From positions 1 through 32,890 of the IMG/VR virus record IMGVR_UViG_3300043567_000087: 32,890 nucleotides of DNA; one strand, given 5' to 3'. The notes under the pieces were generated by a model, which had not been told where the DNA came from, searched no databases, and saw nothing but the letters and a program-made list of their open reading frames with translations. This DNA is from a virus. Position numbers and translations under genes: made by a program. This document shows, piece after piece, positions 1 through 32,890 of this stretch (its first letter is position 1; the number at the start of each line of letters is the position of its first letter).

Positions 1-40
1 CCTTTAATATTATTAGTTCTTCGTTGGTAGTTCTTGTCAT
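1..40 (-). CDS. Partial duplicate copy of the XhlA-like membrane protein gene
   Basis: This is the start codon (38-40) and first 13 codons of the 62-residue protein found whole at 32615-32803. It is cut by the window edge only because the circular contig was opened here. It is not a separate gene or a pseudogene. Confidence 0.9.
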   Translation of the reverse strand, partial: MTRTTNEELIILK

Positions 41-127
41 TGTCTTTATTAGTACATTTGCAAGACTTCAAAAGACAACAACTGCCATCAGCTAATCTAT
101 AAATGCACATTAAATATTGTGCAGTCT
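1..127. repeat. Terminal direct repeat, left copy (circular closure)
   Basis: Bases 1-127 are identical to 32764-32890. An exact repeat at the two ends means the contig closes into a circle of 32,763 bp. The length of 127 equals a k-mer size commonly used by short-read assemblers, so it is most simply an assembly overlap rather than a physical terminal repeat. The genome may be circularly permuted with headful packaging, or circular after injection; sequence alone does not decide. Confidence 0.95.
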
Positions 128-157
128 GTTTATCAGACAATTAAGTTTAGATAAAGT

Positions 158-280
158 CTATTTATTAAAAGTCTTTTGTATGTCCGAATAGAAGTCTTTG
201 TAAAACTTTTGAACATCTTTTAAATATGTTTCGTAGTTTTGTTTTAGTTCTTCGTAAGTCGGTAGTTTAAATGTAAACAT
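158..280 (-). CDS. Small hypothetical protein (40 aa)
   Basis: A 40-codon ORF (MFTFKLPTYEELK ... QKTFNK) rich in Tyr, Lys and Phe, probably helical. It has one of the clearest ribosome sites here, GGAG six bases before the ATG, and sits just downstream of a well-formed promoter at 306-334. It may be the first gene of the transcript that crosses the contig join into the XhlA-like gene. It has no recognisable family. Short Lys/Tyr/Phe-rich proteins of this kind can be regulators or host-takeover factors, but nothing here shows that. Confidence 0.65.
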   Translation of the reverse strand: MFTFKLPTYEELKQNYETYLKDVQKFYKDFYSDIQKTFNK

Positions 281-305
281 TTTATTCTCCTATTTAGTTT
301 TAGGA

Positions 306-334
306 TATATATGTTGCGTTGCAACAAAAATCAA
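306..334 (-). promoter_or_regulatory. Sigma70-like promoter with palindrome in the spacer
   Basis: On the minus strand TTGATT (329-334) and TATATA (306-311) are separated by exactly 17 bp. The spacer is almost filled by an inverted repeat, TGTTGC-AAC-GCAACA (312-326). The predicted start is near 299, giving a leader of about 20 nt that carries the GGAG of the 40-aa gene. The palindrome is well placed to be an operator. It should serve the small gene and, across the join, the lysis block. Confidence 0.6.
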
Positions 335-336
335 GA

Positions 337-447
337 CTACTTGATGTTTAAATGTATTTTAATTGATTGTATGAAGTCGTTAATTGCTAACTCGTATTTC
401 CAACCTAAATAAACTCCCAAGATAGTTCCAAGTATAAATGTTATCAT
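337..447 (-). CDS. Small membrane protein (36 aa)
   Basis: A 36-codon ORF (MITFILGTILGVYLGWKYEL ... IHLNIK) with one N-terminal transmembrane segment holding GxxxG-like spacing (residues 2-17), then an amphipathic tail. Its ATG overlaps the TGA of the upstream oxygenase gene as ATGA, so translational coupling is likely. It is the last gene of the structural operon. It could be a small holin, antiholin or envelope peptide; no family is recognised. Confidence 0.6.
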   Translation of the reverse strand: MITFILGTILGVYLGWKYELAINDFIQSIKIHLNIK

Positions 448-1058
448 AATATTAATTCTGTTAAATCTTTATTGTTACCAAGTGTTCCTTTTATAAATAC
501 ATTAAAAGCTAAACTAATTCTAGTGTTATCTCCCTGCTTAGTTTCTACCATGTGAGTTAATGAAGAAGGGAATAATATTATATCTCCAGTTTTTACAGGA
601 AACCACCAAGATTCTGAGTTCCAAAAATTATATTCTTTTATTTCTGGTTTAATAGTTTGGTAATCATTTTTAAAAAATTTAATCTTATCAAATTCTTCAT
701 TACAGTTAATATAAAATACTCCTGATACTAATGAGTTAGGGTGTGAATGTTTATGGTGATATTGATTTGTTTCAGTATAGTTTAACCAAGATTGAGTAAT
801 GTAAGGAGTTATGTTGTTAGCTGGTGAAATAACTTTATCAAAATAATCTTGTACTATTAAATCTAAATTTTCTTTTAAATCTTTAAATGATTTATTGTTA
901 AGTATATAGTTATAATTAGAGGTTGTATTTCCTACATTTTTATAAGAATCTAATTTACTCTTATCAATAAATGATAATTCTTTATTTGTAAGTTCTCTAT
1001 TTAATTTAGAAATATAAATAGGTGTTGGGAATATTCCATTAATATTTGATTCAATCAT
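444..1058 (-). CDS. 2OG-Fe(II) oxygenase family protein (204 aa)
   Basis: A double-stranded beta-helix dioxygenase of the putative 2OG-Fe(II) oxygenase group common in marine phages (the 2OG-FeII_Oxy_5 type). Visible features: a WLNY segment (91-94), HKHSHPNSLVSGVFYI (102-117) with candidate metal ligands H104/H106, a distal His in SLTHMVE (H169), and the 2-oxoglutarate-binding Arg in NTRISLAFN (R180). These enzymes use Fe(II), O2 and 2-oxoglutarate to hydroxylate a protein or small substrate; the substrate is unknown. It follows the fibre genes and a second oxygenase, which suggests modification of virion or host surface proteins, though metabolic roles are possible. Confidence 0.8.
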   Translation of the reverse strand: MIESNINGIFPTPIYISKLNRELTNKELSFIDKSKLDSYKNVGNTTSNYNYILNNKSFKDLKENLDLIVQDYFDKVISPANNITPYITQSWLNYTETNQYHHKHSHPNSLVSGVFYINCNEEFDKIKFFKNDYQTIKPEIKEYNFWNSESWWFPVKTGDIILFPSSLTHMVETKQGDNTRISLAFNVFIKGTLGNNKDLTELIL

Positions 1059-1077
1059 TTAAAATTTTTATTATAAA

Positions 1078-1668
1078 TTATAACATTATTGGAATAAAAC
1101 CTGTATTAACATCTATCTTTCCAAAATTTTTATACATATCATTTATACTATTTTCATCAATAACATCAAATGCTATTGTAATTCTATTGCCATCAAATGG
1201 TTCTAAAACATTTACCTTGTGTAGCATTTCAGGTTTTCCAATATAAACATTTCCTATTTCATTTTTTATTTTAAAACTTTCAAATTGAGTTTCAGTTTGT
1301 TTGGGGTCTATTGATATATAGCCATGAAAAACACAATCTTTATGATTGTGCCAATTTAAGACTTCATTAGGTTTGTGAAAATTTAACCAGCTTTGATACC
1401 ACAAAGGTTTTTTATGTTTGCAGATTTTTCTAATTAAAGTTTGTAAATCATAAAATAATTTATAATAAAGTTCAGAACCAACAGTTAAACAAGTAATGTT
1501 ATAATATCTATAAAACCAAGTAGATGATTGTTGTTTAAAATCAGTTCTAGTTCCGTATGCAAAATTAAATCTTTCGTGTGCTAAATTAGCGTATTCAATA
1601 AAATGATTATGATTTTCTTTTATATAAGAAAAATTATTTAAAATATAATTATTGTTTACTTCCTTCAA
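1078..1668 (-). CDS. Second 2OG-Fe(II) oxygenase family protein (196 aa)
   Basis: Divergent relative of the 204-aa oxygenase just downstream, with the same order of motifs: YQSWLNFHKP (91-100), LNWHNHKDC (104-112) with H107/H109/D111 as candidate iron ligands, a distal His in EMLHKVN (H150), and Arg in GNRITIAFDV (R162). The pair are separated by 19 bp and are probably co-transcribed. Low identity outside the motifs argues for old duplication or separate acquisition and different substrates. Either protein could act on the tail fibre encoded just upstream, but that is only inferred from gene order. Confidence 0.75.
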   Translation of the reverse strand: MKEVNNNYILNNFSYIKENHNHFIEYANLAHERFNFAYGTRTDFKQQSSTWFYRYYNITCLTVGSELYYKLFYDLQTLIRKICKHKKPLWYQSWLNFHKPNEVLNWHNHKDCVFHGYISIDPKQTETQFESFKIKNEIGNVYIGKPEMLHKVNVLEPFDGNRITIAFDVIDENSINDMYKNFGKIDVNTGFIPIML

Positions 1669-1694
1669 TTTCCTTCCTTTCGTCTTTTAATATA

Positions 1695-2045
1695 CTATAT
1701 TTCTATTAAATCCCAAGATAAAGTTGTTTCATTCCAAGAATACATATTTTCATCTACTGGAATAGCAACTGGTGCTTCCCATCTACAAGTATCTTCGTTT
1801 AATATCCAAGAGTTAAATGGTCTAGGTGCAATAAAAGCATCTCTAGTTTGGTCATAATGGAATCCTATTCCTGCGTAATTTTTTCTAATGTTATTATTGT
1901 ATGAAGTTTGTTTCCAAACATCTCTTGTATTAAAAAGTTTATTAATAAAATCTACTCCAGCTTGTTCAGTAGTTGCAATATCATTAGATACTACAATTAC
2001 TTGTTCTACTATGTTTCCTGTTCCTAATTTTGCAAAGTGTGCCAT
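1695..2045 (-). CDS. Conserved marine-phage virion-associated protein (116 aa)
   Basis: Begins MAHFAKLGTGNIVEQVIVVS, a start typical of a small family widespread in cyanophages and pelagiphages, with the pattern 'AKL..N.V..VIVV.N'. The middle (residues 55-80) matches the family's 'RKNYAGIG..YD...DAFI.P.PF.SW.L' type, and the C-terminus holds W-rich repeats (CRWEAP, YSWNETTLSWDLI). It lies directly after the fibre gene. In related phages such proteins are annotated as structural or fibre-associated; the precise role is not known. No catalytic motif is seen. Confidence 0.7.
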   Translation of the reverse strand: MAHFAKLGTGNIVEQVIVVSNDIATTEQAGVDFINKLFNTRDVWKQTSYNNNIRKNYAGIGFHYDQTRDAFIAPRPFNSWILNEDTCRWEAPVAIPVDENMYSWNETTLSWDLIEI

Positions 2046-2048
2046 ATA

Positions 2049-3788
2049 TTATCCTGTTATACTTCCTGATGAATTAAATACTAATATTGTATCTGCACCA
2101 GATGTTGTAACTGTTGGAGAACCTGTTGTAGTTCCTGAATAACTTGCTGTCGGCATACGAAGTATCACAACTCCTGAGCCACCTGCTCCACCTTGACCAG
2201 TTGAAGGGTCTCCACTAGCACCTCCTCCACCTGAACCAGTATTAGCTGTTCCTGCAACTCCATTTTGATAAGGTGTAGAACCAGAACCTCCAGCCCCACC
2301 TCCTCCCGTTCCACCTACTGTAACATTTCTTCCACCATAATTTCCACCTCCTCCTCCACCTGATCTTGTAATTGAAGAACCAGTTATTGAAGAAGCTAAA
2401 CCTGCACCACCATCACCATCAGTTCCTCCAGTTCCTGAACTTCCAGCATTAAAACCAACTGCACCAGAACCACCTCCTCCTCCACCTAATTGAACACCTG
2501 CTGTTTGTGAACTACCACCATCAAAACCTTGATTAGCTGTTCCACTACCTCCTAATCCACTTGGGCGACCCTCACTATTTCCAGCACCACCACCAGAACC
2601 ACCAGAAATACCATTTGAATTAGGATTCTCATCATAAAGTCCACCTCCACCACCACCAGTAGATGTAATTGTTGAAATTCCTGTTCCTGAGATTGATGAA
2701 TTGTTACCATTATTTCCTCTAAGCCCACTAGAACTACTAGTTGCTCCAGCACCTACTGTTACTGTATAAACTGTTCCTGTTGAAAATGATAAACTTGCTT
2801 CACTACTTCCTCCACCACCTGAAGTTTCTGTTGAATATGAATTTCTATATCCTCCTGCCCCACCCCCCCCTGCTCTAAAATGAGAACCTCCTGAACCTCC
2901 TCCAGCTATTACTAAAAAATCTACTGTATAAGGTGGTGGAGATAAAGCAACTGTTCCTTCATTAACTCCAGAAGATGCTACCCAACCTTGAGTGCTATCT
3001 ATATAAGTTATAATTACACCTTCTCTAGTTGTATTTAAAACTCTATTGTCTGTTGAACCATTAATTTTATTTCCATTTGGTGCTAATGTAATATTGTTTG
3101 TAGCAAAAGTTCCTGCGTAATCTACTATTGCTATTTGATTTCCTGCACTTGGTGAAGCTGGTAAAGTTACTGTAAAGGCAGATGATGTTGTATTGCAAAA
3201 ATATCCTTCTCCAGCAACAGCAGTAAAACCAGAAGTTTTAATTGCAGATTGAAAAGCTACACCAGCAGAAGGAGTTATAAAAGATAATACACCAGAACCA
3301 TTTGTGCTTAATACTTGTCCATTTGTTCCGTCAGCAGAAGGTAATGTGAAAGTTAAGTCAGCAGATAAAGAAGCTGGTGCTGATAATGAAACATAATTTG
3401 TTCCATTCGCTGTTGCTTCTCTAAAACGAATCTCTTTGTCATTGTCTATAATTAAATTTACTGTTGATGTAGTTGCTGAATCTGAAAGTGTTAAAACTGT
3501 TCCTGTTGCAGTAGTTGATAGTCCAGTAATTGATACTGTTGAATCTAACCAATTTACTGTGTTAGCTGAGTGGTCAATAGTTGCTAAAGATATATCGTCA
3601 GCACCATCATAATATTTTAATGTAGGTGTGGTTGCAGAAGTTGTATCCAACCAAAGCTGACCAGCGACAGCACCAGTTGGTCTTGATGTTCCTGAATTTG
3701 TTGTTTGAATTGCTGATAGTGCGTTGTTTAAATCTGTTCTAAATGCAGGGAAACCCTGATTTGCTATGTTATAATCGTGTTGTGCCAT
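2049..3788 (-). CDS. Glycine-rich tail fibre / receptor-binding protein (579 aa)
   Basis: Residues 1-70 (MAQHDYNIANQGFPAFRTDL, then GQLWLDTTS...KYYDG) form an N-terminal attachment module seen in many marine phage fibres. Residues 80-280 are Ser/Thr-rich beta-structure with repeated 'TFTLPSADGTNGQVLSTNGSG' type trimeric fibre motifs. From about 296 to 545 the chain has many GGGGG runs, as in polyglycine-rich phage adhesins such as the gp38-type adhesins of T-even phages. It probably sits at the tail tip and recognises the host surface. It follows the tail-hub gene by 7 bp. The Gly-rich part is likely the variable specificity region. Confidence 0.82.
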   Translation of the reverse strand: MAQHDYNIANQGFPAFRTDLNNALSAIQTTNSGTSRPTGAVAGQLWLDTTSATTPTLKYYDGADDISLATIDHSANTVNWLDSTVSITGLSTTATGTVLTLSDSATTSTVNLIIDNDKEIRFREATANGTNYVSLSAPASLSADLTFTLPSADGTNGQVLSTNGSGVLSFITPSAGVAFQSAIKTSGFTAVAGEGYFCNTTSSAFTVTLPASPSAGNQIAIVDYAGTFATNNITLAPNGNKINGSTDNRVLNTTREGVIITYIDSTQGWVASSGVNEGTVALSPPPYTVDFLVIAGGGSGGSHFRAGGGGAGGYRNSYSTETSGGGGSSEASLSFSTGTVYTVTVGAGATSSSSGLRGNNGNNSSISGTGISTITSTGGGGGGLYDENPNSNGISGGSGGGAGNSEGRPSGLGGSGTANQGFDGGSSQTAGVQLGGGGGGSGAVGFNAGSSGTGGTDGDGGAGLASSITGSSITRSGGGGGGNYGGRNVTVGGTGGGGAGGSGSTPYQNGVAGTANTGSGGGGASGDPSTGQGGAGGSGVVILRMPTASYSGTTTGSPTVTTSGADTILVFNSSGSITG

Positions 3789-3795
3789 ATTCTAT

Positions 3796-6651
3796 CTAAT
3801 ATCCTTTAGCTAAATAATCAAAAGTTTTAGTAACTCCTGTGTTGCTACTGTTTTTAAATGCAACATTGAAACCATTAACAGTTTTATTTGAAATTGTAAA
3901 GAAATCTCCTGTGTTTAATCCTTGTGCTGTTATTCCTACTGCATAAGAATTTGAATAAAAAGGATTAGTAAAGACAACATTATAAGTGCCAGTCCCTGAA
4001 GTAATATCATTTCCACTAAATATTCTATCTGGCATATCTATACTTACTGACAAAGCACTAATAACTGGAGTAGAACTTAAATCAAAAGAAGTTAATACTA
4101 CTCTAAATTTATAATATCTTGCTGTGTAATCACCGACTACAAAATTTCTAAATGAAGTATAAGTTATATTGTCATTTGATAAAGCAATCTCAATATGTGC
4201 ATTACAGTTTGCAGGAGTATCACCATCAAAGCTAGAACTAGCATCATCAAAGTTTCCAGTTCTTGCATCAAACAAGTCATCTGCGTTATCAGAAGTTTGT
4301 GTAATAGAAGCAGTTACTCTTGAAGTATAAACTGCACCTATATCTATTGGAGAAGCAAATACATAATTTCCAGTAGAATATAAATCAAAAGAAGTAATAC
4401 CAGAATCAAAGAATGAAGGTGCTGAATCAAAATTGCCAGTTGCACTATCAAATAATTCTGAAGAATCTAATCTTAAAGTTCCGTCAGATACTAAGGTTTG
4501 AAATTTAGTTCCTGAGAATGTAGGTGATTCAGTTTGTGTAGCAACAGCATTAAAGTTTCCTATTGTGTTTATGTTAGTAGCAATAATTGTTTCATTAGCA
4601 GATAAGTTTCCAGATTTATCAACTGCTTTAATTAAATAAGAACCCACTCTCGCAGGTACAGTAATTGATGTAGCTGGTCTTGCAACTTTTTCAACTAAAG
4701 AAACTGAGTTAGACCAAGAAGCACCACTTGTTAATGTAGAAAATCTAATTGCGTAGTAAGCTAAATCTAAATCAGGTATTTGTGTCCAAGATAAATGAGC
4801 ATCACTTCCAATAATATTACAAGAAAAATCTTCAACATCAGCAGGTGAAGCAATACCACCAATAATAGTTCTTGATGCAGAAGTATAAGTAGAACCAACT
4901 CCTAATGTATTAAATGCTTTTACTCTTACATTATAAAGAGAACCATCTACTACGTTTAATATTCTTTGAGTTAATCCTTTTCCTTGTCCATGAATAATGT
5001 AATCGGTATCTGTACTTAGTTTGTATTCAACTTGGTAGTAATCTACAAAGCTATCTGGTGATGCACCGATTGTTACATCTAAAGCAGTAATAACTACTCC
5101 GTCTGAATATTCTATTAATTGATCGTCAAGAGTTACTGATGCTGGTGCAGATACAGAAAATGGATTTGGTAATACAGTATCATTTATTGTAGGTACTTGT
5201 GATTTAGATTCCCAAGTATAAAAATTATCTTGATGTTCTTCTAATCCAAGATTAACTGTGCTGTCAGCATTAATAGATAATGACATAACTCTAAATGGTT
5301 TGGCACTAAAACCTGCTGTATCATAAGTAGCTGTAACTATATCGCCTATTGCTAGGTTTAATCCTTCTGAAGTAATAGTTACTTCTGCCTTTAAACAATT
5401 TCTTGATCTTTTTAATATGTTCTCGCAAATTTCTTCTGCTTGATAAGGTGATGTAACATGAATCATATCAAAACTTCTTTCAAGTAAAGTATCGTTATCA
5501 GCAGATAACATTGTTGCATGACGATCTTCTACTGCTAATCCTGAGTCATCAAAAGGTGGATATGAAACTGTATCTGATTGATAATCTTTAGAAGGGTTTG
5601 TAAATGTTCCTACAACTCTATTGTATTTCTCAGATTTATTTTCTCCTTGTAATTTAACTTCACTTACAACATTGTCTTTAGTTAATAATAATTGTGATGA
5701 ACCAGTACCTTCAATAATAACTTTGTATTTACCTTGAGTGTAATTAAAGATTGCTCTCATAGGCACTAGTAATTCTCTTACGTTATCAATTACTTTTTTC
5801 TCACTATCTAATACTGCGTGTGTTTCAAATAAGTTAATGTCAGTTCCACTTGTGTAAGGTGTTACTTGTGTTTCGCAAGTATTTGCAGAAGTTTTAAATG
5901 AATCGTAATTAGTTTCAAATGCAGAATTAGGCAAACCTTTTCCGTATCTACCATTTCTTAAATAGTCTAAAAGAACTAAAGACGAGTTCTTAGAGTAAGC
6001 CCAAGTAGAAGCTGTATCTTGTCTATGTGAACCTGAACCACCTTTAGTAGAATCTAATCTTGGGTCGTATATCTTTTTGCCTTTTAATGTAACTCTAATT
6101 TCAGGTATTCCACTAAAAGCATCTTGATTCCATTTTAAACGAATAGCTAAATAAGCAAGACCAGATAACTTATGATTAGTAGTCCAATTTGCTTGTTCTT
6201 GTAATAATGAAGATGCAGATTGATTATCTAAACCATAAAATCCCTGAACTGATATTAAGCTTGTTCCATCTTTATAAAAATTAGTATCTGAACTATTTAC
6301 TGTTCTTAATGTTCCATCAGTTAATGCACCACTCCAAGTTACTAGTTTGTCATCAACATAAATTTCATCTATGCTTTCAATTCCAGCACCACCACCTTCA
6401 CAAAGAACTCCAGCTATATAAAGGTATTGATTATCAGCACCAGAACTTTCAACATAAACTCTTGTAAGTCCAACTTGTCTTTGACCATACACAACAGGTA
6501 TTGGATTGTTGTTTGCGTCTTTGTTTACTAAGATACCTTTAACTTCATCATTAGATGATTGTCTTGGTGCTTTTGGTTTTGGTGCAATTAAATAACTTAT
6601 TGCTGTTGTTATTATGGTTGTTATAATTGCTGTTACTACTGCTTCTGGCAT
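3796..6651 (-). CDS. Tail tip / central hub protein, gpJ-like host specificity protein (951 aa)
   Basis: The largest gene. Residues 5-24 are hydrophobic (VVTAIITTIITTAISYLIAP), then comes an N-terminal hub domain (VKGILVNKDANNNPIPVVYG) typical of lambda gpJ and GTA megatron-like tail proteins. A central 'phage tail 3'-type domain (about 280-480) is followed by fibronectin III-like regions (about 500-690) and C-terminal beta repeats with Asp-rich strings (LFDSATGNFDSAPSFFDSG). It should close the tail tip, interact with the receptor and form part of the DNA channel. Gene order (distal tail proteins, a small protein, hub, fibre) supports the call. Confidence 0.85.
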   Translation of the reverse strand: MPEAVVTAIITTIITTAISYLIAPKPKAPRQSSNDEVKGILVNKDANNNPIPVVYGQRQVGLTRVYVESSGADNQYLYIAGVLCEGGGAGIESIDEIYVDDKLVTWSGALTDGTLRTVNSSDTNFYKDGTSLISVQGFYGLDNQSASSLLQEQANWTTNHKLSGLAYLAIRLKWNQDAFSGIPEIRVTLKGKKIYDPRLDSTKGGSGSHRQDTASTWAYSKNSSLVLLDYLRNGRYGKGLPNSAFETNYDSFKTSANTCETQVTPYTSGTDINLFETHAVLDSEKKVIDNVRELLVPMRAIFNYTQGKYKVIIEGTGSSQLLLTKDNVVSEVKLQGENKSEKYNRVVGTFTNPSKDYQSDTVSYPPFDDSGLAVEDRHATMLSADNDTLLERSFDMIHVTSPYQAEEICENILKRSRNCLKAEVTITSEGLNLAIGDIVTATYDTAGFSAKPFRVMSLSINADSTVNLGLEEHQDNFYTWESKSQVPTINDTVLPNPFSVSAPASVTLDDQLIEYSDGVVITALDVTIGASPDSFVDYYQVEYKLSTDTDYIIHGQGKGLTQRILNVVDGSLYNVRVKAFNTLGVGSTYTSASRTIIGGIASPADVEDFSCNIIGSDAHLSWTQIPDLDLAYYAIRFSTLTSGASWSNSVSLVEKVARPATSITVPARVGSYLIKAVDKSGNLSANETIIATNINTIGNFNAVATQTESPTFSGTKFQTLVSDGTLRLDSSELFDSATGNFDSAPSFFDSGITSFDLYSTGNYVFASPIDIGAVYTSRVTASITQTSDNADDLFDARTGNFDDASSSFDGDTPANCNAHIEIALSNDNITYTSFRNFVVGDYTARYYKFRVVLTSFDLSSTPVISALSVSIDMPDRIFSGNDITSGTGTYNVVFTNPFYSNSYAVGITAQGLNTGDFFTISNKTVNGFNVAFKNSSNTGVTKTFDYLAKGY

Positions 6652-7064
6652 TAGATATGAAATCCTCTTTTGTATTTTTCTGATGCTCTATAAATGTGAT
6701 TATCTTCTGACATTCTAATCCATTTAACACATTCATTAACTTCAAGTTTTGGTTTAAAGTATTCTTTTACCCAACTCATTATTTCTTTAGCATGACTCTT
6801 TGCAACAAAAGACATAACCCAAATATTCTTTCCACTATTCCATTCATTGTCTTTTAATCTGCCACTAACTTTATATCTTTGTTGAACTATATCATTCATG
6901 TAAGCCCAACTTGTAAATCCTACATCTTCTTTTCCAACTCTATGTATTTGGTATTGATCTAAGTTAAGTGGTGGTAAAACCATTCCTGCTATTTGTGCGT
7001 AAGTATATTTATCGTATCTTGGCATCTGTCTAAATATATGTATTGCTCTATCTAAATCACTCAT
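6651..7064 (-). CDS. HlyC-fold (toxin-activating lysine acyltransferase-like) tail-tip protein (137 aa)
   Basis: Resembles HlyC/RTX toxin acyltransferases over nearly its whole length: VLPPLNLDQYQI (29-40) matches HlyC VLPAIRANQYAL, GFTSWAY (49-55) matches AYCSWAN, and EWNSGKNIWVMSFVA (74-88) matches DWTSGDRKWFIDWIA. The family's catalytic His (HlyC H23) aligns with Tyr17 and the catalytic Asp (D92) with Ser85, so acyl transfer by the usual mechanism is doubtful. No RTX toxin is nearby. It sits between a DUF2163-like protein and the hub, where GTA-like phages carry an NlpC/P60 peptidase, so a structural or altered enzymatic role is likely. The start at 7064 is chosen for the TAATG overlap; an ATG at 7079 is also open. 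Confidence 0.68.
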   Translation of the reverse strand: MSDLDRAIHIFRQMPRYDKYTYAQIAGMVLPPLNLDQYQIHRVGKEDVGFTSWAYMNDIVQQRYKVSGRLKDNEWNSGKNIWVMSFVAKSHAKEIMSWVKEYFKPKLEVNECVKWIRMSEDNHIYRASEKYKRGFHI

Positions 7065-7618
7065 TAAGCTACACCCCATTTAATCTTCTGTGATGTTTGA
7101 CTTGCAAACTCCATACCTTTGTCAGTTGAGAATAATAACTTTTGAGAATTTTCAGATGTTCTTCTTCCTTGTATCTTTTCAAAGTCTGCCCAATGTGAAG
7201 CTATAATAATATTGACTGATGATGTAGTTGCGTTTTCTTCTAATGAGAAGTTAGCTATTCTTCCTTCAAATAATAAAAATGGGTCAGATATTAAAGCACC
7301 ACTATCATCTAAGAAACCTCTATAAAGATTAGCAGGTTTATTCATGTAGTCGTTATTTAGTAAAAGACTAATGATTGTTGTATCTGCACCTGAGAATTTT
7401 AATGTAAGATTGTTTACAGATACGTCAGCAGTTTCCTGCACCTCAGAACTACCTAAGAATAATGATGATGATGTATATGTGTTGCCATTAAAAGTTAAGT
7501 TAGCAAAATGATCTGTGTAATATGTTCCTGTACTAATACCTAAGTAAATAAGTTCTACTGGATTTAGTTTGTTTGTAGCTAATTCTGCTATTACACCAGC
7601 AGTTAATGATCTTGTCAT
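7064..7618 (-). CDS. Distal tail / tail-tip assembly protein, DUF2163-like (184 aa)
   Basis: Begins MTRSLTAGVIAELATNKLNP, followed by the 'VELIYLGISTGTYYTDHF..LTFNGNTYTSSSLFLG' arrangement typical of the N-terminal domain of DUF2163/GTA gp13-like tail-tip proteins. Residues 60-150 hold two further beta segments (VNNLTLKFSG, FLLFEGRIANFSLEE). It is shorter than RcGTA gp13 and lacks an obvious C-terminal cysteine domain. It probably forms part of the distal tail ring between the tube end and hub. Neighbouring reading frames overlap by one base on each side. Confidence 0.68.
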   Translation of the reverse strand: MTRSLTAGVIAELATNKLNPVELIYLGISTGTYYTDHFANLTFNGNTYTSSSLFLGSSEVQETADVSVNNLTLKFSGADTTIISLLLNNDYMNKPANLYRGFLDDSGALISDPFLLFEGRIANFSLEENATTSSVNIIIASHWADFEKIQGRRTSENSQKLLFSTDKGMEFASQTSQKIKWGVA

Positions 7619-8220
7619 TATAGTACCTCTATAAGATCAACTTCGTATTGGAAATAATTTTCTGTGCTAATATTAAACTCTTGAATATCTCCAGTTAATC
7701 CAACTGTAAAATCTACATTAGAATAAATTATAACTGCATTGTCAGATACAGCAGTTCTTAATGGTGGTTCAAATGTTAATGTTCCTGCACCAGAACCATT
7801 AGATGATACATCTGCCATAACCATATAAACTTTAGTTTGACCAGTAAATCTAAAATAGTCTCCAGCTTTAAATACTCCTGTTGTGCTGTTAGCCATACCA
7901 TCTATTGAACAAGTTGTAGCACCTGCACTAATCGCACCATTAACTGATATAACTCCTGAAGCAACTCCTAATGGAGAAGATATAGTTGGTGGAGAATAAG
8001 TAAAAGATTCAAACTGTGATCTTTGTTTTAATACAAAAGCATTAATAGGTGAAAACTCAGTTCTAGTCATAATAGGAAATCTAAGTCTTAATCTAAATTT
8101 CTGTGCATCTATTTGTCTTGCTTGTCGTCTGCCAGAAGCTGTTGTAGTTACAATAGTATTTTGATTTGTGCTTATTGCTACATCTCTAGGTGCTGGGCTT
8201 GATGGGAATGTTCCACTCAT
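7618..8220 (-). CDS. Distal tail protein (200 aa)
   Basis: A beta-rich protein directly after the tape measure gene, the position of Dit or GTA gp12 (DUF2460) proteins. The N-terminus (FPSSPAPRDVAISTNQNTIV) and 'QKFRLRLRFPIMTRTEFSPINAF' region suit a tube-like galectin/Dit fold. The middle (residues 95-150) has a hydrophobic 'insert' resembling DUF2460 or minor tail proteins (GDYFRFTGQTKVYMV). Its ATG overlaps the tape measure stop codon by four bases. It probably joins the last tube ring to the hub. The family assignment is from position and general pattern. Confidence 0.6.
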   Translation of the reverse strand: MSGTFPSSPAPRDVAISTNQNTIVTTTASGRRQARQIDAQKFRLRLRFPIMTRTEFSPINAFVLKQRSQFESFTYSPPTISSPLGVASGVISVNGAISAGATTCSIDGMANSTTGVFKAGDYFRFTGQTKVYMVMADVSSNGSGAGTLTFEPPLRTAVSDNAVIIYSNVDFTVGLTGDIQEFNISTENYFQYEVDLIEVL

Positions 8221-10052
8221 ACTACGTTTGATCTACCTTTTGCATTAGCACCTTGATTAACCAAGTTAATTATAGTTGCTCTGTTATCAATTAATAATTC
8301 TCTAATACCTCTAACATCATTTGCTTGAATATTAAATGTTATATTAGTTCCACTACCCATATCGTGATTAGGCACAATAGTTCCACTTGTGTTAGGTACA
8401 AATAATTCTCTACCTCGTTCCCCTACTGTGTATGGAGTCCCAGCAGTAACAGCACCACCTTCAGCTTTAAAAAATGAACCTACGATAGCTGAAATTATTT
8501 GACCTTCAACAGAACCACCCCCACTACCAGATTTTGCATTAGCTTGTGCTTGTTTTTCTTTAGTAATTAGTTTCTCAATAGATAATTGTTCTAATAAACC
8601 ACCTACTTGCCTAAATATTTCAAATGATTTTAACTTCTCAAAGAATATTTGACTAGCTAGTCTTAAAAGAATTTCTATTTGAGTTGCTAATATTCTTAAT
8701 AAAGCATTTTGTACTGCACTTTTAAATGTTTCTCCAAGAGATTTTCCTAATATTATAAATTCTGCCAATCCTCGTGAAATATCTTTTAATATTTGATCTA
8801 AAGTTTGTGCAACAACTTCAGTAGTGTTTTGTAAATTCTTTAATGCTTCATCATTTAATACTTTAAATCTTTCAATTATTTTTTCTAAAGTAGTTAATTG
8901 TTCAACTTGCTTTCCTTTAGTTCTATTAATGGATTCTTCAATTTGTTTTTGTGTATCTAATCTTTTTTTAGATTGTTCATCTAATAATTTTTCTAAATCA
9001 AACTGTTCAATCAATGTAGAGTTTTGACCTTCTAAAGAACCTTCACCATCTTTTGATATGTCGTTACCTAATTTTCTTAAATCGTTTAATCTTCTTAAAA
9101 AATCTCCTATAATAATAGCTATAACTTTTCCTCTAGTTCCTAATAATAAAAATCCTAATATCCCTATTTCTCCTACAACTGCTGGAAATTGTTTTCTTAA
9201 ATCATCTAAAGCTTTAATAGAATTAACTATTAATATAAATGGTTCTTTTATTAAAGTTATTAATCTTGTGCTAAAACTAGCAAATGCTTTTATTCCTTCA
9301 ATTAATCCTAAAGTAAAATCTCTAACTATTTTAGCTAATAATTCAGGATTGTTTCTTATAAAGTTTGTAAATACATTTGTTAAGTCAGCAAAGAAATCTA
9401 ACAGCCCAGCTTGGGCAATAGATTCTTGTATATTTTTAAATGAGTTTCTAAATCTGTTTGAAGCACCAGCAAAAGTATTGGCAAAAGCATCACTAGCATT
9501 TGAAAATTCTCCACCCTTTCCAAATTTCTTTAAAAACAATCTTACTATTTCTTCAGACGATACTTTAACACCATTTTGCAATCCTAAAAATTCTTCTAAA
9601 TTTCTTCTTTTTAATTCCCTTGCACCATCTATTCCTGTTCTTGACAAAGACGAAAATTCTCTTGATACAGTTTCAAGATCAATACCCAAAGCAATAGAAG
9701 CATTTTGTATAGCTGTTAAATTAGAAATTAAATCATTACTGTTTTTAGAAAAAGCAATAACAGTTTCAGATGCACGTTCTATTGAATCAGATTCTAATGG
9801 ACTAGAAGCTATAAATTTTTGTAGTGCTTCAAATGATTTTTTACCTTCATCTACTGAAGGGGATAATAATAAAAATTGATTTCTTAATTTTTGTGCTTGT
9901 GAACCTACATTTAGTATTCCCTTTATACCTGCACCTATTCCGATTCCTATAAGAGCATTTCTTAAATTAAAGATTGAGTTTTTTACATCAGTAAATGCTC
10001 TTGTGGCATTGTCTATAACATTAAGTTTTATGTTTAGTTGCTGATCTGCCAT
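8217..10052 (-). CDS. Tail tape measure protein (611 aa)
   Basis: Long alpha-helical protein downstream of the frameshifted tail chaperone, the standard place for the tape measure. The N-terminal part (residues 1-190) includes the 'NAFANTFAGASNRFRNSFKN' type tape measure region. There are hydrophobic stretches around 29-45 and 290-320 (EIGILGFLLLGTRGKVIAII), amphipathic helices and a coiled coil (340-420), and a C-terminal 'GGAVTAGTPYTVGERGRELF' motif common at the ends of siphophage tape measures. At about 1.5 angstrom per residue this suggests a tail near 90 nm. Its start lies 32 nt inside the frameshift product's reading frame. Confidence 0.9.
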   Translation of the reverse strand: MADQQLNIKLNVIDNATRAFTDVKNSIFNLRNALIGIGIGAGIKGILNVGSQAQKLRNQFLLLSPSVDEGKKSFEALQKFIASSPLESDSIERASETVIAFSKNSNDLISNLTAIQNASIALGIDLETVSREFSSLSRTGIDGARELKRRNLEEFLGLQNGVKVSSEEIVRLFLKKFGKGGEFSNASDAFANTFAGASNRFRNSFKNIQESIAQAGLLDFFADLTNVFTNFIRNNPELLAKIVRDFTLGLIEGIKAFASFSTRLITLIKEPFILIVNSIKALDDLRKQFPAVVGEIGILGFLLLGTRGKVIAIIIGDFLRRLNDLRKLGNDISKDGEGSLEGQNSTLIEQFDLEKLLDEQSKKRLDTQKQIEESINRTKGKQVEQLTTLEKIIERFKVLNDEALKNLQNTTEVVAQTLDQILKDISRGLAEFIILGKSLGETFKSAVQNALLRILATQIEILLRLASQIFFEKLKSFEIFRQVGGLLEQLSIEKLITKEKQAQANAKSGSGGGSVEGQIISAIVGSFFKAEGGAVTAGTPYTVGERGRELFVPNTSGTIVPNHDMGSGTNITFNIQANDVRGIRELLIDNRATIINLVNQGANAKGRSNVV

Positions 10053-10532
10053 AGTGTAGTTTTTCTTTTTCTGCCTTCACTTTAAAGTAAGCTATCCAAT
10101 AATAAAATTCATCTTGGGTTAGCAAGAGAACTTCTTCCATACTTTTGTTTAATTCCTGACCAAGAGCAAGTATAGAAAATAACTCTGTATCAGTTCTTAC
10201 TTTTTTTCAGCTTCCTCGTAAGAAACACCATTCAACATTTCTGTTGATACTCTAGCTATAACATTTGCATCAGCATTATTCAATAATGTTAGCTTGTCAT
10301 CTAGCTTAAATATTTTATTTCCTTCTGAGTCTTTTGCTTTTAAAACGATTGCATCTACTAATACTCCTAGATCATCATTCTTAGCACCTTTAAATAGGTT
10401 TCTTTTTTCACCAAGTGTAAATGGTGAACAATATATTATTAAAGGTTTGCCTTCCTCGCCCCACTCAGCAACCTCAATCTTTTTTATTCCTAAAGATTCA
10501 AATTGTGCCTTCACTCTATCTATTACGTTCAT
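10021..10532 (-). CDS. Tail assembly chaperone, -1 frameshift fusion product (170 aa)
   Basis: The upstream 111-aa frame ends with GAA AAA AAG TAA. The heptamer A AAA AAG (10200-10206) is the dnaX-type slippery site. After a -1 slip, reading continues from GTA at 10200 for 59 codons to a TAA at 10021. The added segment (VRTDTELFSILALGQELNKS, then EEVLLLTQDEFYYWIAYFKV) has the Trp/Tyr-rich helical look of gpT-type extensions. In lambda-like phages the G and G-T products, made at an unequal ratio, coat and assemble the tape measure. The unbroken downstream frame and slip site together make this a strong call. Confidence 0.85.
10197..10532 (-). CDS. Tail assembly chaperone, unshifted product (gpG-like, 111 aa)
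   Basis: The protein made when ribosomes do not slip. It begins MNVIDRVKAQFESLGIKKIE and contains a conserved 'PLIIYCSPFTLGEKRNLFKG' segment seen in tail chaperones of GTA-like and HK97-like phages. It sits between the tail tube gene and the tape measure gene, as expected. It would act in the cytoplasm as a chaperone for the tape measure and not remain in the virion. It is acidic and helical, with no enzymatic motif. Confidence 0.8.
   Translation of the reverse strand: MNVIDRVKAQFESLGIKKIEVAEWGEEGKPLIIYCSPFTLGEKRNLFKGAKNDDLGVLVDAIVLKAKDSEGNKIFKLDDKLTLLNNADANVIARVSTEMLNGVSYEEAEKK
10200..10206 (-). promoter_or_regulatory. Programmed -1 ribosomal frameshift slippery site (A AAA AAG)
   Basis: On the minus strand the reading A AAA AAG TAA lies at the very end of the 111-aa chaperone frame. 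A AAA AAG is the slippery heptamer of E. coli dnaX and suits lysine tRNA. The zero-frame stop comes immediately afterwards, so every slip adds the full downstream extension. I did not identify a clear stimulatory pseudoknot. Confidence 0.82.
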
Positions 10533-10552
10533 ATTCTTCCTTTTCTAATTAA

Positions 10553-10942
10553 TTATGCTTGTGTTGATAATGTTAATGTACCAGTACCAGTAAATGTTAA
10601 TTCAGCTTCTACTAGTCCATCAAAAGATGCTGATATATTATAAGCAGTTACTATTGCATTTCCTTCATAGTATTTATCTCCAGTAGTTGCACCTTCTGGG
10701 AAAAATTTAATTGCTATTTCGCCACCTACAACTAATAAAATTTGTCCTGCGTCAGCTTCATCAAAAAATAAACTTGCTGAACCAGAAAAACCTTTTAAAC
10801 CAGCTTTGTAAGTTCTTGTTGTATCACCTAATGAAGTATCTTCAATAGTGTCAGATGTTTGCTCTAAAGTATAACTTCTAAGTTCGCCAACAGTTGTTGT
10901 GCCAACTTTAATTAAACCTTCTGAGCCAGTATGCGTTGCCAT
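10553..10942 (-). CDS. Major tail tube protein (129 aa)
   Basis: A compact beta-rich protein starting MATHTGSEGLIKVGTTTVGE with the 'SYTLEQTSDTIEDTSLGDTTRTYKAG' pattern of small phage tail tube proteins (gpV N-terminal and TP901-1-like fold). The C-terminal half has alternating strands (GEIAIKFFPEG, EAELTFTGTGTLTLS). It should stack as hexameric rings to form the flexible tail tube. It lies between the tail terminator and the tail chaperone, the usual order. It has no extra Ig-like domain, unlike lambda gpV. Confidence 0.85.
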   Translation of the reverse strand: MATHTGSEGLIKVGTTTVGELRSYTLEQTSDTIEDTSLGDTTRTYKAGLKGFSGSASLFFDEADAGQILLVVGGEIAIKFFPEGATTGDKYYEGNAIVTAYNISASFDGLVEAELTFTGTGTLTLSTQA

Positions 10943-10966
10943 GTTTGTTTCCTTGTGTTGTTAATG

Positions 10967-11407
10967 TTAAGGTGTGCCAGAAGTGTATTGATACATAACT
11001 CGCACCACCATTCTGATACCACCTATTGGGAACAAAACTCCTTCATCAGTAGAAACCTCTACCACTTGAGTTTGTTTTGCGTACCCACCTCTTGTTCTAT
11101 CAGAATTTACTCTTGTTTCAATCGTAGTGATTAATTCATTACGTTTTGTGTCTATGTTTGATGTTGTTCCTTTGACATATCCAACAATAACAAAATCAGC
11201 AGTTGCTTCTCTTAATGCACTTGAAAAACTTATTGTTTGATCTGATCTAGTTTCGTTGCCAGATTGAACAAAACAAGCTGGGTATTGTTGTTCAGATAAT
11301 TCATCAACATTAAATGGTTCTCTAGTAACCTTCTTTAAAGTAATTGGTGATGTACCGGTTGAAATTGCTGTTACTATATTAGATGCTATATCTTCTCTTT
11401 TGCTCAT
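10967..11407 (-). CDS. Tail terminator protein (146 aa)
   Basis: An alpha/beta protein with the order of a gpU-like tail terminator: an N-terminal helix (REDIASNIVTAISTG), a 'PACFVQSGNETRS' strand region, and a C-terminal 'GGIRMVVRVMYQY' strand. It is about the usual length of the family. It lies between the gp10-like neck protein and the tail tube gene. It should cap the finished tail and form the joining ring to the head. Its start overlaps the upstream gene by one base. Confidence 0.75.
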   Translation of the reverse strand: MSKREDIASNIVTAISTGTSPITLKKVTREPFNVDELSEQQYPACFVQSGNETRSDQTISFSSALREATADFVIVGYVKGTTSNIDTKRNELITTIETRVNSDRTRGGYAKQTQVVEVSTDEGVLFPIGGIRMVVRVMYQYTSGTP

Positions 11408-11910
11408 TAGATTTTAGATAGTTTGTTATATTCTTTCATAAATACATTCATAATAGGTTGTTGTTCTCTTTGTCCTATTGCAAAGAATTTTCTTTTTCTT
11501 TGATTTCCTAATGCTTTTGTGTTTTCAAATTTACTTGCAAAATATATAATAGCTTCTGTCGGTGATGACTTCTGAGTTATGTTTGAAAGCATATTTCCAA
11601 AGAAGTTTAAATCAACTTTATTACTTTGTTTGCCCATAAAACTTCTGTACTCTTTATAACCACCTTCAAATGTTTTGTAAGTTGGACTTGCTGATCTTGG
11701 AGTAATGTTAAAGAAATATGGTTTAGTTGAATAAGCTGGGAAAGCATTTCCATCAGCATTAACTCCTCTTGATGTTCTTTGTTTAATAATACCCATTAAG
11801 AACTCAGCAGTTCTTCCTAATGCAGTCTTAACTATTTGTGGTTGTTCTCTTACTTGTTTTTCAAAGTTCTTAGCAACTTGTAAAGAATTATCTTCAACAG
11901 TTATCTTCAT
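11407..11910 (-). CDS. HK97 gp10-like / tail completion (neck) protein (167 aa)
   Basis: A basic, helix-rich protein: MKITVEDNSLQVAKNFEKQV, then 'TALGRTAEFLMGIIKQRTSRG' resembling virion morphogenesis gpG/gp10-type proteins. A segment 'GGYKEYRSFMGK' and a Gly-free basic C-terminus (RKRKFFAIGQREQQPIMNVF) follow. It lies between the head-tail adaptor and tail terminator, so it probably forms or helps assemble the neck. The family is assigned from layout plus the N-terminal pattern. Confidence 0.7.
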   Translation of the reverse strand: MKITVEDNSLQVAKNFEKQVREQPQIVKTALGRTAEFLMGIIKQRTSRGVNADGNAFPAYSTKPYFFNITPRSASPTYKTFEGGYKEYRSFMGKQSNKVDLNFFGNMLSNITQKSSPTEAIIYFASKFENTKALGNQRKRKFFAIGQREQQPIMNVFMKEYNKLSKI

Positions 11911-12371
11911 CTGATAAGTTGCAGTCTATGATATGGTGCTTTTTCTGCATCAGCTACTGTATTAGAATCATCAGCATCATACTCAACACCATCTCTTAAA
12001 ATAGTTTCAAGTTCATCTGCGTACATTTGTTTATAATGTTTCATCATTACTTGAAATCTATCAAGGTTATCATTTGAGTTAAATTTAGTTAATTGTGGAC
12101 AACAATAAAATCCAATTACTTTATAAACAGATAATCTTTTAAACTGTGCATCTGTTATTAATGTTCCGTTCATCTCAGTTGTGTTTAATAAAGATATATC
12201 TCTATAAGTTTGTTTTACATACACCGGCCACCATCTAATTCTTAAATCTCTTTCAATATCTGCTCTTGCGAATGCGTGGTAATCTGTTGGTGATGTGAAT
12301 GATGCTATTCCAAATCCTAAAATATCTGGTTGGTAAACTGTTAAATCTGAATCGGTAGAAAAATTTGCCAT
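11907..12371 (-). CDS. Head-tail connector / adaptor protein (154 aa)
   Basis: First gene after the major capsid protein. Contains helices around 'FARADIERDLRIRWWPVYVK' and a cysteine pair in 'IGFYCCPQLTKF', then a helix 'MMKHYKQMYADELETILRDG'. This is the layout of gp6/gp15-like adaptor proteins that dock under the portal. It overlaps the next gene by four bases. A strong hairpin (12390-12411) separates it from the capsid gene, which could lower its expression relative to capsid. Confidence 0.68.
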   Translation of the reverse strand: MANFSTDSDLTVYQPDILGFGIASFTSPTDYHAFARADIERDLRIRWWPVYVKQTYRDISLLNTTEMNGTLITDAQFKRLSVYKVIGFYCCPQLTKFNSNDNLDRFQVMMKHYKQMYADELETILRDGVEYDADDSNTVADAEKAPYHRLQLIR

Positions 12372-12389
12372 AGTATAATCTTGTTAAGT

Positions 12390-12411
12390 GGTGGGGCTTT
12401 TACACCCCACC
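12390..12411 (-). terminator. GC-rich hairpin between capsid and connector genes
   Basis: Minus-strand GGTGGGG and CCCCACC form a perfect 7-bp stem around an 8-nt loop (TGTAAAAG). It lies ten bases after the major capsid stop codon. No long U-run follows on this strand (ACTTAACAAG), so it is more likely a partial terminator or an mRNA-end stabiliser than a full stop. Either would raise capsid protein relative to the neck proteins. Confidence 0.55.
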
Positions 12412-12420
12412 GAAGTTTAA

Positions 12421-13275
12421 TTAAAGTGCTGTATCAGTTCTTACAGTTACTCCATAAGTGTCTTTAATAACACCTACTCCGTAAACGATAGAAGCTACTA
12501 ATTCAGTTGCTCTTAAAGAAGCATCTCTTTGAGATTCAACTTTAAATTCTTCTTTCATAGCAAGTCCTAATGATGCAGGGTGAAATACTCCACCATACGA
12601 ATCATCATAAGCATCAATAGTAATGTTAGCATTTTCAAATACATCAATACCAGCGATTCTGCCGATATATCCGTTTCTTAATGCTTCGTTACCAATGTCC
12701 GATATTGCAGTTGCTGTTGATGCAACATATCCAGCTTGAGTTAAAGTCTTTTTCAAGTTGAATAATGCTTTAGGGTGAAACACACCATAATAAGGTGCTG
12801 GTACGTTTGCAGTTCTTAAGATTGCTTGTGCTTTGAAAAGCAAGTCAGCAGTCAATTCAGTTCCTGCACCACCTTGATCGTTAGCAGATGCAAAATCGTC
12901 TAATAGATTTACTAAATCAGTATCTACTTTTTTAGCAATCGCTTCGCCGAATAATTTACCAATGTCAGCACCAACATTTCTAGAAGCTGAGTTTGCTCCA
13001 AGATCCGTTAAAGTTGTCATCACGCCAACTTCCGAAGCTGTAATAGTAGCTGAAGTTGGGTTTACTGCTGTGTTTGATAAGTCAGTTGCTTCGTTTACTG
13101 CTGAAGCACTGATAGTAGGGTACACTGGTACTTCTACTGTTTTTCCTGACCCAACGATTGGGTAAAGAGTTACAAGTGGTCTCATTACAGACGTTTCTTG
13201 GAATGTAAAGATCGCTTCTTGTGTTATGTTTGTAAACAGTTCACTTAATGTTGAACTTGTTGATTCATTAGCCAT
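12421..13275 (-). CDS. Major capsid protein, HK97 fold (284 aa)
   Basis: Begins MANESTSSTLSELFTNITQE. It carries HK97-type landmarks: an N-terminal arm, a 'TVEVPVYPTISASAVNEATD' E-loop/strand region, 'GEAIAKKVDTDLVNLLDDF' spine helix, an A-domain (FHPKALFNLKKTL) and the C-terminal 'ATELVASIVYGVGVIKDTYG' strand. There is no cleavable delta domain and no protease gene, consistent with the separate scaffold just upstream. It forms the icosahedral shell. The gene is followed by a hairpin that may boost or limit read-through. Confidence 0.9.
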   Translation of the reverse strand: MANESTSSTLSELFTNITQEAIFTFQETSVMRPLVTLYPIVGSGKTVEVPVYPTISASAVNEATDLSNTAVNPTSATITASEVGVMTTLTDLGANSASRNVGADIGKLFGEAIAKKVDTDLVNLLDDFASANDQGGAGTELTADLLFKAQAILRTANVPAPYYGVFHPKALFNLKKTLTQAGYVASTATAISDIGNEALRNGYIGRIAGIDVFENANITIDAYDDSYGGVFHPASLGLAMKEEFKVESQRDASLRATELVASIVYGVGVIKDTYGVTVRTDTAL

Positions 13276-13288
13276 GTTTTTATTTTAG

Positions 13289-14020
13289 TTAGTTGTTGTT
13301 AGTTGTTATTTTCATTTTAAAATTACCCTGATCTCTATGTTTCCTCATTTCAGCATATAATTTTCTGTCATTCGGATTACTTAAATCAAGATCACCCATT
13401 GTAACGGATTTGGGAGAATTTCCACCAATCTTACTTTGTGAACCACTACCACTTTGAGTAGCCATCACATGATGAGGATTGTTTTTTAAATATTCGCTTA
13501 CCAAATCATTAACTGACATTGGGTCGCCTTTGTCTGAGTATCTAGGAGTTCCATCTTCGTTGATAACTTCAACAGAACCTTGTTCAGATAGTCTAACATT
13601 ATTTCTAAGTAACTGTTTAACTTCTGCTGGTTTAACAGCTTTCAGTCCACTAGCTACATTGACTAATGTTTCGTCTATACGAATCCTTTTTAATTCAGAT
13701 TCCAACGATTGAATTTTTGAATCCTTTTTTGATACTGTCTCCTTCAGAACTTTATCAAACTCGCCACGTTGTTTAGCGATTTCTAGTTCCTTGTCTTTTT
13801 TTTCTTGAAGTAGTTTTTTAGCTTCTTCAATATCAATACCATCAAGTTTATTAGATACTGTTTTCTTGTATCGTTCTAATCTACGTTGAACAATCTGTTC
13901 AAGTTGATCTGCTGAAAAAACTTTATTCTCAACATCTTGATTGTTAGAAACTTCATTGACTCCAGCATTGTCTTGAGATGCTGTATTCTCAACCGACTCT
14001 TTTTTTACTTGGTCGTTCAT
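13289..14020 (-). CDS. Capsid scaffolding protein (243 aa)
   Basis: A charged, helical protein directly before the capsid gene. The N-terminus is Asn/Glu-rich, then a long coiled coil (about 40-125: EQIVQRRLERYKKTVSNKLD ... KKDSKIQSLESELKRI) is followed by a basic C-terminus (NFKMKITTNNN) suited to contact the capsid. This matches phage scaffold proteins (DUF4355/phage minor structural GP20 type). It should guide procapsid assembly and leave or be lost before packaging. A good ribosome site (AAGGAGAAC) precedes the ATG. Confidence 0.82.
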   Translation of the reverse strand: MNDQVKKESVENTASQDNAGVNEVSNNQDVENKVFSADQLEQIVQRRLERYKKTVSNKLDGIDIEEAKKLLQEKKDKELEIAKQRGEFDKVLKETVSKKDSKIQSLESELKRIRIDETLVNVASGLKAVKPAEVKQLLRNNVRLSEQGSVEVINEDGTPRYSDKGDPMSVNDLVSEYLKNNPHHVMATQSGSGSQSKIGGNSPKSVTMGDLDLSNPNDRKLYAEMRKHRDQGNFKMKITTNNN

Positions 14021-14052
14021 TGTTTGTTCTCCTTCTATATTGTTATATTAGT

Positions 14053-14070
14053 CAATTATCAAGATAATTG
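14053..14070. promoter_or_regulatory. Perfect inverted repeat upstream of scaffold gene
   Basis: CAATTATC-AA-GATAATTG is a perfect 8-bp inverted repeat with a 2-bp centre, in the 77-bp gap before the scaffold gene. It may be an operator, a processing site, or a weak hairpin. A TTGATA/TATAGA pair on the minus strand overlaps it with 17-bp spacing, but its start would fall too close to the ribosome site, so a promoter here is only possible. Confidence 0.4.
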
Positions 14071-14097
14071 TAAAAATGCAACAGTATTAGGATATTT

Positions 14098-14307
14098 TTA
14101 TAGATCGGAAGTTTTTACGAAATCGTAATTGCCAGTTATCTGTGCTATTTCTGGTAACCTGATTTCAATACCTTCACATAACCAATCATACTCTAATTTA
14201 GATTCTTCATCTTTTATTAACTTTCCTAACTCAATAAATCTATTGTAATCTTCTAAAGTTAGTGTTTTTTTTTGTATTATTAGTTCTGCTTCTTTTATTG
14301 GTGTCAT
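14098..14307 (-). CDS. Small hypothetical protein (69 aa)
   Basis: A helical acidic protein: MTPIKEAELIIQKKTLTLED, then 'NRFIELGKLIKDEESKLEYD' and a C-terminal 'LPEIAQITGNYDF'. It lies between the MuF-like and scaffold genes with one base before the MuF start, and has a good ribosome site. Small genes at this position can encode head proteins or internal regulators. No family is recognised. Confidence 0.65.
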   Translation of the reverse strand: MTPIKEAELIIQKKTLTLEDYNRFIELGKLIKDEESKLEYDWLCEGIEIRLPEIAQITGNYDFVKTSDL

Positions 14308-14308
14308 T

Positions 14309-16120
14309 TTATATCTCCTTTATAAATTTAATAAATTGTGGGTCTACCAAGTCTGTTCTTTTCATTTCATAAAGACTAAAGTTTTCTGCGAACCATTCGT
14401 AAGGGTCTTTGTCTCCATATCTTGTTGCACTTTTTCTTAAATTGCTAGTTATTGTTTTAAGTTTTTCTTCTACAACCGGTGTAAATCTAGTTCCATAATT
14501 TGCTGTTGTTGCAGTTACCCCTTTCATTTGATGAACATGATGAGCAAACTCGTGGTACATAACATTTCTTAATTGATCTAATTGATTGTCAAAATAAATA
14601 AAGGCATTGTATGGTCTATTGACTGGGTTATCTCCAAATTTCCAATTAACATCTGTTACCTTTAATTTTTCAAGATAAAAATTTCTATATCTTTGTAAAT
14701 TTTCAGATTTAGTTAGATTTACATTTAACTTACCATCTCCCATTGACATAATTGATCTAGCAGTAGTTCTTGTTTTTACTATCCCTCTTATTTTTGGAAT
14801 GTTGTATTTATCTGCAAGATCATCTAACTCTTGTTTAACAACTGATATTTCTGTTAGTAGTTTTTCTCCAATATTACCTAATGATATTTTTCCAATATTT
14901 TGTGGATTACGAAATCTATTTATTGCAACACCACTTGCATCAACTGGGTATCTTACATCTTTAGTTGCGTTTACTATTTGTTGTTCTAATGATTTAATTG
15001 CTACTGCTTTTGGTACTGTTTGTAATTTGTCTGCTGTTATAGGGTTCTCTAAAGATGTTACATTAACTCCTGCTCTAGTTCTTGTAGTCGCAACTGGTGG
15101 AACAATAGTAGTAGTTTCTTGTGTAGCTGTTGGTTGTTCAAATTTATTTATATCATATTCAAAAGTACCATCTTCTTTTATTGTTCCCCAAGCTGGGTCA
15201 ACTGGTTGCCAATGATGTCTGCAATTATATCCACCTCTATCTAAGAATGGGTCGCTTCCTGATTTACCTTGCCATTCTTGTTGCCATAGTTCTCTTGCTT
15301 CATCTTCTGTAAAAACTCTGTCTGCGTTTTCAACACAAAAGTCTCTGCTATCTCTAATGATTGAACCATAATAAACATAAGACGTTAAACCTAATTCATC
15401 TGCTCTAAACTTTGCAAACTGTCCATCAAACCCCATTAAGGCATCTTGTACTATTTGAGATGAATAGACTGCTAAGTTAGCACCTGTAACTGTTGAACCA
15501 TAAGTTTGTTTAAGTTCATCTACTGCTGTTTTAAAATCTTCTGTGTTTGTTTTACCTGCAATCTTTTGTTCTTGAATAAAGTTTACAAGTTCTTTTTGTT
15601 TTTTAGTATCTGCTTGTTGATATATTCCATTTATTTTATCTCTAATTGTTTGCACCATTTCTGTTATTGGTTTGCCTACTAATGTAGATTGATAAACTTC
15701 TTGTGCTAATGTGTTTGTAAATTCAGTAGCTAGATTCTCAAATTGACTAAATGCAATCTTCTTTAACTGTTGTATTGTAACTAAATCAGCTTCTGTTATT
15801 TGTTTAAATTCCTCAGGTATAGGAAGTTTTCCATAAGTAGCTACAATCGTACCGGCTATCTTGTCGTAATCATTTATAAATGCTTGTGCCTTTGTTAAAT
15901 AAAGTTCTTCTATGGCTTGTTGTAGTTTTGGTCTTATTTCAATCGCAAGTCTAGTATTGAATAATGCACCATCTTGTACTGGAAGTTTTGATACAGCTTG
16001 TACTACTCGCTGTTCTAATGTTCTTAGTGTATCGTTTAATAGTTTTTGATGCTGTGCTTCTAAATTATCTACTGCTTTTGCTCTAATGATTTGCAGTTGC
16101 TGTAATAAATCTTGTGCCAC
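14309..16120 (-). CDS. MuF-like head morphogenesis protein with C-terminal zincin domain (603 aa)
   Basis: Residues 1-240 are helical, as in MuF/portal-associated proteins. Residues about 250-325 carry the MuF core (RDSRDFCVENADRVFTEDEA, then a Cys/His-rich GGYNCRHHWQPVDPAW). A variable linker (330-430) leads to a C-terminal domain with HEFAHHVHQ (H523, E524, H527) and a likely third ligand Glu in DPYEWFAENFS (E579), a zinc metallopeptidase signature. MuF proteins sit inside the head near the portal and can be ejected with DNA; toxin-type C-terminal domains on MuF are known in other phages. The peptidase target is unknown: a host protein or the phage's own head proteins. Confidence 0.8.
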   Translation of the reverse strand: MAQDLLQQLQIIRAKAVDNLEAQHQKLLNDTLRTLEQRVVQAVSKLPVQDGALFNTRLAIEIRPKLQQAIEELYLTKAQAFINDYDKIAGTIVATYGKLPIPEEFKQITEADLVTIQQLKKIAFSQFENLATEFTNTLAQEVYQSTLVGKPITEMVQTIRDKINGIYQQADTKKQKELVNFIQEQKIAGKTNTEDFKTAVDELKQTYGSTVTGANLAVYSSQIVQDALMGFDGQFAKFRADELGLTSYVYYGSIIRDSRDFCVENADRVFTEDEARELWQQEWQGKSGSDPFLDRGGYNCRHHWQPVDPAWGTIKEDGTFEYDINKFEQPTATQETTTIVPPVATTRTRAGVNVTSLENPITADKLQTVPKAVAIKSLEQQIVNATKDVRYPVDASGVAINRFRNPQNIGKISLGNIGEKLLTEISVVKQELDDLADKYNIPKIRGIVKTRTTARSIMSMGDGKLNVNLTKSENLQRYRNFYLEKLKVTDVNWKFGDNPVNRPYNAFIYFDNQLDQLRNVMYHEFAHHVHQMKGVTATTANYGTRFTPVVEEKLKTITSNLRKSATRYGDKDPYEWFAENFSLYEMKRTDLVDPQFIKFIKEI

Positions 16121-16121
16121 A

Positions 16122-17519
16122 TTAAATTGTAGGTAATGTTATTGGTTGTGGTTGAAACTCCCCTAAAGCTTGTGTTCCATTATCTATTTCAGAATCAATC
16201 TGTTCTAATGTAGTATCATCTTCAATAACAGTTCTAGCTATTTGTTTATCAATCTCTTTAGCAAATGTAGCTGATTTAATATTACTTGCTTTAGCTTGTT
16301 GTAATAATTCTAAGTCAGTTGCCCAATCTCTAATGTCAAATGATTCAGGGTATTCAATCTCTCCATCAAATACAGTCTCTTGCCAATCAGCAAATAGTCT
16401 CCAAATTTGTTCTTCAGCAAGTTCCATTAGTTTAGATTTCTCAGATAGTCTTGCATTTAATAATTCAAATTCAGTTCTTAAAGCAATACCAGATTGTACT
16501 CTCTCAGCAGTTGCTCTTAAAGTTCCTACATGAGTTAAACGATTTATTGCTTCTACTTTGTGATTAATTGAAGCTAATACACCATCAAGATTGCTACCAC
16601 TTGGTTGTAAGATATATGGTTTTAAATTAGCATCTAAGTTCTCAGGTATTTCTATAATAGAACCTGCACCAGCACCTGCATCAGTATCTTTTGTTTTAAC
16701 TAATGATGGGTGGTTAGATAGTCTAATGATTTGTTCAATCTCCGAAAATTCATTGTAAATTGCTTTTTGTAAATCTGCTACATCAGTTAAATCAGATACA
16801 CCTAGTCCTCTCATTGGACTTCTTTGATTGTATAAAATAACTGCTGGTATTTTCATTAAAGGATTTGGAAGTGAACTAATTAATTTAGGTTCGTCTCTGC
16901 TAGTTGAAGAAACAAATACACAATCAATTTTATCTAAATACCAAAGCTTATAGTATTCTCCTTCTGCTGTTTGTTCTTCTCTAATTTTTAAATAGTCTAA
17001 GTAATAATAACCAGCATCATTTCTTGTGTAGTGCCAATCAAGTACATTCTCAGGAGTGTAGATGTTTAGGTATGGTCTAATACCTTGATCTAGTTCTTCT
17101 GCTCTAGTCATTACGTTTGTAGATGGCTTATCCATAAGTAACCAAACATGACCATAAATAGAAGCGAATCTTTGTGCTTCTCTCATCAATGCGTTGAACG
17201 ATCTTCCTTCTAAGTCAGCATCATCTTTAAATTGCTCTACTGACATATCTTCAGTTAAAGAACCATATTCTCTTACCGGTTCAACTCTAAATAAAAATGA
17301 TGAGTAAATGTCTATGATGTTACGACAATGATTGTCTAATGGAGTGAAGTTAATTCTTTTATGGTATTCGTTTTCAAATTCTAATTGGTAAGGTTGTAGG
17401 AATTTTCCGTCTTGGTATTCTTTGCCACCTAAATATGATCTGATGAAGTATTCCCATCTTGGCATCATACCTTTGTAGTGTTGATGTTGGTTTTCTATAT
17501 CTTGTCTTGAGTATGCCAT
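16122..17519 (-). CDS. Portal protein (465 aa)
   Basis: A portal of the DUF4055-like kind: an N-terminal wing (MAYSRQDIENQHQHYKGMMP), 'HCRNIIDIYSSFLFRVEPVR', an alpha/beta domain with 'FASIYGHVWLLMDKPST', and the stem/clip helices with 'ATAERVQSGIALRTEFELLN' followed by 'EEQIWRLFADWQE'. Length and position between large terminase and MuF gene are normal. It forms the dodecameric DNA gate. It starts one base from the terminase stop. Confidence 0.88.
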   Translation of the reverse strand: MAYSRQDIENQHQHYKGMMPRWEYFIRSYLGGKEYQDGKFLQPYQLEFENEYHKRINFTPLDNHCRNIIDIYSSFLFRVEPVREYGSLTEDMSVEQFKDDADLEGRSFNALMREAQRFASIYGHVWLLMDKPSTNVMTRAEELDQGIRPYLNIYTPENVLDWHYTRNDAGYYYLDYLKIREEQTAEGEYYKLWYLDKIDCVFVSSTSRDEPKLISSLPNPLMKIPAVILYNQRSPMRGLGVSDLTDVADLQKAIYNEFSEIEQIIRLSNHPSLVKTKDTDAGAGAGSIIEIPENLDANLKPYILQPSGSNLDGVLASINHKVEAINRLTHVGTLRATAERVQSGIALRTEFELLNARLSEKSKLMELAEEQIWRLFADWQETVFDGEIEYPESFDIRDWATDLELLQQAKASNIKSATFAKEIDKQIARTVIEDDTTLEQIDSEIDNGTQALGEFQPQPITLPTI

Positions 17520-18751
17520 TATGAAAATCTTTTAGGTTGTGATTTAGGTAAGTTAGATGTTATCGGAAATAAATATTCTATTGCGTATCCTAGTGCGTCA
17601 GTCATGTGATCGTATCCGTTACCTTTTTCTGGTTGCGTTGTGTTTTCCTTATAAACCTGTTTCATTAACGAATTTATAAGTGTTTTACAAGAAGGATTAA
17701 TAAAAACACTTCTTTTACCCTCAAATGATTTTAGTTTGCTATTAACAGAGTTTATTCTGTCTCTTACTAAAGCATGAGTAGATTTACACTTAACATTTAA
17801 TCCAGCATTTTGCAATATAGTTAAATCAGTTCTGCCACCAGCAGAGGTTCTTCTTTGTCTTGAAGCTGGGTCAGGATAAACAATCATCTTTTGTTTAGGG
17901 TATCTACTTAATAGTTCATCAATAAATTCATCAGTATTAGAACTGTAAATAACTATCTCATCAAATACTTCTATAATGTTATTTTTAACATGAAATAAAC
18001 AAGCTGACATTGGCGAAATATTAAAGTCTAGTCCAATGTGTATTACTGCTTTGTTATCATACTTACATTCCTTAACATTTTCTTGTCTATCAAAATTGTA
18101 GTAAACAACTCCTGAGTAAGTTTCAAAACTAGCCATATATTCTTGTCTAAATGTTCTTTCATCTAAATCATTCATGGCTTGTTTAATTTCTTCTTCATCA
18201 ACTTGACCACCATCTAATGTAGTAAACTTAAATGATTTCCACTCAGGGTCAGAACCTAATCCTTTTTGATATATGTCATAAGACCAGTTACCATAACCTC
18301 TAGGTGTTCCTATAAACAATACGTTACCAGTAACGTGCTTGTCTGAGATTGTTGGTCTTAATACTTCATGCCAAGCTTCCTGTGGAATATCTGCATATTC
18401 GTCAAGCAATAAGAAGTCTAATCCTACTCCTCTTAAATTGTCTGGTGATTTATCTGCACCTTTTAAACTTATCTGACTACCATTCCTAAGCACTAAGGTT
18501 AGTTCTGTTTCATTAGCATATTTAATCCATCTTTTTTCAGTTGTAAGTCTTTTGATTTGTTTCCACATAATCTCCTTACTCATTCTGTAAGTAGGTGCTA
18601 CATAGAATATCTTTGAGTTAGGTTTTCTACTTGCGAATCTAAGTAGTTCGTACATAGCCAAATGTGTTTTGCCGAATCTTCTTCCAGTAATTAAAACTCT
18701 AAATCTATTTGGACAAGTGTATACAGCTAGTTGTGGTTCACTAAATGCCAT
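17519..18751 (-). CDS. terL: Terminase large subunit (410 aa)
   Basis: Packaging ATPase-nuclease. Walker A is GRRFGKT (23-29), the adenine/Walker region continues as IFYVAPTYRMSKE (48-60), Walker B is FLLLDEYAD (113-121, D117-E118), and the coupling motif is GTPRG (148-152). The nuclease half begins with IGLDFNISP (D242), then 'VYPDPASRQRRTSAGGRTD', then 'GYDHMTDALGYAIEYLF' with the last acidic metal ligand. Length is typical. It follows the two glycosyltransferase genes rather than terS directly, which is unusual. Confidence 0.93.
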   Translation of the reverse strand: MAFSEPQLAVYTCPNRFRVLITGRRFGKTHLAMYELLRFASRKPNSKIFYVAPTYRMSKEIMWKQIKRLTTEKRWIKYANETELTLVLRNGSQISLKGADKSPDNLRGVGLDFLLLDEYADIPQEAWHEVLRPTISDKHVTGNVLFIGTPRGYGNWSYDIYQKGLGSDPEWKSFKFTTLDGGQVDEEEIKQAMNDLDERTFRQEYMASFETYSGVVYYNFDRQENVKECKYDNKAVIHIGLDFNISPMSACLFHVKNNIIEVFDEIVIYSSNTDEFIDELLSRYPKQKMIVYPDPASRQRRTSAGGRTDLTILQNAGLNVKCKSTHALVRDRINSVNSKLKSFEGKRSVFINPSCKTLINSLMKQVYKENTTQPEKGNGYDHMTDALGYAIEYLFPITSNLPKSQPKRFS

Positions 18752-19286
18752 TGATAGTTCCTCTTAAAATTAATTTGCTTATAACTTCTTCTTCCAATTT
18801 AACATTATGGTTGTAACCTTTGTTAGTTCCAATGTGTTGCACTTCTTCCATTGTATATCTGTTCTTTGTTTTAAAAAAATCAAATCCAGTAATAGTTAGG
18901 TTACATTGACAATGAGTTGTTAGCCAATAGATAGAAACAAAACCAGTAGTTGGATTGTTGTAATTGTATAGCTTAGTCATTGTATTGTATTCTTCTTTGT
19001 TCCAAAACCAAGTTTTTTGTTTAAGTTTATCCGGCATACGATCTACTCTAGTTCCATCTCTATCAAAGTTTAATCTAACTATGTTTTGTATGCGTGGTAA
19101 TTCTTTTAATCTATTATGACCTTCGTTTACTAAGTTGTTAATCCATACATCACATGGACTGTCTTGTATTCCAAGATTCATTCTAACTATTGAATTGTAA
19201 TTGTCGTAATTAATATCAGCTAACTTCTCACCATTACCAATGAGTAAAACATTCTTGCCTTTAAAGTATGGATATGGATTAAACAT
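18741..19286 (-). CDS. Sialyltransferase-like (GT29-type) glycosyltransferase (181 aa)
   Basis: Shows the motif order of GT29-type sialyltransferases: an L-motif-like VLLIGNGEKLADINYDNYNS (13-32) with 'VRMNLGI', 'CDVWINN' (45-51), an S-motif-like NPTTGFVSIYWLTTHC (111-126) plus 'LTITGFDFF' (130-138), and a VS-like H160...E165 (GYNHNVKLEEEVI). It is shorter than cellular enzymes. GT29 enzymes transfer sialic or related nonulosonic acid from a CMP donor; the donor and acceptor here are unknown. It overlaps the preceding GT8-like gene by 8 bases and terL by 11, so the two glycosyltransferases are probably coupled. Confidence 0.7.
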   Translation of the reverse strand: MFNPYPYFKGKNVLLIGNGEKLADINYDNYNSIVRMNLGIQDSPCDVWINNLVNEGHNRLKELPRIQNIVRLNFDRDGTRVDRMPDKLKQKTWFWNKEEYNTMTKLYNYNNPTTGFVSIYWLTTHCQCNLTITGFDFFKTKNRYTMEEVQHIGTNKGYNHNVKLEEEVISKLILRGTINGI

Positions 19287-19845
19287 TTAATTTACTTCTA
19301 ATAATTTTTTTGCCTTCATCTCCAGTCCAATGAATAGTCTTAGCTATATCATTATTCTTACCTAATCTTAACCCATGATAATTGTCTGGTATTTTATTGA
19401 TCTTAAACTCATGTGCTACTTTGTTAAATGCTTCTTGATCTGATCGTTCTTGTCTCATCTCGCATCTATCAAACCATTTCTTTAAAACTTGTTTGTCTTT
19501 AATGCCGACTATTCCAGTTTGCCATCTATCAGTTCTAACTGCATGATCTTTGCTTATTAGGTAATCATCTGTGAGCATATCAAACAAATCAGATATATCT
19601 TCTTTAATTTCTATGTCGCAATCTAACCAAATGATTTTATCTGCTGGTACTTTTTCTATTGCCTTTGGTTTATAGAACCAAGTCCTGCCATCTGAACCAA
19701 GTAAGAATGAATTAGGATATTGTTTTAACATTCCAAAATTAGCTATGTATAATGGAATCTTAATATGCTTATGATAACCTTCTAAGAACCAATCTAAAAT
19801 GTCTATATAATCTTTGTCAGCACCAGTAACAAAAGCTTTTAACAT
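19279..19845 (-). CDS. GT8-like glycosyltransferase (188 aa)
   Basis: A GT-A fold enzyme. Features: N-terminal AFVTGADKDYIDILDWFLE, a DxD motif in IIWLDCDIEI (D75, D77) that binds the metal and sugar nucleotide, 'WQTGIVGI' (108-115), 'RSDQEAFNK' (134-142) and 'IHWTGDEGKK' (171-180), as in glycogenin/LgtC-like GT8 enzymes. The usual role is sugar transfer from a UDP-sugar to a saccharide or protein. In this phage it could glycosylate a virion protein, host envelope sugar or DNA; no base-modifying synthase is present, so DNA is less likely. It follows the coiled-coil gene without a gap. Confidence 0.75.
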   Translation of the reverse strand: MLKAFVTGADKDYIDILDWFLEGYHKHIKIPLYIANFGMLKQYPNSFLLGSDGRTWFYKPKAIEKVPADKIIWLDCDIEIKEDISDLFDMLTDDYLISKDHAVRTDRWQTGIVGIKDKQVLKKWFDRCEMRQERSDQEAFNKVAHEFKINKIPDNYHGLRLGKNNDIAKTIHWTGDEGKKIIRSKLNV

Positions 19846-20004
19846 TTAGTTTACTGACTTAAATGAGTTCTCCAAATCTTCTTCTAACTTTTTAATTATT
19901 AGATTTAATCTTTGTATTTCTTCTTGGTCAAGATCAGCTTGTTTCATTAAGTTGTATATCCTAACTTCTAAGTCATGGCTTCCTCGCATTTTTTTATCTA
20001 GCAT
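19846..20004 (-). CDS. Small coiled-coil protein (52 aa)
   Basis: Short helical protein: MLDKKMRGSHDLEVRIYNLM, then QADLDQEEIQRLNLIIKKLE, a clear heptad coiled coil. I take the ATG at 20004 because an AAGGA lies upstream of it; an ATG at 20028 (60 aa) is open but lacks a ribosome site. Its stop codon abuts the start of the GT8-like gene. Function unknown; a partner or dimeriser for the glycosyltransferases is only a guess. Confidence 0.6.
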   Translation of the reverse strand: MLDKKMRGSHDLEVRIYNLMKQADLDQEEIQRLNLIIKKLEEDLENSFKSVN

Positions 20005-20035
20005 CTTTGGTTTTGTCCTTTCACACATGATTGTT

Positions 20036-20356
20036 TCACTTCTTTTTGTTCTGGTATATTCGCAAATATCTTCTGCCTAAAGCTACTGCTTCTCGTTTAC
20101 TTTTTCCTCTATATCCCCATGCTTCAAGAGATAGTTTTAGTCTTGTTTTTTTACCACCTTTATACAACTGACCTCGTGAACTACCCATTCTAACTAAGAA
20201 CGAACCTTTGCGTCTATATTCACTAAGTCTATCTGGTCTTGTTTTTACTGGTGGTCTTAGGTTGCTACCAGTTGCCCTGTTATATCTTGCTCTACCAGAT
20301 GATGATAAACCACCTCTAGGATTTCTGTCTGAACTCATTAAACTAAACTTTTTCAT
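20036..20356 (-). CDS. Basic DUF6321-like protein (106 aa)
   Basis: Strongly basic, with the DUF6321 pattern: 'DRNPRGGLSSSGRARYNRAT' (10-29), 'KTRPDRLSEYRRKGSFLVRM' (38-57), and 'LKLSLEAWGYRGKSKREAVA' (73-92) then a basic tail. The family is common in marine phages and has no established function; the basic charge and size suit a nucleic-acid-binding or internal virion protein. An inner ATG (20338) gives MSSDRNPRG, closer to the usual family start. It is followed by the coiled-coil gene. Confidence 0.72.
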   Translation of the reverse strand: MKKFSLMSSDRNPRGGLSSSGRARYNRATGSNLRPPVKTRPDRLSEYRRKGSFLVRMGSSRGQLYKGGKKTRLKLSLEAWGYRGKSKREAVALGRRYLRIYQNKKK

Positions 20357-20510
20357 TTTTCTTTGTGTTAATTGTTATAGCTTTTGGTTTTCTAATAGTT
20401 AGGTTGTGTCTTTTCATAAGCAATAATACAGTACAGTTATTACAAGCTTTAATATGTTGCTCTAACTTGTTTGTTATTTCCTTCTTACAGAATACGCATT
20501 TACTTGCCAT
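20343..20510 (-). CDS. Zinc-ribbon mini-protein (55 aa)
   Basis: Begins MASKCVFCKKEITNKLEQHI, then KACNNCTVLLLMK. Two CxxC pairs (C5/C8 and C23/C26) spaced by 14 residues form a small zinc ribbon, followed by a basic tail (RHNLTIRKPKAITINTKKNE). It overlaps the small terminase gene by 11 bases and the DUF6321-like gene by 14. Such mini-proteins bind DNA, RNA or RNA polymerase in other phages; the target here is unknown. The gene is too short for a 60-codon cut-off but has a clear Cys pattern and tight packing between neighbours. Confidence 0.7.
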   Translation of the reverse strand: MASKCVFCKKEITNKLEQHIKACNNCTVLLLMKRHNLTIRKPKAITINTKKNEKV

Positions 20511-20901
20511 CTGTGATCTCCTTTAATTCTACAACTTCTTTTGGTTCTTCTATGATGTCATAGATTGGTAAAGGAATATTCTCATCTGTATTTTGTATCT
20601 TGTCTGTTTGCCCAAGATAAACCTTACCTAACCACATAGCCATAATACTGGAATTAAGCTTACTAGCAATATCAAATTGAGTTTTTCTTATGTTAAGTTT
20701 TGCAACATTAACCCCCTTCTCATATGAATCTAATGCTTCTTGATTTCTCCATAGAGTTTGCCTAGAACAACCTATGATATTTGCCACTTCGTCCTTCGTA
20801 CACATATAACTAGCTAAATCTTCTATTTGTTTCAAAACCTTAGGTGTGAATTCAAATGGTGGACGACCACCTTTGTCTATTACTTGTATGTCTTTATCCA
20901 T
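20500..20901 (-). CDS. terS: Terminase small subunit-like HTH protein (133 aa)
   Basis: N-terminal GGRPPFEFTPKVLKQIEDLA, then 'YMCTKDEVANIIGCSRQTLW' (33-52), a helix-turn-helix close to those of small terminase subunits, followed by 'KLNIRKTQFDIASKLNSSIM' and 'MWLGKVYLGQTDK', a pattern typical of phage TerS C-terminal oligomerisation regions. It would bind the packaging start and recruit the large subunit. Five genes (zinc ribbon, DUF6321-like, coiled coil and two glycosyltransferases) lie between it and terL, an unusual separation. An ATTAAC/GTTAAT inverted repeat (20902-20924) lies directly upstream of its start codon. Confidence 0.75.
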   Translation of the reverse strand: MDKDIQVIDKGGRPPFEFTPKVLKQIEDLASYMCTKDEVANIIGCSRQTLWRNQEALDSYEKGVNVAKLNIRKTQFDIASKLNSSIMAMWLGKVYLGQTDKIQNTDENIPLPIYDIIEEPKEVVELKEITDGK

Positions 20902-20934
20902 ATTAACCGACTATGTTCGTTAATTGGACTATTA

Positions 20935-21258
20935 TTATCTTTTAAGTGATTTGTAAAGAAACTCTAATAGATTCTGGTTTTGATAAAGTATATGGCACAT
21001 ACCATTAGCTAATGAATTACAAGTTATTTCTTCTGCTTTTGCCGGTAACTCTATTTTGTATTCGTCATGTAATAAATGGAATATCTCGTGAAGTAAGGTG
21101 TTAGTCATCTCAATAGAGTCTAGTGATTTGTCTATCGTCATAAGGTTTTTGCTTGTTTCAAACTCACCAAAAATGTTTTTCTTAGATGCTATCTCTTGGT
21201 CAATGTAATCTAACTTAATAAGTCTGCTTCCAAAGACTATCTCGTTAGGTAAACTCAT
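20935..21258 (-). CDS. Putative zincin metallopeptidase (107 aa)
   Basis: Contains LLHEIFHLLHDEY (55-67), an HExxH zinc motif (H57, E58, H61), and a later 'AEEITCNSLANGM' (75-87) that could give the third ligand (E76 or E77), as in the small ImmA/IrrE-like gluzincins. At 107 residues it is close to a minimal catalytic domain with no regulator domain. Possible roles are cleavage of a host or phage regulator, or virion maturation. It overlaps the preceding basic mini-protein by four bases (ATGA). Confidence 0.72.
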   Translation of the reverse strand: MSLPNEIVFGSRLIKLDYIDQEIASKKNIFGEFETSKNLMTIDKSLDSIEMTNTLLHEIFHLLHDEYKIELPAKAEEITCNSLANGMCHILYQNQNLLEFLYKSLKR

Positions 21259-21428
21259 TTTCTTTTAAGCTTCTTTGCTATGTAAAGATTTTTAACAAAG
21301 CTAGATTTCTTACCAAACTTTTGACCTGCTGAACGTCTTGCAGTTTTATAAGCTTTTGTTTTGGTATTAAATGGTTTTGGTTTGCCGAGTCTTGCTGGTC
21401 TTGGTCTATCGTAAATGGCTTTTTTCAT
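21255..21428 (-). CDS. Basic mini-protein (57 aa)
   Basis: MKKAIYDRPRPARLGKPKPF, then TKTKAYKTARRSAGQKFGKK and a basic end (LYIAKKLKRK). The very high Lys/Arg and Pro content suggests nucleic acid or capsid interior binding. Its ATG overlaps the TGA of the mini-protein upstream and its own TGA overlaps the ATG of the zincin gene, so all three are likely translated as a unit. No family name is assigned. Confidence 0.7.
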   Translation of the reverse strand: MKKAIYDRPRPARLGKPKPFNTKTKAYKTARRSAGQKFGKKSSFVKNLYIAKKLKRK

Positions 21429-21544
21429 TTTTTTCCTTTTGGCATTTTTAATGGTTTGGCTTTATAAACTCTATAAGAACCTTTGGTCTTAACTTTGTTT
21501 GTATAAAGTTTGTTTAATGATGTAGATGTAGTTTCGTTTGCCAT
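21425..21544 (-). CDS. Basic mini-protein (39 aa)
   Basis: MANETTSTSLNKLYTNKVKT, then KGSYRVYKAKPLKMPKGKK. A Thr/Ser-rich head and a Lys-rich tail. The ATG overlaps the stop of the lysin gene (TAATG) and its TGA overlaps the start of the next mini-protein (ATGA). This coupling is the main evidence for coding. Function unknown. Confidence 0.65.
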   Translation of the reverse strand: MANETTSTSLNKLYTNKVKTKGSYRVYKAKPLKMPKGKK

Positions 21545-22161
21545 TAAATTTTATCCTTAATCTTGTTAATCATTCTAACTATCTCTATTCGGTACGTTTG
21601 TGAAGTAGAATAGTTGCCCAATGTTTCTGCTAATTTAATAGGGTCTTTTGTTCTTTGTCTTAGATTTCTAAATTCAGAATAATGATGATTATTATTTAAT
21701 ATTTTAATGTAGTCTTTAGTTGATGCACATTTAGAATAATATGTTTTTATTCTCCAGTTAATAGATGCGTCTTGTTTTAATGGAAGTATTCCGTTTTTAG
21801 ACCAAACCCTAACTCCAAATAAAGCATTACCTTCCTTAGCAAACCTACTTGTTCCATAATCAGATTCTACAATGGCTTGTGCTATTATTAGTAATGCTGG
21901 TATTTGTTCCTGCTTGTTCAAATCAATATTAATGTAAGCTATACATTTTTTCATTGAGTCTATGAATTTGTCGCTGGAACTTGTGTCTATCTTGGGTTCG
22001 TAAAATGAACCTATTGCTTTGATATGCTTAATTGTTTCTTTCCTTATTTTCTCTTTGACTATTTGATTTGGAAAAAACGTGCCTACACAAAATACAGAAA
22101 ATAGGAATAAAACTATAATTATATAGTCATAAAGCTTCCCACTTAATAATTTGATATTCAT
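21544..22161 (-). CDS. Membrane-anchored glucosaminidase (Bax/FlgJ-like, GH73) lysin (205 aa)
   Basis: Residues 13-32 form one hydrophobic segment (YIIIVLFLFSVFCVGTFF) with no signal peptidase site, a probable signal-anchor. The catalytic domain has LIIAQAIVESDYGTSRFAKE (91-110), with catalytic E99, then 'GNALFGVRVW' (111-120), typical of Bax/FlgJ glucosaminidases that cleave the glycan strand. A C-terminal 'YSTSQTYRIEIVRMI' region is also family-like. It probably acts on peptidoglycan from the periplasmic face, either as a second lysin or as a lytic factor for lysis or entry. No Shine-Dalgarno is seen at its start; a hairpin lies just upstream. Confidence 0.82.
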   Translation of the reverse strand: MNIKLLSGKLYDYIIIVLFLFSVFCVGTFFPNQIVKEKIRKETIKHIKAIGSFYEPKIDTSSSDKFIDSMKKCIAYINIDLNKQEQIPALLIIAQAIVESDYGTSRFAKEGNALFGVRVWSKNGILPLKQDASINWRIKTYYSKCASTKDYIKILNNNHHYSEFRNLRQRTKDPIKLAETLGNYSTSQTYRIEIVRMINKIKDKI

Positions 22162-22170
22162 TATTTGTTT

Positions 22171-22216
22171 AGGTTATTGCGATAACCTTCCAGCTTTACA
22201 GCTTATCTAATTAGAT
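22171..22216 (-). promoter_or_regulatory. Cluster of inverted repeats upstream of the lysin gene
   Basis: The 54-bp gap holds AGGTTAT-TGCG-ATAACCT (22171-22188), a 7-bp stem with a 4-base loop ending 9 bases before the lysin start codon, and a 12-bp perfect palindrome ATCTAATTAGAT (22205-22216) overlapping the end of the acidic gene. The only purine-rich ribosome-like bases (GGAAGG) lie partly in the stem. This could control lysin translation. Confidence 0.45.
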
Positions 22217-22398
22217 TATTCTTCGTCAGAATCTTCGTCTTGTTCTGAATCTTCAAAATCATCATCTGAATCATTATCTAAATCAGAATCATCTTCTTCG
22301 TATTCATCAAGTGAAGCTTCTATTTTGTCCCTGATCTTAGCATTAAGATCATCAGCTTTATCTAAAAGCTTTAGGATTTGTTCTAGTGTTTTGTCCAT
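22216..22398 (-). CDS. Acidic small protein (60 aa)
   Basis: N-terminal helix (MDKTLEQILKLLDKADDLNA), then a tail of almost only Asp, Glu and Ser (about residues 33-60). Such acidic tails mimic DNA or bind cations and basic proteins. It is the first gene after the proposed late promoter. Candidates are a DNA-mimic anti-defence or host-takeover protein, or a partner for the basic mini-proteins encoded further along; none is shown by the sequence. Confidence 0.65.
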   Translation of the reverse strand: MDKTLEQILKLLDKADDLNAKIRDKIEASLDEYEEDDSDLDNDSDDDFEDSEQDEDSDEE

Positions 22399-22472
22399 AA
22401 CTACATTCTCCGATTAGTTAATGCCGAATCATTAAATTTATTTATGGGATATGTAAATATATAATTTTTAAA

Positions 22473-22493
22473 GGGGGTAATGTTTCAACCCCC
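22473..22493 (-). terminator. GC-rich leader hairpin (GGGGGT/ACCCCC)
   Basis: On the minus strand GGGGGT-TGAAACATT-ACCCCC is followed by TTTAAAAATT. This resembles a weak intrinsic terminator. If the promoter at 22515-22542 is used, the hairpin occupies about +15 to +35 of the late transcript, so it may be an attenuator or an antitermination-type leader. It also sits where the replication block would end. Confidence 0.5.
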
Positions 22494-22514
22494 AAACCTA
22501 TATAGTTAAATGGT

Positions 22515-22542
22515 ATTATAAAGATTAGTTCTTTAATTTCAA
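22515..22542 (-). promoter_or_regulatory. Strong sigma70-like promoter for the late operon
   Basis: On the minus strand TTGAAA (22537-22542) and a perfect TATAAT (22515-22520) are separated by 16 bp. The -35 hexamer overlaps the stop codon of the replication initiator gene. Transcription would begin near 22508 and run leftwards through the acidic protein, lysin, terminase, head and tail genes. It is one of the best matches to the consensus in the window. Confidence 0.65.
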
Positions 22543-23114
22543 GAGTTTAATCTACGCAAAACGTATTTCTCTAAATCTTCAGCATCAAGTCGTTCTTTAG
22601 CAATTTCCCATTCGTTCTTATCTTTAGGTTTTTTAATGATTTTAGTTTTCAAGTCTTGCAATAGTGGTATCTGTATTTTCTTAGGTTTATTAGTCATACT
22701 GCTAAGACTTATCTTATTTTTTACTATACTAGTAGTATTAGTAGTATTAGTTGTTCTTCTGTGCGTGGTTTCTTGTTTGGGTTCAGTTGGCAAATCTTGA
22801 TATTTGCTATATTTTACAATGCTAAATACACTTAATCGTTTGTGCAAAGTTTGTGTGATGTTTTTAGATGATTTTAGATTTTTAATAATAGTTCTAATCT
22901 TATTGACAGTTGTATCAAATTTTTTAGCTAAATCCCTGTAAGCTATTGAAACATCACCTCTATTTAAAATTATAGTTTTTTTTCTATATGTAACCTTGCT
23001 TGGTTGATAAGAAGCCATAGATAATAAATACATAAATACAGCAACTTCCATTTGGTTCTTAAAATCTGTTGAAGTATAAATCTTCCTGTGTAAAGCTATC
23101 CAACCATTTTTCAT
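22539..23114 (-). CDS. Replication initiation protein, winged-helix / DnaD-like N-terminal domain (191 aa)
   Basis: MKNGWIALHRKIYTSTDFKN with 'EVAVFMYLLSMASYQPSKVT' and 'RGDVSIAYRDLAKKFDTTVN' then 'RTIIKNLKSS' is the typical N-terminal winged helix of phage replisome organiser proteins (lambda O-like and DnaD-like). Residues 120-190 are a Thr/Asn-rich linker and a basic C-terminal tail (LKTKIIKKPKDKNEWEIAKE) that could contact the helicase or helicase loader. The phage encodes no helicase or polymerase, so it would recruit those of the host. It ends inside the late promoter. Confidence 0.78.
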   Translation of the reverse strand: MKNGWIALHRKIYTSTDFKNQMEVAVFMYLLSMASYQPSKVTYRKKTIILNRGDVSIAYRDLAKKFDTTVNKIRTIIKNLKSSKNITQTLHKRLSVFSIVKYSKYQDLPTEPKQETTHRRTTNTTNTTSIVKNKISLSSMTNKPKKIQIPLLQDLKTKIIKKPKDKNEWEIAKERLDAEDLEKYVLRRLNS

Positions 23115-23386
23115 TTAACTTCTGCCTTTACTAAATCTATAATCTTATTTGTAAAAGATTTTAAACCATTTTTGTTGCAGTCTTTAACACTTGCGTAAAT
23201 TGTAAACCAAGATTTGTTATAAGCTTTGCCTATTTCATTATAAGATAATTCTGTAATTGATCTTATTACTGCTAGGCAAACTTTGTTATGTGGAACTTCA
23301 TAGAAGTTTATGTCTTTGTAAAGTTTATGATTGCAAAGAACTTTTTTTGTTATTTCGGATATGTTCTTTATAGTTAAGTTTTCCAT
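23111..23386 (-). CDS. DnaA domain IV-like DNA-binding protein (91 aa)
   Basis: Residues 37-68 (KVCLAVIRSITELSYNEIGK, then AYNKSWFTIYASVKDC) follow the DnaA C-terminal domain pattern of 'R.L..LS..EIG..FG...HTTV..A...I', although the DHT triad is replaced by WFT. No AAA+ domain is present. It probably binds DnaA-box-like DNA and could mimic, recruit or block host DnaA. A DnaA box lies in the control region at 23988-23996. I chose the ATG at 23386, which has AGGAAGG upstream; a GTG at 23395 is part of that ribosome site. It overlaps the upstream HNH gene by 62 bases and the downstream initiator gene by four. Confidence 0.7.
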   Translation of the reverse strand: MENLTIKNISEITKKVLCNHKLYKDINFYEVPHNKVCLAVIRSITELSYNEIGKAYNKSWFTIYASVKDCNKNGLKSFTNKIIDLVKAEVK

Positions 23387-23711
23387 TGTATGCACCTTCC
23401 TGTTTGGCTTGGTTAATTTTATTACATGGAGATATACTCGCTAACTTCATAGAAATCAATATAGCATTTATATTAAATCTTTCAAAGAACTCTAGTTCGC
23501 CTATTTGGTGTTGTAAGTTATGGCAAGTGAAGCACATTGGAATACAATACTTATCATCTCTTATGCCTTTACCAATGTTACCTAGTTTAGGGATTGATCT
23601 TATATGACAGCATTGAACTTGAGTATCGTTACCACAAACTACGCATGGAAAAGAAGCTACGAACTTCTGATGCTTAACAGAATGAATTATGTTTGCCTTC
23701 CGAATTTGCAC
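23325..23711 (-). CDS. HNH-type endonuclease (128 aa)
   Basis: A zinc-containing HNH family member: C23/C26 in FPCVVCGNDT, H36 in QCCHIRS, 'GKGIRDDKYCIPMCFTCHNL' with C60/C63, then H64 and H68 (CHNLQHQIGELEFF). It resembles small HNH nucleases of phages (Ref/DUF968-type) with recombination or packaging roles. It lies in the replication block, which favours recombination or DNA processing. It starts at GTG (TAGTG overlap with the DUF6496-like stop). Its last 21 codons overlap the DnaA-IV-like gene. Confidence 0.78.
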   Translation of the reverse strand: MQIRKANIIHSVKHQKFVASFPCVVCGNDTQVQCCHIRSIPKLGNIGKGIRDDKYCIPMCFTCHNLQHQIGELEFFERFNINAILISMKLASISPCNKINQAKQEGAYNGKLNYKEHIRNNKKSSLQS

Positions 23712-23857
23712 TATTTATATTTCTTTGCTTTTTTCTTTGCAGTTCTAGCAACAGATAAAGCTATTGCGACAGACTGTGATTGTGATTTACCACTTTTGAT
23801 TTCTCTGCGAATATTCTTGCTTATTGATTTTTTAGAATAACCTTTAATTATTGGCAT
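23711..23857 (-). CDS. DUF6496-like small basic protein (48 aa)
   Basis: MPIIKGYSKKSISKNIRREI then KSGKSQSQSVAIALSVARTA and a Lys-rich tail. This is the 'SK.TISKNI...K.GKPQKQAVAIAL..A.KA' pattern of a small family widespread in phages, function unknown. It is the first gene after the leftward promoter (-10 at 23915-23920), with AGGA six bases before the ATG. The next gene begins at GTG overlapping its TAG stop. Confidence 0.75.
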   Translation of the reverse strand: MPIIKGYSKKSISKNIRREIKSGKSQSQSVAIALSVARTAKKKAKKYK

Positions 23858-23879
23858 TGTTTATCCTGATTTGTTTAAC

Positions 23880-23909
23880 GTGAGCAAAAGGGAAGGCACT
23901 CTTGCTCAC
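23880..23909. promoter_or_regulatory. Inverted repeat at the leftward transcription start (candidate operator or 5' hairpin)
   Basis: GTGAGCAA (23880-23887) and TTGCTCAC (23902-23909) form an 8-bp perfect inverted repeat around 14 bp, extendable past one mismatch. It lies immediately downstream of the minus-strand -10 (23915-23920), so the transcript would begin at the right arm. It is a good repressor site for the XRE protein or a 5' mRNA-stabilising hairpin. Confidence 0.55.
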
Positions 23910-23914
23910 AATTC

Positions 23915-23943
23915 TTATTATCAAACATAGAACAAAATGGCAA
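23915..23943 (-). promoter_or_regulatory. Leftward promoter for the replication block
   Basis: On the minus strand TTGCCA (23938-23943) and TAATAA (23915-23920) are separated by exactly 17 bp. The predicted start is near 23908, inside the inverted repeat at 23880-23909. It should drive the DUF6496-like, HNH, DnaA-IV-like and initiator genes. Confidence 0.65.
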
Positions 23944-23955
23944 CAGATTAAGTCA

Positions 23956-23983
23956 TTGATTATATTGATATATTTCTTATATT
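23956..23983 (+). promoter_or_regulatory. Rightward promoter for the early block
   Basis: TTGATT (23956-23961) and TATATT (23978-23983) with a 16-bp spacer, divergent from the leftward promoter. The start would be near 23990, overlapping the DnaA box at 23988-23996. A second, closer -10-like element (TATAAA, 24045-24050) lies near the first gene. The two could serve different stages. Confidence 0.5.
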
Positions 23984-23987
23984 ATCC

Positions 23988-23996
23988 TGTGAATAA
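23988..23996 (-). promoter_or_regulatory. DnaA box (TTATTCACA) in candidate origin
   Basis: The minus strand reads TTATTCACA, a perfect match to the TTATNCACA consensus. It lies next to a very AT-rich tract (about 24005-24055) in the divergent control region. With a phage DnaA-IV-like protein encoded nearby, it marks a candidate origin. One box by itself can occur by chance in AT-rich DNA; a second match at 26100-26108 (TGTGCATAA) lies in a gene. Confidence 0.45.
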
Positions 23997-24042
23997 TCAA
24001 CTTATAAGCTTGAATTTAAGATTTTTATAATTATATTAATTC

Positions 24043-24058
24043 TATATAAAAAACATAA
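24043..24058 (+). repeat. 16-bp repeated promoter-like element, copy 1
   Basis: TATATAAAAAACATAA, identical to 28739-28754. Both copies lie directly upstream of a plus-strand gene start. Here it ends nine bases before the ATG of the first early gene; TATAAA could be a -10 with a very short leader (AAGGGAAAAT) that carries the ribosome site. Confidence 0.55.
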
Positions 24059-24067
24059 AGGGAAAAT

Positions 24068-24694
24068 ATGAAAACAGTAAAACAAAAATTAGAAAATCAA
24101 TTTAAAAAAATTGTAATTAAATTTCCTGATTTAGTTACTAATGAAATGCACTTGGGAGTAGCTGGACACCCAAACATTGAAAGATGGAAACAAACTGCAT
24201 TAAAAGTTTCAACTGATATTTTAAACAAATACAGAACACTAAGATATGTTTTAAATGTTTGGAACTCAGATGAAACAAAGTTAGATTATGTTTTAAAAGA
24301 AAATAAAATGTATAATCTAGCTAAACTTTTAAGAGAAGAAAAAAAAACACTAAATAAAACAAAGGAAGGAAATATGCTTACATTAACTGAAAAAGAAACA
24401 AAGCTAGTTGATTATCTTTTGGCAAACACAGATGGTTCTGATGGACATATTTGTTCAGAAAAATTTATGGACTTAAAAGAACTTGATTGGTCAATGGAAA
24501 CATTAAAAGGAGTTTTTGGTTCATTAGTAAATAAAAAGATTTTAAGTTATGGAGATTTTATACCTGACCATAATGCAGAATCTTATTATTGGACTGTACC
24601 AGTACATCAAGAACGACAAAAAAGTACACTTGATGGAACTTACAATCCAATTAATAGTGTGCAAGAGTTGTTAATAAAAATAAAAAATAACTAA
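24068..24694 (+). CDS. Hypothetical protein with C-terminal winged-helix-like domain (208 aa)
   Basis: First early gene, ribosome site AAAGGGAAA. Residues 1-100 are helical and basic (MKTVKQKLENQFKKIVIKFP). Residues 103-165 (MLTLTEKETKLVDYLLANTD, then SMETLKGVFGSLVNKKILSY) look like a winged helix. A second start is visible: Met103 (24374) is preceded by AAGGAAGGAAAT, a better ribosome site than most in this genome. The C-terminal domain may therefore also be made alone (106 aa). A DNA-binding regulatory role is plausible. Confidence 0.7.
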   Translation: MKTVKQKLENQFKKIVIKFPDLVTNEMHLGVAGHPNIERWKQTALKVSTDILNKYRTLRYVLNVWNSDETKLDYVLKENKMYNLAKLLREEKKTLNKTKEGNMLTLTEKETKLVDYLLANTDGSDGHICSEKFMDLKELDWSMETLKGVFGSLVNKKILSYGDFIPDHNAESYYWTVPVHQERQKSTLDGTYNPINSVQELLIKIKNN

Positions 24695-24708
24695 ACATAA
24701 AGGGAAAT

Positions 24709-25092
24709 ATGACAAACAAAATAAAATACACAGGCGAAGAAAACGCACCTTGTTGGACTGCTGACCCACAGGGTTGGGACAAATGGTTCTTAGCTTTTGC
24801 TGGTAGATATACAAAAGAATCTCGTAATTCTTTTTCAGTTGTCTATCCTGAAGCTATAAAATTAATTCAAGAAAATTATTCTAATGATTCTAAAAGAGTT
24901 AAAGGAATTGGTCGTAGAGTAATGATTGGGTTAATTAAAGATAAATTACCTGAAATTAATTCAGGAAGAATATCAAGAGCAATTAGTAAATGTTTACAAA
25001 TGCAAATCTTAGAACTGCATCATCAAACTAAAACTAAGAAGCTTTTGATTAAGGGTCAATACTGGAACACTTATGTAAAGGAGATTAAATGA
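24709..25092 (+). CDS. Hypothetical protein (127 aa)
   Basis: MTNKIKYTGEENAPCWTADP, then GWDKWFLAFAGRYTKES and a helical basic C-terminus (GRRVMIGLIKDKLPEINSGR). No family is recognised. It shares its upstream bases ACATAAAGGGAAA with the first early gene, so the two have closely related ribosome sites. It overlaps the next gene by four bases (ATGA). It is rich in Trp and Lys and probably soluble. It may act with the two flanking early proteins. Confidence 0.68.
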   Translation: MTNKIKYTGEENAPCWTADPQGWDKWFLAFAGRYTKESRNSFSVVYPEAIKLIQENYSNDSKRVKGIGRRVMIGLIKDKLPEINSGRISRAISKCLQMQILELHHQTKTKKLLIKGQYWNTYVKEIK

Positions 25093-25595
25093 CACCATTT
25101 AGAAAAGCACATTTTCCTATTTGGGATTTACCAATTAAATCTAGATTTGAATATTGCAAATCAGAAGCTAAAAGTTTTGGTTTAAATCTTACTTACGAAC
25201 AGTCAAAACAATTTTACAATGAAATGTATAATTGCGAAGTATTTAGAAATGATACTTATGAAGTTAGAGTTTTTCGTGGAGACCAAGCTAACTGGTTGGT
25301 ACATGAAAAAAGTTGGTATGGTATGATTGATTATCTTTCAATTAAAAGAATAGATAAAAAATCTATCCATGACTGGAGACACTTTCAATTAATTAAAAAT
25401 GAATTGGTAAGTGAAACAAGAGAAGCCATTGAACTTTATCCAAGTGAAAAAAGATTAATGGACACAGCAAATCAATATCATCTATTTGTTTTTCCAAAAG
25501 ATTATATTATTCCTTTTGGTTGGACTGAAAGAAGTGTTGCTGTTGAAGAAACAGAGGGTGGTTTAAACAAAGCTGGGCAAAGAAAAATAGCATGA
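25089..25595 (+). CDS. Conserved phage protein, DUF7694-like (168 aa)
   Basis: The C-terminal half carries 'YLSIKRIDKKSIHDWRHFQL' (84-103), 'IKNELVSETREAIELYPSEK' (104-123) and 'RLMDTANQYHLFVF' (124-137), the pattern of the DUF7694 family found across many phages. Function is unknown; the conserved Asp/Arg/Glu/His residues and 'PFGWTERSV' tail suggest an enzyme or a nucleotide-binding protein. The N-terminal part (1-80) is specific. It is coupled to the gene before it and to the mini-gene after it by ATGA overlaps. Confidence 0.72.
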   Translation: MTPFRKAHFPIWDLPIKSRFEYCKSEAKSFGLNLTYEQSKQFYNEMYNCEVFRNDTYEVRVFRGDQANWLVHEKSWYGMIDYLSIKRIDKKSIHDWRHFQLIKNELVSETREAIELYPSEKRLMDTANQYHLFVFPKDYIIPFGWTERSVAVEETEGGLNKAGQRKIA

Positions 25596-25672
25596 AAAAA
25601 CAATTAGCAAAATTACTTAAAGCTTATCATAAGAAATGGGATTGCTTTGGTAACAAAAGAAGGAAGAAGTAA
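25592..25672 (+). CDS. Mini-protein (26 aa)
   Basis: MKKQLAKLLKAYHKKWDCFG then NKRRKK. A very short basic helical peptide. Coding is supported by the ATGA overlap with the gene before and the TAATG overlap with the next. Function unknown. Confidence 0.5.
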   Translation: MKKQLAKLLKAYHKKWDCFGNKRRKK

Positions 25673-25851
25673 TGGTAAGAAAAGACGTAGGAGTAATTTG
25701 TTCTATGAGTTATTACGAGATGAAGTTAATGACTTGTGCTTTATCACGAATACTTTTAGAGAATGAAGTTAGGGGAATTAATACCAAAAAAAGTATTACT
25801 ACTCTAATAAGTAAACTTAACAATATGCTAACAAAACAATGTACGAACTGA
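25672..25851 (+). CDS. Small hypothetical protein (59 aa)
   Basis: MVRKDVGVICSMSYYEMKLM then a helical region (LSRILLENEVRGINTKKSIT) and 'LISKLNNMLTKQCTN'. GGAAGAAGT precedes the ATG. It is part of the chain of coupled mini-genes; the next gene starts inside it (25839). No family is recognised. Confidence 0.62.
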   Translation: MVRKDVGVICSMSYYEMKLMTCALSRILLENEVRGINTKKSITTLISKLNNMLTKQCTN

Positions 25852-25925
25852 TTAACGATTTAGGATTCGCATACTTCTGTTTTGCAGTATTTTTAGCATT
25901 TTTAATATGGGAGAACAATAAATGA
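25839..25925 (+). CDS. Small membrane peptide (28 aa)
   Basis: MYELINDLGFAYFCFAVFLA then FLIWENNK, one transmembrane helix. It overlaps the preceding gene by 13 bases and the next by four (ATGA). Possibly a membrane-acting early peptide; its function is unknown. Confidence 0.5.
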   Translation: MYELINDLGFAYFCFAVFLAFLIWENNK

Positions 25926-26014
25926 CAAGAGAAACTAAAGACGGAATAGGATTTCTGGTAGCATTAATCTTGTTTAATTCAAGTATAGTATTATTCTATT
26001 GGATAATTAATTAA
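25922..26014 (+). CDS. Small membrane peptide (30 aa)
   Basis: MTRETKDGIGFLVALILFNS then SIVLFYWIIN. One transmembrane helix after a charged head. GGGAGAACAATAA precedes the ATG. It resembles the peptide before it in size and layout and the two may act together. Confidence 0.5.
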   Translation: MTRETKDGIGFLVALILFNSSIVLFYWIIN

Positions 26015-26016
26015 CT

Positions 26017-26172
26017 ATGATTATAAAGATTGATCGTGATATTCTGGTGGGTTGTTACGAGGTTTTAAATAAATATTTTATTGTACAAGAGTTTACTTCT
26101 GTGCATAAAATAACACCAAAAGAAAAAAAACTTTATAACGCAGTAGCTAAATTACTTGAAGAAAAAGAATGA
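26017..26172 (+). CDS. Small hypothetical protein (51 aa)
   Basis: MIIKIDRDILVGCYEVLNKY, then 'TSVHKITPKEKKLYNAVAKL' and an acidic/basic end (LEEKE). The helical middle looks like a short HTH-type or coiled region. Its TGA overlaps the ATG of the next gene. Confidence 0.55.
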   Translation: MIIKIDRDILVGCYEVLNKYFIVQEFTSVHKITPKEKKLYNAVAKLLEEKE

Positions 26173-26321
26173 ACTCAGATAAAGAAAAGTTAAGTAAATC
26201 TTTAGGAGAATCTGTAATGAAAGTTAAAATGCAAGAAGCTTTACAGAAGTATAAAGAACGACTAGAAAAACAACAACAGGAGAAGGCAAATGAGAAAAAA
26301 GAAAAACATACATCATCTTAA
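26169..26321 (+). CDS. Small helical protein (50 aa)
   Basis: MNSDKEKLSKSLGESVMKVK then a coiled coil (EALQKYKERLEKQQQEKANE). Starts by ATGA overlap and runs 32 bases into the next gene, whose ribosome site (AGGAGAAGG) lies within it. Function unknown. Confidence 0.5.
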   Translation: MNSDKEKLSKSLGESVMKVKMQEALQKYKERLEKQQQEKANEKKEKHTSS

Positions 26322-26541
26322 AACCAAAACTGACGAACATTATGCAATAGAAGTTGCTCGTCAAATTATCAGCAGAGATTCTTTATATACATTAGTAAAT
26401 TACATTATCTGGGCTTGGGAAGCTAAACCAAAGATAAAAAAAATGGATTTATTAAATGTTATTACCGAAGAATATTTAAACAACCAAAAGGGAAAAAATG
26501 AAAAAACTAATATTGTTAGGTTTAATCCTAAGCTTAACTAG
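26290..26541 (+). CDS. Hypothetical protein (83 aa)
   Basis: MRKKKNIHHLKTKTDEHYAI, then 'EVARQIISRDSLYTLVNYII' and 'WAWEAKPKIKKMDLLNVITE'. Basic N-terminus and helical core. Strong ribosome site (AGGAGAAGGCAA). Its last 14 codons overlap the lipoprotein gene. No family is recognised. Confidence 0.65.
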   Translation: MRKKKNIHHLKTKTDEHYAIEVARQIISRDSLYTLVNYIIWAWEAKPKIKKMDLLNVITEEYLNNQKGKNEKTNIVRFNPKLN

Positions 26542-26806
26542 CTGTTACACATACAAGCCAGTAGTTGATACTTCTGGTAGATCAGGAACTTTTCCTGATG
26601 GTAAATCCGAGAACATAACAAACGATACGATCTTATGCACTAAGTTTGCTGAGAATACTTTATCTGATAGCCAAGAGTTTCAAGCTTGGTTAATTGATAA
26701 TATTTTTCGCCCTGCTTCGTTAGGGGTTGTGTCTAAAGCAGACGATACAAGAAAAAACTATATTAGAAAATGTATGTCCAATCGTGGTCATTCAGTTCTG
26801 AATTAA
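26498..26806 (+). CDS. Small lipoprotein (102 aa)
   Basis: Signal sequence MKKLILLGLILSLTSC with a lipobox LTSC, so Cys16 would be lipidated and the rest exported. After it come 'NITNDTILCTKFAENTLSDS' and a C-terminal 'TRKNYIRKCMSNRGHSVLN' with a CMxxRG motif common at the ends of small bacterial lipoproteins; C48 and C94 could pair. Its position in the early block suggests an envelope role during infection, such as superinfection exclusion (compare phage T5 Llp by position, not sequence). A late spanin role is less likely here. Confidence 0.72.
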   Translation: MKKLILLGLILSLTSCYTYKPVVDTSGRSGTFPDGKSENITNDTILCTKFAENTLSDSQEFQAWLIDNIFRPASLGVVSKADDTRKNYIRKCMSNRGHSVLN

Positions 26807-26810
26807 AAAT

Positions 26811-27044
26811 ATGATAACTGTAAAACAAGAAATAGAACGACTAGTATTAGAATCTGAAAAGAATCCACATATTGTTCAAACTTACTTTGAATACTATTAT
26901 GCTCTTTTAGATCACAGCGATTTAACTTTAGATGAGTTCTATAAGTTATATCCACAATATGATGTTGAAAAAACAGATTCATTATATTGGAAACAATTTA
27001 TGAAACAATGGAAGGAAATAATATGGAAACAAGACAAAGCATAA
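26811..27044 (+). CDS. Hypothetical protein (77 aa)
   Basis: Acidic helical protein: MITVKQEIERLVLESEKNPH then 'YFEYYYALLDHSDLTLDEFY' and 'LYWKQFMKQWKEIIWKQDKA'. It lies between the lipoprotein and the XRE regulator and overlaps the latter by 22 bases. It is rich in Tyr/Trp with no clear family. It has no evident Shine-Dalgarno sequence, so it may be translated at low level. Confidence 0.6.
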   Translation: MITVKQEIERLVLESEKNPHIVQTYFEYYYALLDHSDLTLDEFYKLYPQYDVEKTDSLYWKQFMKQWKEIIWKQDKA

Positions 27045-27325
27045 CAAATATATTAGCAAGTAATATTAAGTTCTTGCGAATTAATACAAAGGTTGAAGAA
27101 CCATTTGGCAAAGTTAAATATATGTCTCAAAGACATTTAGCAGAGTTAATCGGTTCTATTACCCAACAAATAAGTAAATTTGAGTTAGGTAAAAACGAAC
27201 TTGGTGCATCTCAACTTTATAAAATTGCTAAAATCTTTGGAGTATCAGTTGATAGTTTGTATGATACTGAATTAAACAAAAAAGAATTTAGCAAAACAAT
27301 TATGAATGATATATGCTTGATGTAA
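27023..27325 (+). CDS. XRE-family HTH transcriptional regulator (100 aa)
   Basis: Classic Cro/C1-type helix-turn-helix: 'NIKFLRINTK' first helix, 'MSQRHLAELIGSITQQISKF' (34-53), 'ELGKNELGASQLYKIAKIFG' and 'VSVDSLYD' to close the domain. The start at 27023 is preceded by GGAAGGAAATAAT; an upstream in-frame ATG (26987) lies within the gene before. It is a single-domain repressor or Cro-like protein. Candidate targets are the inverted repeats at 23880-23909 and 312-326. With no integrase present it may control a lytic switch. Confidence 0.82.
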   Translation: METRQSITNILASNIKFLRINTKVEEPFGKVKYMSQRHLAELIGSITQQISKFELGKNELGASQLYKIAKIFGVSVDSLYDTELNKKEFSKTIMNDICLM

Positions 27326-27384
27326 TTACAATAATTATATTGTTTATCATATTGGTTATTATAATTACTAAGTTTAAAATATAA
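27313..27384 (+). CDS. Possible membrane peptide (23 aa)
   Basis: MLDVITIIILFIILVIIITK then FKI, a single transmembrane helix. The ATG lies inside the last codons of the XRE gene. No ribosome site is seen; kept as a low-confidence candidate because small membrane peptides recur in this block. Confidence 0.35.
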   Translation: MLDVITIIILFIILVIIITKFKI

Positions 27385-27401
27385 AACAAAGGGAAGGTAA
27401 A

Positions 27402-28136
27402 ATGGAAGAAATCAAACTATACGAAGGCAAAGAAACATTATTCTTTGACCCAATTCAACATCAATACTTTTGGAATGATGAACAGTTGCCTAGTGCCACC
27501 GGCATAACCAAATTATTGACACCGGCAAACGTGATCGGAATGTGGTCGGCTAAGATATGTTCTGAAGAATTTAAGAAGTTAATTAGAGCAGGTGTTAGTT
27601 ATGATGAGATTGAATTAATTAAGATTGCAGATCAAATCAAAAAAGCACCAAATCAGAATATGGCAGATGCTGGGTCTGTTGGCACAAACGTACACAATTT
27701 AATTGAAGATTATATTCACAAAGGAATTACTCCTGAGATTATAAATCCTGAAATTAAAAAATCATTTGGTAAGTTTAAAGAATGGTATGACAAGCAAGAT
27801 GGTTTAGAGATTGTATTTACTGAACGTAAAGTGCTAAGTCGTATTCATAAATTTACTGGTACTCTTGATGCTATATTTAAAAACAAATCAGGAGAGCATA
27901 TAATTTATGATTGGAAGTCATCATCAGGAATAAGAGATTCTATGTTAGTGCAAATCTACCTTTATAAGATTTGTGTTAAAGAAGAACTTGGAATTGATGT
28001 CAAAAAAGGCATCATAGTTAATTGTACCAAAACTGGAAAATTAAATATTAAGGAATTTCCAATCGGAGATGCACAGGAAGAAGTGGCGATTGCCTGTCTA
28101 AAAATGTATCGCTACCTAAACAATAAGGAGAAGTAA
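27402..28136 (+). CDS. RecB-like PD-(D/E)XK exonuclease (244 aa)
   Basis: Shows the PDDEXK_1 / Cas4-RecB nuclease order: 'AGSVGTNVHNLIEDYI' (90-105, with H98), 'KFTGTLDAIF' (150-159, D156), 'IIYDWKSSSG' (167-176, D170-x-K172) and 'MLVQIYLYKI' (181-190, the RecB-type QxxxY). Ribosome site AAAGGGAAGG. It should degrade linear DNA ends to give single strands for recombination or for host DNA breakdown. It is followed by a probable single-strand-binding protein, suggesting an end-processing pair like lambda Exo/Beta or T7 gp6/gp2.5. Confidence 0.85.
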   Translation: MEEIKLYEGKETLFFDPIQHQYFWNDEQLPSATGITKLLTPANVIGMWSAKICSEEFKKLIRAGVSYDEIELIKIADQIKKAPNQNMADAGSVGTNVHNLIEDYIHKGITPEIINPEIKKSFGKFKEWYDKQDGLEIVFTERKVLSRIHKFTGTLDAIFKNKSGEHIIYDWKSSSGIRDSMLVQIYLYKICVKEELGIDVKKGIIVNCTKTGKLNIKEFPIGDAQEEVAIACLKMYRYLNNKEK

Positions 28137-28137
28137 T

Positions 28138-28647
28138 ATGAACGTACAAGGAGTAATAAAATACGTTTACGATAATAGACTTGGTAAAGATGGAACTGCT
28201 AATAAGTTTCCAAATTTCAAGTTTAAAGTAGGCGAACAAGAGATAGTTCTTTGGTCAGCAATTCTGCACCCTGCCATAGCTAAGGGAAAATCTGTTTCCG
28301 TAACTTGTGGTGCTTCAAAAAAGAATGGAAGTTTATTCGTTCTTACTAAAGAAGATAAAAGTCCAATGATACAAGAACTACCAACTAGTGCTACTGCTAA
28401 ACCAGATACTAGCTTTAATGTTGATGATTTTGAATCAGAAAACTTTAATCAAGCAGTAACAGCTATTGAAAAAGATATAGCTAGTTCTTCAGTACCAACT
28501 AAAGCATTTAATAAAGACGAATATATGTGGACTATGGCTTTATTAAAATCTGGTATTGAATCTGGTAAAATTGGTGTTACAAAGGAAGAAATTGATTTGA
28601 AAATAAAAGATTACAAGTTTTTATTTCAGATGAATTTCCATAACTAA
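28138..28647 (+). CDS. Probable OB-fold single-strand DNA-binding protein (169 aa)
   Basis: Residues 1-75 (MNVQGVIKYVYDNRLGKDGT, then 'NFKFKVGEQEIVLWSAILHP' and 'GKSVSVTCGASKKNGSLFVL') alternate strands as in an OB fold. Residues 80-125 are a Ser/Thr-rich linker and 126-169 a helical C-terminal region. The partner nuclease gene lies one base upstream. No acidic SSB tail is present. I call it SSB-like from fold pattern and neighbour; a different OB-fold role is possible. Confidence 0.55.
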   Translation: MNVQGVIKYVYDNRLGKDGTANKFPNFKFKVGEQEIVLWSAILHPAIAKGKSVSVTCGASKKNGSLFVLTKEDKSPMIQELPTSATAKPDTSFNVDDFESENFNQAVTAIEKDIASSSVPTKAFNKDEYMWTMALLKSGIESGKIGVTKEEIDLKIKDYKFLFQMNFHN

Positions 28648-28653
28648 GATTCT

Positions 28654-28714
28654 TATGGCGAGGGTTTTTGATTTAACGATCACACATAATCCCTTTATGT
28701 TTCCCCTCGCCATA
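28654..28714 (+). other. Large stem-loop element between the SSB-like gene and the next gene
   Basis: TATGGCGAGGG (28654-28664) and CCCTCGCCATA (28704-28714) are perfect 11-bp inverted repeats. Their 39-base loop contains a second hairpin (ACATAA-TCCCT-TTATGT, 28684-28700). The element is GC-richer than its surroundings and non-coding in my reading. It could be a structured RNA, a terminator, an origin or a DNA-packaging site. A promoter begins four bases after it. Confidence 0.6.
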
Positions 28715-28717
28715 TCC

Positions 28718-28746
28718 TTGCAATTTAATGAAATATTATATATAAA
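28718..28746 (+). promoter_or_regulatory. Promoter downstream of the stem-loop
   Basis: TTGCAA (28718-28723) and TATAAA (28741-28746) at exactly 17 bp spacing. Predicted start 28752-28754, which is at or next to the ATG at 28754. This would make a nearly leaderless transcript. Confidence 0.55.
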
Positions 28747-28754
28747 AAACATAA
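28739..28754 (+). repeat. 16-bp repeated promoter-like element, copy 2
   Basis: TATATAAAAAACATAA, identical to 24043-24058. It contains the -10 hexamer of the promoter at 28718-28746, and its last base is the A of the start codon. Confidence 0.55.
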
Positions 28755-28960
28755 TGAAGGTTGTTAGAGAAAAGCTAATTGAGTGTAGCATTGTAGTTAA
28801 GGAACTCTTTGAAAACACAGAAGATGCTCTAACAGAAAACAAGGAAGGTAAGATTATTTCCGTGAACATAATCAATACTAAGTTCATCAGAAATAATATT
28901 AAAATAGCTGATGGAGAAAATGAAAACTCAAGTTCAGAACCTAAGAGACAGACATTATAG
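28754..28960 (+). CDS. Hypothetical protein, possibly leaderless (68 aa)
   Basis: MKVVREKLIECSIVVKELFE then 'NTEDALTENKEGKIISVNII' and a Ser/Glu-rich tail (GENENSSSEPKRQTL). The in-frame ATG at 28655 is rejected because it lies in the stem of the hairpin element and gives a non-homogeneous N-terminus. There is no Shine-Dalgarno before 28754, but the promoter start coincides with the ATG. The reading frame overlaps the next gene by 41 bases. Function unknown. Confidence 0.5.
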   Translation: MKVVREKLIECSIVVKELFENTEDALTENKEGKIISVNIINTKFIRNNIKIADGENENSSSEPKRQTL

Positions 28961-29069
28961 AGTCTCTATGAAATACTTTGAACTAAAGCATAAGTTAGAA
29001 AAGGCAAAAAGACTTAAAGATGCTTTAGAAACAAAAGTAGTTTTGAAATTTGAAGAATTACTAGCTTAG
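28920..29069 (+). CDS. Small coiled-coil protein (49 aa)
   Basis: MKTQVQNLRDRHYRVSMKYF then a basic helix (ELKHKLEKAKRLKDALETKV) and 'VLKFEELLA'. GGAGAAA precedes the ATG. It overlaps the preceding gene. No family is recognised; it is probably a DNA- or protein-binding helical adaptor. Confidence 0.6.
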   Translation: MKTQVQNLRDRHYRVSMKYFELKHKLEKAKRLKDALETKVVLKFEELLA

Positions 29070-29102
29070 GTTAGTACACAACTATAAACTGTAAAGGAAG
29101 GT

Positions 29103-29441
29103 ATGCACGATCTCGCTCTAAAAAACCCTGACCAAATAAAACAAGAACTAGATTCTATATCAGAACAAATGTCAGAAGCATTATATACTTTTAGACGTTG
29201 CGAAGAATTTAAGAAAATAACATTCAGTCAAATAACTTTAACTAAGAAATTAGAAAAGAATTGTTCGGTAGCTGAAGCAGAAAAGTGGGCTTATTCTGAT
29301 AAAGATTACGCAACAATAATAGAAGGTTTATTAGTTGCAGAAAAAAACTATTCTATTTTAAAAGGTAAATATGCTAACTTACAAAGCTGGGTTGATCTTT
29401 ATAGATCATGGCTTGTAACTCAAAGAGATTTGAGTAGATGA
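29103..29441 (+). CDS. Conserved phage coiled-coil protein (112 aa)
   Basis: MHDLALKNPDQIKQELDSIS with long helices, 'CSVAEAEKWAYSDKDYATII' (54-73), 'EGLLVAEKNYSILKGKYANL' (74-93), then a 'WVDLYRSWLVTQRDLSR' end. This 'EAE..AY.S..Y....EGL..A' and 'WR....T' type recurs in phages next to small nucleases. Function unknown; the partner is likely the nuclease gene that starts within its last codon (ATGA). Ribosome site AAGGAAGGT. Confidence 0.7.
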   Translation: MHDLALKNPDQIKQELDSISEQMSEALYTFRRCEEFKKITFSQITLTKKLEKNCSVAEAEKWAYSDKDYATIIEGLLVAEKNYSILKGKYANLQSWVDLYRSWLVTQRDLSR

Positions 29442-29920
29442 AAATAATCCAACCAAAAGGAACATTAAATGAATTGGGATATAAAGACCGAGTTGAAAAC
29501 TATATTGACTATGCCGAACAAAGATTTGAAGAATATTGCAAAACTAAATCTTTTCATTATAAAAAGTTGCTTTTTAATGATGATGCTGATTTTGGTAATT
29601 CCCCTATCCCTTATTTTCATAAACTTGGGATTCTTAGTGCTTTACCTGATTACTTTGTTTACTCCAAAGAAACCGAACAACGTAAAAGCCAGTTCTTCGT
29701 GGAAGTCAAAGCTTCCAACAAACTTAAACTAAAAGATTTAAAGAAATATATTACATTCGCACAAATGTTCTGCGATAGTAGATACACTCAATATACAATT
29801 TGTTTCGCCTTCAAAGATGGCTTGAAATTCAAATCAGTAGATCAAATATTAAGGTTGTTGCCACAGTCAAAGATTCAAACTTGGAATGATGGTATTGAAT
29901 ATTATTTATTGCCGATCTAA
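29438..29920 (+). CDS. PD-(D/E)XK nuclease, possible resolvase or end-processing enzyme (160 aa)
   Basis: Shows 'LGILSALPDYFVYSKE' (63-78) and 'SQFFVEVKASNKLKLKDLKK' (84-103): P70-D71 ... E89-x-K91, the PD-(D/E)XK core with the usual strand-helix spacing. It then has 'YITFAQMFCDSRYTQYTICF'. Related small nucleases in phages act as VRR-NUC or resolvase-type enzymes that process junctions or tails. It is the last gene of the early block. It converges with a minus-strand gene and the two stop codons overlap. Confidence 0.75.
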   Translation: MKIIQPKGTLNELGYKDRVENYIDYAEQRFEEYCKTKSFHYKKLLFNDDADFGNSPIPYFHKLGILSALPDYFVYSKETEQRKSQFFVEVKASNKLKLKDLKKYITFAQMFCDSRYTQYTICFAFKDGLKFKSVDQILRLLPQSKIQTWNDGIEYYLLPI

Positions 29921-30150
29921 TGAATCGTATTTGAAATATCGTCATAATAATCAAACCAGCTACATTCTTTTAATTCCCACTCAACACTAGTAACTCTTAA
30001 TTTTTTAACTTGTTTTAATGAAGCTAGAAATGAACAAGAGTTTGTAAAATTATCATTATCAAAAAATCTAACATGAGCAATATCTTCTTTAACATTATCA
30101 GGGTTTACCTTTACAAAGTTTATTGCATAGGTAACTAGATAGAAATTCAT
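29917..30150 (-). CDS. Hypothetical protein (77 aa)
   Basis: MNFYLVTYAINFVKVNPDNV then 'EDIAHVRFFDNDNFTNSCSF' and 'VTSVEWELKECSWFDYYDDI'. Probably an alpha/beta fold. It is the last gene of the holin block, coupled to the holin gene by a four-base overlap, and its TAG overlaps the TAA of the converging nuclease gene. No family is recognised. Confidence 0.62.
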   Translation of the reverse strand: MNFYLVTYAINFVKVNPDNVKEDIAHVRFFDNDNFTNSCSFLASLKQVKKLRVTSVEWELKECSWFDYYDDISNTIH

Positions 30151-30527
30151 TTTTTAGTAAATGCGTCAATGCTTGGTTTTAATCCGTAGATCGCACCAAA
30201 AATACCAACGATTAACCATTGATACCAAGAAGGAAACTTACCAAAGTAATCAAAGAACAAATCTAGTTTAGCTTTAATATTAATGTCATCACTAATGACT
30301 GCATAAGATAAAACAAGAATTGGAATACAAACAACTATTAAAACAAATTCATCTTTCCATGATTTGTCTTGTTGGTCGTAAACATCTCTTTGATATTCAA
30401 TTTCACCACTAGCCATTCGTTCATAGTGTCTTTTTTCTGCTTCTGATTCTAATAGTTCTGATTGTTTGTGGTTTTTATAAATCTCAGCACCAGTTTTAAA
30501 AATAGTTGGTATTAGATTCCACCACAT
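30147..30527 (-). CDS. Holin, GTA-type (126 aa)
   Basis: N-terminal amphipathic helix (MWWNLIPTIFKTGAEIYKNH) and coiled region, then 'DQQDKSWKDEFVLIVVCIPI' leading into a transmembrane segment (VLIVVCIPILVLSYAVI, about 62-78), and a second (WYQWLIVGIFGAIYGLKPS, about 102-120). The 'SWKDEF' and 'P.WYQW...G...G' features match the GTA holin 3TM family. It should form the lesion that releases or activates the lysis enzymes. It follows the two beta-rich paralogues by one base. Confidence 0.75.
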   Translation of the reverse strand: MWWNLIPTIFKTGAEIYKNHKQSELLESEAEKRHYERMASGEIEYQRDVYDQQDKSWKDEFVLIVVCIPILVLSYAVISDDINIKAKLDLFFDYFGKFPSWYQWLIVGIFGAIYGLKPSIDAFTKK

Positions 30528-30528
30528 A

Positions 30529-30822
30529 TTAATCTACTGCACAAATGTTAATCTCACCAGCACCCCCACCATGATGAATAAAAGCTACCTTTTGACCAGA
30601 CACAAAAGAAAATATTTCTACATGATTTGCTGGTAGCATTAAATCTTCTTCAGTAGCAGTTGGGTTAGCACCGAATTTAATATGACAATGTGATGTTGTT
30701 GATATTCTAATTAATCCTGAGCCAGTTGTAATAGCTGATGATTGTGCTGATGAAGCACCAATATCATGTGTCTCTGGTGTAAAATCTGTATCTATTGTTG
30801 TTGCTGATGGTGCTATTGCCAT
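30529..30822 (-). CDS. Small beta-rich virion-type protein, paralogue 1 (97 aa)
   Basis: MAIAPSATTIDTDFTPETHD then 'SSAITTGSGLIRISTTSHCH', 'IKFGANPTATEEDLMLPANH' and 'VEIFSFVSGQKVAFIHHGGG'. This matches a small beta-sandwich family seen in marine phages and resembling decoration or fibre-associated proteins. It is a clear paralogue of the next gene: shared pattern GxxRI.....H/Y.K......TAT..D.LLPA..........SG.KVA. Role in the virion is inferred. Confidence 0.72.
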   Translation of the reverse strand: MAIAPSATTIDTDFTPETHDIGASSAQSSAITTGSGLIRISTTSHCHIKFGANPTATEEDLMLPANHVEIFSFVSGQKVAFIHHGGGAGEINICAVD

Positions 30823-30824
30823 AA

Positions 30825-31121
30825 TTAATAAGTTACAGATTCCATAGCTGTTACAGTAGCAGTCCCAGTAGTCGCAACTAATCCTAAAAGAGCAACTTTA
30901 TCTCCACTTGCCATTTTAAAAAAAGAAGTTGAACCAGCAGGAAGTAATGTATCAGCAGTTGTAGCAGTTGGTGTTGTTGCTATTTTCATGTAACAAGCAT
31001 TAGTTACTGCAATTCTAACAATGCCATTAGATGTTGTTACTGCATTTGTTGTTGCTACTGATGTGTTAGTTAAGCTGATTAATTGGCTTGAATATGTTGA
31101 ATTATCTATTTCTTGTATCAT
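30825..31121 (-). CDS. Small beta-rich virion-type protein, paralogue 2 (98 aa)
   Basis: MIQEIDNSTYSSQLISLTNT then 'NAVTTSNGIVRIAVTNACYM', 'KIATTPTATTADTLLPAGST' and 'SFFKMASGDKVALLGLVATT'. A tandem duplicate of the gene downstream, diverged at the N- and C-termini. The two could form a mixed trimer or alternate decoration proteins. A promoter-like TATAAT (31199-31204) lies upstream. Confidence 0.72.
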   Translation of the reverse strand: MIQEIDNSTYSSQLISLTNTSVATTNAVTTSNGIVRIAVTNACYMKIATTPTATTADTLLPAGSTSFFKMASGDKVALLGLVATTGTATVTAMESVTY

Positions 31122-31198
31122 GTTCTCTAAATGTTCCTTTTTATAGTGTTTAAACCCTCAAATTACCCCTATTTTTTAACAATTAGAGTTCTTATGGG

Positions 31199-31204
31199 AT
31201 TATA
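31199..31204 (-). promoter_or_regulatory. Possible -10 element for the holin/decoration block
   Basis: A perfect TATAAT on the minus strand in the 126-bp gap before the paralogue pair, with no clear -35 at 16-18 bp. It could depend on an activator. A start near 31192 would give a leader of about 70 bases. Confidence 0.35.
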
Positions 31205-31247
31205 CTCGTTTTAAAGCCACAATGCCTTAAAAGCAGTTTAAATGATA

Positions 31248-31457
31248 TTACTTACCTTTAGATGAATCTATCAGTAGTTCTATGTAGTGTTTAGCTTTTT
31301 CCAAGTCTTGAACACCACCCTTCTCTTTAAATCTTAAAATATACTTTATGATATTTCCTTCTACAAATCCAATATTATTTTTGATGATAAATTCTACTGG
31401 TTGGATTTTGTAATTCTTGTAATGGCTTCCACCAACTTGCTTTTTAAATGACTTCAT
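31248..31457 (-). CDS. DUF3310-like protein (69 aa)
   Basis: After MKSFKKQVGGSHYKNYKIQP comes VEFIIKNNIGFVEGNIIKYI and 'GGVQDLEKAKHYIELLID', a near-perfect DUF3310 signature (GGSHY...Q..E.......GN..KY..R...K.G..DL.KA..Y...L). The family is common in phages and related to nucleotide-kinase-associated proteins, but its activity is not settled. I chose the ATG at 31457 with GGAAGA upstream; an ATG at 31472 is also open. It overlaps the M15 peptidase gene. Confidence 0.82.
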   Translation of the reverse strand: MKSFKKQVGGSHYKNYKIQPVEFIIKNNIGFVEGNIIKYILRFKEKGGVQDLEKAKHYIELLIDSSKGK

Positions 31458-31887
31458 AAACTGTTCTTCCATTAGCTTTGTATGCTCTTAAATACATCTT
31501 CCGGTTACTATTGCAATAACTGATATGAACCCACCCTGAGTTAATTTTATCTTTTTCCCAGAACTCTAATATGACTTGATCGTATTCTAAATTATTAACT
31601 ACCCAATCTGCAAGTTCTTTATTAGGCACTCCTAAGACTTCGCAATCAACTGCCATACCAAGACAATGCTGACTCTTAATTGATGAACCTATCTTCAAAC
31701 AAAGTTCTGGTGATCTATAACCACTCGTAATTTTTATATCTCCAAAATGATTTACAATAGGATTAATAACTTCTTGGATTAATGTTTGTAGATTAATTAA
31801 AATTTCATCTGTTGGAGTATTATCTATTCCAAGTCTTGTAGCTGTTTCTGAAAACAGTAATTCTTTTAAACTAACTTGCCTATCCAT
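31444..31887 (-). CDS. Peptidase M15 (D-Ala-D-Ala carboxypeptidase-like) endolysin (147 aa)
   Basis: M15A motifs: 'ITSGYRSPELCLKIG' (53-67), 'SSIKSQHCLGMAVDCEV' (68-84) with zinc ligands H74 and D81, and 'SGWVHISYC' (117-125) with H121. The whole chain is one catalytic domain of normal length with no signal or binding domain. It cleaves peptide cross-links in peptidoglycan. It would need a holin to reach the wall; a GTA-type holin gene follows in the same direction. It complements the membrane-anchored glucosaminidase encoded at 21544-22161. Confidence 0.85.
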   Translation of the reverse strand: MDRQVSLKELLFSETATRLGIDNTPTDEILINLQTLIQEVINPIVNHFGDIKITSGYRSPELCLKIGSSIKSQHCLGMAVDCEVLGVPNKELADWVVNNLEYDQVILEFWEKDKINSGWVHISYCNSNRKMYLRAYKANGRTVYEVI

Positions 31888-32573
31888 TTGCCTTCTTTGT
31901 TAAGTACCATTGGAAATAATTTTGGTTGTCCATCTAGTATCATGGCAGTACCAACTATAAATCTTGATTTAAAATTCTTTGCGTATTCAAATGCCATGTG
32001 GGACTGCTTTATCAAACAACCACATTGAAGCGACCAGATCAATTTATCAGGGTTACTAAAATAAGCTATTGTAAATTTACTATGGAAATGAAATTGACAA
32101 GTATGTTTGCCAAATTGCATAGCTAATTTTAAACCATCAGCAGTCATTCCATGAGTACAAAATACTTCTGTTCCATCTGATAAAGGAATATTATAATCAT
32201 CTACCCACTCCCAACCTTTGCCAACTTCAAGAAAATCATTATAAGATTTTAAGTAAGCTTTAGGCATACCATGTTTTAATGCACGTCTATAAATTAAACT
32301 AGAATGATTTGAATGTAACAATATCATTTTAGGAAATATCTTTTCTAATTCGTGTATATGTTTTTTAGCTTCAATAAGTTCTTTACCAGCAGAATCCATA
32401 TCTGGGTTGCTGTCATGGAATGACAACGCAGAACAGTCGGTTTCATCACCACCATTTAAAACAAAATCAGGTTTATATTCCTTCTTTAATGCTTTTAAAA
32501 AAGCAAAACTATCTGGGTGGTGGAAGGGTATATGCAAATCAGAAATTAGAAGAACTCTTTTATATCTTTTCAT
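31866..32573 (-). CDS. Calcineurin-like metallophosphoesterase (235 aa)
   Basis: Five metal-binding blocks are visible: SDLHIPF (D12, H14), NGGDETDC (D43), LLHSNHSS (N89, H90), CTHGM (H141) and FHFHSKF (H162, H164). This is a calcineurin-type phosphoesterase close to forms carried by many marine phages. It may hydrolyse nucleotides or nucleic acids, or a signalling nucleotide; the substrate is not known. It overlaps the M15 gene by 22 bases. A short TTGCC/GGCAA hairpin (32596-32611) lies upstream. Confidence 0.82.
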   Translation of the reverse strand: MKRYKRVLLISDLHIPFHHPDSFAFLKALKKEYKPDFVLNGGDETDCSALSFHDSNPDMDSAGKELIEAKKHIHELEKIFPKMILLHSNHSSLIYRRALKHGMPKAYLKSYNDFLEVGKGWEWVDDYNIPLSDGTEVFCTHGMTADGLKLAMQFGKHTCQFHFHSKFTIAYFSNPDKLIWSLQCGCLIKQSHMAFEYAKNFKSRFIVGTAMILDGQPKLFPMVLNKEGKWIGKLV

Positions 32574-32614
32574 ATACCTATTCTGTTAGTTGTATTTGCC
32601 TTTTTTGGCAATAC

Positions 32615-32803
32615 TTACTTAGCTAAAAATATTGTGATTAGAACTAACGACAAAGAACCAAGCCCACAAAGAATCGCCCAATACAAATTAGTCATTTGTC
32701 TTTCCAGCTTTGATACTGAAGAAGATAAAACTTTAACTGAGTTTTTAAGTCCTGTGATATGCCCCTTTAATATTATTAGTTCTTCGTTGGTAGTTCTTGT
32801 CAT
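32615..32803 (-). CDS. XhlA-like small membrane protein (62 aa)
   Basis: MTRTTNEELIILKGHITGLK, a coiled-coil head (NSVKVLSSSVSKLERQM), then one transmembrane segment (LYWAILCGLGSLSLVLITIF). This layout is that of XhlA haemolysin-type lysis accessories. It lies before the phosphoesterase and M15 genes and may assist membrane disruption or serve as a spanin or holin partner. It crosses the contig join; the left copy is cut at position 1. No ribosome site is apparent. Confidence 0.62.
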   Translation of the reverse strand: MTRTTNEELIILKGHITGLKNSVKVLSSSVSKLERQMTNLYWAILCGLGSLSLVLITIFLAK

Positions 32804-32873
32804 TGTCTTTATTAGTACATTTGCAAGACTTCAAAAGACAACAACTGCCATCAGCTAATCTATAAATGCACAT
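32745..32873 (-). CDS. Possible small Cys-rich ORF (42 aa) overlapping the XhlA-like gene
   Basis: A 42-codon minus-strand ORF beginning MCIYRLADGSCCLLKSCKC and ending YHRT. It has five cysteines in its first 19 residues, including a CxC, which suggests metal binding. It overlaps the XhlA-like gene in another frame, its start codon lies in the arm of a small hairpin (TGCACA with TGTGCA), and there is no Shine-Dalgarno sequence. The coding case rests only on the Cys pattern and the ORF remaining open. It also runs through the contig join, with its start at 110 in the left copy. Function unknown. Confidence 0.3.
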   Translation of the reverse strand: MCIYRLADGSCCLLKSCKCTNKDNDKNYQRRTNNIKGAYHRT

Positions 32874-32890
32874 TAAATATTGTGCAGTCT
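32764..32890. repeat. Terminal direct repeat, right copy
   Basis: Exact copy of 1-127. It contains the first 13 codons of the XhlA-like membrane protein gene (start codon 32801-32803) and the upstream bases, so the gene is complete only at this end of the window. Confidence 0.95.

Follow-up and report, generated by a model that had tools for sequence, protein, structure and literature searches.

The question raised by positions 25592-26321 of the window, by which we mean the whole 32890-base stretch of an IMG/VR virus record, is whether six very short open reading frames that follow one another almost without spacing are genes and what such a run would do for a phage. The sequence-only reading had described six tandem ORFs of 26-59 codons at this place, and all six were found, on the + strand and with ATG starts. 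From the preceding 168-aa gene onwards the joins in the window are -4 (ATGA), -1 (TAATG), -13, -4 (ATGA), +2 and -4 (ATGA). The overlaps had been described correctly, with the exception of the join between ORF4 and ORF5, which is a 2-nt gap. The chain also runs past the six ORFs, as the 168-aa gene before them and an 83-aa and a 102-aa gene after them are joined by overlaps too. A chain score was defined as the longest run of ATG ORFs of at least 25 codons with joins of -20 to +5. The score was 6 in the window, compared with 3 once, 2 in 37 cases and 0 or 1 in the rest of 2000 dinucleotide shuffles, and with at most 3 in 618 other 730-nt stretches of the window on both strands. The six-ORF chain is far beyond chance.

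The phage was placed by its portal protein (16122-17519, - strand), the structural gene compared, which shows 56-57% identity, across 98-100% of its length, with those of Pelagibacter phages HTVC202P, HTVC026P, HTVC111P and HTVC112P and 48% identity with that of Dishui Lake phage DSL-LC06. By this gene the window phage is akin to the HTVC026P/HTVC111P-type pelagiphages, and its host, assigned by portal similarity, is probably a freshwater bacterium related to the oceanic SAR11. The label freshwater was chosen because one relative comes from Dishui Lake, and is in part a habitat that we presume. A host search for relatives of ORF1 and ORF2 in genome contigs returned none. Portal, tape-measure-like and tail-like genes occupy the - strand. 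The + strand from 24068 carries the chain and its neighbours, then an HTH regulator (27023-27325, +; Pfam HTH_3, E 3.3e-08) and then a PD-(D/E)XK nuclease (27402-28136, +; Pfam PDDEXK_1, E 3.9e-05). In the lambda PL operon small accessory genes likewise share their strand with a regulator and an exonuclease; the likeness is one of arrangement, and the genes of the window are far smaller and overlap.

The 168-aa gene (25089-25595, +) encodes a DUF7694 domain (Pfam E 4.7e-13; phrog_7839, 2e-14) and meets ORF1 in an ATGA join; relatives of its product were seen in phages of Rhizobium, Agrobacterium and Ruegeria. ORF1 to ORF6 (m1 to m6) are all on the + strand. ORF1 (25592-25672) encodes a strongly basic, lysine-rich peptide of 26 aa with the core KLLKAYHKKWDCFG, and ORF2 (25672-25851) a 59-aa protein predicted to form a two-helix hairpin (AlphaFold2 mean pLDDT 81.6). 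ORF3 (25839-25925), which overlaps the end of ORF2 and has no Shine-Dalgarno sequence, and ORF4 (25922-26014), which has a strong one within the end of ORF3, encode single-span membrane peptides of 28 and 30 aa. Each has one hydrophobic segment (18-residue hydropathy maxima 1.99 and 2.32), in agreement with the two single-helix membrane peptides that had been proposed. The first third of ORF4 and its relatives (MTRETKDGIG) is nearly constant, and the membrane part falls into several distinct types. ORF5 (26017-26172), again with no Shine-Dalgarno sequence, encodes a second predicted two-helix hairpin of 51 aa (mean pLDDT 82.5) and ORF6 (26169-26321) a charged protein of 50 aa with two allele classes. 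Paralogy was considered for ORF2 and ORF5 and for ORF3 and ORF4, but hhalign detected no similarity within either pair. The 83-aa gene (26290-26541, +) overlaps ORF6 by 32 nt (20-35 nt in relatives) and has a strong Shine-Dalgarno sequence. It is followed by the 102-aa gene (26498-26806, +) for a predicted lipoprotein (LSLTSC) that, by sequence and HMM matches, is common to cultured pelagiphages (33-45% identity to HTVC202P, 112P, 026P and 111P; HMM E 1.8e-36 to 6.7e-24); in HTVC202P its counterpart likewise has an HTH gene and a nuclease nearby. The usual floor for gene calling is 30 codons. The six had been considered too small for usual gene calling, which applies to ORFs 1, 3 and 4 (26-30 aa) and hardly to those of 50-59 aa.

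Conservation of the frames in related phages, the check that the sequence-only reading had named, was evaluated by tblastn over fetched loci. ORF2 and ORF6 occurred together in 68 loci, which gave 37 distinct chains once duplicates with identical ORF2-ORF6 DNA had been merged; these two genes are present in all 37 by construction. ORF4 and ORF5 were found in all 37 as well, ORF3 in 32, ORF1 in 31 and the 83-aa gene in 29, and 27 chains had all six ORFs. At L077, L067, L124 and the L125/L088 contig, where ORF3 had no tblastn match, a 28-aa or HMM-matched ORF stands in its place. Order, frames and joints are kept across the 37 relatives and all starts are ATG. Median dN/dS for ORFs 1 to 6 was 0.16, 0.16, 0.23, 0.39, 0.30 and 0.39, pairs with fewer than 5 changes or with pS above 0.7 being omitted. 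Correspondingly, pN was below pS in 369/372, 546/549, 383/387, 545/545, 571/571 and 618/619 compared pairs, that is in at least 98.9% for every ORF, sequence pairs being non-independent. Purifying selection, the absence of which had been named as a reason to doubt the genes, is thus present in each. The ORF's own frame is open in all loci. Judged by frame, joint and substitution pattern, all six ORFs are real protein-coding genes. A run of ORFs arisen by chance can be discounted: the segment is AT-rich, short ORFs are common and the shortest genes often have open antisense frames (the -1 frame in 29/38 loci for ORF4 and 25/38 for ORF6), but no shuffle linked more than half the observed number of ORFs, for five ORFs no locus has the +1 or +2 frame open and for ORF3 1/33 does, and both conservation and dN/dS contradict it.

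The joints are conserved too. In the relatives the 168-aa gene meets ORF1 at -4 in 5/5 cases with both genes, ORF1 meets ORF2 at -1, -4 or -19 in 31/31 and ORF3 meets ORF4 at -4 in 29/32. The ORF3 start falls within the 3' end of ORF2 in 32/32, ORF5 starts 0-2 nt past the ORF4 stop in 37/37 and ORF5 and ORF6 overlap in 37/37. Shine-Dalgarno sequences were scored as anti-Shine-Dalgarno binding energy with a threshold at or below -4; the background rate of reaching it was 14% among 1500 random positions and 13% among 92 internal ATGs. An independent Shine-Dalgarno sequence is present for ORF4 (92% of 37 loci) and for the 83-aa and 102-aa genes (100% of 29 and 35 loci), mixed for ORF2 (66% of 35), ORF6 (51% of 37) and ORF1 (39% of 31), rare for ORF3 (12% of 32) and absent for ORF5 (0% of 37). 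As ORF3 rarely and ORF5 never has one, their translation probably depends on ribosomes terminating at ORF2 and ORF4. A promoter scan of the chain region found 31 candidates against a shuffle mean of 35.3, which is no enrichment.

Coupled overlapping genes are already known. PMC10666635 states that termination-reinitiation needs such short stop-start distances and that gene pairs with short overlaps are tightly coupled in E. coli and Haloferax; other work cited there puts coupling tenfold lower at +3 nt than at -4, for which reason the +2 gap between ORF4 and ORF5 may couple less well. Like the chain, the coupled pairs known from work on termination-reinitiation (Huber et al., PMC6728339; PMC10666635) have -4 or -1 joins or gaps of a few nt and include downstream genes with no Shine-Dalgarno sequence. 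The present case differs from these pairs in that six mini-genes of a phage stand in a row, Shine-Dalgarno sequences are used in alternation and the coupling is predicted from sequence. PMC10666635 also associates short overlaps with subunits of one complex; the alleles of ORF4 and ORF5 are nearly uncorrelated (rho 0.13-0.19), which speaks against an obligate ORF4-ORF5 complex.

All genes of the chain would be read from one messenger. On it, the genes that have a Shine-Dalgarno sequence of their own (ORF2, ORF4 and the 83-aa and 102-aa genes) would load ribosomes afresh and ORF3 and ORF5 would be made mainly by ribosomes that have just finished ORF2 and ORF4, by termination-reinitiation. A mini-gene spanning an ATG to a stop that overlaps the next ATG could drop into such a chain without disturbing its expression, because the end of a gene carries the ribosome signal or the stop for the next.

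Comparison of the relatives showed where the chain changes. DNA identity between L041 and the window is 95-99% through ORF5 and 52% in ORF6, L096 is 99% identical in ORF5 and 73% in ORF4, and L111 is 96% identical in ORF4 and 60% in ORF5. The divergence of the two halves of one gene was correlated with a rho of 0.56-0.77 (0.46 for the tiny ORF1; L074 omitted). Across the successive joints from ORF1/ORF2 to that between the 83-aa and 102-aa genes, rho was 0.48, 0.57, 0.61, 0.13, 0.41, 0.14 and 0.34, the lowest values being those across ORF4/ORF5 (0.13 between adjoining halves; whole genes gave 0.19) and across ORF6 and the 83-aa gene. For whole genes (L074, L087 and L108 omitted) ORF3 and ORF4 were the most correlated of the neighbour pairs tested (rho 0.60, n=31). 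The joints among ORFs 1 to 4 lie within the range of intragenic rho and breakpoints are therefore not equally frequent at every joint; in these correlations, the later joints show clear exchange and the first three give no such signal.

Whole genes come and go as well. The ATGA joint of ORF3 and ORF4 (25922-25925, +) is the site of one or two extra mini-genes in four relatives, namely a 50-aa ORF with paired cysteines in L065, L106 and L132 and two ORFs of 54 and 51 aa in L005. Every new join made by these inserts is -4 or -1, and no intergenic space is left. The insert DNA of L065 and L106 is 99.3% identical while their ORF4 sequences are 70% identical; a value of 0.526 from a gapless comparison of the ORF2-ORF3 block was disregarded, as its alignment may be out of register. 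ORF1 is replaced by a 115-aa ORF in L009 and by a 29-aa ORF in L011, and in L024 a relative of the 168-aa gene joins at -4 straight to a gene for a protein of 149 aa, one end of which is lipoprotein-like. The 168-aa gene was found in 33 loci, with part or all of the chain in 11 and none of it in the stretch examined in 22, some of which end soon after. As read from these alignments, related phages swap, add and remove single mini-genes at stop/start joints and the chain is a mosaic.

Phage morons typically carry their own promoter and terminator. Phage gene mosaicism is already known, and Pope et al. 2011 (PMC3029335) likewise describe single genes that are present or absent between relatives and exchange near gene boundaries. 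Morons are described there as an ORF with flanking sequence placed between genes, whereas the present mini-genes fill the joint wholly and use the starts and stops of their neighbours.

ORF1 extends beyond this group of phages. An alignment search gave 129 confirmed places, 80 of which were kept, and the motif, where found, is a short stand-alone ORF. In 71 distinct downstream contexts, the window included, ORF2 comes next in 44 and something else in 27, a few of the latter being cut by contig ends. A joined membrane mini-ORF follows ORF1 in 18/23 testable contexts of the second kind (those with less than 200 nt downstream excluded), compared with 27/281 control gene ends (Fisher 8e-13, a value that overstates independence because the 23 contexts include close relatives). 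The exonuclease near ORF1 in L180 is 47-51% identical to those of HTVC023P, HTVC027P and 023Pt_psg01, and the surrounding gene order resembles that of HTVC027P, in the fetched stretch of which no ORF1 was found. By these neighbouring genes, a phage lineage unrelated to the window phage and akin to HTVC023P/HTVC027P also has ORF1. Relatives of ORF3 occur in that lineage too (L163, L166, L168, L169, L197 and L198; E 4e-5 and 8e-5 in two). The neighbourhood of ORF1 there is itself a run of joined mini-genes, and small zinc-ribbon-like proteins with paired cysteines (for example CPECKGNGY) were seen near it (L166 5352-5597, L194 5399-5641 and L164 4822-4986).

These contexts bear on the suggestion that some of the frames, ORF1 above all, are cis-acting translated leaders that tune the next gene and are not free proteins. 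A 26-aa, lysine-rich ORF tightly joined to its successor would suit that role; selection acts at the amino-acid level in each ORF, however, the ORF1 core is conserved even in front of a very different gene and membrane segments stay membrane segments, which makes a leader function very improbable.

The cultured relatives resemble the window in part. HTVC026P, HTVC111P, HTVC112P and HTVC202P share a 56% identical portal and the same lipoprotein near an HTH regulator but are without ORFs 1-6 by HMM; HTVC202P and HTVC111P carry other, unannotated mini-ORFs in that region. Among these are membrane mini-ORFs of 31-32 aa with stop/start overlaps (HTVC202P, L127, 3396-3494, - strand; HTVC111P, L129, 3274-3369, - strand) that end in TAIMLGCLHVWS plus 1-2 residues, and a similar membrane segment forms the end of gp07 of HTVC112P. 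A conserved ORF of 50-51 aa in another frame lies within genes annotated as hypothetical, immediately upstream of the lipoprotein (L127 2861-3016, -; L129 2669-2824, -; L130 2563-2715, +) and looks like an overlooked overlapping gene. Most non-structural genes in the SAR11-group phage records examined are named only 'hypothetical protein'.

Searches of PHROGs, Pfam and NCBIfam, anti-defence families included, gave no match with a meaningful E-value for the mini-ORFs scanned (ORFs 1, 2, 5 and 6 in the case of Pfam). The hairpins of ORF2 and ORF5 had no Foldseek match in the PDB below E 2.0; ribosomal proteins were among the best ORF2 matches, which is typical of a short hairpin and was rejected as homology. 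In a PDB sequence search ORF1 resembled 14 residues of ribosomal protein uS9 (E 0.15) and the best ORF2 match had E 0.29, both of which were treated as chance. Phage isolates gave no tblastn match to ORF2 or to the long form of ORF1, although the low-complexity filter may hide the lysine-rich ORF1. An HMM scan of nine GenBank records (five whole, four partial) found nothing better than E 0.04 for ORFs 1-6, bar one ORF5 match (E 0.0025) inside a long gene of HTVC023P.

The two adjacent single-span peptides and the lipoprotein close by (26498-26806) invite a reading as a lysis module in which they are holin, antiholin and a spanin-like protein and the other products are helpers. The endolysin, an M15 peptidase recognized by Pfam (31444-31887), is about 5 kb away on the opposite strand and not beside the chain, which makes this less likely. 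It is near two membrane proteins on that same strand, at 30147-30527 (hydropathy maximum 2.99) and at 32615-32803 (62 aa, by hydropathy). The cultured relatives have the lipoprotein without ORFs 1-6, moreover, and the types of ORF3 and ORF4 vary strongly, and we consider a lysis function improbable.

Alternatively, the module may serve mainly to protect the infected cell from other phages, with ORF3 and ORF4 pairing in the membrane as a superinfection-exclusion complex whose alleles turn over to match competing phages. The correlation of ORF3 with ORF4, the highest of the neighbour pairs, and the matching of their types within L006/L114/L116 and within the L077/L124/L125 group are in its favour, as are the membrane mini-genes that follow ORF1 in another lineage. 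Such a correlation can also stem from shared descent and no match to known exclusion proteins was obtained, so that a dedicated exclusion pair appears rather unlikely.

The reading to which we lean, with slightly better than even confidence, is that these translated microprotein genes form an exchangeable array in the early, non-structural transcription unit of a SAR11-type phage. We infer both the timing and an early host-interaction function of the microproteins, on account of their place, size, membrane segments and turnover. The products would comprise small binders together with membrane peptides and would affect the host shortly after infection, possibly by inhibition of a host process or defence or by superinfection exclusion; action on the host would explain the turnover of the mini-genes and the sharing of ORF1 between unrelated phages. 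The class of host-takeover and anti-defence proteins that had been suggested for such genes is plausible given the strand shared with the HTH and nuclease genes, the mosaic accessory set and the member common to an unrelated lineage, and it gained no curated anti-defence match. More speculatively, the joints may be docking sites at which phages of one host clade pool micro-cassettes of 25-60 codons, each running from an ATG to a stop that overlaps the next ATG. Such cassettes would be promoterless and expressed by coupling and would give a fast-changing anti-host array, ORF1 plus a membrane mini-gene being traded between unrelated phage families; we regard this as possible and hold it tentatively.

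No paper on such mini-gene chains in pelagiphages was found in the open-licence literature. What is new is the coding evidence for these families, the extra mini-genes exactly at a stop/start joint and the finding of ORF1 in common between phage lineages. The coding evidence is solid for six mini-gene families that matched nothing in the curated libraries searched, and three of the six do not exceed the customary size floor. Occurring in two states, with additional mini-genes and without them, the ORF3/ORF4 joint provides a natural experiment on translational coupling. The arrangement offers phages a simple route to add or swap tiny genes without breaking expression, and should the products turn out to act on the host, the joints would mark where to seek counter-defence and takeover peptides in SAR11-group phages.

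Follow-up and report, generated by a model that had tools for sequence, protein, structure and literature searches.

Evidence for a conserved structured RNA directly behind the ssb-like gene in a group of uncultured phages

The locus described here raises the question of what a perfect, G+C-rich inverted repeat does in the gap between an SSB-like gene (28138–28647) and the ATG at position 28754 that starts the next open reading frame (ORF). The window, that is, the whole stretch of DNA that was analyzed, comprises positions 1 to 32,890 of the 32.9-kb virus record IMGVR_UViG_3300043567_000087, and its genes include those for the major capsid protein, the portal, the large terminase, tail proteins, and an endolysin. 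The terminase is most similar to those of the lake phage DSL-LC06 and of the Pelagibacter phages HTVC026P, 202P, 111P, and 112P (53–55% identity), and this similarity, together with the A+T-rich composition, suggests a SAR11/LD12-like host. A loose-pattern scan of genome contigs yielded matches scattered over unrelated phyla, which were judged to be due to chance, and no host was found in this way. The genes from about 24.07 to 29.92 kb point rightward, and the PD-(D/E)XK exonuclease gene and the SSB-like gene are among them. The features around the gap are as follows:

27402–28136, + strand: PD-(D/E)XK exonuclease gene (Cas4/lambda-exo-like), upstream of the ssb-like gene; PHROG 298 exonuclease, E = 8e-28; Pfam PDDEXK_1
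28138–28647, + strand: SSB-like gene, 169 aa, stop codon at 28645–28647; N-terminal beta-barrel resembling ssDNA-binding OB folds
28654–28664, + strand: 5' arm of the outer stem, TATGGCGAGGG (inverted repeat I10; covariation)
28669–28682, + strand: inner hairpin A, TGATT-TAAC-GATCA (MFE fold)
28684–28700, + strand: inner hairpin B, ACATAA-TCCCT-TTATGT, with CCC in the loop (UCCCU) (MFE fold)
28704–28714, + strand: 3' arm of the outer stem, CCCTCGCCATA (inverted repeat; covariation)
28718–28723, + strand: −35-like hexamer TTGCAA, separated from the stem by 3 nt; all tails retain TTG
28741–28746, + strand: −10-like hexamer TATAAA, spacer of 17
28754–28960, + strand: next ORF (MKVVREKLIEC..., 68 aa), lacking a Shine-Dalgarno sequence; its start codon follows the −10-like site at a distance of 7 nt

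Pfam and PHROG searches with the SSB-like protein gave no matches. Its AlphaFold model is of moderate confidence (mean pLDDT of 67.5; 71–83 for residues 1–80), and the best Foldseek matches of this model in the PDB were mostly OB-fold nucleic-acid-binding proteins (Sulfolobus SSB, RPA32, and hSSB1), with weak E-values. The ssb gene's own leader contains an ordinary AAGGAG site, and a conserved structure in this leader was looked for among the relatives and not found. A hairpin ahead of ssb was considered as a structure of the same type as the element but lies within the exonuclease coding sequence and is not kept. In one relative (L018:2934-3003), a match to DUF2815 RNA (29.1 bits, below the gathering score of 41.2) coincides exactly with the 5' leader of its ssb-like gene, and it was not seen in the other relatives. 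Like the element, DUF2815 RNA (Rfam RF03084) is a candidate structured RNA ahead of a phage gene; however, the L018 match lies in a different place and is not conserved among the relatives. DNA and protein searches of known phage records gave no match to ssb or to the element.

The outer stem begins 6 bases 3' of the stop codon of the ssb-like gene and consists of 11 bp with 100% complementarity, its arms being separated by 39 nt, so that the perfect stem, the 39-base loop, and the noncoding gap are exactly as described in the initial annotation. The nested hairpin reported there is present as well, but the loop harbors two hairpins rather than one: in the MFE fold, the 11-bp helix encloses the small hairpins A and B in a three-way junction. 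RNA folding of the region from 28640 to 28760, which had been proposed as a check, gave −24.3 kcal/mol (z = −2.7), and 0 of 200 shuffled sequences were as low. The post-ssb stem is not a chance repeat: one perfect 11-bp inverted repeat (at least 6 G+C, loop of 3–60) was observed, compared with a mean of 0.015 per dinucleotide-shuffled window (n = 200). Further copies were looked for elsewhere in the genome and none was found, so that the element is single copy. Rfam release 15 gave no match in the window at the gathering score, and the best permissive hits were at chance level (E of 0.15–0.97). A coding role of the stem, as part of an ORF of the window that begins at 28655, was rejected because the homology of the next protein starts only at ATG 28754, the homologues aligning from M[TKS]V[IV]REKL; in addition, relatives such as L099 do not preserve the frame.

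The relatives were gathered from IMG/VR with the ssb-like protein, its alignment, the next ORF, and a DNA pattern. The element was present at the ssb stop, once, in 73 of the 73 related contigs long enough to show the site, and the 11 related contigs without it are cut off before or inside the site. The element occurs in 33 distinct sequences, which comprise 14 distinct arm pairs, and every stem is fully paired; unpaired arm substitutions, named in the initial annotation as the evidence that would count against the element, were found in 0 of the 33. The arm pairs (TATGGCGAGGG, TATGGCGAAGG, TATGGCGGGAA, TATGGCAGGTGG, TATGCAAGGGG, TAGTGGCCAG, TAGTGGCAAAAT, TAGTGGCCAAAT, TAGTGGTCAAAT, TAAGCGAGAGG, and variants) form outer helices of 10–14 bp. 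The extraction patterns fixed the outermost stem bases, so that the invariance of these bases is partly by construction. The searches based on ssb and on the next ORF were free of this pattern bias, and the TAGTGG and TAAGCG classes came from them and were first read by eye. In an alignment of 20 sequences, changes on both sides were found at 7 of the 11 stem pairs, and 32 cells were doubly changed, compared with 9.2 in shuffles (0 of 500 shuffles as good); the cells share changes by kinship and are not independent, and a better guide is the number of distinct stems, which fall into at least six clearly different classes. All cells (100%) were paired in the true register versus 34–58% in slid controls. 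These compensatory changes, beyond both the shuffled and the slid controls, strongly support a conserved structured RNA, one of the possibilities raised by the initial annotation, and the element is a clear example of such an RNA that Rfam does not contain, from a widespread group of uncultured phages.

The interior of the element is more variable, with outer loops of about 21–57 nt across the classes. In most long-loop homologues, an inner 5' hairpin (A) is predicted as well, but it is missing where the loop is short: the TAGTGG and TAAGCG classes have only a simple open loop of about 21–24 nt. The stem of hairpin B varies with the pairing kept (ACATAA/TTATGT, ACTTAA/TTAAGT, TCATAA/TTATGA, TCAAAAA/TTTTTGA, ACAAA/TTTGT, and GCATAA with G-U), and the CCC of its loop is kept in every class except one (L320). 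Pairing of this CCC with the 5' arm or with codons of the next gene was considered and fails, by inspection, in several classes. An extra outer helix is possible in the TATGCAAGG class (L142, L145, and L358), between the ssb stop region (GGTAACTAG) and the TAGTTGC that surrounds the −35-like motif; it was not seen in other classes.

The wobble pairs bear on the strand. Four wobbles occur in the outer stem (L104, L124, L337, and, at a terminal pair, L338) and others in hairpin B (L096 group, L138); all of them read as G-U on the + strand, whereas on the − strand they would be A-C. The events are few, about six, and the pairing score allowed G-U in the + sense only, but in no case did an A-C pair shorten an outer stem. 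The restriction of G-U wobbles to the + strand therefore indicates that the structure works as an RNA on the strand of the ssb message. Alternatively, the element could act as DNA, as a replication origin, a primosome or cruciform site, or a protein operator; an origin and a primosome site had both been considered in the initial annotation, and a perfect inverted repeat beside an A/T-rich stretch within a recombination/ssDNA-binding module is in line with such roles. However, the arm sequences turn over freely while the pairing is kept, the wobbles are compatible only with a sense RNA, and the turning points of the GC skew are not at the element but at about 24.0 and 30 kb, at the changes of gene direction, with DnaA-box-like sites near 23.97 kb. 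The element thus appears to be a sense-strand RNA structure and not a DNA origin; DNA roles are disfavored, and we regard them as very improbable. The DnaA-box-like sequences (TTATCCACA / TTATTCACA) are located at about 23965–24000 in the divergent early control region and were also seen in relatives (e.g., L005, L051, and L276). This divergent region, where the GC skew turns, is a candidate origin.

A G+C-rich stem behind a stop codon could also be an intrinsic terminator, in which case a U-run and a loop of about 3–8 nt would be expected. Yet no class has a U-run after the 3' arm (in the window, the sequence there is TCCTTGCAAT), the loops of about 21–57 nt are much longer, and a terminator scan does not report the element. 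The earlier view that this is no simple terminator is thereby supported, and termination of this kind is extremely improbable.

Instead of a U-run, a promoter-like pattern follows the helix. In 27 of 27 complete tails, TTG[CAT][AT][AT] starts 1–7 bases past the stem and is followed, after 16–18 bases, by TATA; a TATA at this spacing was found in 17% of shuffled tails, and the 27 tails are related and worth perhaps six to eight independent cases. The tails begin with TCC, TTCAG, TCCC, or CCA, then TTG, and the −35-like forms drift around this fixed TTG core (TTGCAA, TTGCAT, TTGTAA, TTGATT, and TTGAAA). The new promoter postulated in the initial annotation is thus borne out as a sequence pattern. 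The conserved protein encoded downstream has 63–77 residues, and in most relatives its ORF lacks a Shine-Dalgarno sequence. Its start codon is usually located 3–7 bases past the −10-like site, and messages from such a promoter would therefore be nearly leaderless. One subfamily has TATAATG, in which the −10-like TATAAT runs into the ATG; a transcript from that promoter would lose the start codon, and for this subfamily the promoter reading is weak, or the promoter may serve later genes. The model of the next protein (28754–28960) is one long two-stranded beta ribbon (pLDDT of 80, and about 90 or more for residues 2–18 and 33–52), for which no PDB fold match, Pfam hit, or PHROG hit was found. 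At the end of the early operon, the ORF at 29438–29917 has weak similarity, below the cut-off, to the N-terminal domain of TnsA-like endonucleases (PF08722). The sequence TATATAAAAAACATAA, shared by positions 24043 and 28740, was considered as a common promoter; relatives lack this repeat, and the early promoter seems to lie just upstream of the copy at 24043, both of which make this reading weak.

From the helix, its fixed site, and the promoter-like pattern, we infer that the element may be a cis-acting intercistronic RNA at a transcription-unit boundary that sets and protects the 3' end of the exonuclease-ssb message. This is our best explanation, although we hold it tentatively and put its chance at somewhat less than even. 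The outer helix would form the 3' untranslated, intercistronic part of the early exonuclease-ssb message. RNA polymerase would read on, or would be released by Rho downstream, or the RNA would be cut; 3'-to-5' exonucleases would then trim the RNA back to the helix and halt there, and the message for the exonuclease and the SSB-like protein would persist. The next unit would initiate from its own sigma70-type promoter right behind the helix, often nearly leaderless. As regards a regulator of the SSB-like message, also suggested in the initial annotation, we prefer such a role in 3' end formation or stability, with an SSB-bound operator as a rival.

A stable helix 6 nt past a stop codon without a U-run is what an exonuclease-protected 3' stem-loop should look like. 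In E. coli, Rho-terminated messages are trimmed to a stem-loop that constitutes the stable 3' end (PMC9927376; Dar and Sorek cited there), and this precedent would explain a strong helix without a U-run after the stop codon. The element resembles these E. coli ends in both respects and in the separate promoter-like signal downstream; it differs in its very highly conserved position, in its inner hairpins with the loop CCC, and in the −35-like motif immediately behind the helix. The covariation of the stem, the fixed place at the ssb stop (73/73), the + strand wobbles, and the promoter pattern (27/27) count in favor of the 3'-end reading. Also counted in its favor is an unrelated-looking hairpin in the same place in the marine pelagiphage HTVC026P (L089, MN698240), where 9 bp (TACAGGGTC/GACCCTGTA) at 5091–5114 directly follow the stop of an ssb-like gene, again without a U-run and ahead of the next gene. 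In contrast to the element, this hairpin has a 6-nt loop, no promoter-like signal was seen behind it, and the next gene has a Shine-Dalgarno-like site; tblastn detected no relation between the ssb proteins of HTVC026P and the window. Three observations count against the 3'-end reading. First, the TATAATG subfamily weakens its promoter part. Second, HTVC111P, HTVC112P, and HTVC202P are without such a gap after ssb. Third, a passive end-cap needs neither the inner hairpins nor the loop CCC, and these unexplained features therefore leave room for a binding partner.

One such partner could be the SSB-like protein itself, which would silence the next gene by binding first to the fold and then to the unpaired, A/U-rich sequence that leads to the AUG. 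The SSB-like gene adjoins the element, and the folded part is followed by an A/U-rich, unpaired start region without a Shine-Dalgarno sequence. The gene 32 (gp32) operator of T4 and RB69 has the same layout, namely a folded 5' part and a less structured, U/A-rich 3' part that contains the start site, in the neighborhood of an SSB gene (PMC535899). However, that operator acts in the ssb leader, whereas the element is located after ssb and ahead of another gene. Moreover, a pseudoknot is not evident, and the leader of ssb is the ordinary one described above. A translational operator is conceivable but unlikely.

Sites for RNase III and RNase E are familiar features of the gaps between phage genes, and the intercistronic position of a structured helix with inner hairpins would suit a processing site of the RNase III type, or of RNase E beside the helix, that splits ssb from the downstream message. 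Indeed, the gene 32 mRNA of T4 is cut by RNase E (PMC3014915). For RNase III, which calls for about two turns, a helix of 10–14 bp is short, and the simple open loops of the TAGTGG and TAAGCG classes also speak against this possibility, which we consider unlikely. In practice, it overlaps with the 3'-end explanation.

A third possibility is an RNA whose target is RNA polymerase or the expression of downstream genes, that is, a put-like antiterminator, an attenuator, or a protein-bound riboregulator that reads the loop CCC. The put RNA of phage HK022 acts near the early promoters, on early phage transcription (PMC9378689). Like the element, it is a cis RNA with hairpins in a phage early operon, whereas the element is not promoter-proximal, is single copy, and has a different fold. 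Hairpin B does present its CCC, conserved apart from L320, on a co-varying stem. The element nevertheless lies far from the early promoter, with about 4.6 kb of the operon ahead of it, and it has no Rfam match; we consider action on the polymerase or on downstream expression unlikely as well.

A second hairpin was found in the divergent region at 23.88 kb:

23875–23912, leftward strand: second covarying hairpin (E2), invariant loop UGCCUUCC, window stem GTGAGCAAGAG

It sits a few bases past a promoter-like pattern (TTGC[CT]A-N17-TGATA(C)-like), and is likely to lie at the 5' end of the leftward, structural-gene transcript. E2 was also found in L005, L051, L059, L068, L072, L078, and L279, all with the invariant loop UGCCUUCC, while the stems of 9–14 bp change completely between relatives (GTGGGTAAG, GTGGTGTAAG, GTGTGGTAG, GTGGTTAGTAG, GTGGTGTGTA, GTGGTATATTTTGG). 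On the leftward strand, its wobbles read as G-U; wobbles of this kind were the only ones admitted in the final search, but the first search did not require pairing. The second hairpin lends support to the view that RNA hairpins are placed at the boundaries of transcription units in this phage family, and it may be the more interesting RNA of the two. Conceivably, the post-ssb element (E1, loop CCC) and E2 (loop UGCCUUCC), with their fixed loops on freely changing stems, are recognized by a phage or host factor that governs the switching or timing of transcription-unit expression, a proposal to which we assign a low probability. If true, E1 and E2 would constitute a new RNA-based regulatory pair in SAR11-type phages.

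The phages that carry the element are uncultured, come from lakes and estuaries, and are related to SAR11 phages by their terminase; to our knowledge, almost nothing is known about transcription control in such phages. The element divides the early operon at ssb and gives concrete positions for transcript ends and starts. Together, the post-ssb element and the second hairpin provide two anchors for finding such controls in metatranscriptomes.
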